Shown in pieces: positions 1-58,854 of a stretch of DNA of 58,854 nucleotides. The translations under genes were made by a program, and so were the position numbers. This stretch comes from a virus, in the IMG/VR virus record IMGVR_UViG_3300042991_000497, positions 1 to 58,854 of that record; one strand, 5' to 3'. Below the pieces are notes generated by a model. It ran no database searches, was not told the origin of the DNA, and saw nothing but the letters and a program-made list of their open reading frames with translations. How positions within the stretch are numbered: the first letter of the stretch is position 1; each line of letters starts with the position of its first letter.

Positions 1-852
1 CGACGCAACGGACGCCGCAACGGCCAACGCAACGGCTGCCGCAACGCGCGCCGCAACGGACGGCGCAACGCGCGCCGCAACGATCGACGCAACGCGCGCC
101 GCAACGGCCGACGCAACGGACGACGCAACGTTCGGCGCAACGATCGACGCAACGCACGCCGCAACGCGCGCCGCAACGGTCGCAGCAACGCGCGCCGCAA
201 CGATCGCCGCAACGGACGCCGCAACGTTCAACGCAACGTACGGCGCAGCGCTCAACGCAACGGCTGCCGCAACGGACGCAGCAACGCGCGCCGCAACGGA
301 CGGCGCAACGTACGGCGCAGCGCTCAACGCAACGGCTGCCGCAACGCACGCCGCAACGCGCGACGCAACGCACGCCGCAACGCGCGCCGCGACACACGTC
401 GCAACGATCGCCGCAACGACCGACGCAACGGCCGACGCAACGATCGCCGCAACGACCGACGCAACGGCCGACGCAACGATCGCCGCAACGCGCGTCGCAA
501 CGTTCGGCGCAACGGCCGCGGCAACGCACGCCGCAACGCGCGCCGCAACGGACGCCGCAACGGACGACGCAACGGACGCCGCAACGATCGCCGCAACGAT
601 CGCCGCAACGCGCGCCGCAACGATCGCCGCAACGTACGCCGCAACGGACGCCGCAACGCGCGCCGCAACGCGCGCCGCAACGGTCGGTGCAACGGACGAC
701 GCAACGCGCGCCGCAACGGACGACGCAACGGACGCCGCAACGGACGACGCAACGGACGACGCAACGGACGGCGCAACGGCCGCGGCAACGGACGCCGCAA
801 CGCGCGCAGCAACGCGCGCCGCAACGGACGCCGCAACGGACGCCGCAACGGC
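1..852 (+). repeat. 12-bp tandem repeat encoding Ala-Thr-x-x tetrapeptides
   Basis: About 70 imperfect units of 12 bp, each with an almost invariant GCAACG core followed by two variable codons. In the coding frame each unit reads Ala-Thr-x-x, most often Thr followed by Asp-Ala, Arg-Ala, Ile-Ala or Asp-Asp. The same repeat resumes at the far end of the window (from about 58740), so the window was cut inside it. True copy number is unknown, because the junction between the two ends is not contained here. Confidence 0.95.
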
Positions 853-1543
853 ACAGCAACTTGGTCTCATGTTCGGGGTTGACCCTGCTTTTATGTTGGG
901 TTGCAGCAGAGAATGGCAGCGCATGCACCAAGGAGGAAACATGTGGGTGCCTTGGGCTTGCTATCTGTCAGCGTATCGCGATGTGCTTGGGCTAGACCTG
1001 CCAGCGCACAAAAAATACAGGGCGTGGGAAGCATGCGCGGTAGAGGGTGGTTTCCGGGTCATGCACCCGGAGTTCTGCATCGTCAGCGATCGGCCGGAAC
1101 TACTCAAGGTTGATGACCAGAACCGGCCGCACTGCGAGACGGGACCATCGCATCGTTGGCGCGATGGTTGGAGTCTCTACCATTGGCACGGCGTGAGCAT
1201 CCCCGGCGAATGGGTGACCGGCCGCCCACCATCAGCCGCGGAAGCCTTGACTTGGGAGAACGTCGAGCAGCGCCGTGTCGCGTGTGAGATTGTTGGTTGG
1301 GCGAAGGTGCTCGACCAGCTCAAAGCGAAGACCATCGACGAAGATGGCGACCCGGAAATCGGATCTTTGCTTGAGGTTCATCTCCCGGATGCCGGCAGGG
1401 AACGATTCTTGAAGGTTCGCTGCGGGACCGGCCGCACGTTCGCATTGCCTGTCCCCAACACCGTGAAAACAGTAATCGAAGCCCAAGCGTGGACGTGGGG
1501 CATCGAAGTGAAAGATTTTCAACGTCCCGAAATCCGCACCTAA
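2..1543 (+). CDS. DUF6745-like repeat protein, 3' part (5' part lies at the window end)
   Basis: The frame is open from the first bases to 1543. The first 283 or so codons are the Ala-Thr-x-x repeat. The last about 230 residues are a globular domain with features I associate with DUF6745 proteins: a Gly-Pro-Ser-His/Arg-Asp-Gly stretch, the motif LYHWHGVSIP, a Val-Arg-Arg-like segment and a C-terminal Ala-x-Thr-Trp-Gly. The N-terminal portion of the same protein appears to begin at 58476, so the gene spans the window ends. Function unknown. The family assignment is from memory of motifs and was not searched. It heads the plus-strand replication operon and is followed 10 bp later by the next gene. 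Confidence 0.7.
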   Translation, partial: DATDAATANATAAATRAATDGATRAATIDATRAATADATDDATFGATIDATHAATRAATVAATRAATIAATDAATFNATYGAALNATAAATDAATRAATDGATYGAALNATAAATHAATRDATHAATRAATHVATIAATTDATADATIAATTDATADATIAATRVATFGATAAATHAATRAATDAATDDATDAATIAATIAATRAATIAATYAATDAATRAATRAATVGATDDATRAATDDATDAATDDATDDATDGATAAATDAATRAATRAATDAATDAATAQQLGLMFGVDPAFMLGCSREWQRMHQGGNMWVPWACYLSAYRDVLGLDLPAHKKYRAWEACAVEGGFRVMHPEFCIVSDRPELLKVDDQNRPHCETGPSHRWRDGWSLYHWHGVSIPGEWVTGRPPSAAEALTWENVEQRRVACEIVGWAKVLDQLKAKTIDEDGDPEIGSLLEVHLPDAGRERFLKVRCGTGRTFALPVPNTVKTVIEAQAWTWGIEVKDFQRPEIRT

Positions 1544-1553
1544 AGGAATGAAC

Positions 1554-1913
1554 ATGAAGAAATGGACCACCGAACGCCCCGCCGCTCAAGGCGACCTCTT
1601 TCTGCGCCGCATCGACAAGCTGCCCGCGGATGCAAAGCTGATGCCGACCGAGAAAGGCGCATTCGTTGTCGCGCACAGCGAAACAGGGCACAACCACATC
1701 ATCAAGGAGCGCCCCGGCGTCAAGGTCTACACGACCGACAACCCGATGGTGAGCTATCTTGAAGTGATTGACGCCACCGAGAAAACCGAGGCGCTGCTGG
1801 AGCACCTACGCGGCCACGACACGCACGAAACCCTGGCAATCCCTCCAGGCATCTTTGAGCTGCGCCGCCAGCGCGAGCACACGCCGGAAGGTTGGCGCCG
1901 CGTCGCCGACTGA
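1554..1913 (+). CDS. conserved phage protein of unknown function
   Basis: A 119-residue protein, acidic to neutral, without recognisable catalytic motif. I prefer the ATG at 1554 because AAAGGA lies about 8 bp before it; an upstream in-frame ATG at 1548 is too close to that ribosome site. A central HSETGHNHII stretch with two His-containing turns could bind metal, but this is speculation. It sits between the DUF6745-like gene and the DUF2815 gene, so a role in the replication module is plausible by position only. Confidence 0.75.
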   Translation: MKKWTTERPAAQGDLFLRRIDKLPADAKLMPTEKGAFVVAHSETGHNHIIKERPGVKVYTTDNPMVSYLEVIDATEKTEALLEHLRGHDTHETLAIPPGIFELRRQREHTPEGWRRVAD

Positions 1914-1953
1914 TCCACACCGATTCCCAACCCGCCAATCCGAAAGGCACAAC

Positions 1954-2553
1954 ATGGCTCTTCTTCCTAACCAAATCATTCTCAAAAACGTTCGCAGCGC
2001 GTTCCTCGTCCTGGAAGACCCGCAGGACTATTTGGACAACAAGCAGTTCCGTTGGTCGGCGACTGCCCTGATCCCCTACAACTCCCCGATGGTGAAAGAG
2101 GTTGAAGCAAAAATGCTCGCCGTCGCCGAGTTGAAGTGGGGCAAGAAAGGAAAGGCAGTCCACGACGCGGTGATCCTCGACAAGCAGACCACCTGCTTCC
2201 TGGACGGCAAACGCAAACCCGAGTACGACGGCTACGAAGGCCACTGGGCGCTCACGGCGCACCGGCCGCAGAAGTCGGGGCGCCCCATGGTCATCGACAC
2301 GGACACCCAACCGATCTACGACGGCAAAGGCATGTTCATGGAGGGCAAAGCCGGCCGCATCTACAGCGGTTCGTTCATCAATCTGAAGGTCGGCTTTTGG
2401 TGCCAGGACAACGCCAACGGCAAGGCCATTCGCGCCGAACTGCTGACAGTGCAATCTCTGTTCCGGGGCGACGCATTCGGTGGCGGCGCCAAGCCGACCA
2501 CTGATGAGTTTGAAGTCGTGGCCGACGGCGCGGACGACGGCGACTTGGGTTGA
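1954..2553 (+). CDS. DUF2815-type protein, probable single-stranded DNA-binding role
   Basis: A 199-residue protein beginning MALLPNQIILKNVRSAF, a start typical of DUF2815 phage proteins. It also has the family features YNSPMVKEVEAKM near residue 45, a central GYEGHWALTAHRP segment and an acidic C-terminal tail (DDGDLG). DUF2815 genes usually sit beside DUF2800 and family A polymerase genes in phage replication modules, as here, and are thought to act as single-strand binding proteins. The acidic tail fits that idea. The gene is followed at once by a strong hairpin terminator. The family call is from motif recognition; the role is inference. Confidence 0.8.
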   Translation: MALLPNQIILKNVRSAFLVLEDPQDYLDNKQFRWSATALIPYNSPMVKEVEAKMLAVAELKWGKKGKAVHDAVILDKQTTCFLDGKRKPEYDGYEGHWALTAHRPQKSGRPMVIDTDTQPIYDGKGMFMEGKAGRIYSGSFINLKVGFWCQDNANGKAIRAELLTVQSLFRGDAFGGGAKPTTDEFEVVADGADDGDLG

Positions 2554-2556
2554 GCG

Positions 2557-2583
2557 AAGCCTCACCTTCGGGTGGGGCTTTTT
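2557..2583 (+). terminator. rho-independent terminator after the DUF2815 gene
   Basis: AAGCCTCACC and GGTGGGGCTT form a 10-bp stem around a TTCG loop, followed by a run of five T. It begins 4 bp after the DUF2815 stop codon. The polymerase gene downstream must therefore rely on read-through, antitermination or its own promoter. Confidence 0.85.
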
Positions 2584-2689
2584 GGAGGGGCTTGCTGGCC
2601 CGGCGGCCGGGGGAAGTCCGAGACACGCTAACGCGTGGAGTAGGCGTCCAAAATGCCCCGACTGAGTTCGACTCTCAGGGGCCCCTCCA
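2584..2689 (+). ncRNA. cloverleaf-like structured RNA candidate with a tRNA-like T arm
   Basis: Bases 2584-2593 pair with 2679-2688 as a 10-bp closing helix (two G-U pairs). Inside are four hairpins: 2595-2610 (6 bp, CGGC loop), 2624-2637 (CACGC/GCGTG), 2643-2657 (GGCGT/ATGCC) and 2662-2678, which copies a T arm exactly: CTGAG, loop TTCGACT, CTCAG. CCA follows at 2687-2689. It is not a canonical tRNA: no 7-base anticodon loop with U33 is visible and the U8/A9 linker is absent. It fills the gap between the terminator and the DNA polymerase gene. It may be a decayed tRNA, a tRNA mimic or an mRNA leader element. Confidence 0.4.
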
Positions 2690-2701
2690 AAGAGCAAACA
2701 C

Positions 2702-5050
2702 ATGCGCGACACATACCACGATCTGGAAACATTCAGCCGCGTCAACCTCAAGACGGCGGGCTCACACAAATACGCTCGCGACTGCGATGTGATGTTGTGG
2801 GCCTTCGCCGACGGCGACGGTGATATTTACGTGTGGGACCGCGTGTACGGCGATCTGTGGTCCCAGGACGGTCTGAGCGGTGTGTGGGCGCGACACACAA
2901 CACGCGGCACGCCGAGCGAAATGAGCGCGCTGCTCAACGACGATCAAGCGCTAGTTTGGTTCCACAATGGCGGTCAGTTTGACTTTCCGGTTCTAGACAC
3001 CCAGCTGCCGCACCTCGCGCCCCCGTTCGCGCGCCGCCGTGACACGATGGTGCAGGCTTTTGCGCACGCCCTGCCTGGGGCGCTAGAGAAGCTCGGGGAT
3101 ATTTTGGGCCTAGCCGAAGACAAAAAGAAACTCAAGGACGGTAAGGCGCTTGTGCGCTTGTTTTGCCTCCCGCAGAACGAAGCATTCCAGAAGCGATTCG
3201 GAACCGACCGCGCAACGCGCGACACGCACCCAGCTGAGTGGATGCGGTTCATCGAGTACGCAGGTGGCGATATCGCGACGATGCGTGCGGCACGCCGAGT
3301 ATTGCCGCGCTGGAACTACAGCACCGACAAGCAGGTCGGGCTGTGCTTGCTTGACTGGAAGATCAACGCGCGGGGGTTCCTGGTTGATGTAGCGCTGGCA
3401 CAAGGGGCCGTGGAGGGGTCTGGCAGGGCCAAGGCACTGCTGGCCGAGCAGAGTAGGGGGCTTACCGGCGATCAGGTGGGCGCGACGACCCAGCGCGATG
3501 TATTGCTGGCGTACATCCTGGCCGAACACAGCATCGAGCTACCAGACATGCGTGCCGACACGATCGAACGGCGGATCGACGATCCCGCACTGCCCGATGC
3601 CGTGCGCGAGCTGTTGAAGAACCGACTGCAGGCGTCCATGAACTCAGTATCGAAGTTCAAGACTCTGCTCAACATGGTGTGCGACGACGGCCGCATGCGA
3701 GGCTGCATGCAATTCCGTGGCGCCGGGCGCACTGGTCGGTGGGCCCACCGCGGCTTCCAACCTGGCAACCTGCCTCGTCCGACGCTGCCGCAGCGCTTGA
3801 TTGACTTGGCTATTCTGGCGCTCAAGAACGACGATGTGGAGCTGATCGACTTGGTGATGGGCAACGTCATGTCGGCCATCAGCAATACCATCCGCGGCGC
3901 GATCATCGCGCCTCCCAGGAAAAAGCTCGTCATCGCGGACTTGGCGAACATCGAGGGGCGCATGGCCGCCTGGTTGGCCGGGGAAGAGTGGAAGCTGCAA
4001 GCCTTTCGCGACTACGACACTATCACTGGCTACGACGCCAAGGGCAAGGCGGTCCGCAAAGGACTAGACCTCTACATCCTTGCCTACGCCAACTCGTTCA
4101 ACGTGCCACCCGAGTCGGTGCCGCCGAAAGGCAACGAGCGCCAGATCGGCAAGGTCGAGGAGTTGATGTTTCAGTACGGTGGCGGTGTCGGTGCGTGGAT
4201 CACAGGGGCCGCAACCTACGGCATTGACCTCGACGCGATGGCCGAAGCGGTGCACGGCACCGTACCGCAATGGGCCCTCGACGAAGCCGAAAAGTTCTTG
4301 GGGTGGATGCACGATCAGGTCGATGAGAAGTACGGAAAACGAGTCGCCGCACTTGCCAAGAAACACCCGGCCGACGTTCCGCAAGCCGAGCACGATGCAC
4401 TCTTGCAGCGGTGGCAAGAAGAGCGGCTCGCCAAGCGCTTCGGCTTGACCGAAAAGGTCTTCATCACGTGCGACGCGATCAAGCGCCTGTGGCGCAAGGC
4501 CCACCCTGAAATCTCGTCGTACTGGAAAGAGCTTGAATCTGCGGTGCGCTTCACCATCGAGAACCCTGGGGTTACCGTTGACTGCCGCAAGCTGAAGGTG
4601 CGCCGCAAGGGTGGATGGCTACGCATCGGGTTGCCATCTGGCCGCGCGCTGTGTTACCCGGAGCCCAGGATCGAGCCTGACAAGATCCCAAGCGCGCAGA
4701 ACCCGAGCACGATGGTGAAGAACCCACACGCCGGCAAGATCTCGTTCGTTGGGCTTAACCAATACACCCGCCAATGGGGCCGGGTCTTCACCTACGGCGG
4801 GAAACTATTCGAGAACGTTGTCCAGGCTGCGTCATGCGATCAGTTCGCCGAGCCGATGCCGAGCATCGAAGCCGCCGGATTCGAGTTGATATTGGGCATA
4901 CACGACGAGCACATCGCGGAGGCCGATGCCTCCCGCGACGATCTGAACGCCAAACTACTCGGCGATCTGATGTGCATGGACCTCAGCTGGAATGTTGGTT
5001 TGCCGCTCTCAGCGGCAGGGTTTGAAAGCGCACGTTACAGAAAGGAGTGA
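2702..5050 (+). CDS. family A DNA polymerase with 3'-5' exonuclease domain
   Basis: A 782-residue replicative polymerase of the phage Pol I (T7-like) type. The N-terminus carries an exonuclease DxE motif (Asp7-Leu-Glu9) and further acidic residues. The polymerase domain shows FRGAGRTGRWAHRG near residue 340 (finger/thumb contact), motif A VIADLANIEGR near 410, a motif B region RQIGKVEELMFQYGGG near 480 and motif C IHDEHIAEA near 740. Length and motif order are normal. It presumably copies the phage genome together with the primase, VapE and SNF2-type helicases in this window. It overlaps the next small gene by 4 bp. I see no strong ribosome site before ATG 2702, and the structured element just upstream may affect its expression. 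Confidence 0.93.
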   Translation: MRDTYHDLETFSRVNLKTAGSHKYARDCDVMLWAFADGDGDIYVWDRVYGDLWSQDGLSGVWARHTTRGTPSEMSALLNDDQALVWFHNGGQFDFPVLDTQLPHLAPPFARRRDTMVQAFAHALPGALEKLGDILGLAEDKKKLKDGKALVRLFCLPQNEAFQKRFGTDRATRDTHPAEWMRFIEYAGGDIATMRAARRVLPRWNYSTDKQVGLCLLDWKINARGFLVDVALAQGAVEGSGRAKALLAEQSRGLTGDQVGATTQRDVLLAYILAEHSIELPDMRADTIERRIDDPALPDAVRELLKNRLQASMNSVSKFKTLLNMVCDDGRMRGCMQFRGAGRTGRWAHRGFQPGNLPRPTLPQRLIDLAILALKNDDVELIDLVMGNVMSAISNTIRGAIIAPPRKKLVIADLANIEGRMAAWLAGEEWKLQAFRDYDTITGYDAKGKAVRKGLDLYILAYANSFNVPPESVPPKGNERQIGKVEELMFQYGGGVGAWITGAATYGIDLDAMAEAVHGTVPQWALDEAEKFLGWMHDQVDEKYGKRVAALAKKHPADVPQAEHDALLQRWQEERLAKRFGLTEKVFITCDAIKRLWRKAHPEISSYWKELESAVRFTIENPGVTVDCRKLKVRRKGGWLRIGLPSGRALCYPEPRIEPDKIPSAQNPSTMVKNPHAGKISFVGLNQYTRQWGRVFTYGGKLFENVVQAASCDQFAEPMPSIEAAGFELILGIHDEHIAEADASRDDLNAKLLGDLMCMDLSWNVGLPLSAAGFESARYRKE

Positions 5051-5262
5051 TCGTGAAGAAAGACACCTATGACGACCTTTTCGACAGGCCCGACGGAGAG
5101 GAGGGAGACCGAATGCATACGGTTTCCTGTTCGCGCTGCGGCAACACCGATGTACGGTGGAGGCTACAGGGCGGCAGATGGACGTTGTTCAGCAGCAAGC
5201 CCGGCGTTGAGCACGCGTGCGTGCCGACCACCGATGGATTTTCAACCGAAGAAGGAGATTGA
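5047..5262 (+). CDS. small zinc-ribbon-like protein
   Basis: A 71-residue protein with two cysteines in CSRCGN and a later His-Ala-Cys, enough for a small zinc-binding knuckle although a fourth ligand is not obvious. It starts with GTG overlapping the polymerase stop (GTGA), which suggests translational coupling; an alternative GTG lies at 5053. No family recognised. Confidence 0.6.
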   Translation: MIVKKDTYDDLFDRPDGEEGDRMHTVSCSRCGNTDVRWRLQGGRWTLFSSKPGVEHACVPTTDGFSTEEGD

Positions 5263-5265
5263 ATC

Positions 5266-5517
5266 ATGACTGGCGAATCAGTGAGCATCAAACGGCACCC
5301 CCGCACACTGCAAGAGGCCTTCGGGCCCCACACATCGCGGGAGGTACACGCGCCCTCGCCCGGCAGCTCGGTGCTTGCGAGATGGGGCTACGGGATATTG
5401 GTCGCCGTCTCGCTGGCCAGCGCTGCGGTCATGCTGTCAGGGTGCTCGCCGTATGACAGCAGCCCGGGCAAGAAAGACGGGAACGGCGCCACGCTCTCTT
5501 GCGTGAAAGTGGGGTGA
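5266..5517 (+). CDS. small single-pass membrane protein with lipobox-like cysteine
   Basis: An 83-residue protein with a polar 40-residue N-terminus, one hydrophobic segment at about residues 43-60 and then LSGCSPYD, which resembles a lipoprotein cleavage site. The leader is longer than a usual lipoprotein signal, so it may instead be a type II membrane protein. The short polar tail makes an outer-membrane spanin subunit conceivable, but it lies far from the lysis genes, so I do not call it one. An AAGGAG-like ribosome site precedes ATG 5266. Confidence 0.55.
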   Translation: MTGESVSIKRHPRTLQEAFGPHTSREVHAPSPGSSVLARWGYGILVAVSLASAAVMLSGCSPYDSSPGKKDGNGATLSCVKVG

Positions 5518-5520
5518 CGC

Positions 5521-5835
5521 GTGAAGTGTCCGAAGTGCGGTGCCGACAGCAGCGTGACCGAAACGCGGTCCTACAAGGCCGTGTTTCTGCGCCGCCGCCG
5601 TAAGTGCTTCAATGCTCACATCTTCGCAACCTACGAGGTACATGCGGGCAACCTTGACCGCAGCACGCTCGCCGGCGCCAAACGAGGCGCCGCCAAGGGC
5701 GCGAAGGCCCGGCAGCGCAAAGAGTACGTCCGCAAAAACCACGGCGTCCCATCGCTGGAACTCGCCGTCGAGTTGGGTATCACCGACGCTCGCGTGCGTC
5801 AGATTCGCAAGGAGTTGAGCGATGCCAGAACGTGA
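5521..5835 (+). CDS. NrdR-like zinc ribbon plus helix-turn-helix protein
   Basis: A 104-residue protein. Residues 1-45 resemble the N-terminal zinc ribbon of NrdR: MKCPKCGADSSVTETR, then a basic RRRRKCFNAH block and a Thr-Tyr-Glu-Val turn. The NrdR ATP-cone domain is missing. In its place there is a basic linker and a helix-turn-helix-like C-terminus (VAVELGITDARVRQIRKEL type) of the form seen in small phage regulators. It starts at GTG 5521 and overlaps the VRR-NUC gene by 14 bp. It could regulate the operon or a nucleotide-pool gene; this is inference. Confidence 0.65.
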   Translation: MKCPKCGADSSVTETRSYKAVFLRRRRKCFNAHIFATYEVHAGNLDRSTLAGAKRGAAKGAKARQRKEYVRKNHGVPSLELAVELGITDARVRQIRKELSDART

Positions 5836-6112
5836 CATTCGCAAAGCGCTGAAGCAGCGCGTCGAAGCCAATGGCGGCGAGATTCGCGCCGTGTCGTGGC
5901 TGGGCCGCAAACATGCGCCAGATGTGCTTTGCTTATTCCCTGAAGGAGCGTACCGGGGCCGCAGTGCGCACTTCTTCGTCGAGACGAAGGCGCCCGGGGG
6001 TACACCTACTCAAGGGCAGGAGCGCGAACACGAGCGCTTGCGCAACGCGGCATGCGTGGTGTTGGTCATCAGCACCCTCGGGCAGCTCGACGAGTGGTTG
6101 CCCTTGCCGTGA
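5822..6112 (+). CDS. VRR-NUC domain nuclease
   Basis: A 96-residue stand-alone VRR-NUC domain of the PD-(D/E)xK superfamily. The catalytic set is visible: APDVLCLF (Asp), FFVETKAPGG (Glu-x-Lys) and a Gln/Glu helix after it. Phage proteins of this size are structure-specific (Holliday-junction type) nucleases, almost always placed next to an SNF2-type helicase gene as here. The gene overlaps the NrdR-like gene upstream by 14 bp and the helicase start by 4 bp (GTGA), so the nuclease and helicase are translationally coupled. Confidence 0.88.
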   Translation: MPERDIRKALKQRVEANGGEIRAVSWLGRKHAPDVLCLFPEGAYRGRSAHFFVETKAPGGTPTQGQEREHERLRNAACVVLVISTLGQLDEWLPLP

Positions 6113-7647
6113 GAGATTTCAACCCACACCCCTACCAGTCCCTGATGATCGCCTTCGCAATCAAGGTACTGCGCTGCGCCATGTGGGCGGGTATGGGGAT
6201 GGGCAAGACGAGTTCCGTGCTGGCGGTGATTGACGCTCTACTTCTAGCGGGCTCGGTGAACAAGGTGATCGTGTTCGCGCCATTGCGGGTGGCCCGCGAC
6301 ACCTGGCCTGCGGAAGCACTGAAGTGGCGACAGTTCGCCGCGATGCGCATCAAGTTCATCGGCGAGTGGCTACCGGCCGAGCGTGAATTCCTCCGAGCAA
6401 GAACGCAATTCTTGAAGTTGGCTTTGCGTGACCCGAAGCACAAGGAGCAAACAACCAAAGACGCCAAGGCGCTAGCGCTCAAGTTGCGCCCCCTGGCCGC
6501 CGCCGCGCGCTTGGAGTGGTTGCGTGACGTAGACGTGATGTGCGCGAACTACGATGTAATCCAGCAGCTGGTCGCGATCCTCGACGATGGCAAGTGGCCG
6601 TTCGATATGGTGGTAGCTGACGAAGCAACGCGGCTCAAGAGTCTGCGCACGAGGCAAGGCGGCAAGCGCGCGCAAGCACTGATGAAAATTGCCTTTGACA
6701 AAGTGACCCGGTGGATCAATCTCACCGGCACACCGTCGCCCAACGGCCTCGTCGACCTGTACGGGCAGACCTGGTTTCTTGATCGAGGCCATCGGCTTGG
6801 CAGTTCGTTCGACGCGTTTCAGAACCGGTGGTTCGGTTTCAAGCGAGCGGCCGACGCCATCGGCTACAAGCCCGGTGTCGAGCGCGTTGTATTTCCGCAC
6901 GCTCAGGCGGAAATACAAAATCTGCTGCGCGACTGTTGTCTCACAATGGACCCAAAGGACTGGTTCAACCTCGATGAACCGATAGTAAATACTATTTACA
7001 TCGACCTACCACCGAGCGCGCAGCGCCACTACAAGGAGATGGCCAAGGTGATGTTCACGGAGATCCAAGGCAACGCCATCGAGGCGTTCGCTGCCGCGGC
7101 CAAAACCATGAAGTTGATTCAGCTCTGCAACGGCGCGGCATACATCGACGGCGGCAACGTGGCGTGGACCGTGGTACACGACGAGAAGCTCGACGCGCTG
7201 GAGTCAATCGTCGAGGAAGCTGCGGGCATACCGGTGCTCACTGCATACCACTTCAAGTCGGACCTCGCACGGCTCAAGAAGCGCTTTCCGAGTGGGCTCG
7301 ACTTGGCCACAAAGGATGGCATGAAACGCGCCATGGCCGGCGAAGGTAGGGTGTGGTTCGGCCACCCGGCAGGCATGGGCCACGGCGTCGACGGTCTGCA
7401 ATACCACTCGAACATCATCGCGTTCTTCGGCCACAACTGGAACCTCGAAGAACGCTTGCAGATCATCGAACGCATCGGCCCGATGCGCCAGAAACAAGCG
7501 GGCAAAGAGCGCCCGGTCTTCATCTACAACATCGTCGCTCGCGGCACAGTCGATGCGCTGGTTCTGAAGCGCGTCGAGACAAAGCGCTCGGTGCAGGACA
7601 TTTTGCTGGAAGCCATGAAACACCAGAACGAGTTGGGGCACACATGA
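6109..7647 (+). CDS. SNF2-type DEAD/DEAH-box helicase
   Basis: A 512-residue superfamily 2 helicase. Walker A is GMGMGKTSS near residue 28, Walker B is VVADEATRLK near 173, motif III is NLTGTPSPNGL near 206, and a motif VI-like region with RIGPMRQKQAG lies near 456. I choose GTG 6109, which overlaps the VRR-NUC stop, because the residues after it (RDFNPHPYQSLMI) form the usual Q-motif start. Such helicases probably translocate on duplex DNA in replication or recombination with the VRR-NUC nuclease. It overlaps the DUF3310 gene by ATGA. Confidence 0.9.
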   Translation: MRDFNPHPYQSLMIAFAIKVLRCAMWAGMGMGKTSSVLAVIDALLLAGSVNKVIVFAPLRVARDTWPAEALKWRQFAAMRIKFIGEWLPAEREFLRARTQFLKLALRDPKHKEQTTKDAKALALKLRPLAAAARLEWLRDVDVMCANYDVIQQLVAILDDGKWPFDMVVADEATRLKSLRTRQGGKRAQALMKIAFDKVTRWINLTGTPSPNGLVDLYGQTWFLDRGHRLGSSFDAFQNRWFGFKRAADAIGYKPGVERVVFPHAQAEIQNLLRDCCLTMDPKDWFNLDEPIVNTIYIDLPPSAQRHYKEMAKVMFTEIQGNAIEAFAAAAKTMKLIQLCNGAAYIDGGNVAWTVVHDEKLDALESIVEEAAGIPVLTAYHFKSDLARLKKRFPSGLDLATKDGMKRAMAGEGRVWFGHPAGMGHGVDGLQYHSNIIAFFGHNWNLEERLQIIERIGPMRQKQAGKERPVFIYNIVARGTVDALVLKRVETKRSVQDILLEAMKHQNELGHT

Positions 7648-7988
7648 GCCCTGAAGACGTGAAACGCGCAGACCAACTTCTTCAGCAACACACTGAGAGA
7701 CAACACATGAATTGCGACTACCCACAGATTATCAGGGCCCTCAGCAGGCAGGAGGGCGGTGCGCACTACAAGAACCGCGCCATTCAGCCCATCGAATACA
7801 TCCACGCAAATGACCTACCTTTCATTGAGGGCTCGGTAGTGAAGTACATCACCCGGTGGCGCGACAAAGGGGGCGTCGAGGACCTCAAGAAAATCAAGCA
7901 CTACATCGACCTGTTGATTGAGCTGGAGGCATGCAAAACCGCGCGCGTTGACGCCTCTGTGCAACACGAGATACACTCCAAGACATGA
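7644..7988 (+). CDS. DUF3310 protein
   Basis: A 114-residue protein whose second half carries the DUF3310 signature: HYKNRAIQPIEYI, then EGSVVKYITRWRDKGGVEDL and a KHYIDLLIELE helix. DUF3310 proteins are common in phage replication regions; their biochemical role is unsettled, although they are sometimes labelled nucleotide kinase-like. ATG 7644 overlaps the helicase stop. An internal ATG at 7707 could be the true start, since the first 20 residues are not typical of the family. It overlaps the integrase start by 4 bp. Confidence 0.85.
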   Translation: MSPEDVKRADQLLQQHTERQHMNCDYPQIIRALSRQEGGAHYKNRAIQPIEYIHANDLPFIEGSVVKYITRWRDKGGVEDLKKIKHYIDLLIELEACKTARVDASVQHEIHSKT

Positions 7989-9100
7989 GCAAGTGCAGCG
8001 TCGAGATCCGGGCCAACTCCATCCGCTTGCGGTTCACTCTTGACGGGGTGCCACAACGACCAACGTTGCGCGACGACGAGACAGGTAGACCACTCACGCC
8101 CGATGCAGGCAACGTCAAGTACGCCACCCGCCTGGCCGCCGAGATAGAACGCAAGATGGCGGCTGGCGTGCTCAACATCAGCGAATACTTCCCTGAAATG
8201 TCGAGCGAGACCACGCTGGCCGAACATCTTGATGTGTGGTTCGCCACTGCCCAACGGCTCGCCCCATCGACGCTCAAGTCCTATTGCAGCGCGATCAATT
8301 TTTGGAAGTCTGAGTTGGGCGATCAGGCGCTGCGCGGGCTCACGGTCACCGGCATTCGCACCGCACTCGCGTCGAGAGCCGGGCTCAACGGCAAGACGGT
8401 CAACAACTACGTCTCGGTGCTGAATACAGCGCTGGCACTGGCGCTGGAAGAAGGCCTCGTTGACGCCAACAAAGCGGCCGAGATTGGCTACGAGAAGTGG
8501 CAGCGCAAGCCCCCCGACCCGTTCAGCAAAGTTGAGGTCGAGGCCATCGTCAACTATGCGCGTGAGCACTGGCCGGGGCCGATCCACAGCATGGTTGAAG
8601 CGTGGTTCTTCACGGGGCTGCGCACCGGGGAGGTCTTCGGGATGCGCTGGATCAGTGTCGATCTTGTGAGCGGCTATGCCGAAGTTTCTGAATCAACGGT
8701 GCTTGGTGAGCACCAAGAGTCTACAAAGACAGGCATCACGCGAAACGTCATGCTCAATAGCCGCGCACTGGCCGCTTTCAAACGCCAGTCGGACCACCGC
8801 AGCGGCGTTGAGTTTGTGTGGTTCGACCCACGCAGCGGCGCCCCCTGGGTGGATGAACGCGCTTTCCGCCGCATCTACTGGGAGCCGATGCTGGATGCCT
8901 TGGGCATCCGCTACCGCCGCCCGTACTGCATGCGGCACACCTACGCCACGATGATGCTCATGGCGGGCCGCACACCGGCCTGGTGTGCCAAGCAGCTTGG
9001 GCATTCGATTGAGATGTTCCTGGGCACCTACTCGAAATGGCTTGAAGGCGACCAGGACGCGCGCGAGGTCGCAGGGCTTGAAAGGTGGTTGGCGGCATGA
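7985..9100 (+). CDS. tyrosine recombinase / phage integrase
   Basis: A 371-residue integrase with an N-terminal arm-binding region, a core-binding SAM-like domain (about residues 75-160) and a catalytic domain. Visible active-site elements are Arg in FTGLRTGEVFGMRW near residue 215, Tyr-x-x-Arg-His in YCMRHTYATMM near 318, His in KQLGHS and nucleophile Tyr in LGTYSKW near 350. The first catalytic His is Tyr, a known variant. It would insert the phage into a host site. Unusually it is embedded by ATGA overlaps between DUF3310 and the surface-modification genes, not next to the repressor. I could not identify an attP site. Confidence 0.9.
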   Translation: MSKCSVEIRANSIRLRFTLDGVPQRPTLRDDETGRPLTPDAGNVKYATRLAAEIERKMAAGVLNISEYFPEMSSETTLAEHLDVWFATAQRLAPSTLKSYCSAINFWKSELGDQALRGLTVTGIRTALASRAGLNGKTVNNYVSVLNTALALALEEGLVDANKAAEIGYEKWQRKPPDPFSKVEVEAIVNYAREHWPGPIHSMVEAWFFTGLRTGEVFGMRWISVDLVSGYAEVSESTVLGEHQESTKTGITRNVMLNSRALAAFKRQSDHRSGVEFVWFDPRSGAPWVDERAFRRIYWEPMLDALGIRYRRPYCMRHTYATMMLMAGRTPAWCAKQLGHSIEMFLGTYSKWLEGDQDAREVAGLERWLAA

Positions 9101-9711
9101 ACGCAAGTCCTCTCCTTGCTTGGTGCGGTCAAACCGCAGTGATTTTGGCCAGCGGGCCGAGTCTCACCGAAGCTCAGGTGGCTCAAACCGTTCCAACAGC
9201 AGCTGATGCGCCCGTGAGGGTGATTGCGACCAATTCGACCGCGCTGTCTCTTGGCAAGCACGCCGATGTGGTCTACGCGAGCGACATACTTTGGTGGAAG
9301 ACGAACTACCGCGCCATCGACGCGAAACGCGCCTGGACATGTGACCGCGGCGCAGCCGAGCGCTACGGTCTGAACTGGGTCAAGGGCGTGAACCGCCTTG
9401 GCCTGAGCAAAGAGCGGTGGATTCACACGAACGGGAATTCGGGCGCATCGGCCATCAACCTCGCGTACCTCTTCGGTGCTCGGCGTATCCTGCTGCTGGG
9501 CTTCGACATGAAGCTCGGGCCCAAGGGCGAGAAGCATCATCACCCCGATCACCCCTCGCCGATGGTGCAATCGCAGACCTTCGATGATTGGATTCACAAG
9601 TTCGACTTTCTGGCGCGCGATTTGAAAGCCGCTGGGTGCGAAGTCATCAACTGCACAGTGGACACCGCGTTGACGTGCTTCCCCCGCTCAACAGTCGAAA
9701 AGGAAATGTAG
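9097..9711 (+). CDS. DUF115-like / glycan-associated protein
   Basis: A 204-residue protein with a Rossmann-like start (TAVILASGPSLTEAQV), a central YASDILWWKTNY and a C-terminal RILLLGFDMKLGP followed by a His-rich turn KHHHPDHPSP. The pattern resembles DUF115 / motility-accessory-type proteins, often found with glycosyltransferases. ATG 9097 overlaps the integrase stop; an in-frame GTG at 9085 is less likely. It opens a block of nine tightly packed glycan and methyl transfer genes and probably serves the same pathway. Substrate unknown. Confidence 0.6.
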   Translation: MNASPLLAWCGQTAVILASGPSLTEAQVAQTVPTAADAPVRVIATNSTALSLGKHADVVYASDILWWKTNYRAIDAKRAWTCDRGAAERYGLNWVKGVNRLGLSKERWIHTNGNSGASAINLAYLFGARRILLLGFDMKLGPKGEKHHHPDHPSPMVQSQTFDDWIHKFDFLARDLKAAGCEVINCTVDTALTCFPRSTVEKEM

Positions 9712-10040
9712 TGCTCATCGACGAGAAAGGCCAAGAACTGCTCCGCGCTGACCACGACGATCAGGGGGGCACGTTGCCGCCCGGCATGGCAGACCGTGCG
9801 TGCCTTGTAGGGGCCTTTCGGCTGCTCGAAGAGATCGCGCGCAAAGACGACAACTCGCACTATCGCCAAGCCGCGCGCAAGCAGGCCGACGCGCTGAAGA
9901 AGATGCTCAAGCGCCTCGCAAGGGACCGCGACGCCGACCTCACCGACGCTGAACTTTTCAGCGGGCCTCTGCAGAAACTCATCGGCGGGCCCCGCGCCCT
10001 GCCGCCTCCCGACGACGTTCTAACCATCAACATGAAATGA
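9711..10040 (+). CDS. hypothetical helical protein
   Basis: A 109-residue protein, mostly helical and charged in the middle (RQAARKQADALKKMLKRLAR), with no recognised domain. GTG 9711 shares one base with the upstream stop, and the gene overlaps the next start by 4 bp, so it is part of the translationally coupled operon. Confidence 0.65.
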   Translation: MLIDEKGQELLRADHDDQGGTLPPGMADRACLVGAFRLLEEIARKDDNSHYRQAARKQADALKKMLKRLARDRDADLTDAELFSGPLQKLIGGPRALPPPDDVLTINMK

Positions 10041-10801
10041 CAAAACCCACCGCTATCATCACGCTCCGCCAGGAGCCCGCATACCGGCGCGAAGCCTTTG
10101 AGAAGGGGCTTACGCGACTCGGCTATAGGCTCGCCGACCGAGCTACCACGCCCGCTGGACCGCAAGACCTCTTGGTGATGTGGAACAAGAAAGCGGGTCG
10201 CGCCGAAGCCGACGCTGACCTTTGGGAGAAGTGCGGGGGCACGGTCATCGTGGCCGAGAACGCCTACTTGCAGAAGGTCGACAAGACGGCCTATGCCATC
10301 AGCACCCACGGCCACAACGGCTCGGGGTGGTTCCCAACAAACGACGAAGATCGCTTCTCGAAGCTGGGCTTTGAGGTCAAGCCGATGCAAACCCCAGCCG
10401 CCGGGCACATCTTGGTGTGCGGGCAACGTGGCATCGGCAGCAAACTCATGGCCAGCCCTCCACAGTGGGCCGAGAAGTTCGCGAAGAAGTACGTCGCCAA
10501 CGGGGCGCCAGTGCGCATTCGCCTCCACCCCGGCAATTTCGCGCCGGGGGTGCCTTTACTACAGGATCTCGCTGGCGCGCACCGCTGCATGCTCTGGTCG
10601 AGCAGCGCCGGTGTTCGGGCATTGGTCGAAGGCATCGCTACGCGGCACCACGCTCCCCATTGGATCTGCGAAGGGTGGGCGCCCAACCGCGGAACCGCGC
10701 TGAACAAGATGGCCCACGGCCAGTGGTCAGTGGCCGAGATCGAATCGGGCGAGCCCTTCGCTCGCATGCAAGCAGAGAATTGGGGGCCGCGATGGGTCTG
10801 A
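10037..10801 (+). CDS. putative glycosyltransferase, GT-B/capsule-type
   Basis: A 254-residue protein. The C-terminal half shows a pattern found in GT-B and capsule polysaccharide transfer enzymes: RIRLHPGNF, then CMLWSSSAGVRALVEGI, where a nucleotide-sugar site with Ser-Ser-x-Gly and a following acidic residue is expected. The N-terminal half has VILASG-like and HILVCGQRGIGS strands. It lies between uncharacterised genes and a related long protein encoded next (overlap 10 bp). Acceptor and sugar cannot be told from sequence. Confidence 0.6.
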   Translation: MTKPTAIITLRQEPAYRREAFEKGLTRLGYRLADRATTPAGPQDLLVMWNKKAGRAEADADLWEKCGGTVIVAENAYLQKVDKTAYAISTHGHNGSGWFPTNDEDRFSKLGFEVKPMQTPAAGHILVCGQRGIGSKLMASPPQWAEKFAKKYVANGAPVRIRLHPGNFAPGVPLLQDLAGAHRCMLWSSSAGVRALVEGIATRHHAPHWICEGWAPNRGTALNKMAHGQWSVAEIESGEPFARMQAENWGPRWV

Positions 10802-11505
10802 TAGCGCGACCGGTCGCCGGCAAAAAGAAATCCGAACTCATTTGCCAAGCGTTCATTGATGGGGCGCCGAGCCACGCCCACGGCGAAGTTTTCTACGGTG
10901 TTGACGCGAGCAACATCAAGCACTGGAATCGAGTGCTACGCGCGAGGGCCCCGTATTACTACTGCGACAACTCCTACTTCGATAGCGTGCGGGGAACCCA
11001 GTTCCGGGTCACCAAGAACGCAATGCAAGTCGACACCCGCAAGTACCAGTCGGACGGCTGCCGTTTTGACGCCTTGGACTTGCCCATTGCTCCGGCACAG
11101 TGCAACGCCGATGGGCACTGGGTTCTGATCGAGCAATCCCCCTGGTTCATGTCTCTGATCGGCGAACCTGAATGGTTCAGCGAAACCGGCAAATGGGCCG
11201 CAGGGACCGGGCGCAAAGTGGTCGCGCGCCGTTGGGACGCCGATAAACTGAAGATACAGGCCACTCTATCGGCCGACCTGGTGGGGGCCTGGGGGCTGCT
11301 GACTCACTCATCGGCGGCGGCGGTCACAGCGCTGTTGGCGGGCATCCCTGTTCGCACTGACCGCGCGCACGCTATTGCCTACGTGCGCGTCTCGTCAGAC
11401 AATTCAGTGGACGGCAGGCAACAGGCTTTTGGCGTACTCGCCGACCACCAATTCACCCTCGCCGAAATGAAAGAAGGACTCGCATGGGCAAAGGTTGGTT
11501 CGTAA
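10792..11505 (+). CDS. putative glycan-modifying protein, distant relative of the upstream gene
   Basis: A 237-residue protein sharing with its upstream neighbour the late motif LLTHSSAAAVTALLAGIPVRTD, which matches the WSSSAGVRALVEGI segment there. The pair may be diverged GT-B-like proteins or two parts of one pathway. The middle contains aromatic-rich YYYCDNSYFDSVRG. ATG 10792 overlaps the previous gene by 10 bp, and the gene overlaps the next one by 22 bp. No exact family recognised. Confidence 0.55.
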   Translation: MGLIARPVAGKKKSELICQAFIDGAPSHAHGEVFYGVDASNIKHWNRVLRARAPYYYCDNSYFDSVRGTQFRVTKNAMQVDTRKYQSDGCRFDALDLPIAPAQCNADGHWVLIEQSPWFMSLIGEPEWFSETGKWAAGTGRKVVARRWDADKLKIQATLSADLVGAWGLLTHSSAAAVTALLAGIPVRTDRAHAIAYVRVSSDNSVDGRQQAFGVLADHQFTLAEMKEGLAWAKVGS

Positions 11506-12032
11506 CAGTCGGCCGCCACGGTGACCGAACGCTCGCGCAGCAGATGCTGGGGCTCGACGAACTGTTTGAATCTTGCAAAGGCAAAACAGTGCTCGACGTG
11601 GGTTGCGCAGAAGGGCTCATTTCGACGGCGCTGGCACGCACCGGCGCCACCGCTGTCCATGGGGTGGAGATCGTCGAAGATCACGTAAAGGTTGGCACTA
11701 AACTGCGAGGGGATCTGCCAGTCACCCTTGAAGTCGGCGATCTGAACACTTGGCGGCCGAAGCGCACCTACGATATCGTCATCGCTCTTGCGCTACTCCA
11801 CAAACTCAAGAACCCAACCGAGGTATGCGCCGCCCTCGCGGCATGCTGCCTGGAGTTGATGGTGCTGCGCTTGCCCCCTGTGCACGCGCCAACCATCGTC
11901 GACGACCGGTCGGGGGGTAACCCACACCACATTGGAGTGACGATGGTGAAAGCAGGCTTTGAACCGGTGTCTAGTGCCTACGACGGGCCGTTCGGTGAAT
12001 GGGTCGGCGTCTACCGCCGGGTGCGAGCATGA
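11484..12032 (+). CDS. SAM-dependent methyltransferase
   Basis: A 182-residue class I methyltransferase. Motif I, VLDVGCAEGLIS, lies at about residues 35-46; an acidic strand-2 end, VHGVEIVED, at about 57-65; and a motif IV-like strand, TYDIVIALALLHKLKNP, at about 95-110. It probably methylates a small molecule or a sugar, given the glycan cluster around it. It is followed by a second methyltransferase with an ATGA overlap. Confidence 0.78.
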   Translation: MGKGWFVTVGRHGDRTLAQQMLGLDELFESCKGKTVLDVGCAEGLISTALARTGATAVHGVEIVEDHVKVGTKLRGDLPVTLEVGDLNTWRPKRTYDIVIALALLHKLKNPTEVCAALAACCLELMVLRLPPVHAPTIVDDRSGGNPHHIGVTMVKAGFEPVSSAYDGPFGEWVGVYRRVRA

Positions 12033-12544
12033 CCGATCGGTTGATCCCTGGCTACCGCGCGATGGTGCAGGCAAACAGTACAAATTTCAATGGTCTGAGC
12101 ATCCTCCAGCACACGAAGCAGATCGGCCGGCTCGCGCGGCTTGTCGGCGCCAAAACCATGCTCGATTTTGGCTGCGGGCGCGGCGACGCTTACCGCTCAC
12201 CGTACAAGGTCCACCACCAGTGGGGCATCTCTCGTTCGGACGTCACGCTGTACGACCCGGCTTTCAACCGGGGCTGTAATCTGCCGCGGGGGCGTTACGA
12301 CCTGGTGGTGTGCAGCGACGTGCTTGAGCACATCCCGGAAGATGAGGTAGACGCGTTTGTCCAGCGGCTATTCAGCTACGCCAAACACGCTGTGTGGGCG
12401 TCGGTGTGCTGTCGAGAAGCGAAGAAGTTCTTTCTCGACGGCGTGACGAACTTGCACGTCACGGTTAGGCCGCGTGGGTGGTGGCTCGACACGCTCGCGA
12501 AACACGCGAACGGCACGCCGTTCGAGTTGGCTGAGACGCTCTGA
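12029..12544 (+). CDS. SAM-dependent methyltransferase
   Basis: A 171-residue class I methyltransferase-like protein with motif I MLDFGCGRGDAYRS near residue 45, an acidic SDVTLYDPAF strand and a motif IV-like RYDLVVCSDVLEHIPEDEV near 93, a typical small-molecule or sugar methyltransferase signature. The Cys-rich AVWASVCCREAKKFF strand is typical of phage relatives. Paired with the preceding methyltransferase, it suggests two different methylation steps on one glycan or product. Confidence 0.78.
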   Translation: MTDRLIPGYRAMVQANSTNFNGLSILQHTKQIGRLARLVGAKTMLDFGCGRGDAYRSPYKVHHQWGISRSDVTLYDPAFNRGCNLPRGRYDLVVCSDVLEHIPEDEVDAFVQRLFSYAKHAVWASVCCREAKKFFLDGVTNLHVTVRPRGWWLDTLAKHANGTPFELAETL

Positions 12545-12546
12545 CC

Positions 12547-13299
12547 GTGGGCTTCGGGGACATCCTCATGAGCATCGGTGAGGCCAAGCGGCTTCACCAG
12601 AAGACAGGTGGCCAGAAAGTACTCATCGCGGGGCGCGATGGGCGGCCCGTGAAGTCTGACCTGCTGAACGGCATCCCGTACCTGGTGACTTCACAGCCTG
12701 GCGCGTCGCGGGGCCCTTTCCAACGGCTTGCCGGCGGGCGCCCCTACATCGTGGGCAAAACGAATGAAAGGTGGACGTGGCGCAAGTACCGGCCTCTCCC
12801 CGGCGAGATCGTCTTCACCCAAAGCGAGCTGGAGTTCGCGCAACGCTACCGCGGGCGGGTGATGATCGAACCCCGCACCAAGCCCATTGGGCACGACAAC
12901 AAGGCGTGGCTAGCGCCGCGGTGGCGCGAGCTGGCGCAGGCCCTGGACGCCGAAGGCATCCCCACCATTCAGTGCGCGCCGGACGGCGTGGTGCCGGTTA
13001 CCGATACCAGCGCACTGACCCCCTCGTTCCGCTACGCATGCGCCGTGCTGTCGGTCAGCAAGGCCTTCATCGGCACGGAGGGTGGCCTCATGCACGCGGC
13101 TGCTGCTGTCGGGGTGCCTGGGGTCATCTTGTGGTCGCATTTCATCGCCCCAGAGGTCACAGGGTACAGCATGCACCGCAACATTCGGCACGCCGAAGGA
13201 TGGTGCGGCATGCGCACGAAATGCCCACAATGTGCTGAGTCCATGGCACGAATCACGACCACCGAAGTGGTGGCCAACCTGAAGGAGATCCTCAAGTGA
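12547..13299 (+). CDS. GT9-like (heptosyltransferase-type) glycosyltransferase
   Basis: A 250-residue protein starting with GTG 12547. The start MGFGDILMSIGEAKRL, the sugar-site region KAFIGTEGGLMHAAAAVGVPGVILWS near residue 180 and the late cysteine pair CGMRTKCPQC recall the GT-B fold of ADP-heptose transferases. It probably transfers a sugar to lipopolysaccharide, a virion protein or DNA base. It is flanked by methyltransferase and FkbM genes and overlaps the latter by ATGA. Confidence 0.72.
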   Translation: MGFGDILMSIGEAKRLHQKTGGQKVLIAGRDGRPVKSDLLNGIPYLVTSQPGASRGPFQRLAGGRPYIVGKTNERWTWRKYRPLPGEIVFTQSELEFAQRYRGRVMIEPRTKPIGHDNKAWLAPRWRELAQALDAEGIPTIQCAPDGVVPVTDTSALTPSFRYACAVLSVSKAFIGTEGGLMHAAAAVGVPGVILWSHFIAPEVTGYSMHRNIRHAEGWCGMRTKCPQCAESMARITTTEVVANLKEILK

Positions 13300-13955
13300 A
13301 ACAATTCCAAGGCGTTTGGTTCCCCGCCCACGAAGCCCATCTGCCTGTGTGGATGGAAAAGTCGGGCGAAATCGTCGATGGCCGAGGCACGTACCAGGTC
13401 AACAAGCTGCGCGCCGCTGTGGCCCAGTGCAAGCAGAAGCGCACCGCCATCGACATTGGTGGGCATGTTGGATTGTGGTCGATGCAACTGGCCAAGATAT
13501 TCAACCGCGTCGAGGCATTCGAGCCGGTGGCCGCCCACCGCGACTGCTACATCAAGAACGTGTTGGACGGCGCCACGAAGCGGGTCAACGTGACGCTCCA
13601 CCCATTCGCGCTCGGCAAAGAGGAAGGCCGCGTGGCCATCCACACCACCAAGTTCAGCTCCGGCGATTCGTGGGTGAAGGGCGATGGCGACATTCCGATG
13701 AAGACCCTCGACAGCTTCAACTTCGAGCACGTCGACTTCATCAAGGTGGACACCGAAGGCTACGAGGAGAACATCTTGCGGGGTGGCACCGAGTTGCTTG
13801 TGCGCTGCCGGCCGGTGGTCATCGTCGAGCAAAAGCGCGACATGGCCACGGCCAGGTTCGGCCTGCCGCCGCGCGGCGCCGTGACCTTCCTGGAGAACCT
13901 GGGCTACAAGTTGGTCGAGGAAATGTCTGGCGACTACGTGATGGTGCCGCGATGA
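13296..13955 (+). CDS. FkbM-type methyltransferase
   Basis: A 219-residue protein matching the FkbM pattern: AIDIGGHVGLWSMQLAK (motif I) near residue 47, VEAFEPVAAH near 70, then the diagnostic MKTLDSFNFEHVDFIKVDTEGYE and ILRGG near 130-155. These enzymes O-methylate sugars and secondary metabolites. It is third in the local methyltransferase set and overlaps the next glycosyltransferase by ATGA. Confidence 0.85.
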   Translation: MKQFQGVWFPAHEAHLPVWMEKSGEIVDGRGTYQVNKLRAAVAQCKQKRTAIDIGGHVGLWSMQLAKIFNRVEAFEPVAAHRDCYIKNVLDGATKRVNVTLHPFALGKEEGRVAIHTTKFSSGDSWVKGDGDIPMKTLDSFNFEHVDFIKVDTEGYEENILRGGTELLVRCRPVVIVEQKRDMATARFGLPPRGAVTFLENLGYKLVEEMSGDYVMVPR

Positions 13956-14638
13956 AAATCTATATCGGGTACGACGAAAGGGAGCAGCGAGCCGTCGAGG
14001 TGGCGATCAAGAGTCTGCGCACGGTGGCGCCGGATCTTGAGCCCGAGCTGCTGTGCGCCGCCAAGCTCACCGACCAAGGACTGTTGACGCGCATCGCCGA
14101 CCACCGGGGTGGTCAAGACTACGACCTGGTGAGCAACGCGTTGAAGAGCACGCGCTTCGCGATCTCGCGCTTCTTGACGCCCCTGCTGCATCAAGAGGGC
14201 TACGCTCTCTTCACCGACTGCGACATGGTGTTCATGGAAGACCCCCGCGCCATGCTGCAGGAGGTACGGGCCGACCACGCTGTAAGTGTCGTCAAGCACG
14301 ACTACGTGCCGTCCGCCCAGTGGAAAATGGTGACCCAACGCAATCAGCCGTACCTGCGCAAGAACTGGTCAAGCGTGATGATCTTCAACTGCGATCACCC
14401 GGGAAATCGCCGTCTATCGCTACGTGATGTCAACGAGCGTCCCGGGCGCGATCTGCACAGGTTCTACTGGCTGCATGACGACGAGATCGGCGCGCTCGAC
14501 ACGCGCTGGAACTGGCTCGTTGGGGAGCAACCGAAACCCGACCGAATCGGTATCGCCCACTTCACTCTCGGCGGCCCTTGGTTCGAGGCGTGGCACGGCG
14601 CCGAACACGACGATATCTGGCTGGAGGCAGCAAAATGA
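13952..14638 (+). CDS. GT-A fold (GT8-like) glycosyltransferase
   Basis: A 228-residue protein. MKIYIGYDERE opens a nucleotide-binding strand, and GYALFTDCDMVFMEDP near residue 86 contains the metal-binding DxD motif (Asp-Cys-Asp). Later His residues in GIAHFTLGGPWFEAWHG fit the GT8-type active-site end. It is the last gene of the plus-strand operon. Only 21 bp separate its stop from the end of the convergent holin gene, and I see no strong hairpin terminator there. Confidence 0.8.
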   Translation: MKIYIGYDEREQRAVEVAIKSLRTVAPDLEPELLCAAKLTDQGLLTRIADHRGGQDYDLVSNALKSTRFAISRFLTPLLHQEGYALFTDCDMVFMEDPRAMLQEVRADHAVSVVKHDYVPSAQWKMVTQRNQPYLRKNWSSVMIFNCDHPGNRRLSLRDVNERPGRDLHRFYWLHDDEIGALDTRWNWLVGEQPKPDRIGIAHFTLGGPWFEAWHGAEHDDIWLEAAK

Positions 14639-14659
14639 CTGTGGTCGACTCGCTGACGC

Positions 14660-15184
14660 TTACCTGAGCGCTTCAGCTTTCGCGAGCATCTCAGTCTTGA
14701 CCTCGCTGGCGCGCGTGGTGCCGAACCAAAACGCCATCACCATGCCCCAGGCCGTGCCCAGCGATCCCAGCATGATTAGCAAGGCCTGCGAGTCGGCGAT
14801 CTGAAACACCTTGGTCATCATGCCGATCAGTACGCTGAAGTACCCTACCGTGACCATTACGGACAACAAGGCGGGGATGAAACTGCGGGTGGTCTTCTGC
14901 ATGTCGCGCGCACTGGAGCGATCCCCGGCGGCGATGTTCTCAAGGTCGGCCGCCTGCTTGAACCCGAGCGATTGCATCTGCAATGCGAAGGCGTGATCGG
15001 CGTTCTTGAGCGCGAGCAGTTGTTCGGGTGTGGCGCCGCTGATCGCCTGTCGCACCGCGTCGGTGGTCTTCTCGCTGACCCCCAAGGCGCCGGCCACAGC
15101 TTCGACAGCAAGGCCCCCAAGAGGCCCGCCAAGTGCCGTCCCGATCCAAGGTGCAACGGTCTTCACAATCGTCCGCCAATCCAT
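14660..15184 (-). CDS. holin of the GTA three-transmembrane type
   Basis: A 174-residue protein with a hydrophobic Gly-rich N-terminus (IGTALGGPLGGLAVEAVAGAL), a soluble middle holding ALKNADHAFALQMQ and a GDRSSARDM turn, and two clear C-terminal membrane segments at about residues 105-127 and 135-157. This matches GTA_holin_3TM proteins. It follows the lysozyme-like gene by 1 bp. It would form membrane lesions at the end of the late operon so that the lysozyme reaches the peptidoglycan. Confidence 0.8.
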   Translation of the reverse strand: MDWRTIVKTVAPWIGTALGGPLGGLAVEAVAGALGVSEKTTDAVRQAISGATPEQLLALKNADHAFALQMQSLGFKQAADLENIAAGDRSSARDMQKTTRSFIPALLSVMVTVGYFSVLIGMMTKVFQIADSQALLIMLGSLGTAWGMVMAFWFGTTRASEVKTEMLAKAEALR

Positions 15185-15185
15185 A

Positions 15186-15674
15186 TCAACCTCCTGTTGG
15201 GGCTACCAAAGCCACGGCGCGGGCGTAGTTCTCAGGCCACTTCTCAGGGTGTGGCTTACCTGGCCGCCAATTGCGCTCGTAGTAGAGCCAACTGCCCTGT
15301 GTGTCACCCAATTCAGGTAGTGGCTTTGGGTCGGTGAACAGCAGCAGGCGCGCGAATGCTGCGGCCAGAATGTCATCCGTTGCGAGCTGCGTCCAAATCG
15401 CTCGGGGCTCGAAGCCGCAGTCACGTGCCCGGCACATGAGCCGCGCCTGTTCCGCCGAGGCAGAGTGACGCCACACTCCCCTGACGCCGCCGTTTTCCTC
15501 GAACTGCCAGAACCCGCGCGCGGGCCCCCCGCCGTGCTGCACCCTCGCGGTGAATTCACTTTCTTGCAGGCCTATTGCCAACAGAAGCGCGCGGGCGCGT
15601 GGCGAGTCCAGCGGGAGCGGGAGCATTTTCAACGCTGGTACGACCGCGTTGTCGAGTGCGAATTTGAGTTGCAT
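15186..15674 (-). CDS. lysozyme-like endolysin (transglycosylase fold)
   Basis: A 162-residue protein with a lytic-transglycosylase-like active-site layout. The catalytic Glu candidate is in AIGLQESEF near residue 37, followed by GGGPARGFWQFEENGG near 48, which resembles the Gly-x-x-Gln motif, and a late SWLYYERNWRPGKPHPEKW. It has no obvious signal peptide, so export would depend on the adjacent holin. It is the likely cell-wall degrading enzyme. The family call rests on motif spacing only. Confidence 0.7.
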   Translation of the reverse strand: MQLKFALDNAVVPALKMLPLPLDSPRARALLLAIGLQESEFTARVQHGGGPARGFWQFEENGGVRGVWRHSASAEQARLMCRARDCGFEPRAIWTQLATDDILAAAFARLLLFTDPKPLPELGDTQGSWLYYERNWRPGKPHPEKWPENYARAVALVAPTGG

Positions 15675-15742
15675 CTCTCGCTCCTTCAGGTAACCGTAGC
15701 GCCAAACTTTTCAGACTGCGTGACCTCTTTGTACTACAGAAT

Positions 15743-15758
15743 TGACCTGTTTTGGTCA
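15743..15758. other. small inverted repeat TGACC/GGTCA
   Basis: A TGACC...GGTCA stem with a 6-base T-rich loop that overlaps the stop codon of the beta-helix protein gene. It is too short to be a convincing terminator on its own. It could be an operator or a weak transcript 3' end between that gene and the lysozyme gene. Confidence 0.25.
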
Positions 15759-17588
15759 GAACGGTGATGGGCGCCCCAACATTTCCCAGATGTAGGACGA
15801 AAGTGTGATGGGGTTCACGCCGTCAAGGCGGGCGCCCGCGGCGCAAAAACCACGAGTGGTGCTAGCGCACATCTGCTGCTTGATGCGCGCCTCGTTCGGC
15901 CAAGGCCACAGCTCAACGCTGGTGACCGTGTTGTAGCCTGGTTGGCCGAATCGTGACCCGTCAGCGCCGATGCGCTTGGTGATGTCCAGATTGAACCCGG
16001 CCGCTGCAAGCGCTGATCCGGCTTCAATGCGCGTCGGGTATAGCAGGCCAGAGGTCATCGGATTGCCAGAGAAGATATCCGTTGGCGTGGTCTGGTTGAA
16101 CGCCCCGCCCGACCAAGTGCCATCCACCGCTACGCGGTTCGCCACATAGGATGAGTTGATGCCGCGGGTTCCAGTGCCGGTCACGATCGCGTTGGACAGC
16201 GTGCCTGTGCGACCTGACGCGACCATTTCCGGCGCGACACGAATCCCGTCACCGGCTTTGACGTTGACCAGCACATTGTTGAGCACGTTCCCAGTGCCCT
16301 CACGCGCCAGATTGAATCCGCCACCCGCAGCGCCGACGGCCGCAATGTCGCGGACGCGCACAGTGGGCGCAAGCGTCTGGCCTACGTCGAGCTCAAAGTA
16401 GTACCCGGTGTCAGGCGCGTTCACCGAGATGGTGCCAAGCCACTCATTGCGGCCTGTGCGATCGGTGTCGCCTGCGAACCGCTCGTGCTGAGCATTGGCG
16501 AAGTCACCATATGGCCCGGCGCCTCCCAACAAAAGACGGTCGAGCACGACAACGTTTTGCAGGCTCACATCGTGGGAGTTGTAGACCGTGATGCCGACGT
16601 TCGGATTCCCGCTGCCCAAGCAAGCGCTGGCTGAGCACCCGTCACCGCGCACGACCACGCGGCGCCAGACATTGCGGTCTGCGCGGTAATTAGAGACGAT
16701 GATGCGCTGTTCGGCCGCCCAAACCCAAACATCTTCGATCAGGTTGTCGGTATTTCCATACTCGTGGTCGTTGGTGCCGATGCCGAGGCCGCCATGGAAC
16801 CCCGAGTCCTTTATCGTGACGAAGCTGGAGTTGTAGAGGGAGCCGCCGCCCTCGAACGTGATGCCTTTCACGGTGATGTAGCTGTCCTTGCGGGTGGAGC
16901 GGCCGATGAACAGCCCAGGCACAACAACATTCCCCGGGTTCTGCGCCCGAACTACCGTGGGCGTGCCAGCTGCGCCGCTTGGGATCTGCGCGCTGCCGGC
17001 GGGGCCCGTCCAACTGATCGCGGAGCTGTAAGTGCCGTCCTGTAGCACCAGCTCACCGCCAGACGGCAGCCGCGCGAAAGCATAGGCAAATGTCCTGCAA
17101 GGGGATGTCTTGCAATCGCCGCTGTCAGTGCCGGAAGGTGACATTAGCAGCGCGCCAGTGGGCGGCTGAGTTGGTTGGCATGCCGTGGCCGGCGCCGAGG
17201 TGGGCGACAACGTGGTTACCACAGTGCAGGCAGGGGGCGCGCTGACCGTTACTGTGGTGGTTTGCGGCCACGGAGGTTCCTTGCCGGCCTCGCACGCAAC
17301 CATAACCGTGCTTGTGCTCGGCTGCACGGTGCACGGTGGGTCTTCCGAGTACATCACCCGGAATGGTCGGATGTCGCTGCACGAATAGTTTGCACTCTTG
17401 TGCGCTACTTCAGCATGGGTGCGTGCTGCCGCGACACAAGCATCACGTGAAGAGTAGATCGGGTCGAGAGCTGTGGTGCCTCTCTTCAACGCCCAAGACT
17501 CGGCAGTCGGCATTGGTGTTGTAGTTGTAGCGGCGAGCGTGGCCGCCACACATGCGGACGTGAACATTCCGATCAAGATGTGCTTCAT
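15756..17588 (-). CDS. secreted right-handed beta-helix protein (tail-spike/depolymerase-like)
   Basis: A 610-residue protein. Residues 1-21 look like a Sec signal peptide (MKHILIG, then a hydrophobic core and Ala-rich cleavage site). A Thr/Pro-rich, Cys-containing linker runs to about residue 145. Then comes a parallel beta-helix of the pectate-lyase superfamily, opening SPSGTDSGDCKTSPCRTFAYAF and followed by SYITVKGITFEGG-type rungs. Paired cysteines suggest disulfides. A signal peptide is odd for a tail spike and would put the protein in the periplasm or outside the cell. It may be a secreted polysaccharide-active enzyme, or a spike with a signal-like N-terminus. Confidence 0.65.
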   Translation of the reverse strand: MKHILIGMFTSACVAATLAATTTTPMPTAESWALKRGTTALDPIYSSRDACVAAARTHAEVAHKSANYSCSDIRPFRVMYSEDPPCTVQPSTSTVMVACEAGKEPPWPQTTTVTVSAPPACTVVTTLSPTSAPATACQPTQPPTGALLMSPSGTDSGDCKTSPCRTFAYAFARLPSGGELVLQDGTYSSAISWTGPAGSAQIPSGAAGTPTVVRAQNPGNVVVPGLFIGRSTRKDSYITVKGITFEGGGSLYNSSFVTIKDSGFHGGLGIGTNDHEYGNTDNLIEDVWVWAAEQRIIVSNYRADRNVWRRVVVRGDGCSASACLGSGNPNVGITVYNSHDVSLQNVVVLDRLLLGGAGPYGDFANAQHERFAGDTDRTGRNEWLGTISVNAPDTGYYFELDVGQTLAPTVRVRDIAAVGAAGGGFNLAREGTGNVLNNVLVNVKAGDGIRVAPEMVASGRTGTLSNAIVTGTGTRGINSSYVANRVAVDGTWSGGAFNQTTPTDIFSGNPMTSGLLYPTRIEAGSALAAAGFNLDITKRIGADGSRFGQPGYNTVTSVELWPWPNEARIKQQMCASTTRGFCAAGARLDGVNPITLSSYIWEMLGRPSPF

Positions 17589-17830
17589 GGTTGGGGCCCC
17601 AAAGTTTCAGTGATGAGTTGTACCTTCTCTGCGTCTGTGTAAACAGGCGCGAAGGCTACCGCCAACGCGATAGCCACCAGGTTTCTGTACGATTCCAGCT
17701 GCGCGTTCACGCCGTCCATTTCAGTTTGCATTTCAGCGGAGTCCGCCGGTTCCAACCCTGAAAGGATGGTCGACAGCTGAGTTTGCAGACCTGAGAGGAG
17801 GGAAAGTTGAGTGGTAGTCGCCACGGTCAA
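17585..17830 (-). CDS. small hypothetical late protein
   Basis: An 81-residue protein, Ser/Thr/Leu-rich, with a coiled-coil-like first half and a mildly hydrophobic NLVAIALAVAFAPVYTD stretch. The start is TTG (overlapping the upstream stop) or GTG at 17824. The stop overlaps the start of the beta-helix gene. It may be a small partner or chaperone of that protein, by position only. Confidence 0.55.
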   Translation of the reverse strand: MTVATTTQLSLLSGLQTQLSTILSGLEPADSAEMQTEMDGVNAQLESYRNLVAIALAVAFAPVYTDAEKVQLITETLGPQP

Positions 17831-18063
17831 GGTCCTACCGCATTGAGGGCGTCTAGCGTGCCCTGGGCCGCTAGGCGTGCGCTCTCGATCTTGGCGACGA
17901 AGGCCGCATTCTGCGCGGCCAGTAGTTGGATCTGCGCCAACGCCGCGTCAAGCGGTGCTTGTAGGGGGTTCGGGTCTGGTGTCGGTTCGATCTCACTCAA
18001 CAATTGCTGCTGGGTGGCGCTATTGGCGCGCAGAGTGTCGAGAATTTCTTGTGTCAACTGCAT
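17827..18063 (-). CDS. small coiled-coil hypothetical protein
   Basis: A 78-residue protein with Leu/Gln heptad-like sequence at both ends and a Pro-rich break (EPTPDPNPLQAP) in the middle. No family recognised. It is coupled to the next small gene by a 4-bp overlap. Confidence 0.6.
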   Translation of the reverse strand: MQLTQEILDTLRANSATQQQLLSEIEPTPDPNPLQAPLDAALAQIQLLAAQNAAFVAKIESARLAAQGTLDALNAVGP

Positions 18064-18090
18064 TTCAAACTCCTGGTGGGTGGGTGGGTG

Positions 18091-18336
18091 TTACCGAGTA
18101 TCCTCGGCATCAACGGTCATGAAATCGGAAGCCCGTTTAAGCTGGCGCTTCAGAAAACCGAATCTCTCCAACAAGGGGCGGACGGCGCGCCTCCAAAGGA
18201 AATGCCCGATCAGAAGCAACGTGTAGACCGCGGCTCCTGCACTAGCTGCCTCGGCCCATGAGCTGATGCCAACGGCGGCCCAAGCAGTCCCCAAGCCAAT
18301 CGAACTCTCAACGGTGTCACGTTGTTGCGGCGTCAT
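18091..18336 (-). CDS. small membrane protein, class II holin-like candidate
   Basis: An 81-residue protein with two hydrophobic segments at about residues 13-30 and 33-48, followed by a basic soluble tail (WRRAVRPLLERFGFLKRQLKR). This layout is usual for small phage holins. The window thus holds two holin-like genes, this one and the one at 14660-15184; one could be an antiholin. ATG 18336 overlaps the stop of the large internal protein gene. Confidence 0.55.
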   Translation of the reverse strand: MTPQQRDTVESSIGLGTAWAAVGISSWAEAASAGAAVYTLLLIGHFLWRRAVRPLLERFGFLKRQLKRASDFMTVDAEDTR

Positions 18337-21300
18337 CCTTCAGGCTCCTGTTGTCGTTTTCTCTCGCGCATGCGTTGGGCCAAGCTCGACGCAATCGCCG
18401 CCTGGCTCTCGGCCGTTTTCAATGTTGTGGGGGAACGGTCCACGCCCTTGTTGACCGCCACGTCAAGGAGGTCGTTCAGCGCTTTGAGAACGGCCGCGTC
18501 CGAACGCAAACCGACGGTACTCTTCACGTGCTCGATCATCTCTTTCAGCCAGCGCACCGCCTCTGCGCGCCAGGAATTGCGCCCGGTGAAGCGCTCATTG
18601 AGGATGCGCGAGGCGTTCACCGCCCAGAACTCGGAGGGGTTCGTCAAATGGTAGTGCTTGTCGCGATCCAGAACCCCGTCTTTGAACGCCTTCTTCATCG
18701 CCTCAAACGCTTCCTTTCCGCCACCTGCGATGCCGTCCTCAATGCTCTTCAACGCCGCGCGCACCTCGGGGGTAGCGGACTTCATCTCCGCTTCGAGCGC
18801 CCGCCGCCATTCGCGGCGGATGCCCCGTTGCACTTCGGGCGGCATCATCCTCTCACTGTGGTGGAGGATCTCGTGCGCCGCCCGGTCAGGGGTGCTTTCG
18901 CGGTTCTTGAAAATCTCGACGACACGTTCTGAGGTCTTATAGACCGCACGGGCAATGTCGCCCCCCGTGTTGCCGCTCACGGAGGTGCGCAACCCCCGCG
19001 CCAGGTTGGGGTTCTTGTCGAGGGCCCACAACGCGAGTGAGCCTTCGTCTTTGCTGAGCGAACCGTCCGCGATGCCTTTTTCGAGTGCCTTGCGCGTTTG
19101 CCGGCGGCCCCGCTCGACCTCGACGGGGGCGGGCGCCGGCTCAGCGCGGCGCTGGGCGCGCTGCTGGTGCTCGAAGAACGCTTCTTCGCTCCTCGGCGAA
19201 CCCAGATCGGCTAGGGTTTCGCCTTCCCCACCGGCGGCTTTGCCTTTCGCTTCACGCTGTACGCTATCGCCAGCGCCTGCTTCTGCGGCTTGCCCGCCTT
19301 CATCTCCTTCGCCACGTTTTTGCTGAAGGCCTTCTTGCTTGCTGACTTCACCAGGGGCATTTTCCAACTCCTTCGTTTTTCCGACTGGTATCTTTTTCGG
19401 CGCGGCCGGCTTGATCTCGGGTTGCCCTTCGGCCGTCTCGCCCACCGGAATAGCTTCGGCTTTCTCGATGGCCTTGGCCTTCTCGAAGAGGGCGGCCTTG
19501 ATCTCGGGGTCAGCGGTAAGTGCGGCCACCCGGCGCAGCTCGGCCGCGTCGTCTCGGCGTTGCTGGGCGTCGGCCTCTTCTTTCAGCTCCTTCTTGATCC
19601 TCACAGCGCGCTCTTCCAGGGCCTTCTTGGCGACGGGCGAATCTGTGGCCACCATGAGGCGCTCGACTTCGGTCAACCTGGGGCTGGTCTTCGGGGCTTC
19701 AGCTGGCTGGATCACTTCCGGCTTGATTTCGGTGGCTTCCCCCTTGGGCACTGGCGCGGCGCGCTCAGCGGCGGCTGCTTCGCCCGCACGCGCCGCGCGC
19801 TGCGACTGCATGGCTACCTGGGCGCCGGGCGCCAACGTAGCGGCGCCCATGGCCGGAGTGCCGGCAATCTCAGCCGGGGCGCCCGCAACCATCGTGTCCG
19901 GTAGATCAGGGCGGCCGGGCACGGCTGGGATATCGCTGCCTGGGTTGCGTCGCACCTGCGGGCCCGCCCGGGTCGGGTTGGGCTCGTCGACAGCGCGCAC
20001 CAGGCCCTCAGTCGGCACCACCTCCAGGGCCCCCGCTGGCGGTGCGGCGCCGGGTGTGGTCTCCCGCTCAGGCGTCAGATCACCCAAGGGGCCAGGCTGT
20101 GCCGGCCGCTCTGGAGCAATCGGGGCGCCAGCTTCGGCAAGCGTGAGTTCCGGGCGGGGTTGGGCTGCTTCTTCGGAAGCGCCAGCGCGTTTGTTCGCGC
20201 GGTCAACCATCCATTTCGCAACGCGCGGGCCCATCAGGTTGTAAGCCGCAGCGAACGGGTACAGCGAGACAGCTTTGGCGGCTGTGGCCGCATCTGTAGC
20301 CATCTTGTAGACAAGGTTGCGCTCGGCAGTGCCTGACGACGCCTGTTCTTTCAGGAACTCCTGGCCGATTTTCGCGTAGTCACCCATGTCGCCGCCACGT
20401 CCGCGCGCCATGCGGCGCTTGCCTGCACCTGTGGCAGTGGCGCGGCCCATCAATGCGGCCGGACTAATGTCGCCGGTGGTTGTTTTGGCCACCAGCGGTT
20501 CAAGTGCGATACCGATTGCGTAGCGTTTGCGGGCTTCCGCCAGTACCAGCATATCGCCTTCTGGTGCGTGCTCGGATAGGGCATCGTCGAGTTTCTTGAT
20601 GTACGACGCCAATGTGCGGCGCAGGTCGCCGTTGGCGGTGGTGCGCATCTGGCTGTTGGCTTCGGAGCGCAGCTTGCGCAGCTCTACCCCCGGGACCGCG
20701 CCGCCGTTCTCGTCGGCGATCTTGACCAGGTCGTCGGCGTACGTTTGAATCACGTTCTTCACGTCCGGTGTCTCGCGACGCGCTACGTCGGTCAGATTCC
20801 CGAACGCCTCGCGCGGCACATCAGTGCGTTCCGAGATCGCGCCGATCTCTTCGCCCGCCTTGGCCATGGCCCTGTCGTAGACTTCAGGAGTCAGCTTCTC
20901 GGCCTTACCCTCCGGGTCGATCATCCGGGCGACCGCAGCGTTGAACGCCTTCGTGCGCTGCTCTTTTCTGCCGCCTGAGAACGGCACTTGTTCAGCGGCT
21001 TCGCCGGCCATCTTCGCGAGTTTGCTGCTCGTGAGCATGTCGGGGCGCAGAGGAATACCCTCGTCGATGGCCTTGGTCGCCAACCCCAACTTGCCGGGGG
21101 CTATCGTCGGTGTAACAGCAGCTGCAGCATTGTCCGTGGCCGCGCGACGTACGTCGCCGACTGCCCGCGCGGCGTGGCCAGCACCACCGAGGACTGCACG
21201 TGGGTTGATAGCCACTGCACCCGTGGGCCCCAGCGCGCTCATTGCGTTGTTGATCTCGCGCATCACCGGCCCCGCGGCGATATCTCTGCCTTCTTCGGTG

Positions 21301-21728
21301 CGCGGGGCGTATGTGAACTCGGCTTGACCCCGCTCAAAAGCAGGCTCCACATCTGCCGCAAACTCACCGGCTAATTGGTCCTGACCAAATGTCTTGGCCA
21401 GTCCCGCCTTCATGAACTGACTTCCGCCCCCCAGCATACCTGCCACATAGCCCACCGGGCTGGTGATGGAGCTGATCGCCACTTCTGCGACGCCTAGCGC
21501 CTTGCGGATGGCCCCCATGACGCCGCCCTCACTCTCCTGGACCTCTTGCTCCTTGGCGGCCTGCTGCTCGGCCCACGCACGGTGCTCCGCTGGGCCGATG
21601 GCGGTTTTGGTAGGTACGCGCATGAGTTCCGCCACGCGGCCTGTTGGGGGCGGCCCGACAGGCGCGGTGGAAACAACGTCCCACTCAGAGACGGGTGCTT
21701 CGCTGACCACATCCCATTCGTTTGCCAT
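18333..21728 (-). CDS. large internal/ejection virion protein with HExxH motif
   Basis: A protein of 1131 residues from ATG 21728 (GTG 21731 is an alternative). The start repeats EWDVVS(E/T)APV twice. A hydrophobic patch lies near residues 80-105, a helical region spans 210-480, and a long low-complexity Ala/Glu/Pro/Lys segment spans about 520-850. The C-terminal domain contains RAAHEILHHSERMMP, a zinc-metallopeptidase-like HExxH, then more helices. Size and position between tail and lysis genes fit a podoviral ejection protein. The HExxH end may be a peptidase or a cargo domain; catalytic function is unproven. Confidence 0.7.
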   Translation of the reverse strand: MANEWDVVSEAPVSEWDVVSTAPVGPPPTGRVAELMRVPTKTAIGPAEHRAWAEQQAAKEQEVQESEGGVMGAIRKALGVAEVAISSITSPVGYVAGMLGGGSQFMKAGLAKTFGQDQLAGEFAADVEPAFERGQAEFTYAPRTEEGRDIAAGPVMREINNAMSALGPTGAVAINPRAVLGGAGHAARAVGDVRRAATDNAAAAVTPTIAPGKLGLATKAIDEGIPLRPDMLTSSKLAKMAGEAAEQVPFSGGRKEQRTKAFNAAVARMIDPEGKAEKLTPEVYDRAMAKAGEEIGAISERTDVPREAFGNLTDVARRETPDVKNVIQTYADDLVKIADENGGAVPGVELRKLRSEANSQMRTTANGDLRRTLASYIKKLDDALSEHAPEGDMLVLAEARKRYAIGIALEPLVAKTTTGDISPAALMGRATATGAGKRRMARGRGGDMGDYAKIGQEFLKEQASSGTAERNLVYKMATDAATAAKAVSLYPFAAAYNLMGPRVAKWMVDRANKRAGASEEAAQPRPELTLAEAGAPIAPERPAQPGPLGDLTPERETTPGAAPPAGALEVVPTEGLVRAVDEPNPTRAGPQVRRNPGSDIPAVPGRPDLPDTMVAGAPAEIAGTPAMGAATLAPGAQVAMQSQRAARAGEAAAAERAAPVPKGEATEIKPEVIQPAEAPKTSPRLTEVERLMVATDSPVAKKALEERAVRIKKELKEEADAQQRRDDAAELRRVAALTADPEIKAALFEKAKAIEKAEAIPVGETAEGQPEIKPAAPKKIPVGKTKELENAPGEVSKQEGLQQKRGEGDEGGQAAEAGAGDSVQREAKGKAAGGEGETLADLGSPRSEEAFFEHQQRAQRRAEPAPAPVEVERGRRQTRKALEKGIADGSLSKDEGSLALWALDKNPNLARGLRTSVSGNTGGDIARAVYKTSERVVEIFKNRESTPDRAAHEILHHSERMMPPEVQRGIRREWRRALEAEMKSATPEVRAALKSIEDGIAGGGKEAFEAMKKAFKDGVLDRDKHYHLTNPSEFWAVNASRILNERFTGRNSWRAEAVRWLKEMIEHVKSTVGLRSDAAVLKALNDLLDVAVNKGVDRSPTTLKTAESQAAIASSLAQRMRERKRQQEPEG

Positions 21729-23761
21729 CACTTCACCTCGACGGGTTGGCCGTTCTGCAACGTCCAGCGCGTGCCGTTGCGGAAGGTGGTCACTTGCCCC
21801 TCCTTCAGCGCGCCAGCGGGCGGCGTTCTACCCGGTGCCTGCACCTGGCCCGGCGCCGACGTGAGAGGAGTACCTGGCGCGCGCGCGCCGCCAAGCCCGC
21901 GTAGCTGGGTTGCGATGCGGTCCTCTGCCTCGCGCGCGGCGGTGCGGGCGTTACCCATCTCTGTACGCATCAGTGCCATGACCGCGCGGGCTTGTTTCGG
22001 TGTCATGTCGCCGTTAATGAGCTTCTTGGCGTCTTCCAGCGCACCAGCGTGCAGTTGCGCCACTGACAGCGCACCACCACCGATCAGGCGCTCGTACTCG
22101 ACGCCGACCTGTTTGGCCGCCAAGTCGAGACGCTGAATGGCGCCATCTGACGTGAACTCTCGGCGCAGGTAGTTGATCGGTTTGTTGAGAGCCAGCGGGC
22201 CGCTTCCGGCGGACTTCAACTCCGCATCAAGCGTGCCCATGTCTTTCTCAACCTTGCTGGCGAACAGCTCCACGGCGGCGCTACGCTTGGTCAACTCCTT
22301 CAGGGTGGCCCCCAAGGCGGCTTGTTGCGCGCGGGTGGTGCCCATGTCCTGTGGCGTGAGCCCCATTTCGGTGGCCAACGCGGGGACACGACGTTTCACT
22401 TTTTCGATCAGCTCCGCGCCCGACTTGCTGCGCCCAAGGCCGATCTGCCATTCACGGTCCCCTGCGATGACGGCGCGCGCCCAAAAGTCCACCGCGGCGT
22501 TTCCGGCGCCGTCAGGTGCGACAGCACCACCCAGGGCTCCCGACACGCCCGTACTCCCGCCTGCGGCCTTTCCCGCCACCTTCTGAGGGATGAGCCCTGT
22601 GGTCTTGCCCCCGGCGCCTAGCGTAACGTCGCGCTTGAGCCTCGTTTTCTCGTCTTCCGATACGTTCAGCTTGTCGATCTCGGCAGTCTTCTGACCCAAC
22701 GCGCCCAGACCCGCAAGGACGCCCATGCTCTGAAGTTGTTTCGCAGCGTCTTCGAGCGAGAGGTTGTTCTTCTTGGCGTGACGTTCGATCAGCTCAAGCC
22801 TCTCAGCTGGCGCACCCTTGGCCTTCGGGCGGCCGATCACGGTCAGGCTGTCGAGATGCGCCTTCAACTTTGGCCCGACTTCCTTCTCGCCGGCATCGAG
22901 CTTGGCCGCCACGTCGGGGCGTTGGATGGCCGCGGCCAGGGTGCCTAGATTGCCCATCCAATCCATCGAGTTCTCCACGTCGATGATCGCCACGTGGGCG
23001 CCGCCTTCGGCTGAGCCGTCCTCGGTCATCGGGGCATCGTAATAGATGTCCCTGCCGCCAGCGGCGGGGTGTGCCACATACACACGCAAGCGAAGCATGA
23101 ACTTGCCGGGCAGCGGAGCCCTCTCGTTGTCAACGGCAGGGTCCATGCCGATGATCTCTTTGCGGGTGATGATCCCTCCGTACGGACTCTCGGTGCCAAC
23201 GCCACGGCGCAACTCCGGTGCAAAAAGGCCGTTGGCTCCTTGTACGAGCAAGCCTATGTTGTTCGTTTGGAGCCCCGCTTGCACGTCGGCGATGTACTTG
23301 GGCACTTTACGCAGTTCTTTGAGGGGGCGCCCAGTGGCCGCAATCGTGTTGGTGTACAGCTCGGCGGGCGACGACTGGAGTGGGTCAAGTTGGCCTGTTG
23401 CGGCGCGTGAGAAGTAGTCGAGCGCGCGCTGGCGCAAACCAGTGAGCTGCTCGCCAAGTTCGCCGTACTCTTCGGAGAGCACAGGATCGACGGATTCACC
23501 TGCGGTCTGGGCGGCCGTGCTGAGCGCCTCCAGCTCGCCGCGGCGGCCGACGATCATCTTCTGCTGGCGCTCCAGCAAGTCGATGTTCTCCATGACCCCC
23601 TTGCGGCGCTCGGCGCGGTCTTCCCGCGCACCGCGCGCGCTGGCTTCTTCGATGGCGCGTGTCTCCGCGCGCTTGCGCATCGCGGCTTCATCGGCCCGAA
23701 GGCCCCTGCCGAACCCGGATTCGAGACCTTGCGCGATGGCGCTTCCGACGTCGGTGGCCAT
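21728..23761 (-). CDS. large virion/ejection protein, coiled-coil rich
   Basis: A 677-residue protein from the ATG at 23761, which shares one base with the upstream stop. The N-terminal third is strongly helical and charged (RAETRAIEEASARGAREDRAERR). The middle is mixed, with GRDIYYDAPM and GNLGTLAAAIQRPDVAAKL, and the C-terminus is helical and ends in a Gly/Pro-rich tail. No enzyme motif seen. Together with the 1131-residue neighbour it forms a typical podoviral pair of internal proteins ejected into the cell with the DNA. Confidence 0.65.
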   Translation of the reverse strand: MATDVGSAIAQGLESGFGRGLRADEAAMRKRAETRAIEEASARGAREDRAERRKGVMENIDLLERQQKMIVGRRGELEALSTAAQTAGESVDPVLSEEYGELGEQLTGLRQRALDYFSRAATGQLDPLQSSPAELYTNTIAATGRPLKELRKVPKYIADVQAGLQTNNIGLLVQGANGLFAPELRRGVGTESPYGGIITRKEIIGMDPAVDNERAPLPGKFMLRLRVYVAHPAAGGRDIYYDAPMTEDGSAEGGAHVAIIDVENSMDWMGNLGTLAAAIQRPDVAAKLDAGEKEVGPKLKAHLDSLTVIGRPKAKGAPAERLELIERHAKKNNLSLEDAAKQLQSMGVLAGLGALGQKTAEIDKLNVSEDEKTRLKRDVTLGAGGKTTGLIPQKVAGKAAGGSTGVSGALGGAVAPDGAGNAAVDFWARAVIAGDREWQIGLGRSKSGAELIEKVKRRVPALATEMGLTPQDMGTTRAQQAALGATLKELTKRSAAVELFASKVEKDMGTLDAELKSAGSGPLALNKPINYLRREFTSDGAIQRLDLAAKQVGVEYERLIGGGALSVAQLHAGALEDAKKLINGDMTPKQARAVMALMRTEMGNARTAAREAEDRIATQLRGLGGARAPGTPLTSAPGQVQAPGRTPPAGALKEGQVTTFRNGTRWTLQNGQPVEVK

Positions 23762-24042
23762 TAAAAAAGGCCCCCTGCTACCGCACCTACCGCGGCGCCG
23801 ACCAACGCGCCCCAAGGCCCGCCCGCTGACCCGTAGCTGGCCCCGATGGCCATGCCGGCTGTTGCGCCAACCGTGGCCCCAAGCTGCTTGTTGCCTGCCT
23901 TGCGCTGTTGTTCAAGCTGCTTGTTCATCTGCTCGCGCTTCTCGTCTTGCTCAGCCACGCGACTGAGTGCCTCGAACGCCTCGTTCTTTTGCGACATGCC
24001 AAGAGAAGCCAAGGAAGCACCTACACCGTATCCGCGCGCCAT
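23761..24042 (-). CDS. small virion protein with glycine-zipper C-terminus
   Basis: A 93-residue protein starting MARGYGVGASLASLGM. A charged helix (RVAEQDEKREQMNKQLEQQRK) is followed by a hydrophobic Gly/Ala repeat (GATVGATAGMAIGAS and GALVGAAVGAVAGGLF) that looks like a membrane-inserting glycine zipper. Such proteins in podoviral ejection clusters may help form the trans-envelope channel. The role is inference from position and composition. Confidence 0.6.
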   Translation of the reverse strand: MARGYGVGASLASLGMSQKNEAFEALSRVAEQDEKREQMNKQLEQQRKAGNKQLGATVGATAGMAIGASYGSAGGPWGALVGAAVGAVAGGLF

Positions 24043-24043
24043 G

Positions 24044-24478
24044 TCAGCCTCCCACCATCGCTTGCCCAGCGCGCACAACATCGGGCGCTGGGTTGCCAAG
24101 AATTTGTTGCTGCCGCGAGATCGTCGCATCGCGCGCCAGATTCTGGCCCTGCACGTCCGCGACGCTCCTCGACAGCGATGTAGCCCGACCGCTGGCCGCG
24201 CTTTCGTCCCCGCTCAGCGTGAGCCCAAGCCCCTGCAGCCGACGGCCGAGCATGCCTTCGCGCGCATCGTAGGCGGCGTTGACGTTCGCGCTGGCGCCGG
24301 CCATGGCGTTGCTGACCGTGTTCGGGTTGGTCGCGTAGTCGATGAGCTGGTTTTCGATTGGGACGAATGTCTTCACGTAGTCGGCCCACCGCTCCCGCGT
24401 GAGCGCTGCGAACGTGTCGCTGGCGTACGTTTTGGAGCTGCGATCAAACCCAACACTTTTCGCGATAGCGGCGCCCAT
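24044..24478 (-). CDS. virion-associated hypothetical protein
   Basis: A 144-residue protein from ATG 24478 (GTG 24481 possible). It is largely helical, rich in Ala, Arg and Ser, with the pattern SDTFAALTRERWADYVKTFVPIENQ, which recurs in its upstream neighbour (AAAQWADYKQRWLPVHENLAAQ). The two probably share ancestry. It lies inside the ejection-protein cluster. Confidence 0.65.
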   Translation of the reverse strand: MGAAIAKSVGFDRSSKTYASDTFAALTRERWADYVKTFVPIENQLIDYATNPNTVSNAMAGASANVNAAYDAREGMLGRRLQGLGLTLSGDESAASGRATSLSRSVADVQGQNLARDATISRQQQILGNPAPDVVRAGQAMVGG

Positions 24479-25155
24479 CACGGACCTCCGATCTTCGGCA
24501 GGATGTAGCCGCCGGACATGCCGGGATCACCCGTACTGCCGCCGACGTTGGTGGCGGTGAGGTAGCCGCCCGGAGGCCCACCGCTACTCGTGCCGAACCG
24601 ACCCATGCCTTGCTGCAGCCCGAGCCCCGCGACTTCCCCGACCATCTGCGCGTTGCCGGCTCGGTTCTGCAGCGCCATTTCGGCGTCGGCAGCGGCTTGT
24701 TGCGCACTCGTCTCGGCTTGCCGGGCGAGCGAGTTGCCAACTGCCTGGCGTTCCCCCCGGCCGGTTGCCGCGAGCGCGCCCAGCGCCTCGGTGTACGCGT
24801 CGTCGACCTGCTGACTGGCCATGGTGGCACCCAGGCCGGATGATTTGGCCTTGTCATCCGCCAGGCCAGTGATGGCCAGCTTCGAGCGCGAAGACCCCAG
24901 GTTGACGTTGTTCGCCATCGCTTTTTCGAGCGCGCCCTGGGCTTGGTCGAATTTGATCGCTGTGTCTGTTGACGCTCGCCCTAGAGCACGGCCTCGCACC
25001 GACGAGTCACTCTTGCCCATCTCCTGGATCTGCGCGGCGAGGTTCTCATGAACCGGCAGCCAACGCTGCTTGTAGTCGGCCCACTGGGCGGCGGCGTAGT
25101 CGGCCAACGCCCGCTGCTGCGAGGTCTCCTTGACTTCATTCTTTTTGCCGCTCAT
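24478..25155 (-). CDS. virion-associated protein related to its downstream neighbour
   Basis: A 225-residue protein from ATG 25155 (MSGKKNEVKETSQQ). A WADYKQRWLPVHENLAAQI segment near residue 27 matches the WADYVKTFVPIENQLID segment of the next gene, so the two are probably paralogous small internal proteins. The middle is Ala-rich helical, and the last 50 residues are Gly-rich and probably disordered. No function recognised. Confidence 0.65.
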   Translation of the reverse strand: MSGKKNEVKETSQQRALADYAAAQWADYKQRWLPVHENLAAQIQEMGKSDSSVRGRALGRASTDTAIKFDQAQGALEKAMANNVNLGSSRSKLAITGLADDKAKSSGLGATMASQQVDDAYTEALGALAATGRGERQAVGNSLARQAETSAQQAAADAEMALQNRAGNAQMVGEVAGLGLQQGMGRFGTSSGGPPGGYLTATNVGGSTGDPGMSGGYILPKIGGP

Positions 25156-25541
25156 TGGACCTGCCTCACGAACTCGTCGGTGCCGCGGAGGGACCACTCT
25201 GGCCCCAACCGTCTCGCCCATCCTCTACGCCTTGACTTAAAAGCGAGGGTGTTGGCACCAAGTTCGCTTGCTATGGCTAGCAATGCACTGAGTTGTCGCG
25301 CGAATGCGCCGTGTCTAGAAGCCACGGCCAACCGCACAAACAACTCCAAGGTCGTGTCCAGCGCGCTCAGCTCAATGGCAACGATGCCATCTTCGCAACT
25401 GAGGCACATGACCTTGCCTAGTTCGCATTCTGCCCGAATCTCCGCAATCTCGAAAGCGCCGGCGATGGCCTCCGGGAGATGCGCGCAGCTGTCAACCAAC
25501 GCGCTCGGGCTGGCGATCATGAAACCGGTACCGGAGATCAC
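25152..25541 (-). CDS. hypothetical protein, GNAT-like size
   Basis: A 129-residue protein started by GTG 25541, overlapping the stop of the upstream gene. It has an alternating hydrophobic pattern (FEIAEIRAECELGKVMCLSC and GIVAIELSALDTTLELFVRLAV) and an Arg-rich C-terminus. Similar small proteins near podoviral tail genes are sometimes GNAT-fold, but the acetyl-CoA loop is not visible. I leave it unassigned. Confidence 0.55.
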   Translation of the reverse strand: MISGTGFMIASPSALVDSCAHLPEAIAGAFEIAEIRAECELGKVMCLSCEDGIVAIELSALDTTLELFVRLAVASRHGAFARQLSALLAIASELGANTLAFKSRRRGWARRLGPEWSLRGTDEFVRQVQ

Positions 25542-26344
25542 GAGATCGTCGGGTTGCCGAACACCCCGTCCCCGTCGTACACGTTGAGCCCACTGCCGCT
25601 TGGCGTCACGATCTCGCGCGTAATCAGCTGGTCGCCGACTTTCACCACGATCCCGTCAGGTTGACCGAAGATCGACTCGACGAAGGCAAGCGTGTTCTCT
25701 ACCAACGACAGCGCCACCGGCATGTACTGTTCGTACCCTCCGGCGTACATCGGCAGTTCAAGTAGCGTCGGCCAGGCCCCTCTCACGTCCATCGTTTCAC
25801 TGGCTGTGGCCACCCCGACTGGTATGGCCACGGTGTCGTAGTTCGGAGTCTGTGTGAGCCCACTACCAGACTGGGCGTACACCGCGCGGCCCGCCTCGAA
25901 CCCCGCGCCGGTCACCGAGAGCTGCCCCGCCCGTCGGACGGTGATGTTGCCATTCAGCGAGGCGTTGGTGGTCGCGATGCCGACCACCGCGAAGATGGCT
26001 GTCGGGTCTTGCGTGTCGACAGGCGACACACCGCCGTCCGAAGTCGAGAACACCGGGTCGTTCACGCTAATGGCTGCGTCCGCCCGGTAGGTAGCCAAGG
26101 GGGCTAGCGAACCGGCCGCCAGGACGGCCACAGCCTCGGTCAGCTGTGCAACCTGCTGCTGGAGCAACGCCAGCGCGCCACCACTGCTGTTCGCGTTCAG
26201 CGCGTTCTGTCCCGCCTTTAGGCCGATCTGGTTCACCGCGCCGTTGAGCGTGATTAGCTGTTGCCGGATGGCGTTTAGCGCGTTGTTGATCTCACGAACA
26301 TCTGCCGATCGGATGTTCGGGACCGATGGCTGCCCCGTGGCCAT
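25538..26344 (-). CDS. virion structural protein, probable tail/fibre-associated
   Basis: A 268-residue protein from ATG 26344 (MATGQPSVPNIRSADVREI). The first 90 residues form a likely trimeric coiled coil (INNALNAIRQQLITLNGAVN, LLQQQVAQLTEAVAVL). The rest is beta-rich with Gly and Thr, typical of a fibre or baseplate-type structural protein. The gene order supports a tail or adhesin role. No specific family named. Confidence 0.6.
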   Translation of the reverse strand: MATGQPSVPNIRSADVREINNALNAIRQQLITLNGAVNQIGLKAGQNALNANSSGGALALLQQQVAQLTEAVAVLAAGSLAPLATYRADAAISVNDPVFSTSDGGVSPVDTQDPTAIFAVVGIATTNASLNGNITVRRAGQLSVTGAGFEAGRAVYAQSGSGLTQTPNYDTVAIPVGVATASETMDVRGAWPTLLELPMYAGGYEQYMPVALSLVENTLAFVESIFGQPDGIVVKVGDQLITREIVTPSGSGLNVYDGDGVFGNPTIS

Positions 26345-26835
26345 CAGTCGAACTCCTCGATGCCTTCTGCGATCTGCACGGCGTAGACGCGTGATGTTCC
26401 TACCAACTCGATCTCGGCGCGGTTGTAGCTGTCGAGCAAAGGTAGCGTGCCAGGTTCCTGGCTCGTGATTGCCTGCTCGAAAATCAAGTCGCCGTCCGCG
26501 TAGATCCGCATCACCAGGTTGTCGAAGTCTTCGGCTCGCACCTGAAAGAAGTTGAAGGATGCGGAGTACGGCAACAAGTTGAGTTTGCCCTTCCACTGGT
26601 ACGCCATGTGGCCGTCACCGTCTTCCGCGTTGAACGTGTAGATGGTCAAGCCGTCAACGACGGGCGCAGTGCTCGGAAGTGGCAGGTACACCACGGCCGG
26701 CTCGTCATCTTCGTCGAGCACCAAGTACAGGTTGTCCGTCAACGGGTTGGCATGCACCGCCGTGGCGTGGTAGGCGGCCGGAACCGCCCCGAAGCCGTCG
26801 GGTTTCATGTCGAGCATGTAGCCGGCTTTTGCCAT
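26344..26835 (-). CDS. virion structural protein (tail-associated)
   Basis: A 163-residue protein from ATG 26835 (MAKAGYMLDMKPDGFG). It is beta-rich and acidic, with YLVLDEDDEPAVVYLPLPS and FNFFQVRAEDFDNLVMRIYADGD, which suggests a compact beta-sandwich. It lies between the tail hub protein and the coiled-coil structural protein. Function unknown beyond a probable virion part. Confidence 0.6.
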   Translation of the reverse strand: MAKAGYMLDMKPDGFGAVPAAYHATAVHANPLTDNLYLVLDEDDEPAVVYLPLPSTAPVVDGLTIYTFNAEDGDGHMAYQWKGKLNLLPYSASFNFFQVRAEDFDNLVMRIYADGDLIFEQAITSQEPGTLPLLDSYNRAEIELVGTSRVYAVQIAEGIEEFD

Positions 26836-26839
26836 TGGA

Positions 26840-29128
26840 TTAGAAGGCGACGAGGCGCAAATTGAGCGAATGGGTGATGCTGGCTGTAGCCGGTGTCGGA
26901 TCACTACCGCCCGCGGATAACGAGAACTGGATGCCAAGCAGGTACGACCCGCCGCCTTGGTTTACGTCATCGAGCCGCCACGTCCGGTTGGTGGTGAGCG
27001 AGAGCCACGTGTCGATGGCATCACCACCAAACGTAACGTTACCCGGGTTGGCGGTCGATAGCACGGTCGCCCGCACCCACACGGGAACCGGCGGCGTCAC
27101 TGCTCCGACAGTCCAAGCGCCTTGGGACTCAGATGGAGAACTGAGGCTTTCACCCACAATGTCGCCGGCGGTGAACACCAGGCCAATTTCAGCCCATCCA
27201 CCGTTTTGGGCCGCGCCATCGTAGATTATTTCAAACGGAGCGATGAAATCCATGGCTGGGGCCGGATCGTTGTCGTAGAAGAAGTGGTACACGTCATCGT
27301 GCGCCACCCCGACAATCGACTCGGGCACCAGGGCCTGCCACTGGTCGCGCGTGAACAGCGCGCTGGTGAGATTGCGGACGCTGCCGTTGCCCGCGACGGC
27401 GATCAACCCGTCGGGTGAAGCGAAGACCACGCCGATACCGATGAGGTACGCCAACGAGCGCTTCGACACACATGCCTGTGGCACTTCCAGCTTCGTCATG
27501 CTGTAGGCAGCCGGGTCTGTGCCGATGGCGAGGTAGACGAAGTTCTCGGTGCAGATCACCACCGTGGTGTCGATGTTGCCGATGGCCACGATATCGGTGT
27601 CCACGGTCAGGCGGTACTCCACCGGCCAGGCGTGCGGGTGGTTCTGCGCCGACAGGCACAGCTGGTTCTTGTTGAAGCCGGCCATGACCCCGTTGGGCAG
27701 CGCGAGCATGCCCCGCATGTCAGCCGGGGGGAGGGCCCACAGTTCCGACTCCAGTACCTCGCCCAGTTCCGTGTCGGGGATCGCGTCTACGTAATCTGCC
27801 TGTGCCAGCGGAATCTCGGCCACGAAGCGGAACGCCGTGCCAGTGGCGCCGGTAACAGCGCGGTAAATACGTTTCGTGGCGACGCCATACCCCGCGCTGA
27901 CACCGGTCGGAATGTCTGTTGGGGTAGTGACCGTGATCGCAATGCCGTCTGGCCGCAGTATCGTGGCACTGGCGAAGCTCGGCGCCGACTCTTCACCGAG
28001 GCTGTTGACGAAGGTGTAGACGTAGCTGGTGGCAGTGTTGGTAGGGTTGTAGCCTGTCGAGCCCGCAGCCTGCACGTGGATGTTGTCGAACTGGGCGAGA
28101 GACGTGCTCCCGAGTTGATCGAAGCCGGCGCCGAAGCCACAGTAGTCGCCTCGCGTGGCGCCCATCGTCGTTGTGAGCGTAATCAGGTCGGCATCTGCGG
28201 TGGTACGCGCCGCGGCCGATACCGTCACCGTGCCGTCAGTGTTGGTCGTCGATGTGACTGTCAACCTGAACCACGTATCTGCGGCCAGTGTGGTCACCGC
28301 CGCGCTCGTCTTGAGCTGGTTTTGGTTCTGACCTTGCCCCCAACCACTGCCGGTGCCAATCGCCATCACCCACTGGCCGCTCGATACCTGATTGATGTAC
28401 GCGCTGACGCCGTTACCTGCCTCGTCGCGTTGCACACCCATCCAGAAAAACGACCTCCCGGAAACGGAGTTGACGTAGAAGTCACAGGTCATCGTGACCG
28501 TATTGGCCTTGGCTATGCCGAAATTGCGGTACAGGTACGTGCCCGTCTCGTAATCTCTCCAAGCCATTTTGTAGCTCGGCGCGGGGTTTCCGTTTACCGT
28601 GTCTTGGGTCACGTTGCTGTTGAACGTGGCTTGATTCACCGGCGGCGATGTGACCCAGCTGGTAGCCAACTCGTCGCCTTTATCGAGAATGTCGATAGAG
28701 AACGAACTGGGGGTTGGGTCAACTCCTGCGGCCACTGTAGGCGTGCTGTCGGGAGCCGGCACGCCCAGCGGGTTTGTGGCCGCCGGGTATGGTTCTGCAC
28801 CTGTGGTGGCTAGGGCGTAATTCGTCCACCGCGGCTCGGTGTATTCGTCGGGCCCCGTCAGAAAGACACGGAAAGTCGTGTCACCCGCAATCGCGCCCCG
28901 GGCCACGTCAACGTCGGCGCCCCACGCGAGCCAAGCACCATTCAAGTCGTAGATGGTCAACACCGGGCCGGTGTTGGCCAGCGCATGCTCAAGCGCGAAC
29001 TGGCGCCACGCCTCCAGATCGCCAGTGAGCAGGCGGGCGTTCGTGGCCTGCTGGGCGGCGTTGGGCGGCAGCGCCCGGGGGGTCATCCGGGGCGACTCAC
29101 CTCGGAACGAGTCGACGCCAATGCGCAT
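26840..29128 (-). CDS. tail tubular/hub-type structural protein with inserted lectin-like domain
   Basis: A 762-residue protein. The N-terminus (RGESPRMTPRALPPNAAQQATNAR type) and the C-terminal propeller-like region (MRGMLALPNGVMAGF, VEYRLTVDTDIVAIG, FASPDGLIAVAGNG, FTRDQWQALVPESIVG) are typical of podoviral tubular/nozzle proteins. Residues about 170-360 look like an inserted beta-sandwich (concanavalin/laminin-G-like): TMTCDFYVNS, FFWMGVQRDE, WFRLTVTSTTNTDGT. It probably forms the tail nozzle. The insert may bind glycans. Confidence 0.7.
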   Translation of the reverse strand: MRIGVDSFRGESPRMTPRALPPNAAQQATNARLLTGDLEAWRQFALEHALANTGPVLTIYDLNGAWLAWGADVDVARGAIAGDTTFRVFLTGPDEYTEPRWTNYALATTGAEPYPAATNPLGVPAPDSTPTVAAGVDPTPSSFSIDILDKGDELATSWVTSPPVNQATFNSNVTQDTVNGNPAPSYKMAWRDYETGTYLYRNFGIAKANTVTMTCDFYVNSVSGRSFFWMGVQRDEAGNGVSAYINQVSSGQWVMAIGTGSGWGQGQNQNQLKTSAAVTTLAADTWFRLTVTSTTNTDGTVTVSAAARTTADADLITLTTTMGATRGDYCGFGAGFDQLGSTSLAQFDNIHVQAAGSTGYNPTNTATSYVYTFVNSLGEESAPSFASATILRPDGIAITVTTPTDIPTGVSAGYGVATKRIYRAVTGATGTAFRFVAEIPLAQADYVDAIPDTELGEVLESELWALPPADMRGMLALPNGVMAGFNKNQLCLSAQNHPHAWPVEYRLTVDTDIVAIGNIDTTVVICTENFVYLAIGTDPAAYSMTKLEVPQACVSKRSLAYLIGIGVVFASPDGLIAVAGNGSVRNLTSALFTRDQWQALVPESIVGVAHDDVYHFFYDNDPAPAMDFIAPFEIIYDGAAQNGGWAEIGLVFTAGDIVGESLSSPSESQGAWTVGAVTPPVPVWVRATVLSTANPGNVTFGGDAIDTWLSLTTNRTWRLDDVNQGGGSYLLGIQFSLSAGGSDPTPATASITHSLNLRLVAF

Positions 29129-29132
29129 GTCG

Positions 29133-29348
29133 TCACACCACCGGGATGACGAGCGTCACCACGCCCGCGTATTCCCCGACGCCCCGGGTGAAGGAAAAGG
29201 GTTGCCCGGAGCCGCCCGCGACCACGTTGAACGTGGTCACGTCAGGCCCGCCAAGGTCCACACCGTCGAGCTGGAACTGCAAGCCTTGGGGAAAGTCATC
29301 GGAAGCCGGGGGAGGAAACCCCGCGGTTGGTGTCATGCCAAAAGCCAT
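29133..29348 (-). CDS. small hypothetical structural protein
   Basis: A 71-residue protein from ATG 29348 (MAFGMTPTAGFPPP). The rest is beta-rich (LQFQLDGVDLGGPDV, GEYAGVVTLVIPVV), consistent with a small virion component. It lies 1 bp below the next gene and 4 bp above the large tail protein gene in transcription order. Confidence 0.6.
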   Translation of the reverse strand: MAFGMTPTAGFPPPASDDFPQGLQFQLDGVDLGGPDVTTFNVVAGGSGQPFSFTRGVGEYAGVVTLVIPVV

Positions 29349-29349
29349 G

Positions 29350-30024
29350 TCAGTACCCCAAACGATTGAACGCGTTGCGCGCCACGCCGAATGGGCGTGC
29401 GACGGCGCGTTGAGAACCCGTATTGAACTTGCGCGCCACCTCGGCTTTGCCGTTCGAGATGTAGGCGCCATACACCCGCATCTGTCCGGCAGCTTCTTGC
29501 GGGTTGAACCAAGGGGTGTCCTTCATGGCGAGAAGGTAGGCCAACGCGCCCGCTTCAAAGCCCGTGCTGTATTTCTTGAGGGGCTCGGCCGGGATCTGCG
29601 TCACCCCTTCCTTGGGCTGCACGATAGCGGTGTAGGTGATGCCGTAGACGCCGTCAGGCGTCGGATTGAGGGCCATCTGGCCCTCAGGTACGTAGGCATA
29701 CCGTAGCGGCCGGCCCGTGCTGATCGCCGGGTTCCAGTTCGCAGGATCGCTCGGCCCCAGCGGCCACTGTTGTGCAGGCGTGAACGCGTTGTCCTGCCCG
29801 CTCATGGCGTACAGGCCGATGATCTCGACGTAGTTGTCGCTCCCCAGGTCATACAGCGCCTGGTCGGCGACAGTCGCACCGGTAGCATTGACCCGCAGCC
29901 ATTGCGTTTGCGCGCACCAGTCGCGCATGGCAGTCACGTAGGCCCGCCGCAAGGTGGGCGTCGGGCAGCCGCGCGCCATCTGGGCCACGTTCGCGCATTG
30001 GTCGAACACATCGACGTAGCTCAT
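29350..30024 (-). CDS. putative head-tail connector / tail adaptor protein
   Basis: A 224-residue protein from ATG 30024 (MSYVDVFDQCANVAQ). A helical start with CPTPTLRRAYVTAMRDWC, a middle strand region and a C-terminal YLLAMKDTPWFNPQEAAGQM helix form a pattern common in podoviral adaptor proteins placed between the capsid and tail nozzle genes. It overlaps the upstream gene by ATGA. Inference rests mainly on gene order. Confidence 0.6.
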   Translation of the reverse strand: MSYVDVFDQCANVAQMARGCPTPTLRRAYVTAMRDWCAQTQWLRVNATGATVADQALYDLGSDNYVEIIGLYAMSGQDNAFTPAQQWPLGPSDPANWNPAISTGRPLRYAYVPEGQMALNPTPDGVYGITYTAIVQPKEGVTQIPAEPLKKYSTGFEAGALAYLLAMKDTPWFNPQEAAGQMRVYGAYISNGKAEVARKFNTGSQRAVARPFGVARNAFNRLGY

Positions 30025-30668
30025 GAAGCTTCCCCAACATCCGCGACCTTGGGCGCCACTACGAACTGCCCTTTGGTCTTCAGGCCCAACTGCTGCCTGA
30101 ACTGCATCATGTAGCCGTTGTACTTCACGAGGTCTTGCTTCTTGCTGCTCACGCCATAGCACTTGGCCAGGACGTAGGCCACCAGCGGGCCCTCGTACAC
30201 GTCGGACACCACCAGCTCATCGGTGGTGGCGGTGATCTCCGGCGGCACAGCACCGTAGATGATCTGCACGCCACCCGCGCCATCGTTCGGGGGGAAGACC
30301 TTGAAGTCTCTTGGCGTCCGGGGGTCGAAGGTGTAGTGCTCAACCTCGGTCTGCCGCGTACCTCGGGGCCAGAAGCGGCTCGCTTCTGCCAGCAATTCGC
30401 GTTGCACCAGCGTGACGACTCGACCGCCATTGGCGACTGTGTTGCTGGTCACGTCGAGTAGCGACACACCGTCGTCGGGCAGTGTCTGGTTCTCACCGGT
30501 CACGAGGGCCATCCCTGTCGTGACGGTGTAGAAGTCCGGCTTCTCCCCCGCTGCTGAGCGCTGAGCTTCGTTCAGAAACCGAATTAGATCGGCGTTGGAG
30601 TACGCGTTCGCCGCGCTATCGAGCGTGGTTTTACGGACAGTAGCGATGATCCCCGACGCGATCAGCAT
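30021..30668 (-). CDS. putative head-tail adaptor (DUF6682-like)
   Basis: A 215-residue protein. The N-terminal helices with DLIRFLNEAQRSAA, the strand GENQTLPDDGVSLLDV, the HYTFDPRTPRDFKVFPP segment and the helical AYVLAKCYGVSS end match my recollection of DUF6682-type phage adaptor proteins. They sit below the capsid and join portal to tail. It is coupled to the next gene by a 4-bp overlap. The family name is moderately certain. Confidence 0.65.
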   Translation of the reverse strand: MLIASGIIATVRKTTLDSAANAYSNADLIRFLNEAQRSAAGEKPDFYTVTTGMALVTGENQTLPDDGVSLLDVTSNTVANGGRVVTLVQRELLAEASRFWPRGTRQTEVEHYTFDPRTPRDFKVFPPNDGAGGVQIIYGAVPPEITATTDELVVSDVYEGPLVAYVLAKCYGVSSKKQDLVKYNGYMMQFRQQLGLKTKGQFVVAPKVADVGEAS

Positions 30669-30675
30669 GGCCTGC

Positions 30676-31149
30676 TCAGTTCAGCTTTTCTTCCTTGACC
30701 GCCCCCGCTTTGCGTGCGGCTGCGGCTACGGCGTTGCGCGCCGCGCGGATGCCCGCACCCTTGTCGATTTCCAGGCCGTACTCATCCTTGGCGAACTGCG
30801 CCAGCTCATCGAGCGTGGCCAGGCCAATGTCGAAGGGCTCAGGGTCTGCCAGCACTACCTCGCGCCGGGTCGGCGCCACACCGAGGGTCTCAAGCCACTT
30901 CATGCGCTCTTCCAACGATGCTTTCGGGCTGCCGGTGTAGGGACGCAGGTCCGGGTGAGGCTTCTTGGCCGGGATCGTCTTGCCGTCCGGCGTCGTCTCC
31001 GCGGGGTGCCCGGCCAGGGCGGGCACGTTGGGTAGAAGGCGGCCGTCCTTGATGTTGATGAGGAGCGGAACTTTCAGGTTCTGCTTGTTGCGTGCTGCGC
31101 GCGCTGAGATCATCTTCGATTCTTGCGCTTCACTGATCCCGAGGGCCAT
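30676..31149 (-). CDS. hypothetical protein near the capsid gene
   Basis: A 157-residue protein with a basic first third, a Pro-rich middle and an acidic-helical C-terminus (LDELAQFAKDEYGLEIDKG) ending in an Ala/Lys helix. It has some character of a head-completion or neck protein, but no motif is decisive. The start MALGISEAQ at 31149 is preceded by AGGA-type purines. A hairpin terminator lies upstream, so it may start a new transcript. Confidence 0.55.
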   Translation of the reverse strand: MALGISEAQESKMISARAARNKQNLKVPLLINIKDGRLLPNVPALAGHPAETTPDGKTIPAKKPHPDLRPYTGSPKASLEERMKWLETLGVAPTRREVVLADPEPFDIGLATLDELAQFAKDEYGLEIDKGAGIRAARNAVAAAARKAGAVKEEKLN

Positions 31150-31172
31150 GAACGTCTCCTAGGATTGAAAGG

Positions 31173-31196
31173 AAAACCGGCGCCTTCGGGCGCCGG
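31173..31196 (-). terminator. rho-independent terminator below the capsid genes
   Basis: On the minus strand CCGGCGCC and GGCGCCGG make a perfect 8-bp stem with a CGAA loop, followed by TTTT. It lies between the small gene 31210-31410 and the 157-residue protein gene, so it would limit or attenuate capsid-region transcripts. Confidence 0.8.
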
Positions 31197-31204
31197 GTAC
31201 GGTG

Positions 31205-31220
31205 CTGGTTTAGGAACCAG
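31205..31220. other. second small hairpin CTGGTT/AACCAG
   Basis: A perfect 6-bp inverted repeat with a 4-base loop that covers the stop codon of the small gene 31210-31410, just before the terminator. It may add to the 3' end structure of the capsid transcript. Confidence 0.4.
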
Positions 31221-31410
31221 TGGGGCTGGAGCCGGGCGTCAGAGCGCGCTTGAACGAACCGCTCGTCTTGCCGCCACCGCCGGGCTGGTTGGTGATGTGG
31301 CCGCTCGGGTAGGTGGCCTTGGCCTTGCCCCCGTCCTTGCTGAGTTCGCTCGAAACAGTCTCGGGCGTCATCTTCACGGGCATGGAGGTGTAAGGGTTGC
31401 TGATTTTCAT
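31210..31410 (-). CDS. small protein downstream of the major capsid gene
   Basis: A 66-residue basic, Ser/Thr/Gly/Lys-rich protein, probably disordered, with no family recognised. It follows the major capsid gene by 52 bp and has a good AAAGGAAT ribosome site. It may be a minor head or decoration protein; that is position-based only. Confidence 0.55.
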   Translation of the reverse strand: MKISNPYTSMPVKMTPETVSSELSKDGGKAKATYPSGHITNQPGGGGKTSGSFKRALTPGSSPTGS

Positions 31411-31462
31411 GACAATTCCTTTCAGGTTACGTGGGATTCAGGAGGGGGCGAACCCCCGCTTG

Positions 31463-32392
31463 TTAGCCGCGGCGAACGACGGCGGTCCCCAGGTAGTTCG
31501 GACCGATGACTTCGTAGCCGAACACCATCAGGCCGCGGATCACGTAGCCAAAATCGTTCGGGTTGTCGATCATCTGGCACTCGACGATCTGCGCCGCGAA
31601 CGTCAGGCCGGCGCTGTGGCCGAACATCAGGTACGTGGCGGGGCCGGGGCTGGTTTGGCGCAACAGGTTGCGCGACTGGTACAGCGTGAAGCGGTCGATC
31701 TCGCCGATCTTGCCATTGCGGACAATGGAGACGCTATCGCCCGTGAGCGAAGCAATCTTCAGATCGGATTGCTTGATGAGCGCCATGAACCAAGGCGGTG
31801 CCACAAGCCAGCGGTCCTCGTCGGGGACGTTCTGCTCGTCCATCACAGTGCCCATGTCGACGATGAAATCGACAACGCTGGTCTTGGTGACGGAAACCGG
31901 AGTTGTCGAGTCGCCCAAGTTAATGCTGTTCGAGTCGGCGCCCGCGGTGGTGCCGCTATTGTCGACGGACACGTCGGCCGGGATGGTTTCCAGCATGTCG
32001 GCGTCCGCCGCGATGCGCAGCTGAACCGAACCGTCGTTGGCGAAAATGTCGGCCATGTCCACGTCGGCTTGACGCATGTCGACGAGGCTCAGCGCGACGG
32101 CAAACGACTTCGCCTGGTCGATTGACAGCGTAACCGAGTTGGAACTTGGGTATTGCGCCGACAGCCCCGCGCCAACGACGTATTCGTTGACGGTCACATC
32201 CGGCACGGTGCGGATGATGACGTTCGAGCCGAAGCCAGCGATCTCGCCCTCGTACGCGGTCGTGGCGATTTCACCGAAGACGGTGGACTTGTAGAACTTT
32301 TCGACCAACTTCCCGGAGTAAACCTCCGGGATGTAGTCGATGGTGCCCGCGGGACCGTAGTCGGGCAAGCCAGAGGCGTGAGGGATAGGCAT
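31463..32392 (-). CDS. major capsid protein (HK97-fold-like)
   Basis: A 309-residue protein. YIPEVYSGKLVEKFYKSTVFGEIATTAYEGEI-type N-terminal features, RTVPDVTVNEYV, the spine-helix-like DQAKSFAVALSLVDMRQADVDM, VPDEDRWLVAPPWFMALIK and the C-terminal GLMVFGYEVIGPNYLGTAVVRR are characteristic of podoviral major capsid proteins. The upstream gene is a scaffold, which is the normal order. It would form the icosahedral shell. Confidence 0.85.
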   Translation of the reverse strand: MPIPHASGLPDYGPAGTIDYIPEVYSGKLVEKFYKSTVFGEIATTAYEGEIAGFGSNVIIRTVPDVTVNEYVVGAGLSAQYPSSNSVTLSIDQAKSFAVALSLVDMRQADVDMADIFANDGSVQLRIAADADMLETIPADVSVDNSGTTAGADSNSINLGDSTTPVSVTKTSVVDFIVDMGTVMDEQNVPDEDRWLVAPPWFMALIKQSDLKIASLTGDSVSIVRNGKIGEIDRFTLYQSRNLLRQTSPGPATYLMFGHSAGLTFAAQIVECQMIDNPNDFGYVIRGLMVFGYEVIGPNYLGTAVVRRG

Positions 32393-32435
32393 GGTGACTC
32401 CTGATTCGTTGAGGGTGTTTTCGCACCCGCGGGCA

Positions 32436-33416
32436 TCACTGCCTGCGAGTGCTGAGCTTCAACCTCTTCTCGAATGCAAGTGCCTCTTGATCCGTGACGT
32501 ATCCGGGTTCGCCTTTGCGTAGAGTGGCTTTTCTCTTGAAAAAGTCCTTCGTCTCTTGCGCTGTCGGCGCGGTGAGCCCAGCATCGGGCTTGGCCTGCGG
32601 CATGCCGCTAGGGCCTGCGCCACTTCCGTTGGGCGCCACCGGTGGAGCTGGCGGTCGGGTTCGCGTCGCCTTGAAAGCGTTGAACATCTTGACCACCCCG
32701 GCGGCGTTTGCGCGGCCGATGTGAGTGTCCATTGCTTCTTGGCGGGGCAACCCTGTGTTCGCATCCTCGTCCGCAAGCCAGGCGTGGAAGTCGGGTAGTT
32801 GGTCGATCTCCGCGAAGTCCGGCACCGCTCTCTCAAGCGCGGCCAAGAACTTCTGCTTCATTTCCTCTTGGTTGCCAACGCTTTGGGCCGTCTGTGCGTC
32901 GCGAAGAGGTTTTATCTCCCTCTCGACCAGTTGGGCCACTTGCTGTTGCGCACCTTTCAGGACTGTGGTGACGATCAACTCGGCTTCTTCCTTGCCCAGC
33001 AGCTGAATCTGGTCTTCAGTGAGAAACTCACTGACGTTGACCGGGGCTGCTGGCACCTGTGCTTCCAGAGTTCGGATCTGCTCCTTCAACTCGGAAATCT
33101 GCTGAGTTAGCACACTTGTGTTTTGCTGGTACGCATCCTTCTGGCTGCTCAAGCGACCTTCCATCGTTTTGGAGCGTTGGCGCCAATACTCGATGTCGTT
33201 CCCTCGCGGGTCAGTAGGTTTGACCGGGTTCACAGGTGCCGTGTCGGCAGTTGTCATGTCCCCGTTGGCGCCGGTTGTGCCCGGAGCGGCCTGCGGATCC
33301 ATGGGATCTGTCTTCAAGCCAGTTTTCTTGGCGTCGAGGTGCGCCTGGACGGCTGCACTCCTTCGCAAAATTTGCTGGGGAAGGGGTTTTTCATTCGGGT
33401 TCGTTGAAACCTGCAT
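32436..33416 (-). CDS. capsid scaffold protein
   Basis: A 326-residue protein. Disordered, Pro-rich first about 100 residues are followed by a long coiled coil (EGRLSSQKDAYQQN to TLEAQVPAAPVN and on to VAQLVEREIKPLRDAQT), an acidic middle and a basic C-terminal tail (FFKRKATLRKGEP and EKRLKLSTRR) able to bind capsid subunits. This is the standard composition of a scaffolding protein, and it lies immediately before the major capsid gene. No protease motif is seen. Confidence 0.8.
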   Translation of the reverse strand: MQVSTNPNEKPLPQQILRRSAAVQAHLDAKKTGLKTDPMDPQAAPGTTGANGDMTTADTAPVNPVKPTDPRGNDIEYWRQRSKTMEGRLSSQKDAYQQNTSVLTQQISELKEQIRTLEAQVPAAPVNVSEFLTEDQIQLLGKEEAELIVTTVLKGAQQQVAQLVEREIKPLRDAQTAQSVGNQEEMKQKFLAALERAVPDFAEIDQLPDFHAWLADEDANTGLPRQEAMDTHIGRANAAGVVKMFNAFKATRTRPPAPPVAPNGSGAGPSGMPQAKPDAGLTAPTAQETKDFFKRKATLRKGEPGYVTDQEALAFEKRLKLSTRRQ

Positions 33417-33489
33417 CTAGTTCTCTCCACGAGCCAGTGCTCACGCCTGGTATTCGGTTTCCAGGAGGCGGTGAACCGCACATCCCAGC

Positions 33490-33756
33490 TTAATCCCCGC
33501 CAAACCCCGAGACAGCGCGTGGCCGCGCCGTGAGGGGGGCGGGGTTGGCTTTTTGCCCTGCGTTCGTGATGCGCCCGATCATCTCTTCGAGCTGCTGCGC
33601 GCGTCCTTGGGCTTGGTAGATGGCCTCGCCCGTGGCCTTGCGCAGCTTCACATCAATCTCGCGAAGCTCAGCCTCATACATGCCTGCCAGGAACTTGCCT
33701 TCTGGGGACTTCGAGAAGCGTGCCAGAAATGCAACTTGTTCCGCGGTGAGCGTCAT
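33490..33756 (-). CDS. small hypothetical late protein, helical
   Basis: An 88-residue protein from ATG 33756 (MTLTAEQVAFLARFSKSPEG) with a long central helix rich in Glu, Arg and Gln, and a flexible Pro/Gly tail. The gene sits between the PASTA-domain protein and the scaffold. No family recognised. Length and composition would suit a head assembly cofactor. Confidence 0.55.
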   Translation of the reverse strand: MTLTAEQVAFLARFSKSPEGKFLAGMYEAELREIDVKLRKATGEAIYQAQGRAQQLEEMIGRITNAGQKANPAPLTARPRAVSGFGGD

Positions 33757-33795
33757 GGGCGCATTGTAGGACTGACCGTTGCTTTTGCGCAACAG

Positions 33796-34638
33796 CTAGC
33801 TGTCGAGGAGTCTTCTCGTGACCTCTTCGGCTTTCTTTCTGTTGCGCGTCCGCCGTGCTTCCTCAACGTCAAACATCTTGTCTCTGGCCTGCTGTTGCTG
33901 CCGTACCTCGGTCTGTAGCGCCGCCAGGGAGGCGATCACAGCATGCGCTTCGGTGAGCTGCTTCGAGATGGCCGCCACCTGATCCAGCGTCATTTGGTTG
34001 GCCTTCTTCATCTCCTCGGCCAGGGCCTGAACTGCCTCGACGGCCTCACGAGAGGTTGGCATTGCCAGGGAGACCGCAACGGGGCTGGGGGCCGGTGCGC
34101 CGATGGGGGGCGCGGCCGTCGGAGCTGACACCTTCGGCGTTGGGTGTGGCTCCGAAGCTGACACCTTCGGCGTTGGGTGTGGTTCAGGAGCCGGTGTTGG
34201 CTTAGGCAGCAATCCAAGGTCTACCCCCCGGCCCCTGACCGCAGCCTTCACCTCAGCAGGTGTTGGCGGGTCGAGAACCTCGGGGACAAAGTCCGATTCA
34301 GGTTTCTTCAGGGGCCTGAATTGGACGTTCTTGCGCCGAGTGCCGTGCAAAAGCGGATTCACCGTGGGCAAGTCGCCTGTGGACACCACGATGGTGACGG
34401 TGGAGCCCGCGGTCGCCATCGCCCCACCCACTGGTTCTTGGCTGATGACGTGCCCGACAGGCACCGTGCTGCTGGCGGCCGTGGTGGCGGCGACAACGAA
34501 CCCGGCCGCCTCAAGTGCCGTGGTGGCGTCAGCCTGCGACAGCCCAACAACGTTGGGAACCTCGACCGGCGCACCTTCGGCCCAGGCGGTTCCCGCCCAG
34601 GCTCCGGCCCTCCAGGCGCCGAGGGCCCACGCGCTCAC
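33796..34638 (-). CDS. PASTA-domain virion protein with coiled-coil C-terminus
   Basis: A 280-residue protein. The N-terminus is the Trp/Gly/Ala pattern WALGAWRAGAWAGTAW seen in small phage structural proteins. Residues about 24-90 are a clear PASTA domain: VPNVVGLSQADATTALEAAG, then HVISQEPVGG and VTIVVSTG. A Pro-rich linker carries a duplicated EPHPTPKVSA unit, and the last 90 residues are a coiled coil ending in Arg/Lys. PASTA modules bind peptidoglycan muropeptides or beta-lactams in other proteins. Here it may contact host cell wall. Confidence 0.72.
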   Translation of the reverse strand: MSAWALGAWRAGAWAGTAWAEGAPVEVPNVVGLSQADATTALEAAGFVVAATTAASSTVPVGHVISQEPVGGAMATAGSTVTIVVSTGDLPTVNPLLHGTRRKNVQFRPLKKPESDFVPEVLDPPTPAEVKAAVRGRGVDLGLLPKPTPAPEPHPTPKVSASEPHPTPKVSAPTAAPPIGAPAPSPVAVSLAMPTSREAVEAVQALAEEMKKANQMTLDQVAAISKQLTEAHAVIASLAALQTEVRQQQQARDKMFDVEEARRTRNRKKAEEVTRRLLDS

Positions 34639-36719
34639 GGCGCCCCACCCCAGTTCGTCGCGGTGCTACCGTTCTGTTGGATCGGGTCCGCGATCACGTG
34701 CGTGATGTTCGCGTCCGCCTTGCCGGCGACCGTGAACGTCAAGCTGTCGGTTTTGGCCTTGATCGCGTTGGCGGTGCCGTTAACTGTTGACAGGTTGGCC
34801 GCCGACGCAAGCGCGGTCAGGCCCGCGCCGGCGGTGCCAATTTCTGCTGTGTCCGCCAAAATGGCGGTCACGTCGCCCTGCGCGGTAGCAAGTGCGGCGG
34901 CCGTGGCCAAGCCCGTTTGGATCTCGGTGGTGAAGTCAGCCGCCGTAGCTGCGGCGGTGAGCACGTTCGCGGCCATCGCGCCGACTGAGGCATCCATCCG
35001 CCCGCTGACGAGCGCCGCCGGCAGCCGGGCCTGAATGTCGTTGGTGTCCGATTGGACCGCCGACACTTGCGCGTCGAGGTTCGTCCCGATGATGTACCCG
35101 GCCTGCCCCGCAACGTAGGCGCCCGGCAGCGTCGTGATCCAAGGATCGCCTGCTGCGCCAGCGGCATTGAGCGCGGCTCCTGTGGACCCTGCCGTCAAGT
35201 GCCCAGCGAGTGCCTCGTCCCACACCTTATCCGCGATCTGCGAAAGCGGGTGCACATGGCTGACCCGTACGGTGATTCGGTCCCCTGACGCGGGGATCGT
35301 GACAAAGGCCTCATCGAATGCCGCTGTCCGCGTCGCCCCCGTGTACGAAAGGATCGGTCGCACTTGGCCCGCCCCGGTGCCCGACGCGATGTACAGCAGT
35401 TGATCGTTGTAGAAATTGTCAATCGTCGCCCCAGCCGTGAGCTGGATCGTCGTGCTTGTCGGCGTGCCGGTCGCTACCGTGTCGATGATGACCGCGCCAC
35501 CGGATTGAAGCTCAAAGCCTGCGGTTCCCGCCGTGCTGTGCCCCGAGGTCACCTCGTCCCACACGGCATCAGCAATTTCCGCGCCGAAGTCGGCCGCCGT
35601 AGCTGCAGCGGTGAGCACATTGGATGCCATGGCCCCGACAGAGGCGTCCATCCGCCCTCCAACGAGTGCCGCCGGCAAGCGGGCCTGAATGTCGTTGGTG
35701 TCTGCCAGGATGGTGGTCACATCGCTCTGCACAGTCGCAAGCGCTGCGGCCGTGGCCAAGCCCGTTTGGATCTCGGTGGTGAAGTCAGCTGCCGTAGCCG
35801 CCGCGGTGAGCACGTTCGCCGCCATGGCGCCGACAGTCACAGAAGCTGTGACGCTGGCTACCGATCCAACCACGTTCCCGCCAACGTTGCCGGTGACGCT
35901 GCCGACGGCGCCAGTAACGCTGCCGACGGCGCCAGTAACGCTGCCGACGGCGCCGGTGACGCTGCCGACGGCGCCGGTGACGCTTGCGACGACCTGATCG
36001 GCATCAATGTTCGTGCCCGACAGGTTGACCGCGGTGGTCGGCGCCCCGATGTTCGCCCAGTCCAATCCCGCCTCACCCGTCAGGCTCACATCGAGCGTTC
36101 GGCCCGCCACGGTAGGAACGAGTGGCAGCGCCACAGTGGTGAGATTGTTCCACGTCGAAACGTTCACGTTCGGCACGCCGGCGACGGGTGGAGTGGCCAC
36201 CGCAGTGTTGAGCCAGCGCGCCACGTTGATGTCGACCTGGCCGTTTGCGCTCTGATTGAGTTGGCCCGCGCCAGAACCGCGGGTGTACAGACCGCCAGCG
36301 GCCTCGGCGGCTGCGTTTGGCAGCGCTGTGAGCCCCGAACGCACAGTGTCTTGTTGGTCAACCGCTTTCAATTCAAACTCGATGACACACGACTCCATGT
36401 TCGTCGCCCCTTTGAGCATCACGACAGCACTGTTCACGCCGGTGGCGAATACGGCATCTGGCACGTCTAGCCGGTAAATGCCGGGCATGTTCGTGGCGTC
36501 AACCTCTACAAACCCTCCGCTCGAAAACGCACCAGTCGTGGTTTGCGTCGCCAGGGTGATCGCTACTCGGGCCGCGGCCGGTCGCACATAGCTCGCGACA
36601 AGACTGGCACTATTGAACGCCAACCCGGTCAAGCCGGCGCCCGTGGTGGCGCTGCTGTCCCGGATGAACACATAGACGATCTGGCTCGTCGCGCCTTTGG
36701 TGACCGCTTGTTTGCTCAC
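34635..36719 (-). CDS. long repeat-containing virion protein, probable fibre
   Basis: A 694-residue protein whose first about 130 residues look like a receptor-binding or baseplate-type beta domain (YVFIRDSSATTGAGLTG, VDATNMPGIYRLDVPD). The rest contains a 7-residue repeat Val-Thr-Gly-Ala-Val-Gly-Ser (21 bp, about five units near residues 260-300), and two or three long near-identical blocks with SVGAMAANVLTAAATAADF and DTNDIQARLPAALV, a pattern of trimeric fibre stalks. It overlaps the PASTA protein start by ATGA. Probably a side fibre or head fibre. Confidence 0.65.
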   Translation of the reverse strand: MSKQAVTKGATSQIVYVFIRDSSATTGAGLTGLAFNSASLVASYVRPAAARVAITLATQTTTGAFSSGGFVEVDATNMPGIYRLDVPDAVFATGVNSAVVMLKGATNMESCVIEFELKAVDQQDTVRSGLTALPNAAAEAAGGLYTRGSGAGQLNQSANGQVDINVARWLNTAVATPPVAGVPNVNVSTWNNLTTVALPLVPTVAGRTLDVSLTGEAGLDWANIGAPTTAVNLSGTNIDADQVVASVTGAVGSVTGAVGSVTGAVGSVTGAVGSVTGNVGGNVVGSVASVTASVTVGAMAANVLTAAATAADFTTEIQTGLATAAALATVQSDVTTILADTNDIQARLPAALVGGRMDASVGAMASNVLTAAATAADFGAEIADAVWDEVTSGHSTAGTAGFELQSGGAVIIDTVATGTPTSTTIQLTAGATIDNFYNDQLLYIASGTGAGQVRPILSYTGATRTAAFDEAFVTIPASGDRITVRVSHVHPLSQIADKVWDEALAGHLTAGSTGAALNAAGAAGDPWITTLPGAYVAGQAGYIIGTNLDAQVSAVQSDTNDIQARLPAALVSGRMDASVGAMAANVLTAAATAADFTTEIQTGLATAAALATAQGDVTAILADTAEIGTAGAGLTALASAANLSTVNGTANAIKAKTDSLTFTVAGKADANITHVIADPIQQNGSTATNWGGAP

Positions 36720-37426
36720 GACATACCCCCTGAAAGATCACGCATTCCACCCGTCATTTGGGGCGGCCACCGTTTGATTGCTGCTGTTGTGGTTTCCGAC
36801 CAGAACTCGGCAAGCCCCCACATCCCATCTGTTGATGCTGGCACGGTGGCCGTCTTTGAACCCGTGGCACCCGCCGTCGCTTGAATCGCATCGGCCTCCT
36901 CCACCCCGTAGGTCGCGTTGTCGCTGCGCTCGGTAAGGCTAGCGTCCGGCGTGCATGCCTGCGCGACCCCTTGCGCCACGTACATCGCGACCAGTGCGTT
37001 GTCCTTGGTCGTTGTAATCGACGATGCGACGACCGATGTGCCTGTCCAGCTGTTGAAGCTTACCTGTCCAAAAGGTGCGGCAGTGTCTGGATTGTCGTGG
37101 GTGACTCGGGTCCATGCGTGCGCACTGTTTGCGCTTGACGTGAGGGTGGCGCTCCCAGGACTTGACGGCTCAATCCGGTAGAACAGCGTGACGCGGCCGT
37201 TGATGAGCCCTCCCGCCATGCCGTTGAAGACGAACGTCCCCCCGGCAGTCCAACCGCTCGGTGTCGTGTGCGTCGGGGCGGCCGTTGGCGCAAGGGCTGC
37301 GGAGGTATACCAGATTACGCCCAGGTCATCCTGCACCGTGCCAGTCGGTAGCGTAGCTGTGACTGACGACACCGAAAAGGTGTTGTCGCCACCGCTCGCA
37401 GCAGCTCGGAACGCTAGATTAGCCAT
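36716..37426 (-). CDS. virion structural protein, beta-rich
   Basis: A 236-residue protein rich in Thr, Ser and Ala, with WYTSAALAPTAAPTHTTPSGW, FVFNGMAGGLINGRVTLFY and VSFNSWTGTSVVASS, as in beta-sandwich phage structural proteins often seen with fibres. Overlap with the fibre gene start (ATGA) suggests coupled synthesis. No enzyme motif. Confidence 0.6.
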   Translation of the reverse strand: MANLAFRAAASGGDNTFSVSSVTATLPTGTVQDDLGVIWYTSAALAPTAAPTHTTPSGWTAGGTFVFNGMAGGLINGRVTLFYRIEPSSPGSATLTSSANSAHAWTRVTHDNPDTAAPFGQVSFNSWTGTSVVASSITTTKDNALVAMYVAQGVAQACTPDASLTERSDNATYGVEEADAIQATAGATGSKTATVPASTDGMWGLAEFWSETTTAAIKRWPPQMTGGMRDLSGGMS

Positions 37427-37700
37427 GCGCGATCAACCACGCGGCGCTGCGGTCCTTCAGCTTTTGGTGCACCGTTGAATCAATGCACGCCTGATGAACG
37501 CGCGGCAGCATCTGAGCTATCGTGGCGCCCCCAAACGCTGTATTTTTGAGCAACTCGACAATGTCGCGCGCATCAGCAGCCGCAAGCATCGCGTTCCTGC
37601 GCCCTAGCTTGCCACCACCAAATGCCATTTCAGAAACGAATGTCGACCCAGCGCCGAGCATATCGCCAGAGCCATCACAAACGGACAGTAGAGAGATCAC
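37419..37700 (-). CDS. hypothetical late protein
   Basis: A 93-residue protein from GTG 37700, preceded by AAGGG; a TTG at 37733 would lengthen it but overlap the upstream gene by 29 bp. The sequence is helical in the second half (NAMLAAADARDIVELLKNT, QMLPRVHQACID). No family recognised. It overlaps the next gene by 8 bp. Confidence 0.5.
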   Translation of the reverse strand: MISLLSVCDGSGDMLGAGSTFVSEMAFGGGKLGRRNAMLAAADARDIVELLKNTAFGGATIAQMLPRVHQACIDSTVHQKLKDRSAAWLIAHG

Positions 37701-37704
37701 TTCT

Positions 37705-38499
37705 CTACCCTTGAGAGATACCCAGCTGAGCAAATATGCCTGGCGCCGTTGTCACGCTCGGTAGCCACAGCATGAAGGGAACTGTGTTATCCGCCAGTTT
37801 GGGGAAATTCAGTTGTAGCGCGTTGAGTGTCGCATTGCCGGTAGCTGGCACGGCAATCATCGCCAGCACACGATAGGCCACAAGGTGGAACGTCCCACTA
37901 GTCATAGTCGCTGACAACTGGATCGACTGGACCGACTTGCACCCAACGTCGCCCGCGGCGAGCGCTAACGGAATGAACGAGCCTGCCGCCATCGTTGCCG
38001 GGAGCGCAGCACTGACCACAGTCCGCCCGGTTACGTTGGCAGTGTTGGTGTAGACAATCGTGAAGGTCGGCGTGCCCGCCCCCATGGTGCCCGAGACTTC
38101 AATGCCACATTGGATGCCGGCTCCGTTAATCGTCTCGTTCTTGTCGCGCGCAGGCAGGGCAACAGAGTTCACAGTCTGCGAAGTCGTGAGCGTTGGGCTC
38201 AGTCCTGAGTTGTGCCAGAGCCGGTCGCAAAGGAGCAGCGCGCCGCTAACATTCGCCGCGGCAGTCATCCCCGACAGCCGAGTCTCCCCGCTGACTGGAT
38301 TCGTGAACGGAATTTGGCCGGCGTAGCTTGTCAGAGCGGCGCCACCGACACCTGGTGTTGGCGCGACGGCGGCGCCAGGCATGCCTGCAGCGTAGAACAG
38401 ACTTTGCAACCGCCCGACGACTGCGGTGGCACCATTCTTCTGGATCGGCTCAAGCGGGCGCATGCCCGCGAGGATGCTTTCTGAGTCTGTGAGCGCCAT
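37705..38499 (-). CDS. virion structural protein downstream of portal
   Basis: A 264-residue protein with MRPLEPIQKNGATAVVGRLQSLFYAAG, a GETRLSGMTAAANVSGALLLCDRLWH region and a C-terminal beta-sandwich-like half (FTIVYTNTANVTGRTVVSA, SIQLSATMTSGTFHLVAYRV). I recall similar proteins near portal genes in podoviral genomes as head-associated structural proteins. Specific role unknown. Confidence 0.6.
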   Translation of the reverse strand: MALTDSESILAGMRPLEPIQKNGATAVVGRLQSLFYAAGMPGAAVAPTPGVGGAALTSYAGQIPFTNPVSGETRLSGMTAAANVSGALLLCDRLWHNSGLSPTLTTSQTVNSVALPARDKNETINGAGIQCGIEVSGTMGAGTPTFTIVYTNTANVTGRTVVSAALPATMAAGSFIPLALAAGDVGCKSVQSIQLSATMTSGTFHLVAYRVLAMIAVPATGNATLNALQLNFPKLADNTVPFMLWLPSVTTAPGIFAQLGISQG

Positions 38500-38530
38500 T
38501 GTTCTACCTCTAGGGGGTTACCGGCGTGGG

Positions 38531-40798
38531 CTATTCTTCTTCAGCGCCGACGAGTTCGCCGGACTGGTCGTACTGGAATTTGACTTTCTTCTTGCCGCCC
38601 TTGGCCTGCTCTTGACTGCGGGCCATGGCCGAGTCGACCGCGGTCTTCACAACATCGGCGAGCATCTTATTCTTCTGCGAGGAGTCTTCGCGCGCAGCGA
38701 TGGCCGCCTCCTTCTCCATGTCGAGTTTGTGCTCAAGCTGGATGCGGCCGACTTCCAGCTCGACGGCCTGGGCTTGTTGCTTCTCCATCGCCTGTTGCTG
38801 GGCCTGCTGGCTGGCCTCAAGCTCCTCGTCCGACGGCACCGCTTCGGTGGGTAGTTCCATCGCCGCTGCGGTATCGCGCAGCACCACGGCGCGGTGGCGC
38901 GGCGTGATGATGGCGGCGTCTATCGGGTTGGCCGTCAAGCTCAAGAAGTTCAGGCGGCGGGTCTGCGCGGCCTCGCGGATCAAAATCGCAGCGGCGCCGC
39001 GCGGCACCACGATGCAATCGCCCTTGATCGACTTGTCCGGGTTGTAGATCATCTCGTTCGCGAAACAATCCCCGATCGTGGGGCTGAGCACGTTCAAGTC
39101 GCAATTGCTGATTGCGCGGCGCAGCCCCTTGGCCGCGTTTTGCATCAGCATACCCAACCCCGTGGCCGTATCGGCGCTGCCGCCGGCTCGCTCGTTGCCG
39201 TAGGCGTATCTCGGGATGCCGGTGGCGTCATCCGCCTTTAGTTCCCACTTCTCGTAGTTGCCCATCAGGCTCGCCGAATTGTCGGAGGCCTGGAAGAAAC
39301 CGATGCCTGGCGCGGCCTGGCCGGCGGCCTGCGGGTCGCTCTTGAGCTGCCAAATCTTCCACGGGAAGATCTCCATGCTGTTCTCGCCGTCCGCAAACCG
39401 ATCGGCATGTACCCACACCATCGGGCCACTGGACATTGCCATGTTGTCGGCCATGGCGCTGGCGATGGCGTTGCACATGCGCTGGCTCACCGACGCGAGG
39501 TCGGGGATCGAGTTGCCCCAGAAAGCGCCCGGAATCTCGTCGTAGCAAGCCTTGCGATACGGGCGCTGCCCCAGCTTATCTGGGTTCAGCGCCGCGTAGA
39601 GCACGTATCGGCCGCACAGCAGCACGTTGCATTCGTACTCGGCGGTAGGATCGAGATCGTCCTTGACGCCCCACATGGCGAGTTTCCAACCCGGCACACG
39701 GCCCCAGTAGTTCAGCGCATCAATCACCCCTTGCGGGGAAAGCCACATGTACATGGTTTCCTGTTCGAGCTTTTGGCGCTCGGCTTCGGTCCACATCCAG
39801 TTTTCTATCCGCCCCTCGGCGTAGTCCATCAGGGCGTTGTCGATCTGCTCGTCTTGGTAGCCGGGAAGGCCCTTCAGATCGTAGAGTTCTTCGCGGTGAA
39901 AACGCATGCGCTCGATGAACTCGCCCTTCTGAGGAGACGTGGTGTTCGACGATGGGTAGGCGTCGAACGGGCTCACCCGGTCCCACCACTGCACTGGGTC
40001 GTTGGTAACCTTCGGGGTGAAGCCCTCGCCCCACGCCAACACCTTGTGCCTCTTGTACGTCGGGCCTTTCAAAATCGCGGCGGGGTACGTTACGAAGTCC
40101 TCGATGAAGCTGTCCATGGCCTGCGTGTAGTTGCCCTGCGCGAGGCGGTCGGCGATGACCTTCTCCATGCGTTTGGCGCGCGATTTGGCGGCCTTCCTGA
40201 ACTCGACTTCGGCCTCGGTGCGAAACTTCTCGCCCAAGTCGGCCGCGAGCTGCCGGAACTCTTCTGTGGGCATCACCCCGCCCCCGGCCTCCTGGGCCTG
40301 CAACATGACTTGCTGGGCTTTCTTGAGGGCCTTCTGGACAACCTGCTCTTTGACCGGACGCGGTAAGTCAGGCAACGGTGTTGGATCGACCCCCCATGGC
40401 TGTTCACCCACGGGCAGAAGGATCTCCCGCACCCACGCGCTGCCGGCGCGGCATTTCGTCTCTGTGAGGTCAGTGAACACCAGGTTCATGCCCGAGCCGC
40501 TGGCGGCCATCTGCTGCACCTCGGCGGGGCTGTAGACCCGGCGGCGCGCGCGCAGACAGGCCAGCAGTTTGCGGTCGATTGCCTCCTTGGCCGTCTTGTT
40601 GCGCTGCCAAGCGAGGCGCACGTGGCCCACGAGTTCTGGCACGTCATCCTCGATGACGAACATCGGTTCAGGCAGTTTCGCTTGGTCGCGCTGCTCAACA
40701 TCCTTGAGGTTCAGCCGGCGGACGAATGGGTTCGTACCGCCTGGACGTGTCTGAGACGGAGCTTGGGGTGCGAGGGCTGATCCAATGACTGCGGCCAT
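38531..40798 (-). CDS. portal (head-tail connector) protein
   Basis: A 755-residue protein, the expected size for a large podoviral portal. Features include RARRRVYSPAEVQQMAASG near residue 88, a helical wing, WWDRVSPFDAYPSSNTTSPQKG near 275 (a Pro-Phe-Asp motif common in portals), a GAFWGNSIPDLASVSQRMCNAIASAM helix region, and a charged coiled-coil C-terminus with Gln/Glu/Lys. Position directly after the large terminase in the late operon supports the call. It forms the dodecameric DNA gate. Confidence 0.85.
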   Translation of the reverse strand: MAAVIGSALAPQAPSQTRPGGTNPFVRRLNLKDVEQRDQAKLPEPMFVIEDDVPELVGHVRLAWQRNKTAKEAIDRKLLACLRARRRVYSPAEVQQMAASGSGMNLVFTDLTETKCRAGSAWVREILLPVGEQPWGVDPTPLPDLPRPVKEQVVQKALKKAQQVMLQAQEAGGGVMPTEEFRQLAADLGEKFRTEAEVEFRKAAKSRAKRMEKVIADRLAQGNYTQAMDSFIEDFVTYPAAILKGPTYKRHKVLAWGEGFTPKVTNDPVQWWDRVSPFDAYPSSNTTSPQKGEFIERMRFHREELYDLKGLPGYQDEQIDNALMDYAEGRIENWMWTEAERQKLEQETMYMWLSPQGVIDALNYWGRVPGWKLAMWGVKDDLDPTAEYECNVLLCGRYVLYAALNPDKLGQRPYRKACYDEIPGAFWGNSIPDLASVSQRMCNAIASAMADNMAMSSGPMVWVHADRFADGENSMEIFPWKIWQLKSDPQAAGQAAPGIGFFQASDNSASLMGNYEKWELKADDATGIPRYAYGNERAGGSADTATGLGMLMQNAAKGLRRAISNCDLNVLSPTIGDCFANEMIYNPDKSIKGDCIVVPRGAAAILIREAAQTRRLNFLSLTANPIDAAIITPRHRAVVLRDTAAAMELPTEAVPSDEELEASQQAQQQAMEKQQAQAVELEVGRIQLEHKLDMEKEAAIAAREDSSQKNKMLADVVKTAVDSAMARSQEQAKGGKKKVKFQYDQSGELVGAEEE

Positions 40799-40854
40799 GA
40801 GGGTAAATTATGCCCGAGTGTCGCGTAGAGGCAACACCGCCGCCAGAAATACAA

Positions 40855-40891
40855 AAGCCCCCACCGTGACGGGCCCGGATGGTGGGGGCTT
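40855..40891 (-). terminator. long hairpin between terminase and portal genes
   Basis: AAGCCCCCACC pairs perfectly with GGTGGGGGCTT across a 15-base loop. On the minus strand the stem is followed by TTTTG, so it can end transcripts coming from the terminase genes; the plus orientation has TTAG after it and would be weaker. Confidence 0.7.
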
Positions 40892-40909
40892 AGGGCCCAC
40901 ACATCTCGA

Positions 40910-40936
40910 TTGGTAGCAGGCGTGCCAGCATACCAA
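40910..40936. other. two-tier palindrome TTGGTA...TACCAA
   Basis: TTGGTA and TACCAA enclose a smaller GGC/GCC stem. The arrangement might be a protein-binding site or part of an RNA structure. No similar site noted elsewhere in the window. Confidence 0.45.
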
Positions 40937-40942
40937 ATGCAA

Positions 40943-40965
40943 GAAGCCCACACAAGGTGGGCTTC
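40943..40965. terminator. hairpin GAAGCCCAC/GTGGGCTTC
   Basis: A perfect 9-bp stem with a 5-base loop (ACAAG) lies between the terminase and portal genes. It lacks a T run on either side, so termination strength is uncertain. Confidence 0.5.
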
Positions 40966-41063
40966 AGGGCCGCGACCTGCACATTGGTCGAAGCCTCGCG
41001 ACCGGCTTCCGGAGAAATCAATCCCGCTTCAGCGGGTCCGCATGTGCAATGCGAAGGGCGAAC

Positions 41064-42779
41064 TCAAGTAGACCGATTCCAGACCACGGTGCGCCGCTGG
41101 ACGGGGCGCACCTTGGCGGACGTGACTTTGCGGTCAATAAGTTCAGGGATGAAGGTCAGCGCGAGCGAGTCGGCCCTGTCTGGCGACTTGCCTCCGTTCT
41201 TCTTGATGTCCTTCTTGCTCTGCAGCTGAACGCGGAACTTGGCGTCGTTGCCGTAGTCGAGCGAGGTCAGCTCGTTGGCAAGCTCGTCGCTGTCTGGAAT
41301 CTGGCCATTCTCAAGCCAATCCCGCATCTTGCCCCAGCACTCCGACCGCTGGTTGAAATACTGCTTGTCGTCTTTCGCCGGCTGGCCCCATTGCACCGGG
41401 ATCAGGTGCGGCAACCCATGTATGCGGCGCAGCGCCGAGTCCAAGTCGGCGCCGTTGCCGATGGCGTCGTACGCAATGCACGAGATGCCTGGCTCCTTGC
41501 GGCAGATCTCGAATATGCGGCCGGCGAGGTCCACGCCGTCGAAGCCGCCCAGGGCTACCTGGTAATGCACCTTCATGCCTTGGCGCAGCGTGATGACGCT
41601 GAAGTCGTCGCCAAAGCGCGCTGGGTCGACCGCCAGGAACTTCGGAAACGCCTGGTACGTCGTGAGGCCGAGAACCCGGCGCTGGGCCTGGTACACAAGT
41701 TCGGGGCTGATGAAGTTCGCGTAGCCAGCGCGCGGGAACTTGCCCAGCACGCGCACACGCACGAAGTCGCTGTCGATGCCGTACTCGTCGATCCATGCCT
41801 GAATCTGCTTCTTGTTCGAGAAGCTCACCGCCCGGCTGTCCACTTCCGTGAACACGTTCGAGCGCGTCGGGTGCGCCCGGGTAATCCCTTGGCCAACCCG
41901 ATTCACAAAGCCGGGCTGCGAGCACTTCTTGAAGAAGAACCCGCTGGTCTTCGTCGGGTTGCCGTAGCGCAGCCAGATGATCTCAGTGTTCGCGTCCGTG
42001 AGCGCACCCTCGGCCACTTCCGAGATGATGTCGTCAATGGCCGATGCCTCGTCGAACAGCAGCAGGATGCGCGAGCCTTGGTTGTGCAGGCCGGCGAACG
42101 CTTCCGAGTTCTCCTTCGACCAGGGCACCGCGTCGACGCGCCAGCGCATCTCGCGCTCTGGGTCGTTGTCAATCGACAGCCGCGTGGCAGTGAGCTTGAA
42201 CAACGACTTGGCGATGAACATGCCGTGCCACTTGCTGAGTTCAGCCCATGTCTTCGTCTTGAGCTGGCCATCCGTGCCGGCGGTGACGACGCCGCGGGTG
42301 TCTGCGCACGTGCTGGTGGCCCACAGGATCATCCACGCGACCTGGGCCGACTTGCCAATGCCGTGGCCGCTGGCTGTGTCTTCCTGGATCACGTCGCCGG
42401 CCGCGGCGGCGCCGGCGCGTAGGCGCGTGCCAATACGGTCAAGCTGCTCGCGTTGCCACTCCTCCGGTCCATCCATATCTGCCAACGGCGTGCCCGCCTC
42501 GCCCCAAGGAAACGCCCACATCACAAACCCCAGGGGGTCGTGCCGATACCGGGCCAGGCCGTCCAACAACTCATCGAGTGGGGTGTTCTTGACTTCAGCC
42601 ACCATGAGTTCTGACCCCTTCACCGGCACCCGGTACTCCTCGCGGAATCCCGGCGGCCGGCCCCGTTGCTTCGGCGTTGCGTTCTTGTAGAGACCCAGAA
42701 AACGAGGGTCCGCAATGCCCCCCGGCTGCGACGCCTCGCTTCGGATCATGCTCCAACGCCCGGGCTTGTGCTGCGCCAT
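41064..42779 (-). CDS. terL: terminase large subunit
   Basis: A 571-residue packaging motor. ATPase: Walker A SGHGIGKSAQVAW near residue 118, Walker B RILLLFDEASAIDD near 240, coupling motif IIWLRYGNPTKTSG near 272. Nuclease (RNase H-like): FLAVDPARFGDDF near 375, CIAYDAIGNGADL near 430 and SPDRADSLALTF near 538 supply the acidic residues. It overlaps the small subunit stop by 1 bp. It translocates DNA through the portal and cuts it. Confidence 0.93.
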   Translation of the reverse strand: MAQHKPGRWSMIRSEASQPGGIADPRFLGLYKNATPKQRGRPPGFREEYRVPVKGSELMVAEVKNTPLDELLDGLARYRHDPLGFVMWAFPWGEAGTPLADMDGPEEWQREQLDRIGTRLRAGAAAAGDVIQEDTASGHGIGKSAQVAWMILWATSTCADTRGVVTAGTDGQLKTKTWAELSKWHGMFIAKSLFKLTATRLSIDNDPEREMRWRVDAVPWSKENSEAFAGLHNQGSRILLLFDEASAIDDIISEVAEGALTDANTEIIWLRYGNPTKTSGFFFKKCSQPGFVNRVGQGITRAHPTRSNVFTEVDSRAVSFSNKKQIQAWIDEYGIDSDFVRVRVLGKFPRAGYANFISPELVYQAQRRVLGLTTYQAFPKFLAVDPARFGDDFSVITLRQGMKVHYQVALGGFDGVDLAGRIFEICRKEPGISCIAYDAIGNGADLDSALRRIHGLPHLIPVQWGQPAKDDKQYFNQRSECWGKMRDWLENGQIPDSDELANELTSLDYGNDAKFRVQLQSKKDIKKNGGKSPDRADSLALTFIPELIDRKVTSAKVRPVQRRTVVWNRST

Positions 42780-43498
42780 CAGAACAATTGCTCATCTTCC
42801 TCGGCATCCAGTTGGTCGAAGAAGCATTCAGGCGGCGTCTCGGGCGTCTCGCTTTCTAGCGGCAGCCGGGCGGCGCGTACCTCGCGGTGGGCTACGTCCT
42901 CGACTTCTCGCACCGCCGGTACGCGGGTTTTGGCCGCGTTCAGCCGATCGGCCAGCATGCTTGCGATAGCGTTCACGCCGTCGCCGTCGTCGTTGATGAG
43001 TTTGAAGTGTTTGGCCAGCAGACCCAAGGCGTCCATCTTGCTGGCGAACCGGATCTTGATTACGTCGACGTGCTCTGGTTCTTTCGCGGTGCCGATGTTC
43101 TTGCGCTGCACCGTGATGCTGGTGATGGCCGCGGCCGTGTCATCGTCGATTTCGTGGACGGGTAGTAGACGCCCCTCCGCGTCGAAAATCTTGCGCACGT
43201 CGGCGTAGGCCACCCGGGCGATCTCGCGTTTCGTGCGCTCCGCGGTGACCCCGGCGGCCGATAGGCGCATGGCCACCAACTCTTGAATCCGCTTCACTAC
43301 CCGCGGTTCTTTGGCCAGGTGCCAGTACATCGTCGACTTGTGGTTCACCCCCATTGACCGCAGTGTGGCGGCCACGGTGTTGCCGTTCGCGATGCCTTGG
43401 CAGAACTCTTCCTCGAAAGCAGGCTTAACAGCCACAAGGTGTTCGGCGTTCATGTAGGGCACATACGCCGATCTGAACCCCGATTTTGGCGCCACCAT
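42779..43498 (-). CDS. terS: terminase small subunit
   Basis: A 239-residue protein. An N-terminal helix-turn-helix-like segment (FCQGIANGNTVAATLRSMGVNHKSTMYWHLAK) precedes a KEPRVVKRIQELVAMRL helix, as in many small terminases, then a central oligomerisation region and an acidic tail (LDAEEDEQL) likely to contact the large subunit. The C-terminal extension is longer than in many relatives. The repeated palindromes just upstream (43549-43660) are good candidates for its binding site. Confidence 0.82.
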   Translation of the reverse strand: MVAPKSGFRSAYVPYMNAEHLVAVKPAFEEEFCQGIANGNTVAATLRSMGVNHKSTMYWHLAKEPRVVKRIQELVAMRLSAAGVTAERTKREIARVAYADVRKIFDAEGRLLPVHEIDDDTAAAITSITVQRKNIGTAKEPEHVDVIKIRFASKMDALGLLAKHFKLINDDGDGVNAIASMLADRLNAAKTRVPAVREVEDVAHREVRAARLPLESETPETPPECFFDQLDAEEDEQLF

Positions 43499-43513
43499 TT
43501 GGTCCTCGCGTTA

Positions 43514-43539
43514 GCGGGCGATTTTCAAAAATCACCCGC
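43514..43539 (-). other. 12-bp inverted repeat upstream of terS
   Basis: GCGGGCGATTTT pairs with AAAATCACCCGC with one G-U pair and a 2-base centre. It starts 16 bp before the terS start codon on the minus strand. It may act as a terminator for upstream transcripts or as a part of the packaging site. Confidence 0.5.
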
Positions 43540-43548
43540 AAAAAATTT

Positions 43549-43660
43549 CAGATTCCGATTCGGAGATTTCAGCTCAGGCCGCGGCGTCCAGACTCCGATT
43601 TGGAGATTTCAGCTCGGGATTGCAGGTCCCAGACTCCAGATTCCGATTTGGAGACTGGGA
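43549..43660. repeat. three diverged palindromic direct repeats, packaging-site candidate
   Basis: Three copies of a motif built on CAGATTCCGATTTGGAG occur at 43549-43575, 43589-43615 and 43637-43652. Two also share GATTTCAGCTC. Each contains a short inverted repeat (TCCGA/TCGGA or CTCC/GGAG). The third sits in a longer imperfect hairpin, TCCCAGACTCC with GGAGACTGGGA (43627-43660). The region is immediately upstream of terS, where pac or cos sites often occur. Confidence 0.55.
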
Positions 43661-43748
43661 CTTAGGATGCCATAGACCTAGGAGGGGGTGTGCCCCCTCT
43701 CTCAAAAGCGGGGGCGCCGCCCCTCCCCCACCCCCTCTCTCGCGCACG

Positions 43749-43988
43749 TCAATACTCTTCGCTGTCCGCGCTGTGCTGCGTGCCCATACCTCCGCTCAGA
43801 TCGTAGCCTTGGGCCGGCGCGACGGCGCGCTTGGCCTTGGCGGGCATAGCCGCGACGACTCGGGCGGCACGCATCGCCCCTTGCTCCGCGCTCTCCCTGA
43901 TGCAAGGGCTGCAACCCGTCGCTTGGGCACGGAAGCGCTGGGCGGGGATCGCGTCGGCCGGGCCGGTTGTATTCGGTGCTCGATTCAT
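43749..43988 (-). CDS. small hypothetical protein
   Basis: A 79-residue Ala/Arg-rich protein starting MNRAPNTTGPADA at 43988, preceded by AAGGAAAAGGAAAAGC purines that offer a ribosome site. It has one Cys-x-x-Cys-like CSPC. It follows the 44048-44374 gene on the minus strand and precedes terS. Coding status is moderate because the region between it and terS is repetitive. Confidence 0.45.
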   Translation of the reverse strand: MNRAPNTTGPADAIPAQRFRAQATGCSPCIRESAEQGAMRAARVVAAMPAKAKRAVAPAQGYDLSGGMGTQHSADSEEY

Positions 43989-44047
43989 GGTGCTTTTCCT
44001 TGCTTTTCCTTGCTTTGGGTTATGCACCCAACGCCTCACGCGGGGCG

Positions 44048-44374
44048 TTAGTGCTCGGGGGAAGAATCTAGGGCGTGCAGCGCTGCGCGTCGGCGTTCGT
44101 TGAAGTCCAAGACGAACCGCTGAATTGCTGCGGTAAGGCTGGGCCAGTTAGTGCGGTTTGCGTCATCGTTCTTGCTTTCTTCGAGCAGCTGTGCTAGCAA
44201 GCCGGCTGCGAATTCTTTAGCCGCCTTGAGCGTATCGGGGGCGGGGACTGTCGACCGCCAGATGACCTCCTTCTTGAGCCCGCTTGGGAAGGTGGCTAGA
44301 AAGCCCCCAATCTTGGGGTCCGTGTCGTGAGTGAGCGCTCGCAATTGAGTCATGACTGTCCGAAAAGTAGACAC
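44048..44374 (-). CDS. small hypothetical protein, first minus-strand gene after the divergent promoters
   Basis: A 108-residue helical protein (KAAKEFAAGLLAQLLEE, AIQRFVLDFNERRRAALHAL), starting at GTG 44374 or ATG 44353. It is the first gene of the minus-strand transcript that may run into the late operon, and it lies directly below a good promoter. A regulator of late expression is conceivable, but no helix-turn-helix is visible. Confidence 0.6.
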   Translation of the reverse strand: MSTFRTVMTQLRALTHDTDPKIGGFLATFPSGLKKEVIWRSTVPAPDTLKAAKEFAAGLLAQLLEESKNDDANRTNWPSLTAAIQRFVLDFNERRRAALHALDSSPEH

Positions 44375-44384
44375 ACTGCCCGAT

Positions 44385-44413
44385 AGTCTAACACCTGCCT
44401 ATTTTTTAGGCAA
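44385..44413 (-). promoter_or_regulatory. sigma-70-like promoter of the minus-strand transcript
   Basis: Minus-strand -35 TTGCCT (44413-44408) and -10 TAGACT (44390-44385) are separated by 17 bp. The expected start lies within a few bases of the GTG at 44374. The promoter overlaps a perfect inverted repeat, TGCCTA-TTTTT-TAGGCA (44396-44412), a likely operator. Confidence 0.55.
44396..44412. promoter_or_regulatory. perfect 6-bp inverted repeat, operator candidate
   Basis: TGCCTA and TAGGCA flank TTTTT. The repeat covers the -35 and spacer of the minus-strand promoter, so a bound protein would block it. Confidence 0.5.
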
Positions 44414-44460
44414 TTCCGATGTTTTTTCGCTGTTTTCGCTGTCTCTTATGACTTTTGGTT

Positions 44461-44517
44461 ATATAGACGCACCTTAATGGTGCGTGGCGGCTGAAACCAG
44501 CCGGCCCGCATCTATAT
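44461..44517 (+). ncRNA. three-way-junction structured element upstream of the repeat-family operon
   Basis: ATATAGA (44461-44467) can pair with TCTATAT (44511-44517) and closes two internal hairpins: ACGCACC/GGTGCGT with a TTAAT loop (44467-44485), and CGGCTG/CAGCCG with an AAAC loop (44488-44503). It lies between the two divergent promoters. It could be an RNA or a DNA recognition structure. Confidence 0.45.
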
Positions 44518-44558
44518 GTGTAACAGTTGTAAGCGCGACCTGCAAAACTTTGCGTGTG

Positions 44559-44567
44559 TGCTATAGT
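44559..44567 (+). promoter_or_regulatory. extended -10 promoter of the repeat-family operon
   Basis: TGC-TATAGT is a good extended -10 element; no convincing -35 lies at the usual distance. Start would be near 44574, leaving a leader of about 50 bases before the first gene of the 11-mer repeat family. Confidence 0.55.
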
Positions 44568-44626
44568 GCTCTTACTGCAACACTTGTTGCACCCGCCACA
44601 GCCTTCAACTCACTGGAGACCCAATC

Positions 44627-44974
44627 GTGAAGCTCCCCACTCTCAAAATGCTCGTGAAAGCCTGCGCAGACCAGCGCGCCGGATTCAAGCGTCTCTTCGG
44701 CGAGTCCGTCGGGATCACCGAGGCCCTCTGCGTCGAGCACGCGCACTACAAAGCCACCGGGCCCGCCCGGGACGCACTTGACGAGGCCACCGCGCTGGTC
44801 TGGGCCGCGCACTACAAAGCCATCGCGCCGGCCCGGGACCCACTTGACGAGGCCTGCGCGACGGACCAAGTCGCTGCGTACCGCAGAGCCCTCGCTGCGG
44901 CTCAGGGCGCGTACCTCGAAGCCCACGCACGTGCGGTCGCTCAAGTCTTCGGCTCAACGGAGAACCAATCGTGA
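44627..44974 (+). CDS. 11-mer repeat family protein 1 (shortest member)
   Basis: A 115-residue protein. Residues 1-40 are the family N-terminus (MKLPTLKMLVKACADQRAGF, LFGESVGITEALCVEHA), but the usual DWAWAAEHLLAPAARDA segment after it is missing. About five 11-residue repeats of the type TA-x-A-R-A-A-Y-x-E follow, then the common C-terminus ending FGSTENQS. It starts with GTG and is preceded by an ACTGGAGACCCA ribosome region. GTGA overlap couples it to the next copy. No known family matched. Probably truncated by deletion in its N-domain. Confidence 0.75.
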   Translation: MKLPTLKMLVKACADQRAGFKRLFGESVGITEALCVEHAHYKATGPARDALDEATALVWAAHYKAIAPARDPLDEACATDQVAAYRRALAAAQGAYLEAHARAVAQVFGSTENQS

Positions 44975-45474
44975 AGCTCCTCACTCTCAAAATGCTCGTG
45001 AAAGCCGGCGCAGACCAGCGCGCCGAATTCGAGCGTCTCTTCGGCGAGTCCGTCGAAGTCACCGAGGCCCTCTGCGTCGAGCACGCGCAGGTCTTTGACT
45101 GGGCTTGGGCCGCCGAGCATCTGCTCGCCCCTGCGGCCCGGGACGCGTATGACGAGGCCATCGCGCCGGTCTGGGGCGCACTTGATGAGGCCACCGCGAC
45201 GGCCCGGATCGCATATGACGAGGCCATCGCGACGGCCTGGGCCGTGTATGGCGGGGCCATCGCACCGGCCCGGGACGCGTATCACGAAGCCACCGCGCCG
45301 ACCTGGGCCGCGTACCAAGCAGCCATCGCGCCGGCCCGGATCGCGCTCAACGAAGCCACCGCGACGGCCCGGGCCGCGCGCGACGAAGCCACCGCGACGG
45401 CCCAGGGCGCGTTCAGCGAAGCCCTCGCCCGCGCGTTCGCACAAGCCTTCAACTCAACGGAGAACCAATCGTGA
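44971..45474 (+). CDS. 11-mer repeat family protein 2
   Basis: A 167-residue member: conserved domain (MKLLTLKMLVKAGADQRAEF, LFGESVEVTEALCVEHAQVF, DWAWAAEHLLAPAARDA), then about nine 11-residue repeats (for example ATAPTWAAYQA and TATARAARDEA), then the shared FAQAFNSTENQS tail. The GTG start overlaps the previous stop. The GGAG ribosome site lies in the 3' end of the upstream gene, which may explain why the C-terminal sequence is so constant. Confidence 0.82.
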   Translation: MKLLTLKMLVKAGADQRAEFERLFGESVEVTEALCVEHAQVFDWAWAAEHLLAPAARDAYDEAIAPVWGALDEATATARIAYDEAIATAWAVYGGAIAPARDAYHEATAPTWAAYQAAIAPARIALNEATATARAARDEATATAQGAFSEALARAFAQAFNSTENQS

Positions 45475-46040
45475 AGCTCCTCCCTCTCATCGTGCTCACG
45501 AAAGCCCGCGCAGACCAGCGCGCCGGATTCAAGCGTCTCTTCGGCAAGTCCGTCGAAGTCACCGAAGCCATCTGCGTCGAGCACGCGCAGGTCTTCGACT
45601 GGGGTGGGGCCGCCGAGCACCTGCTCGCCCCTGCGGCCCGGGCCATGTATGACGAGGCCATCGCGCCGGCCTGGGGCGCACTTGATGAGGCCACCGCGAC
45701 GGCCCGGATCGCGTACCGCAAAGCCATCGCGCCGGCCCGGGCCGCGCTCAACAAAGCCACCGCGATGGCCTGGGCCACGTATCTCGAAGCCACCGCACCG
45801 GCCTGGGCCGCGCTCAACAAAGCCACCGCGCCGACCCGGGCCGCGTACCGCAAAGCCACCGCGCCGACCTGGGCCGCGTACCGCGCAGCCATCGCGCCGG
45901 CCCGGGCCGCGCTCAACGAAGCCACCGCGACGGCCCGGGCCGCGCTCAACAAAGCCACCGCGACGGCCCAGGGCGCGTTCAGCGAAGCCCTCGCCCGCGC
46001 GTTCGCACAAGCCTTCAACTCGACGGAGAACCAATTATGA
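45471..46040 (+). CDS. 11-mer repeat family protein 3
   Basis: A 189-residue member. The N-domain is slightly diverged (MKLLPLIVLTKARADQRAGF; DWGGAAEHLLAPAARAM). About eleven repeats alternate Trp and Arg after Ala-Pro-Ala or Ala-Thr-Ala, and the last end in FNSTENQL. It starts with GTG and overlaps both neighbours by 4 bp. Codon use is almost uniform GC-rich, so the 33-bp units are conserved at DNA level. Confidence 0.82.
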   Translation: MKLLPLIVLTKARADQRAGFKRLFGKSVEVTEAICVEHAQVFDWGGAAEHLLAPAARAMYDEAIAPAWGALDEATATARIAYRKAIAPARAALNKATAMAWATYLEATAPAWAALNKATAPTRAAYRKATAPTWAAYRAAIAPARAALNEATATARAALNKATATAQGAFSEALARAFAQAFNSTENQL

Positions 46041-46474
46041 AAACCCTCACTCTCAAAATGCTCGTGAAAGCCGGCGCGGGCCAGCGCGCCGAATTCAAGC
46101 GTCTCTTCGGTGAGTCCGTCGAGATCACCGAAGCCATCTGCGTCGAGCACGCGCAAGCTTTCTACTGGGGTGGGGCCGCCGAGCACCTGCTCGCCCCTGC
46201 GGCCCGGGCCACGTATCGCGGAGCCACCGCACCGGCCCGGGCCACGTATCGCGAAGCCACCGCACCGGCCTGGGCCACGTATCGCGAAGCCACCGCGACG
46301 GCCTGGGCCGTGTATGGCGATGCCATCGCGCCGGCCCGGGCCGCGTGTCTCGAAGCCACCGCGCCGGCCTGGGCCACGTATCTCGAAGCCACCGCGCCGG
46401 CCCGTGCTGCGTATAGCGAAGCCCTCGCCCGCGCGTTCGCGCAAGCCTTCAACTCGACGGAGAACCAATCATGA
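46037..46474 (+). CDS. 11-mer repeat family protein 4
   Basis: A 145-residue member with the family domain ending FYWGGAAEHLLAPAARAT and about seven repeats. The ATG start here replaces the GTG of the first three members and the N-terminus becomes MKTLTLKMLVKAGAG, which is shared with several later members. Coupled on both sides by ATGA overlaps. Confidence 0.82.
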   Translation: MKTLTLKMLVKAGAGQRAEFKRLFGESVEITEAICVEHAQAFYWGGAAEHLLAPAARATYRGATAPARATYREATAPAWATYREATATAWAVYGDAIAPARAACLEATAPAWATYLEATAPARAAYSEALARAFAQAFNSTENQS

Positions 46475-47079
46475 AAACCCTCACTCTCAAAATGCTCGTG
46501 AAAGCCGGCGCGGGCCAGTGCGCCGAATTCGAGCGTCTCTTCGGCAAGTCCGTCGAAGTCACCGAGGCCCTCTGCGTCGAGCACGCGCAAGCTTTCTACT
46601 GGGGTGGGGCCGCCGAACACCTGCTCACGCCTGCGGCCCGGGCCACGTATCGCGAAGCCATCGCGCCGGCCTGGGCCACGTATCGCGAAGCCACCGCGCC
46701 GGCCTGGGCCGCGTATCTCGCAGCCATCGCGCCGGCCCGGGCCGTGTATGACGAGGCCACCGCGACGGGCTGGGCCGCGTTCAACGAAGCCATCGCGCCG
46801 GCCCGGGCCGCGCTCAACGAAGCCACCGCGACGGCCCGGGCTGCGTTCAACAAAGCCACCGCGACGGCCCGGGCTGCGTTCAACAAAGCCATCGCGCCGG
46901 CCCGGGCCGCGCTCAACGAAGCCATCGCGCAGGCCTGGGCCGCGTATGACGAGGCCATCGCGCCGGCCCGGGCCGCATTTGACGAGGCCCAAGCCCGCGC
47001 GTTCGCTCGCGCTTACGCCCTAACCCCTAACCCCAAACGTAAAGGAACCGACACCACCATGAAAGCCGTGATTAGCTGA
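46471..47079 (+). CDS. 11-mer repeat family protein 5, read-through C-terminus
   Basis: A 202-residue member with about twelve repeats. It lacks the FAQAFNSTENQS end. After FARAYALTPNPKRKG it runs through a segment that looks like an old intergenic ribosome site and start (GGAACC then ATGAAAGCC) and stops at 47079. This suggests a lost stop codon or fusion with the start of a decayed gene. It ends the first unbroken run of five coupled copies. Confidence 0.78.
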   Translation: MKTLTLKMLVKAGAGQCAEFERLFGKSVEVTEALCVEHAQAFYWGGAAEHLLTPAARATYREAIAPAWATYREATAPAWAAYLAAIAPARAVYDEATATGWAAFNEAIAPARAALNEATATARAAFNKATATARAAFNKAIAPARAALNEAIAQAWAAYDEAIAPARAAFDEAQARAFARAYALTPNPKRKGTDTTMKAVIS

Positions 47080-47198
47080 CCCCACAGCCGCGCGAGAGAC
47101 CTTGACGGGGGCGCGCCATTGCCGTCGCAGCGGGCGCCCTTGACGATTCTGACTTGATCGAAGCCTGACCCTCTAACCTCAACCGTAAAGGCCACAAA
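47080..47198 (+). other. short spacer, possible remnant of a decayed gene
   Basis: No supported gene. The last 21 bases of family gene 5 (from 47059) read ATGAAAGCCGTGATTAGC, like the start of another protein, and the bases after its stop keep coding-like composition for about 60 bp before new stops. A CTAACCTCAACCGTAAAGG leader, repeated in type elsewhere in this operon, precedes the next gene. Confidence 0.3.
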
Positions 47199-47588
47199 AT
47201 GAACTTCCCCTCAATCAACATCGGCGACGAGCTGACCTGCGCCGAAACAGGAAAGCAATTCATCGCCGCACCGCAAGGCTGCACATTCAACTACGCGCGC
47301 ACACTCGCGGGCGAAATACTCAGTGATGATGGCGCGAGCATTCGCGAGAAACGCGCCCTTCTCGACCGCGCTTCGCCTTTTTACTGCTATGTATCCGGCG
47401 ACGCCCTGCACGTCACGGATTGGAAAGGCAACACGCTGGGGCGGGTATCTGAATACCGCGAGAGTCGAAATGGGTTTCACCGCTCGACGATCGCCAGGTT
47501 CCGTGTACGCGACGTGCACGGGCAACTGTGGTCTGGCCGCGGTCCGGGCCGCAGTATGTGTTGTGTTTTGCGTGCCATGAAGGGGTAA
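47199..47588 (+). CDS. hypothetical protein between repeat-family genes
   Basis: A 129-residue protein, unlike the repeat family in sequence: a GDELTCAETGKQFIAAPQGC start with a Cys pair that may bind metal, and a middle LHVTDWKGNTLGRVSEYRES strand region. The last residues, VLRAMKG, and the following bases through the next start are nearly identical to the end of the gene at 48663-48809, so a cassette end was copied. Function unknown. Confidence 0.6.
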   Translation: MNFPSINIGDELTCAETGKQFIAAPQGCTFNYARTLAGEILSDDGASIREKRALLDRASPFYCYVSGDALHVTDWKGNTLGRVSEYRESRNGFHRSTIARFRVRDVHGQLWSGRGPGRSMCCVLRAMKG

Positions 47589-47594
47589 CCAATC

Positions 47595-48089
47595 ATGAAA
47601 ACCCTCACTCTCAAAATGCTCGTGAAAGCGGAAGCCCGCGCGGGCCAGCGCCGCGCATTTGTCCGCCTTTTCGGCGAGTCCGTCGATGTCACCGAGGCCC
47701 TCTGCGTCGAGCACGCACGGGTTTTTGACTGGGACGGGGCCGCCGAGCATCTGCTCGCCCCTGCGGCCCGGGCCGCGTACAACGCAGCCACCGCGAGGGC
47801 CTGGGCCGCGCTCAAAAAAGCCACCGCGCCGGCCCGGGCCGCGTATGGCGAGGCCACCGCGCCGGCCTGGGCCGTGTACAGCGCAGCCACCGCGAGGGCC
47901 CGGATCGCGCATGACGAGGCCACCGCGACGGTCCGGGCCGCACTTGACGAGGCCATCGCGCTGGCCTGGGCCGCGCTCACCGAAGCCATCGCGACGGCCC
48001 GGGCCGCGTACCGCGCAGCCATCGCGCCGGCCCGGGCCGCGTACCTCGAAGCCCAAGCCCGCACGTTCGCACAAGCATTCAACCTCTAA
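47595..48089 (+). CDS. 11-mer repeat family protein 6
   Basis: A 164-residue member (MKTLTLKMLVKAEARAGQRR; FGESVDVTEALCVEHARVF; DWDGAAEHLLAPAARAA) with about nine repeats. Its stop codon lies in the first unit of the TAACCTC array, so it lacks the FNSTENQS tail. It begins after a 6-bp spacer with an AAGGGG ribosome site that is shared with family gene 7. Confidence 0.8.
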   Translation: MKTLTLKMLVKAEARAGQRRAFVRLFGESVDVTEALCVEHARVFDWDGAAEHLLAPAARAAYNAATARAWAALKKATAPARAAYGEATAPAWAVYSAATARARIAHDEATATVRAALDEAIALAWAALTEAIATARAAYRAAIAPARAAYLEAQARTFAQAFNL

Positions 48090-48145
48090 CCTCTAACCTC
48101 TAACCTCTAACCTCTAACCTCTAACCTCTAACCTCTAACCTCTAA
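48081..48145 (+). repeat. 7-bp tandem repeat (TAACCTC), about nine copies
   Basis: A perfect heptanucleotide array in the gap between family gene 6 and the 48166 gene. Related single units (CTAACCCCTAACC and CTAACCTCAA) precede other genes of this operon. The array begins inside the stop codon of family gene 6. It resembles telomeric repeats only superficially. Confidence 0.92.
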
Positions 48146-48165
48146 CGCTCCCTAACACCCACGCC

Positions 48166-48636
48166 ATGAGCACCCCCACCATGAACACCCCCACCATGAA
48201 CACCCCCACCATGAACACCCCGAAGACAGAAACGGAACAATTCGAGCACCACGCAGCACGCGCGTTTTTCGCGAGCGCCTGGGCCGACGCGTGCGAAGAA
48301 GCCGGGAGCGGGGATATCCTTTCGGGGCAAAAAATAATGAACATCATGCCTGTCACTATCGACCCCGCGGCTACCCATGCCGCCCGCATTCTGCGAATGG
48401 ATATCGAGCGCGTCAATGGCCAGACCATCCCTCAGTTGTTGGCTTTCGTGGCGTCGGCTGCCGCAGGCGACCGCGCACCGACGGCCGAATTCTTTGGCCA
48501 CTACGCCGCGATGCGAGCAATGGGGCATGGTGTCGGTCTGCGAGACGCATTCGGTGCCGAAGTCGACGCGGCTATCTCTGTGCCCTCCGTCGAGTTCGGT
48601 TCGCACTCACTGCAGCGCGACTACTTCGTTCTCTAA
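48166..48636 (+). CDS. hypothetical protein with repeated N-terminal pentapeptide
   Basis: A 156-residue protein. The first 19 residues are four units of Pro-Thr-Met-Asn-Thr type encoded by a 15-bp tandem repeat, each with its own ATG; the start is therefore uncertain. The remainder is a compact helical domain (HHAARAFFASAWADACEEAG, MDIERVNGQTIPQLLAFVAS, GHYAAMRAMGHGVGLRDAFG) that I have the impression of having seen in other phage and plasmid proteins of unknown function. Confidence 0.6.
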   Translation: MSTPTMNTPTMNTPTMNTPKTETEQFEHHAARAFFASAWADACEEAGSGDILSGQKIMNIMPVTIDPAATHAARILRMDIERVNGQTIPQLLAFVASAAAGDRAPTAEFFGHYAAMRAMGHGVGLRDAFGAEVDAAISVPSVEFGSHSLQRDYFVL

Positions 48637-48662
48637 CCCCTAACCTCAAACATCAACCCGCT

Positions 48663-48809
48663 ATGTCCTACCATCAATTTGCCGCCGCTTACTTCCACGC
48701 CGGCCGTGCCTGGGCTATCGCCTGTGCAATCGAGTTCGGTGTACCCCTCTTCACCACACTGTGCTACGTGCGCAAAATATGCGCGACCGAGCGTGCCATG
48801 AAGGGGTAA
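48663..48809 (+). CDS. small hypothetical protein
   Basis: A 48-residue protein, MSYHQFAAAYFHAGRAW through ICATERAMKG, with a weakly hydrophobic middle (AIACAIEFGVPLFTTL) that may be a membrane helix. The end RAMKG and the following ribosome site match the end of the 47199 gene, which suggests duplication of that cassette with family genes 6 and 7. The ATG is preceded by a CTAACCTCAAACATC leader typical of this operon. Confidence 0.5.
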   Translation: MSYHQFAAAYFHAGRAWAIACAIEFGVPLFTTLCYVRKICATERAMKG

Positions 48810-48815
48810 CCAATC

Positions 48816-49256
48816 ATGAAAATCACCCACCCAATGCTCGTGAAAGCGAAAGCCTGCGCGGGCCCGCGCGCCGAATTCAAGCGTCTCTTCGGCAAGTCCG
48901 TCGAAGTCACCGAGGCCCTCTGCGTCGAGCACGTGCAAGTTTTTGACTGGGGTGGGGCCGCCGAGCACCTGCTCGCCCCTGCGGCCCGGGCCGCGTATGA
49001 CGAGGCCACCGCGACGGCCTGGGCCACGTACAACGCAGCCATCGCGCCGGCCCGGGCCGCGTACAACGCAGCCACCGCGACGGCCCGTGCTGCGCTCAAC
49101 AAAGCCACCGCGATGGCCTGGGCCGCGTATCTCAAAGCCACCGCACCGGCCTGGGCCACGTATCTCGAAGCCACCGCACCGGCCTGGGCCACGTATCGCG
49201 AAGCCCGCGCACGTGCGTTCGCCCAAGCCTTCAACTCGACGGAGAACCAATCATGA
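48816..49256 (+). CDS. 11-mer repeat family protein 7
   Basis: A 146-residue member (MKITHPMLVKAKACAGPRAEF; DWGGAAEHLLAPAARAA) with about seven repeats and the full FAQAFNSTENQS tail. It starts after AAGGGGTAACCAATC, a leader identical to that of family gene 6, and is coupled to family gene 8 by ATGA. Confidence 0.82.
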   Translation: MKITHPMLVKAKACAGPRAEFKRLFGKSVEVTEALCVEHVQVFDWGGAAEHLLAPAARAAYDEATATAWATYNAAIAPARAAYNAATATARAALNKATAMAWAAYLKATAPAWATYLEATAPAWATYREARARAFAQAFNSTENQS

Positions 49257-50281
49257 AAACCCTCACTCTCAAAATGCTCGTGAAAGCGAAAGCCCGCGCA
49301 GACCAGCGCGCCGAATTCGAGCGCCTCTTCGGCAAGTCCGTCGAAGTCACCGAGGCCCTCTGCGTCGAGCACGCGCAGGTCTTTGACTGGGCTTGGGCCG
49401 CCGAACACCTGCTCGCCCCTGCGGCCCGGGACGCACTTGACGAGGCCTGCGCGACGGCCTGTGCCGCGTACAACGCAGCCATCGCGCCGGCCCGGGCCGC
49501 GTGTGGCGAGGCCATCGCGCCGGCCCGGGCCGCGTATGACGAGGCCACCGCGACGGCCTGGGCCACGTGCACCGCAGCCACCGCACCGGCCTGGGCCGCG
49601 TTCAGCGAAGCCACCGCGGCGGCCCGGGACGCACTTGACGAGGCCACCGCGACGGCCGGGGGCGCACTTGACGAGGCCTGCGCGACGGCCCGGGCCGCGT
49701 ATGACGAGGCCTGCGCGACGGCCCGGGGCGCGCTCAACGAAGCCACCGCGCCGGCCCGGGCCGCATTTGACGAGGCCCTCTGCGCCGAGCACGTGCCGGT
49801 CTTCGACTGGGCTTGGGCCGCCGAACACCTGCTCGCCCCTGCGGCCCGGGACGCACTTGACGAGGCCACCGCGACGGCCCGGGCCGCGTTCAGCGAAGCC
49901 ATCGCGCCGGCCCGGGCCGCGCTCAACGAAGCCACCGCGACGGCCTGGATCGCGTATGACGAGGCCACCGCACCGGCCCGGGCCGCGCATGGCGAGGCCA
50001 CCGCGACGGCCCGGGCCGTGTATGACGAGGCCACCGCGACGGCCCGGGCCGCACTTGACGAGGCCACCGCGACGGCCTGGGCCGCACTTGACGAGGCCTG
50101 CGCGCCGGCCCAGGCCTCGTATGGCGAGGCCATCGCGACGGCCCGGGCCGCGTACACCGCAGCCACCGCGACGGCCCGGGCCGCATATGACGAAGTCATC
50201 GTGCCGGCCCTGGCCACGTACAGCACAGCCCTCGCCCGCGCGTTCGCACAAGCATTCAACTCAACGGAGACCCAATCATGA
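49253..50281 (+). CDS. 11-mer repeat family protein 8, longest member with internal duplication
   Basis: A 342-residue member. After the normal N-domain (DWAWAAEHLLAPAARDALDE) come about ten repeats. Then a second copy of the domain end appears near residue 176 (LCAEHVPVFDWAWAAEHLLAPA), followed by about thirteen more repeats and the FAQAFNSTETQS tail. This is a fusion of two members or an unequal-crossover product. Repeats often read TATARAALDEA, TATAGGALDEA or CATARAAYDEA. It is the strongest evidence that the array recombines. Confidence 0.82.
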   Translation: MKTLTLKMLVKAKARADQRAEFERLFGKSVEVTEALCVEHAQVFDWAWAAEHLLAPAARDALDEACATACAAYNAAIAPARAACGEAIAPARAAYDEATATAWATCTAATAPAWAAFSEATAAARDALDEATATAGGALDEACATARAAYDEACATARGALNEATAPARAAFDEALCAEHVPVFDWAWAAEHLLAPAARDALDEATATARAAFSEAIAPARAALNEATATAWIAYDEATAPARAAHGEATATARAVYDEATATARAALDEATATAWAALDEACAPAQASYGEAIATARAAYTAATATARAAYDEVIVPALATYSTALARAFAQAFNSTETQS

Positions 50282-50853
50282 ACACCCTCACTCTCAGTGT
50301 GCTCCCGAAAACGAAAGCCTGCGCGGGCCAGCGGGCCAAATTCGCCCGACTTTTCGGCGAGTCCGTCGAGATCACCGAAGCCATCTGCGTCGAGCACGCG
50401 CAGGTCTTCGACTGGCCGGGGGCGGCCGACTATCTACTCACGCCTGCGGCCCAGGCCGTGTATGGCGAAGCCAGCGCGCCGGCCTGGGCCACGTATCGCG
50501 AAGCCACCGCGACGGCCCGGATCACGGACCGCAAAGCCATCGCGGCTGCCTGGGTCGCGCACGGCGTAGCCACCGGGCCGGCCTGGGCCACGTACCGCAA
50601 AGCCTGCGCGGCGGCGCGGGCCGCGTACCTTGAAGCCACCGGGCCGGCCTGGGCCACGTACCGCAAAGCCACCGCGCCGGCCCGGGCCGCGCTCAACGAA
50701 GCCACCGCGACGGCCCGGGCTGCGTTCAACAAAACCACCGCGACGGCCCGGGCTGCGTTCAACAAAACCACCGCGCCGGCCCGGGCCGCGCTCAACGAAG
50801 TCCGCGCACGTGCGTTCGCTCAAGCCTTCAACTCACTGGAAAACCAATCATGA
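50278..50853 (+). CDS. 11-mer repeat family protein 9
   Basis: A 191-residue member. The N-domain is the most diverged (MNTLTLSVLPKTKACAGQRAKF; DWPGAADYLLTPAAQAV). About ten repeats follow, two of them identical TTATARAAFNK-type units, ending FAQAFNSLENQS. Last family member. Its stop overlaps the start of a small ribbon-helix-helix-like gene (ATGA), so that protein is made from the same mRNA. Confidence 0.82.
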   Translation: MNTLTLSVLPKTKACAGQRAKFARLFGESVEITEAICVEHAQVFDWPGAADYLLTPAAQAVYGEASAPAWATYREATATARITDRKAIAAAWVAHGVATGPAWATYRKACAAARAAYLEATGPAWATYRKATAPARAALNEATATARAAFNKTTATARAAFNKTTAPARAALNEVRARAFAQAFNSLENQS

Positions 50854-51014
50854 AGAAGCCCCAAAAGCAACACCGCCCCACAACACGCGCGCCACACGGA
50901 GAGCAACGATTTCCGACGCGCATCGCGGCATGTGTGACCCCCGAGCAGAAACGCAAGTTCCATCGGCGTGGTGGGAGTGCCTGGCTGCGCGGATTGATTC
51001 AGGCAGCCCCCTAA
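50850..51014 (+). CDS. small ribbon-helix-helix-like protein
   Basis: A 54-residue basic protein. A strand-like RFPTRIAACVTPEQKRKF followed by GGSAWLRGLIQAA strongly resembles small phage and plasmid ribbon-helix-helix or Arc-type DNA-binding proteins, whose second helix commonly reads GGSAWLR. Its ATG overlaps the stop of family gene 9. It may regulate the repeat-family operon from its far end. Confidence 0.6.
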   Translation: MKKPQKQHRPTTRAPHGEQRFPTRIAACVTPEQKRKFHRRGGSAWLRGLIQAAP

Positions 51015-51044
51015 CCTTTCACCCTAACCCCAAGGAGAAACCCC

Positions 51045-51368
51045 ATGAATGAACTCCGCCTACTCCACCTACTCGCGGCTTGCAAAGCGCTGTTGCGCGT
51101 CCATCCCTTCGGCCGCGAGGCCGAGGAAGTCAAAGAGGCCGTGCGCCAAATAGAGAATCCGCGTGTGTCTGAAAGGATCGAAGCCTTGTTGTCCTGCACG
51201 AACATCTCGGCCCCTGACCGCTCCCTGTGCGTGGAGTGGGCCGAACAAGCCAAAAATACCGAAACCGCGCTACTGACACTGCTGGACTGCCCAGACTTGC
51301 ACATGGACAACCTCGAAAAGGAAACCCGCAGCGCAATCGAGCGGGCCCGAAAAGTGCTCGGCATCTAG
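51045..51368 (+). CDS. hypothetical helical protein, last gene of the accessory operon
   Basis: A 107-residue helical protein (LHLLAACKALLRVHP, EEVKEAVRQIENPRVSERIEALL, LEKETRSAIERARKVL). It has a good AAGGAG ribosome site and an ATG 7 bp later. No family recognised. It ends 28 bp before an 18-bp perfect palindrome. Confidence 0.65.
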   Translation: MNELRLLHLLAACKALLRVHPFGREAEEVKEAVRQIENPRVSERIEALLSCTNISAPDRSLCVEWAEQAKNTETALLTLLDCPDLHMDNLEKETRSAIERARKVLGI

Positions 51369-51657
51369 CATGCAACTTTTTACGTGTTGTATTTACTAAG
51401 GGTTAACCCTTAGATTCGGCACGTAATTCCTTGCAATTCTGCCTCTTTTTTAAGCACTGTCACCCCTGTCACCCCTTGGCACCCCTGTTTCCTATAAAGG
51501 CACGGACGCACACGCGCTCACCGCGCCGGCGCATCGCGCACGCGCCTTCTCTATAACTTTATTTTTTAATTAGGATAAGTATAAGAACAGGGGTGACAGG
51601 GGTGACAGCACCGTAACCTGTTGATTTTGAACAGAAATATGCTGTCACCCCTCCCGG
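51369..51657. other. 289-bp convergent intergenic region with origin-like elements
   Basis: No supported gene. In order it holds an 18-bp palindrome, two TGTCACCCC iterons plus a degenerate one, a GC-rich patch, an AT-rich stretch at 51548-51585, two GGGGTGACA iterons and one inverted iteron. The iterons continue into the end of the VapE gene. Confidence 0.75.
51396..51413. promoter_or_regulatory. 18-bp perfect palindrome CTAAGGGTTAACCCTTAG
   Basis: Fully symmetric, with no loop, in an AT-rich context just after the accessory operon. There is no T run, so it is not a standard terminator. It is more likely a dimeric protein-binding site connected with the iterons downstream or with transcription ending. 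Confidence 0.7.
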
Positions 51658-51709
51658 CTACTCAGGGGTGACAGGGGTGACAGGGGTGACAGGGGTGACA
51701 GGGGTGGCA
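51458..51709. repeat. iteron cluster and AT-rich tract, replication origin candidate
   Basis: Nine perfect copies of the 9-bp unit GGGGTGACA occur: two inverted at 51458-51475, two direct at 51590-51607, one inverted at 51643-51651 and four direct at 51665-51700, plus a degenerate GGGGTGGCA at 51701. A degenerate inverted copy precedes 51486. An AT-rich segment lies at 51548-51585 between the two blocks. The last units encode the repeated Thr-Pro-Val end of the VapE protein. The arrangement is like iteron-type origins. Confidence 0.6.
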
Positions 51710-53619
51710 AGGGCTGTGCGCTCCCAGCGCCACGCCCGTTTGCCGTCTACGCGCCGCTGCCCGCTGCGCTCATACCCCAACGCGCGCAGCACCGCCCCGG
51801 CGCGCATTTGCACCCGCGCATCCATGTCCTTCGCCGCAACCCCGAGAGCACCCATGAGTACATCGGCAACCGTGAAAGGTGATTCGTCCCTCGCCCTCCC
51901 CCTCCCCCTGGACACGTCACCCGCCCGCCCCAATCCGTCACACCCGCCCAGCCATTCGGCGAATGGCCCTTCCCACTCATCGTGCCGTGTGTAGCCCCCA
52001 TGCTCGGCCTTGGCCAGCTCTTCGGCGCGCTGCCATGCCACACCCCCTACCCAATCCCCGCCTTCGGGGCCGTGCCCGGGGTCGACGGGCTTAACCGCGC
52101 CACGGAACAGCGCCGCGCCTTCGGCCCACAGTTGTTCACGCAAGCGCGCCACCTCGTCGGACTTCGCCCAGCGCACGTGTAGTGGCAGCCACCGACGATT
52201 GCCAGTCTCGTCGCTTAGCAGGTCGGTGCGGTTGGTCGTACCAACGAGCAAGCAACGCCGAGGGAACGTCGTCGCGAATTCCTTGAACTTCGGCACCCAC
52301 TTTTCGTGCGTCCGTGAAACCCACGCCTTGATCGACTCTTGATCTTTCGTGTGCAAGCCGCGCAACTCGTTGATTTCACCAACAAGCACCCCGCGCAGCG
52401 TTCGCGCAAGCGTGTCGTCGTCCTTGTTGAGATCGACTTCGGCGTAAAACAGCGGGTCTGGCACCATTGCCTTCAGGCTTTTCGTTTTACCCTCACCTTG
52501 GCCCCCTTCCAGGATCACGGCCATATCGGCCTGCACCCCCGGCTGTATGACCCGCCCGGCGAGCGCAGTCCAGATGTAGAGGCTGACAGCGCGTGCATAG
52601 GGGGTGTCAGCCGCGCCGAAGAGGTCGGTCAAGAAACGTTCGACCCGGCGCGCACCATCCCAGCTCGCTTCGACTTCCGCAAGCCACAGCTGGGCGCTGT
52701 CGAACTGGTTCTCCTCTGCGACCAGAATCGCCGCATCGCGGGCCAGCTCTTTCGGCGCGCTCTTGAACTTGCGTTTTTCGATCTCGATGCGCAAGCGCAC
52801 AAGATCCGCATCGCGCATCGGGCGCCATTGCTGCACCGCGCCAGCGGGCTGCACCATCATCTCGTCGCGGAACGTGTCATGCCCGATCTGCATGCCGGCT
52901 TCCCACTCGTCACTGAACGCGCGCACCACGTTCTCGACCGTCGGCGCTACGTAACCCTGCTTGTCGCGGGGGTGGTACGCCGGGGGCTCATATGTGGCCG
53001 GCCGCTCGCGGCCGCCGACGCCAGAAGCGGCGCCAGAAGCGCCAACAGCACCCCGCGCGGGGGCAGTAGCCACCCAGCCAGAAAAATCGCCTGTAGGCCC
53101 GGTTTGGGGGGTTGGCAAGGCCACAGACTGAGGGCCCGCCGCTCGCCCGCGCGCAGCTGCGGCCCCTTCCAACTCAAAGCCATCCACGTCCGGCACGCCC
53201 GCCGTCGCCGGGTTGGCCCAACCGGCCGCGCCTGCGGCTTTGAACAGCGTCGCGGCCGTGATGCCCCCGGCCCGGTTCTGGTCGGCGTAGACCCAAACTT
53301 TCTCTTCGGCGTAACCCGGCACGTGTTTTGAGCTGCGCTCGCTCCACGCCTCGAACTTGGCCAGCCCCTCCGCGCTCCCGCCCGTAGCCCAGTGCACGGC
53401 GTAAGCCAGATCACGCCAACTGTCGTAGCCCACCTCCTCGCCGGTGTTGGGGATCGCGTCCAGCGCGGCCCACAACGTCGGTAGCTCGGTGTCCGGTAGA
53501 CCCGGCGCCCGCGCCGCGTGCTCGACCACGGGCCGCGCGGCACGCGGCACGCCGGGAGACACGCGCCAGAAGCCGGGGGCGAGGATGGCTTCGCGAGGGA
53601 GAACGTGGAGTGTCACCAT
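51658..53619 (-). CDS. VapE-type helicase with PriCT-like primase C-terminal domain
   Basis: A 653-residue protein. Residues about 50-130 resemble the PriCT-2 module (IPNTGEEVGYDSWRDLAYAVHW, EKVWVYADQNRAGGITAATL). A Pro/Gly-rich linker follows, then a VapE/D5-like AAA+ domain with Walker A ILEGGQGEGKTKS near 370, Walker B VGEINELRG near 410 and sensor LLVGTTNRTDLLSDETGNRRW near 450. The C-terminal tail repeats Thr-Pro-Val because the gene ends in the iteron array. It probably unwinds DNA at the origin with the primase gene just upstream (overlap 7 bp). Confidence 0.82.
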   Translation of the reverse strand: MVTLHVLPREAILAPGFWRVSPGVPRAARPVVEHAARAPGLPDTELPTLWAALDAIPNTGEEVGYDSWRDLAYAVHWATGGSAEGLAKFEAWSERSSKHVPGYAEEKVWVYADQNRAGGITAATLFKAAGAAGWANPATAGVPDVDGFELEGAAAARGRAAGPQSVALPTPQTGPTGDFSGWVATAPARGAVGASGAASGVGGRERPATYEPPAYHPRDKQGYVAPTVENVVRAFSDEWEAGMQIGHDTFRDEMMVQPAGAVQQWRPMRDADLVRLRIEIEKRKFKSAPKELARDAAILVAEENQFDSAQLWLAEVEASWDGARRVERFLTDLFGAADTPYARAVSLYIWTALAGRVIQPGVQADMAVILEGGQGEGKTKSLKAMVPDPLFYAEVDLNKDDDTLARTLRGVLVGEINELRGLHTKDQESIKAWVSRTHEKWVPKFKEFATTFPRRCLLVGTTNRTDLLSDETGNRRWLPLHVRWAKSDEVARLREQLWAEGAALFRGAVKPVDPGHGPEGGDWVGGVAWQRAEELAKAEHGGYTRHDEWEGPFAEWLGGCDGLGRAGDVSRGRGRARDESPFTVADVLMGALGVAAKDMDARVQMRAGAVLRALGYERSGQRRVDGKRAWRWERTALATPVTPVTPVTPVTPE

Positions 53620-54209
53620 AGCTGTTCCTCTTCGTTTTCACCCGGCTCACTCAAAGCCAAGGGCGTGCTCTGGCCGGCCAGCGGCAGGATGAACATGGAC
53701 CCGTGCCGGCCGAGGGCAACCTCGTCTTGCTTCGGGAACACTTCGACAGTGCCGGCCACCACCCCGCTCGTGCCGTCGCGCAACCCGCACGAGGCCAGCA
53801 CCCGCCGCAGGAACTCGCGCACGCTGTAGCAGTCCTGGGGCTCATCCCAGAGCAAGATAAGGTGCACCCCCCGTCCGCCCGAGCTGCGGAAAAGCATCGG
53901 CGCCATCCCCCACACGAACTCCAGCTCGTCGACGACTTTGGCCACGGCCGCGCTCATGCCCGCCCAGTCCGTTTCGCCTTTGTGCGAGTCGAAGTCGAGC
54001 AGACCAACGAGCGTGACGCTCTCCCCCGCGCGTATAGGGCACACGCCACGGGCGGGACCGCCGTTGAGGTGCCGGGCGACGCGCTCGGCAGTCAGCGGCT
54101 GCGCGGTCCACGTGGGGGCTTCACCGAGCCGGCGCACCGCTGTCACATCGACGCGCACGCGGTCGGTGAGGGGCCTCAAGCCACGGATCAAGGGATCGTT
54201 GGGGTTCAT
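53613..54209 (-). CDS. archaeo-eukaryotic-type primase domain protein
   Basis: A 198-residue primase fragment. The motif set of the AEP superfamily is visible: TLVGLLDFDSHKGE (Asp-x-Asp) near residue 68, RSSGGRGVHLILLW (Ser-Gly-Gly-x-Gly-x-His) near 107, and VEVFPKQDEV near 153. The usual C-terminal helicase part is not fused but encoded next as the VapE-type protein, with a 7-bp overlap. It is also coupled to the upstream HTH gene by ATGA. It would make RNA primers for the family A polymerase. Confidence 0.82.
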   Translation of the reverse strand: MNPNDPLIRGLRPLTDRVRVDVTAVRRLGEAPTWTAQPLTAERVARHLNGGPARGVCPIRAGESVTLVGLLDFDSHKGETDWAGMSAAVAKVVDELEFVWGMAPMLFRSSGGRGVHLILLWDEPQDCYSVREFLRRVLASCGLRDGTSGVVAGTVEVFPKQDEVALGRHGSMFILPLAGQSTPLALSEPGENEEEQLW

Positions 54210-54376
54210 GCCGACCCCCTACGCGGCCCGCGGGCGGGGCGGAATGCCACCCCGCGGCGCCTGAGAATCTGGTGCATTGCTTGGCGGCTCACGCCGTGGG
54301 CCAATGCAACTTGCGCGATAGAGTACCCTTGTCGGTACTGCCTCACCGCTGTGCGGTAGTCTTTTCGTGGGGCCAT
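54206..54376 (-). CDS. small helix-turn-helix protein
   Basis: A 56-residue protein from ATG 54376 (MAPRKDYRTAVRQYRQGYS). The helix-turn-helix reads YSIAQVALAHGVSRQAMHQILRRRG, with a basic tail. It is similar to resolvase or transposase-type DNA-binding modules, but alone. It overlaps the primase start by ATGA. It might bind the origin region or act as a small regulator. Confidence 0.65.
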   Translation of the reverse strand: MAPRKDYRTAVRQYRQGYSIAQVALAHGVSRQAMHQILRRRGVAFRPARGPRRGSA

Positions 54377-54445
54377 GATCGAGGCGAATGGTTGGCAGGG
54401 TGCCAACTATACGCCCGCAGCGGCCGCGGGGACAACCGCCCTACG

Positions 54446-54700
54446 TCACCACCCCATCCACCACACCACAGCGGCTACGACCCACGAGGGGATGGCACCG
54501 ACCACCACATCCATCACCTCGGCTACACCGTTGCCGCGTCGCTGTTGGTACACCTCGACGCCGAGTAGCAGCCCCCCGGCCCCGCCGACTATCGCCCAAG
54601 CGTGGGCCCCACTCGCGGCCACCCACACCAGCAAGGCCACCCAGCCCGCGACCAGAAGGCCGCCTTTGAAATGCTCAATCTTGTCTTTCGGGATTTTCAT
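54446..54700 (-). CDS. small membrane protein
   Basis: An 84-residue protein, MKIPKDKIEHFKGG, with two or three hydrophobic segments (about residues 14-33, 35-48 and 62-82). Such proteins are common in phage early regions and are of unknown function; an anti-superinfection or lysis-related role is possible. Its start is followed 26 bp inside by the end of the next upstream gene. Confidence 0.6.
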   Translation of the reverse strand: MKIPKDKIEHFKGGLLVAGWVALLVWVAASGAHAWAIVGGAGGLLLGVEVYQQRRGNGVAEVMDVVVGAIPSWVVAAVVWWMGW

Positions 54701-54818
54701 GGCTTTGTCTCCTCGTAACGGTGTAGCCCCCGACTTTCACACCAAGCACTTCGCGCGCCAAGAACTCGCGGACAGCGCGATCCACGTCGGCGATGTTGAG
54801 GGTGAGACGTGCTTTCAC
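54675..54818 (-). CDS. small hypothetical protein in the repressor operon
   Basis: A 47-residue protein starting with GTG 54818, which overlaps the stop of the Cro-like gene (GTGA). An AGGCAGG ribosome site precedes it. It is helical (IADVDRAVREFLAREVLGV) and ends basic. No family recognised. The overlap on both sides favours real coding. Confidence 0.5.
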   Translation of the reverse strand: MKARLTLNIADVDRAVREFLAREVLGVKVGGYTVTRRQSHENPERQD

Positions 54819-55087
54819 GTTGCGCCTGCCTTTCTGCACGCCCGCGCGAACTCGCACCCCGAGCACCCCGCGGCGTGCGACTCGCGGGGCAAGTTGAGGT
54901 CGAGCTTACGGCCAGCGATCTCGACGCGTACCGCCATGGCCGACGACATTCGGCGCCGCCCGTCTTGGTACGCGCGTAGGCTGTCTTTTGTCGTCTTGAC
55001 GAGGGGCGCCAACGCCACCAGGTCGGCGTGCGTTAGGTCGCTTATGTGTAGCGGTTTGGGTTTGGGTTTGGGTTTGGGTTTGTCCAC
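54815..55087 (-). CDS. Cro/repressor-type helix-turn-helix protein
   Basis: A 90-residue protein from GTG 55087. A short Lys-Pro repeat (KPKPKPKPKP) leads into a helix-turn-helix region DLVALAPLVKTTKDSLRAYQ followed by GRRRMSSAMAVRVEIAGRKL, similar to small lambda-type repressors. Its C-terminus has a Cys-x-x-Cys plus a further Cys (CSGCEFARACRK). The mRNA predicted from its promoter would start at the GTG itself, i.e. leaderless, as for lambda cI. It is the best candidate for the lysogeny or early-region regulator, binding the repeated sites in the divergent region. Confidence 0.7.
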   Translation of the reverse strand: MDKPKPKPKPKPLHISDLTHADLVALAPLVKTTKDSLRAYQDGRRRMSSAMAVRVEIAGRKLDLNLPRESHAAGCSGCEFARACRKAGAT

Positions 55088-55093
55088 CGCACC

Positions 55094-55122
55094 AGTGTAG
55101 CAATTGCCCCAAACTGCCGCAA
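55094..55122 (-). promoter_or_regulatory. repressor-gene promoter producing a leaderless mRNA
   Basis: Minus-strand -35 TTGCGG (55122-55117) and -10 TACACT (55099-55094) with exactly 17 bp between. Transcription would begin about 7 bp below the -10, at or beside the GTG start codon 55087, with no room for a ribosome-binding site. An operator-like half-site overlaps the -10. Confidence 0.65.
55096..55107. promoter_or_regulatory. operator-like site A
   Basis: TGTAGCAATTGC: the reverse complement GCAATTGCTACA shares both ends with sites B and C (GCAA...GCTACA) but is three bases shorter. It overlaps the -10 of the repressor promoter. Confidence 0.4.
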
Positions 55123-55135
55123 GTGCCGCGCAAAT

Positions 55136-55150
55136 GCAACTTGCGCTACA
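55136..55150. promoter_or_regulatory. operator-like site B
   Basis: GCAACTTGCGCTACA, differing from site C in only three positions of 15. It lies between the two divergent promoters, upstream of the repressor -35. Confidence 0.5.
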
Positions 55151-55217
55151 CCACCAAAGTGGATTAGGCTTCGCATCCCGGGCGCAGCAACTATTTTTCA
55201 AACACGCGAATTTCTAC

Positions 55218-55247
55218 TTGACAGGCGTATGCAACACGTGCTACATT
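55218..55247 (+). promoter_or_regulatory. early promoter of the plus-strand operon
   Basis: Consensus -35 TTGACA (55218-55223), 18-bp spacer and -10 TACATT (55242-55247). Start would be near 55254, about 22 bp before the ATG of the first early gene, with AGCGAGGG as ribosome site. Site C covers the spacer and -10. Confidence 0.75.
55231..55245. promoter_or_regulatory. operator-like site C, overlapping the early promoter
   Basis: GCAACACGTGCTACA, the second clear copy of the 15-bp site. It overlaps the spacer and most of the -10 of the early promoter, so a bound repressor would block it. Confidence 0.5.
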
Positions 55248-55275
55248 TTCAACACCAAGTAGCGAGGGCTGTCGA

Positions 55276-55527
55276 ATGTTCGTGCCGGTCAGGTGGTTCA
55301 AACAGATGTTGTTGTGGGTGCGCATCGCCTACGCCGAAGGGATGCTCGCAGAGGCGACCGACGAGCGCGACGTGATCCTCCAGGAGCGGTGGGTCGCGCT
55401 TGACACGCAGGACAGCGCCGCCTACGTGATGCTGACCCGCATGCACTTGGAAGCGGGGCATGAAATAGAAAGAATCCAAACCCGGCGCGATGACCTCGCG
55501 CTACAACTTGAAAGATTACGCAAATGA
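55276..55527 (+). CDS. first early gene, small helical hypothetical protein
   Basis: An 83-residue protein, largely helical (WFKQMLLWVRIAYAEGMLAE then a charged coiled coil). It is the first gene controlled by the early promoter. It overlaps the next gene by ATGA. A lambda Cro or antirepressor position is suggestive, but no DNA-binding motif is visible. Confidence 0.6.
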   Translation: MFVPVRWFKQMLLWVRIAYAEGMLAEATDERDVILQERWVALDTQDSAAYVMLTRMHLEAGHEIERIQTRRDDLALQLERLRK

Positions 55528-56123
55528 CGGTGAAAATCACAATGCAACTGCCCGTTCGCGGCATGGCATGCACAATCGAAGCCTACTCGGTCGAAGACAT
55601 GGTCGCAACGGTGCGCAGCATGCAAGAGTTAACCGAGCAGATGCCCACCGATGCCACAGCCCCGGCCCCAGGCGCGGCGTACGCGACCTGGACCGCCGCG
55701 GTCGCTTCGCGGGCCGCCACAGCCCCCGCCCCCGCCCCCGCCCCGGCCCCAGAAGCGCCGAAAGCAAAAAAGTCTGTCGGGACGGGGAAGCCTGCCGCTA
55801 CCATGCCGCTGGTTGCCGCACCATGGGAGGCAACAACTGCATCCTCGACGCCGTCCCCTACCCCCGCCCCTGCCCCCCAGGCCGCACCCGCAGCTGCGTC
55901 GCAGGAGCCGGCGAAGACCTACCTCCAAACGGGCATCCCTGAAGCGATTGCGCAGTACCTTGGCGCGAAGGACTCACCCGGCTACGCCGACCGCCGCGCA
56001 GCCATGGTGGCGCTGTTGGGGCAGTTCAAGGTCGCGAAGGGCCCGGAACTCCAACCCGAGCAGTTCGTCGACTTCCAGCTCGCACTGGCCGCGCTCACGT
56101 CGCAGCCAAACGACCCGCAGTAG
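55524..56123 (+). CDS. early hypothetical protein with Ala-Pro repeats
   Basis: A 199-residue protein. The N-terminal about 40 residues are a small domain (MTVKITMQLPVRGMACTIEA, VEDMVATVRSMQEL), the middle about 90 residues are Ala/Pro/Thr-rich linkers with (Ala-Pro)n stretches, and the C-terminal about 60 residues are helical (IPEAIAQYLGAKDSPGYADR). Two-domain layout with a flexible linker. Function unknown. Confidence 0.6.
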   Translation: MTVKITMQLPVRGMACTIEAYSVEDMVATVRSMQELTEQMPTDATAPAPGAAYATWTAAVASRAATAPAPAPAPAPEAPKAKKSVGTGKPAATMPLVAAPWEATTASSTPSPTPAPAPQAAPAAASQEPAKTYLQTGIPEAIAQYLGAKDSPGYADRRAAMVALLGQFKVAKGPELQPEQFVDFQLALAALTSQPNDPQ

Positions 56124-56195
56124 CTGCGCGCCGGTCCACCACACCGAAAGGAATGAAACAAATGAAGCACCTACTGCCAACCAGGAGAACCTGAA

Positions 56196-56435
56196 ATGAA
56201 AACTCTCGTGCGTGAAGGGCCGACGCTGTTGCTTGGCGCGTTCATCGTCCTCGCGGCGTTGAAGGTGCTGGGCTATACCGACTGGTCGTGGTTGGCGGTA
56301 TGTGCACCACTGTTGCTTCCTACCGTGCCCGCTTCGGTGTTGGTTGTTTTCGTCGTCTTCAGGTTTGCGTACTGGGTATCGGTGGGGGCTGTCGAGATCA
56401 CATTCAACGAACTTTCAGATTGGCTCAAAAAATGA
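56196..56435 (+). CDS. small membrane protein
   Basis: A 79-residue protein with two hydrophobic segments (about residues 10-28 and 31-62) and an acidic amphipathic C-terminus (EITFNELSDWLKK). It sits just upstream of the DUF2800 gene and overlaps its start by ATGA. Role unknown; it may recruit a replication protein to the membrane. Confidence 0.6.
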   Translation: MKTLVREGPTLLLGAFIVLAALKVLGYTDWSWLAVCAPLLLPTVPASVLVVFVVFRFAYWVSVGAVEITFNELSDWLKK

Positions 56436-57241
56436 CTCTCATGCAAACGTCAACGCCCGTCGTACTGCACGAAGACGCGCACGCGCGGCTGAGCCCGAGC
56501 GGGTCGAAGAAATGGTTCGCGTGCCCGGGGTCGTTGACCTTGGAAGAACCGATCCCGAACGAAGCCAGCAGCTATTCGGACGCAGGCACAGCGATGCACG
56601 ATATCGCAGCCCGCTGTCTCACCGAGCATCGCCGGGCGGCTCACTATGTCGGCGGGTACGTCGTCGTGAGCCCGCCGCACGAGATCGAACAGCGCAAAGT
56701 CGAGTTCGACGCCGAGATGGCTGAGCTGGCACAGGGCTACGTCGACGCGATGCGATTCCAGGCCCTCGGCGCCACCGCACACTGGGTCGAGCAGCGCGTC
56801 GACTTCTCCGAGTTTTGCGGCGTGCCCAAGCAATTCGGCACGGCCGACTTCATCGTCTTGGATGAGCGAGGGGGCGCGGTGTGGGTGAGCGATCTGAAGA
56901 CTGGCTACAAGCCGGTCGATGTGCGCAAGAACACACAGCTGATGATCTACGCGCTGGGCGCGCTGGCCAAACTGCGCGATGAAGACATAGCCAACCTGCG
57001 GGAAGACGAAGACGAAGACGAAGCCAACCTGCGGGAAGACGAAACTGCCGAAGACGAAGACGAAGACGAAGACGAAGACGAAGACGAAGACGAAGACGAA
57101 GACGAAGACGAAGACGAAGACGAAGACGAAGACGAAGCCAACCTGCGGGAAGACGAAACTGCCGAAGACGAAGACGAAGACGAAGACGAAGCCAACCTGC
57201 GGGAAGACGAAATCGCCGAAGACGAAGAGGAATTGTTCTGA
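56432..57241 (+). CDS. DUF2800-type nuclease, N-terminal part
   Basis: A 269-residue protein. RLSPSGSKKWFACPGSLTLE with Cys31, then SYSDAGTAMHDIAARCL, QYVDAMR-like helices, FGTADFIVLDER (Asp) and VWVSDLKTGYKPVD (Asp-x-Lys) give the PD-(D/E)xK nuclease core of DUF2800 proteins. After QLMIYALGALAKL the sequence departs into Arg-Glu-Asp and Glu-Asp repeats and ends. The rest of the family fold, including three further cysteines, is encoded by the next gene. The acidic run seems to have split one gene into two. The stop overlaps the next ATG by one base. Confidence 0.82.
   Translation: MTLMQTSTPVVLHEDAHARLSPSGSKKWFACPGSLTLEEPIPNEASSYSDAGTAMHDIAARCLTEHRRAAHYVGGYVVVSPPHEIEQRKVEFDAEMAELAQGYVDAMRFQALGATAHWVEQRVDFSEFCGVPKQFGTADFIVLDERGGAVWVSDLKTGYKPVDVRKNTQLMIYALGALAKLRDEDIANLREDEDEDEANLREDETAEDEDEDEDEDEDEDEDEDEDEDEDEDEDEANLREDETAEDEDEDEDEANLREDEIAEDEEELF
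57002..57228 (+). repeat. GAAGAC hexamer repeat coding for Glu-Asp, interrupted by NLREDE units
   Basis: Several blocks of the 6-bp unit GAAGAC, the longest with about 14-15 copies (57050-57137), separated by copies of a longer unit coding ANLREDE(T/I)AEDE. It encodes the acidic tail of the N-terminal DUF2800 half, and such runs are prone to slippage. Confidence 0.95.
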
Positions 57242-58080
57242 TGGGCGCCACAACGAAAGAAAACCCATTCACTTGGGCACGCCGCAAGGGCATCAAGACC
57301 ATCGTGCTGGGGGTGTACCAACCCAAAGCCGACGGCCACACCGAAGACGCTGTCAGCCTCGACGAGCTGGAGGCGTTTTCGGTCGAGTTGCGCGAGAAGG
57401 CCGCCAGGGTGGAAGCCGCCAAAGCGGATCGCGGCGTGATGCCGGACGAGAAGTGGGAGCGCATCTACCTCAACCCGACACCGAATGCAGAAGAGTGCGC
57501 GTTTTGCCGGGCCATGCCGACGTGCCCATCCGCGAATCGAACGCTGGGGGCATTCATGCTCGACGGCTTCGGCGCGGTGGAAGAAGGGAAAGCGCCGGCC
57601 CCCCGTGAGCTTGATTCCGTTGGGTTGCCGCTGCTGAACAGGCTAATGCACCAGGCGCCCTTCGTCGAGGACATGATTCTTGCGGTGCGCGCCGAAGTTG
57701 AGCGCCGGTTACTGGCCGGCGAAGAGTTGGCGGACTTCGGGCTGGATACAGGCCGACTCGGCGCTCGCAAGTTCAAGGACGCAGAGGAAGCTGAGCAACT
57801 TCTCAACAAACAAATGCGGCTCTCGAAAGACATGATTTACAACTTCAAGTTGAAGACCCCTACGCAGCTCGAAGAGCTGACCAAACCGGGCGAAGGTGGC
57901 GAGGCCCCCGTGCTTGGCGATACGCGGTGGAAACGCGTCTGCGCACTCGTGACGCGGAACGACCCGAAGCCGACGGTCAAGCTCAAAAGCAAGATCAAGA
58001 AGCCCTACGCCCTCCCGACACCAACGGCCGAGGGTTTCGAGGCGCACGCCACGCCACACCGAGCCGACGAGCTTTTTTGA
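57241..58080 (+). CDS. DUF2800-type nuclease, C-terminal part
   Basis: A 279-residue protein that continues the DUF2800 fold: GIKTIVLGVYQPKADG, SLDELEAFSVELREKAARV, then NPTPNAEECAFCRAMPTC, whose Cys-x2-Cys-x5-Cys completes an iron-sulphur cluster with Cys31 of the upstream protein. Beyond it is a helical region (RHQ-free, with LLNKQMRLSKDMIYNFKLKT) and a Lys-rich tail. It has no catalytic core of its own, so it would need to pair with the upstream product. It starts at ATG 57241, overlapping the upstream stop by 1 bp. Confidence 0.82.
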   Translation: MGATTKENPFTWARRKGIKTIVLGVYQPKADGHTEDAVSLDELEAFSVELREKAARVEAAKADRGVMPDEKWERIYLNPTPNAEECAFCRAMPTCPSANRTLGAFMLDGFGAVEEGKAPAPRELDSVGLPLLNRLMHQAPFVEDMILAVRAEVERRLLAGEELADFGLDTGRLGARKFKDAEEAEQLLNKQMRLSKDMIYNFKLKTPTQLEELTKPGEGGEAPVLGDTRWKRVCALVTRNDPKPTVKLKSKIKKPYALPTPTAEGFEAHATPHRADELF

Positions 58081-58089
58081 AAGGCACAC

Positions 58090-58455
58090 ATGACCGACGA
58101 AATCAACCTACCGCCAGCAGGGTTGGCAGGCGACTACGCGCGTGACTGCCCCGCGTATGACGTGCACGACCTGAGAAATGCCATCCTTGCAGACCGAGCG
58201 CAGCAATCCCCCCAAGCCAAGGCACAGCTAGACGTTGATGAACTTTGGAGGTACGCGCAACTATATGCAGATGAGCACAGAGCCGAGGCTCATCCTCATG
58301 CGTCACTCGCGGGGATCGAAGGTGCAAAACGGCGCAAACTCACTCACGAAGTGGCATTGCGGCACGGCTTGCGGGCGTTGGCCGAAAAGGCAGCGCGACC
58401 AGTAGCGCCAGCACCAGCGCAGCCACCAGCGCAGGCAGCACCTGCACCCCGCTAA
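58090..58455 (+). CDS. hypothetical protein
   Basis: A 121-residue protein: a charged helical middle (LDVDELWRYAQLYADEHRAEA), then an Ala/Arg helix and a Pro/Ala-rich tail (APAPAQPPAQAAPAPR). An AAAGGCAC ribosome site precedes the ATG. No family recognised. It lies between the DUF2800 pair and the DUF6745-like gene. Confidence 0.6.
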   Translation: MTDEINLPPAGLAGDYARDCPAYDVHDLRNAILADRAQQSPQAKAQLDVDELWRYAQLYADEHRAEAHPHASLAGIEGAKRRKLTHEVALRHGLRALAEKAARPVAPAPAQPPAQAAPAPR

Positions 58456-58475
58456 CCCAGCACCACGGAGAAGTC

Positions 58476-58854
58476 ATGTCGAAAATTGTACGTACAAAGA
58501 GCAGAGTCGCTGGCGGCATCACGCCGAAGGAGGAGATACTCCTCGCGGCCCACACCGCAAAATGGATTGCCACAGCAATGTCCACAGAACCGGTTGCACC
58601 CGAGCGCCTTGTGCCGGCCATCAAAGCGCTGTACGCTGCGGCATATCTGAAGGAGCCTCGCGTCGTCATCGTGCCTAGCCCGAAGGTCATGGCGTTTGCT
58701 GGTGGCTTCGCTGCGGCCATTTGGTGGCAGCGAGGCAACAACGCCGCAACGATCGACGCAACGATCGCCGCAACGGACGCCGCAACGGACGCCGCAACGA
58801 TCGCCGCAACGGACGCCGCAACGGACGCCGCAACGGACGCCGCAACGGCCGACG
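58476..58854 (+). CDS. DUF6745-like repeat protein, 5' part (runs off the window end)
   Basis: ATG 58476 follows CACGGAGAAG. Residues 1-88 form a small domain with TPKEEILLAAHTAKWIATAM and AIKALYAAAYLKEPRVVIV, resembling the start of DUF6745 proteins. From residue about 89 the protein enters the Ala-Thr-x-x repeat and is cut by the window end. Joining the window ends without correction would break the frame; a 5-base overlap (CGACG is at both ends) restores it exactly. The 3' portion with the main domain is at 2-1543. Confidence 0.78.
   Translation, partial: MSKIVRTKSRVAGGITPKEEILLAAHTAKWIATAMSTEPVAPERLVPAIKALYAAAYLKEPRVVIVPSPKVMAFAGGFAAAIWWQRGNNAATIDATIAATDAATDAATIAATDAATDAATDAATAD
58740..58854 (+). 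repeat. 12-bp tandem repeat, beginning of the Ala-Thr-x-x array
   Basis: About nine and a half GCAACG-containing 12-bp units of the array that also opens the window. The dominant units encode ATDA and ATIA. Confidence 0.95.

Follow-up and report, generated by a model that had tools for sequence, protein, structure and literature searches.

YdhT is encoded by the ydhYVWXUT operon of Escherichia coli, and ydhT is annotated in E. coli genomes, with a match in 5,367 of 5,426 genomes. The NCBIfam model "protein YdhT" (NF007410) also matches a protein of Edwardsiella phage GF-2, annotated as "collagen-like protein", and one of phage phiKX1, annotated as ydhT. The head of these proteins belongs to a superfamily whose carriers further include Salmonella phage 9NA, Methanosarcina virus MetMV and fecal phages. 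A weak Imm5-like similarity was seen for the MetMV protein, AZF89938. Here we describe an array of paralogues in a viral record of 58,854 nucleotides (IMG/VR IMGVR_UViG_3300042991_000497, the whole of which is referred to as the window), the heads of which fit the superfamily pattern, ITxxxLxxxGACxxGxxxFxxxF within about 55 residues at the start of the protein.

The nine-gene array

Nine intact paralogues are located on the + strand at 44627-50853 (Table 1), and were found in the list of open reading frames as well as by an HMM of the head. The original prediction of nine tandem paralogues sharing an N-terminal domain followed by 11-residue repeats proved to be real, and the head motifs match those described at the time. 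Each paralogue consists of a head of about 55 residues, a series of 11-residue units, predicted to be helical and ending in ARAFAQAFN, and a conserved C-cap. The number of units had been put at about 5 to more than 20; the upper end of this range stands, but counting gave 3-23, with a partial head and a degenerate tail in gene 1. Tandem Repeats Finder located 33-nt arrays in each of the nine genes, and further simple tandem arrays close by at 48081-48146 and 48154-48221.

Table 1. Positions of the paralogues and neighbouring features in the window.
Feature	Position	Strand	Description
Leader of gene 1, CAGCCTTCAACTCACTGGAGACCCAATC	44597..44626	+	Carries ribosome site; layout like inter-paralogue linkers
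Paralogue 1	44627..44974	+	115 aa, GTG start; incomplete head, C-cap after a short and degenerate tail
Paralogue 2	44971..45474	+	167 aa, GTG start; head and 33-nt array 45134-45423; GTGA overlap with gene 1
Paralogue 3	45471..46040	+	189 aa, GTG start; head and array 45634-45989; GTGA overlap with gene 2
Paralogue 4	46037..46474	+	145 aa; head and array 46200-46423; ATGA overlap with gene 3
Paralogue 5	46471..47079	+	202 aa; head and array 46634-46976; C-terminus diverged; ATGA overlap with gene 4
Unrelated ORF within operon	47199..47588	+	129 aa; 3' end GTGCCATGAAGGGGTAACCAATCATGAAA in common with ORF 48663-48809
Paralogue 6	47595..48089	+	164 aa; head and array 47764-48053
Unrelated ORF	48166..48636	+	156 aa; match to phrog_15314 (function unknown)
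Small unrelated ORF preceding paralogue 7	48663..48809	+	48 aa; 3' joint as in 47199-47588
Paralogue 7	48816..49256	+	146 aa; head and array 48982-49205
Paralogue 8	49253..50281	+	342 aa; head and long array 49422-50220; internal second partial head; ATGA overlap with gene 7
Partial head, the second in paralogue 8, EALCAEHVPVFDWAWAAEHLLAPAAR	49772..49873	+	
Paralogue 9	50278..50853	+	191 aa; head (the most diverged of the nine) and array 50447-50787; tail basic; ATGA overlap with gene 8
ORF after paralogue 9	50850..51014	+	54 aa; ribosome site in paralogue 9 3' end; ATGA overlap with gene 9

Most of the genes had been described as coupled by ATGA or GTGA overlaps, and this is the case at six of the eight paralogue junctions. 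The joint, encoding a STENQS C-terminus, contains the ribosome site for the next gene. Genes 6 and 7 are without overlap, and each is preceded by an unrelated ORF through a common TAACCAATCATG joint. The leader of gene 1 is probably what is left of the tail of an upstream paralogue that has been lost.

The reading frame needed testing because the GC-rich 33-nt repeats keep other frames open too. Differences between the heads of the paralogues fall on codon positions 1, 2 and 3 in the numbers 126, 69 and 231, and pS is 0.238 against a pN of 0.080; the heads are thus under purifying selection, and the frame is therefore coding. Furthermore, most relatives have one alternative frame with a stop in nearly each repeat unit. 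Coding in frame 2 (PRRPGPRxTxP), where the repeat variation looks synonymous, was rejected, as the head evolves in frame 1 and the alternative frames are stop-filled in the relative L011 and others.

The head superfamily and its genomic setting

The idea of a head without relatives was not supported. Aligned with hhalign over only about the first 40 columns, the head profile matched that of the YdhT-type head (A6 against A9) with 94.7%, P 6.3e-8 and a score of 39.7, whereas 200 column-shuffled controls scored at most 16.2. With the window paralogues alone the values were 78.5% and P 1.7e-5. The initial lead was a query modelled on a prophage-type sequence, which served for nothing else, and the later comparisons all use real records. 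As judged from these profiles, E. coli YdhT and several hypothetical proteins of phages have heads that are distant homologues of the window head. Window genes 3 and 8 gave no match to NF007410 at its curated cut-off of 300 bits, where the positive control L059 scored 488 bits. Other short repeats fused to the head are SGxxARIGS, ADAAYAA and IKAGxx, and phages appear to combine this wide superfamily with four or more kinds of short-repeat tail that differ in their chemistry.

The same head followed by differently spelled hendecads was found in about ten viral contigs that are otherwise mostly unrelated; the window and the relatives' loci have little else in common. Relatives often occur in tandem copies, and A/GTGA overlaps also couple adjacent copies in the L012, L019 and L024 viruses. 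In several, the neighbouring genes encode pentapeptide-repeat (PF00805) or DUF7666 (PF24703) proteins. No relative was found by tblastn of family sequences against INPHARED, a kind of search limited by the low-complexity filter of BLAST, and weak hits there (E 2-6) were unrelated on inspection. Two pattern-seeded scans of GTDB genome contigs found none either, pattern seeding being no proof of absence, and the same was true of the plasmids searched. Pfam matches to Sec23_helical, FIVAR and ATP-synt_B (E 0.001-0.7) and an NCBIfam FloT match of L019 were set aside as lying under the curated cut-offs and arising from the Ala-rich repeats.

Profile comparison did not connect the head with a characterised family, since no characterisation of YdhT or its kin could be found. 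The earlier statement that no known function is apparent is borne out, as is the description of a phage-borne, translationally coupled multigene family of hendecad geometry. Five window proteins were compared with the PADLOC defence models, a set without counter-defence proteins, and none of them matched.

The operon lies between a primase-helicase gene and the terminase genes, on a strand of its own, and its position in the genome suggests that it may be expressed early; no clear sigma-70 promoter was found for it. This setting, like the gene neighbourhoods of the relatives and of the GF-2, phiKX1 and 9NA homologues, counts in favour of an accessory role. That the proteins are virion components, such as fibre, tail or internal rods, appears unlikely to us. 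The length of the rods would suit such a role, collagen-like tail fibres in PHROGs are similar to the repeats of the distantly related GF-2 protein, a repeat-free head-like protein (L009) adjoins virion genes, and the operon starts some 1.1 kb away from the gene for the small terminase. It is, however, transcribed away from the virion genes, and nine short variants per genome are atypical of a fibre. Homologues are also found outside the virion module in GF-2 (beside N, within the CIII region), in phiKX1 (adjoining an antirepressor) and in 9NA (adjoining TerL, on the opposite strand).

Structure and variation of the repeat tails

AlphaFold predicts an alpha/beta head and a single unbroken helix of 90 residues (pLDDT 90 and 87), covering residues 54-144 in paralogue 4, although long single helices are often drawn where a sequence is repetitive and rich in Ala, and the Pro residues present in many of the units might kink or break the helix. 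The prediction supports a small alpha/beta domain as head and a tail that would form one long helix in its entirety, with a stripe of Ala-4, aromatic-8 and Ala-or-Val-11 that fits helix-helix packing and with the variable residues, 1, 3, 5 and 9 foremost, covering the remaining surface. A fold search of the PDB with the head model gave no match with E under 1, and by VIA-align the best Z was only 2.2. The best BFVD match, A0A8S5UXY4 (probability 0.89, E 0.37), was not relied on.

The repeats had been likened to the 11-residue helices of LEA group 3, apolipoprotein and synuclein proteins. The hendecad period of this comparison stands, but the likeness is otherwise not supported: none of these three families was matched in a Pfam search up to E = 1, and at 98 degrees per residue the nine proteins have a weak hydrophobic moment of 0.04-0.19, mostly above the means of 0.05-0.11 for shuffled sequences, with several within about one standard deviation. 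Amphipathic helices of this kind, binding membranes or lipids, are an improbable explanation of the repeats, also considering that the wider head family bears tails of quite different chemistry. The period, the one continuous predicted helix and the frequent Pro, which is a feature of apolipoprotein repeats too, count in favour of such helices. A type I antifreeze protein was likewise rejected, as it needs an invariant Thr at 11-residue spacing along an Ala helix and residue 1 is T in only 52 of 83 window units (T, R, K, N, V, L or M in relatives).

The window yielded 83 complete units of 33 nt in register, which encode 73 different peptides. Across viruses Ala-4 (78/85) and Tyr-8 (75/85) are kept, and Ala-4, aromatic-8 and Ala/Val-11 are retained despite different codons, while residues 1, 3, 5 and 9 are the most variable. 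Residue 5 switches among W, R and L in independent viruses. In eight out of eight phages pN exceeds pS in the repeat units (pairwise pN/pS 1.44 for the window, and also greater than 1 for seven relatives), and the heads show the reverse. This is suggestive of diversifying selection on the units. Strong positive selection was not established: in neutral coalescent simulations the individual P values were 0.05-0.37 and the combined value was 0.058, and distinct codon changes fit the neutral expectation (S 15 against 17.3 expected in the window, 37.7 against 37.1 in relatives).

The many unique units, the alternation at residue 5 and the excess of pN could be explained by specificity arrays under diversifying selection, the variable residues contacting something that itself varies, be it a defence protein, a surface or a nucleic acid, with the nine genes forming a repertoire. 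We give this explanation a small chance, given the neutral results above and that relaxed constraint together with repeat turnover accounts for the data almost as well. Units of one gene resemble each other more than they resemble the units of other genes (P 0.005), and adjacent units are the most similar, as local duplication predicts. Together with the lack of net purifying constraint on the tails and the presence of other simple tandem arrays nearby, this could point to minisatellite-like expansion of the DNA, giving tails with little protein function. This reading is doubtful, as the frame is preserved in all nine genes, the three hendecad positions are retained with different codons across viruses, and heads, C-caps and joints are conserved. 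The variation is of the NNC/NNG type, third codon positions being almost invariant in L011 and seldom changed in L019, which would be in keeping with targets of a diversity-generating retroelement. This speculation is largely refuted, with next to no probability left to it: reverse transcriptase (PF00078) was detected in the controls and in none of 11 records (the window and ten related ones, several of them fragments), and the variants extend beyond template adenines.

The net charge of the repeat part ranges from about -22, in the strongly acidic paralogue 8, to +9.5. So wide a spread among paralogues may argue against a single common rod function.

Proposed role and relation to known systems

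We tentatively favour, at somewhat less than even chances, an explanation in which the operon encodes tandemly amplified, coupled "head plus rod" proteins with a constant head, an exchangeable rod and an accessory role on a host factor. Function or target binding would reside in the head, as the constant part, and the tail would be a spacer or a rod for oligomerisation that can be exchanged and whose length and charge may drift through gain and loss of units. The proteins would most likely be intracellular, early or accessory, with nine variants made together, and would probably target a host factor in host takeover or counter-defence rather than serve as virion parts or lipid-binding helices. 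More speculatively, and with a slim likelihood, the nine rods may be a repertoire in which a constant YdhT-like head presents helical arrays whose residues 1, 3, 5 and 9 form a modular, evolvable recognition surface against variable host factors, the diversity being kept by selection and unit shuffling.

An apparent orphan phage family is now tied to the head domain of the near-universal and uncharacterised E. coli YdhT, and ydhT offers a laboratory entry point to it. What would be annotated as a low-complexity hypothetical protein becomes a testable modular family with a constant head and an exchangeable tail, which raises the question of why nine versions with different rods are found in one coupled operon.

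A short N-terminal part followed by short-period repeats is shared with the pentapeptide-repeat (PF00805) and DUF7666 (PF24703) phage proteins. The 11-residue helical period is shared with LEA group 3, apolipoprotein and synuclein proteins, from which the window proteins differ in their extra, predicted globular head and weak amphipathicity. Salmonella phage 9NA gp10 and AZF89938 have the same type of head and an Ala-rich, probably helical repeat tail, but their ADAAYAA-type tails are without the hendecad T-A-P-A-W pattern and only one copy was seen. YdhT and the GF-2 and phiKX1 proteins resemble those of the window in having an N-terminal head of about 55 residues ([IL]T...L...GAC..G...F..F) and, after it, short tandem repeats in which a fixed frame bears variable residues. 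The window head is unlike the YdhT type in its FGxSVxVTEALC...FxWxWAAxxLL sequence, and the window tails lack both the 8-residue SGxxARIGS repeats and the C-terminal domain that follows them. Furthermore, the YdhT-type proteins are encoded by single genes, whereas the window family forms tandem multi-copy operons with predicted hendecad helices.

The amplified repeat module and its constraint

The window is a 58,854-base virus record from IMG/VR. Its minus strand carries most of the virion genes (both terminase subunits, with matches to head-tail adaptor/portal, internal virion protein and DNA-ejection proteins) and its plus strand most of the replication genes; a primase-helicase gene is on the minus strand. 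The nine paralogues sit in a plus-strand operon flanked by the terminase genes and the primase-helicase. Each consists of a head followed by 33-nt units encoding an 11-residue repeat (the hendecad), and most end in a C-cap, ARAFAQAFNSTENQS. The linker CAACTCaacGGAGAaCCAATC-(A/G)TG codes for the final six C-cap residues and holds the ribosome site for the gene that follows; it recurs as a remnant 5' of gene 1 and again before a 54-aa ORF after gene 9. What has been amplified is therefore a linker together with a gene. Genes 6 and 7 are preceded instead by two unrelated ORFs with a common 3' joint of their own.

Among eight intact heads and a truncated one, pairwise differences at codon positions 1, 2 and 3 numbered 126, 69 and 231 (pS 0.238, pN 0.080), and the heads are under purifying selection in the annotated frame. 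The 83 units of the window vary least at the third codon position (pS 0.184, pN 0.264), and pN also exceeds pS among units in seven other viruses, exemplified by L011 (pS 0.007, pN 0.094). At unit residues 2, 4, 6 and 11 pN is close to pS (0.104 vs 0.111), and at residues 1, 3, 5 and 7–10 it is 0.347 vs 0.235. Diversifying selection on the repeats cannot be regarded as proven, since the ratio is neutral when each distinct codon change is counted once and coalescent simulations of unconstrained repeats gave a combined P of 0.058. What can safely be stated is that the constraint seen in the heads is missing from the tails, in which there is a hint of maintained diversity. Two units from one gene resemble each other more than units from different genes do (permutation P 0.005), and resemblance is highest between neighbours, so the arrays grow by local duplication.

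Relatives in other viruses and predicted structure

Head-profile scans of IMG/VR, confirmed by HMM, recovered about ten further contigs. The family, first noticed as nine paralogues, is genuine; the same design recurs in other viruses and is not one genome's isolated oddity. The spelling of the hendecad differs among these relatives (TAPAWAEYERV, TGPAWAEYNRV, MAPAWAAYDAA, LAPALAEYERT), with conservation of Ala-4 (78/85 units), Tyr-8 (75/85) and Val/Ala-11; W, L or R occupies position 5 in 71/85. Several relatives carry two or three copies, a lower bound because many matches reach contig ends, where short-read assembly probably breaks inside arrays. Adjacent copies are joined by ATGA or GTGA in three viruses (L012, L019, L024). 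By tblastn the window has little else in common with these loci: only the L025 terminase and two L022 replication genes match. Pentapeptide-repeat genes lie nearby in three loci, and in L022 a DUF7666 gene separates the two copies. A repeat-free protein with this type of head occurs in L009, and its role may inform the ancestral function.

Coordinates of features in the window and in related viral loci (L-numbers)
Location	Feature	Remark
44.6-51.4 kb	Operon with the nine paralogues	Plus strand
48081-48146	AACCTCT perfect 7-bp tandem array, 9.4 copies	Immediately 3' of paralogue 6; spacers around it generally rich in CTAACC
48154-48221	15-bp array AACACCCCCACCATG	Four in-frame ATG starts (MSTPTMNTPTMNTPTMNTP) for ORF 48166-48636
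48166-48636	ORF	N-terminus possibly slippage-variable via the 15-bp array
51.6-54.2 kb	Primase-helicase	Minus strand
51663-51706	9-bp array CAGGGGTGA	(VTP)n C-terminus of primase-helicase ORF 51658-53619
56288-57241, 57241-58080	Adjoining ORFs	phrog_69 exonuclease family split across both
L012:8738-9460	Pentapeptide-repeat protein just upstream of family	DNLPHILxEHRKWLxGEGG-like N-terminus, shared with the L021 and L010 proteins; Pfam-confirmed
L021:8519-9127	As L012	Pfam-confirmed
L010:4116-4838	As L012	
L022:862-1518	DUF7666 protein between two family genes	Locus is a cluster of unrelated short-repeat proteins
L022:1-363	Other Ala-rich protein	Upstream
L009:9926-10231	Same head type without repeats	Among virion genes of another phage

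An AlphaFold2 model of paralogue 4, built on an 18-sequence alignment, had a mean pLDDT of 90 and predicted E2-5, H6-12, H14-24, E27-30, H32-37 and H44-51, followed by a single helix, 54-144; the head modelled alone reached 87. With three turns to each 11-residue unit, one face would carry residues 4, 8, 11 and 1 and the neighbouring face residues 1, 5 and 9. The suggested likeness to LEA proteins and apolipoproteins was not borne out: the hydrophobic moment is weak, and the net charge of the repeat part spans about -22 in gene 8 to +9.5 in gene 9, which disfavours lipid binding.

Relationship of the head to YdhT

Pfam, PHROGs and PDB sequence searches returned no relatives of the head. Proteins starting ITxxxLxxxxACxxGxxxF were identified in the Methanosarcina virus MetMV and in GF-2, a phage of Edwardsiella, with further such starts in phiKX1, E. 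coli YdhT, a fecal phage, 9NA and a Vibrio phage. Twelve IMG/VR loci also encode this head, some being phages already named. In profile-profile comparison the window family's head alignment matched two alignments of YdhT-type heads, A7 (87.6%, score 32.6; 200 column shuffles at most 16.3) and A9 (94.7%, P 6.3e-8, score 39.7; shuffles at most 16.2), over only the first ~40 columns. A profile of the window paralogues alone still gave 78.5%, and YdhT as a single sequence gave no signal. YdhT is linked through GF-2 and phiKX1, as NCBIfam matches both to 'protein YdhT'.

In E. coli, 5,367 of 5,426 genomes gave a match, and among the matches listed on chromosomes the annotated gene is ydhT. The gene is part of ydhYVWXUT, an FNR-activated operon that appears as a predicted oxidoreductase system in PMC3688515. 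Our literature search found no paper assigning YdhT a function.

The N-terminal head is constant across these proteins while the short-period repeat differs, suggesting that the head would bear the specific function and that the tail may be a spacer, rod or oligomeriser, swappable between chemistries. The head-protein gene lies beside N and near CIII in GF-2, adjoins an antirepressor in phiKX1 and is opposite TerL in 9NA. These wide-family neighbourhoods are early or accessory, and we therefore favour an intracellular role, putatively in host takeover or counter-defence.

YdhT-type and fecal-phage tails (L058-L074) vary at fixed unit positions (SGNDARIG, SGYYAQIG, SGDSARIG), so that a fixed repeat frame with variable residues may be a feature of the superfamily as a whole. 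The wider family carries SGxxARIGS, ADAAYAA or IKAGxx tails, whereas the window family carries hendecads, the N-terminal head being common to all. With its hendecad tails and tandem amplification, the window family forms a new branch of a larger, uncharacterised superfamily of head-plus-repeat proteins to which YdhT also belongs.
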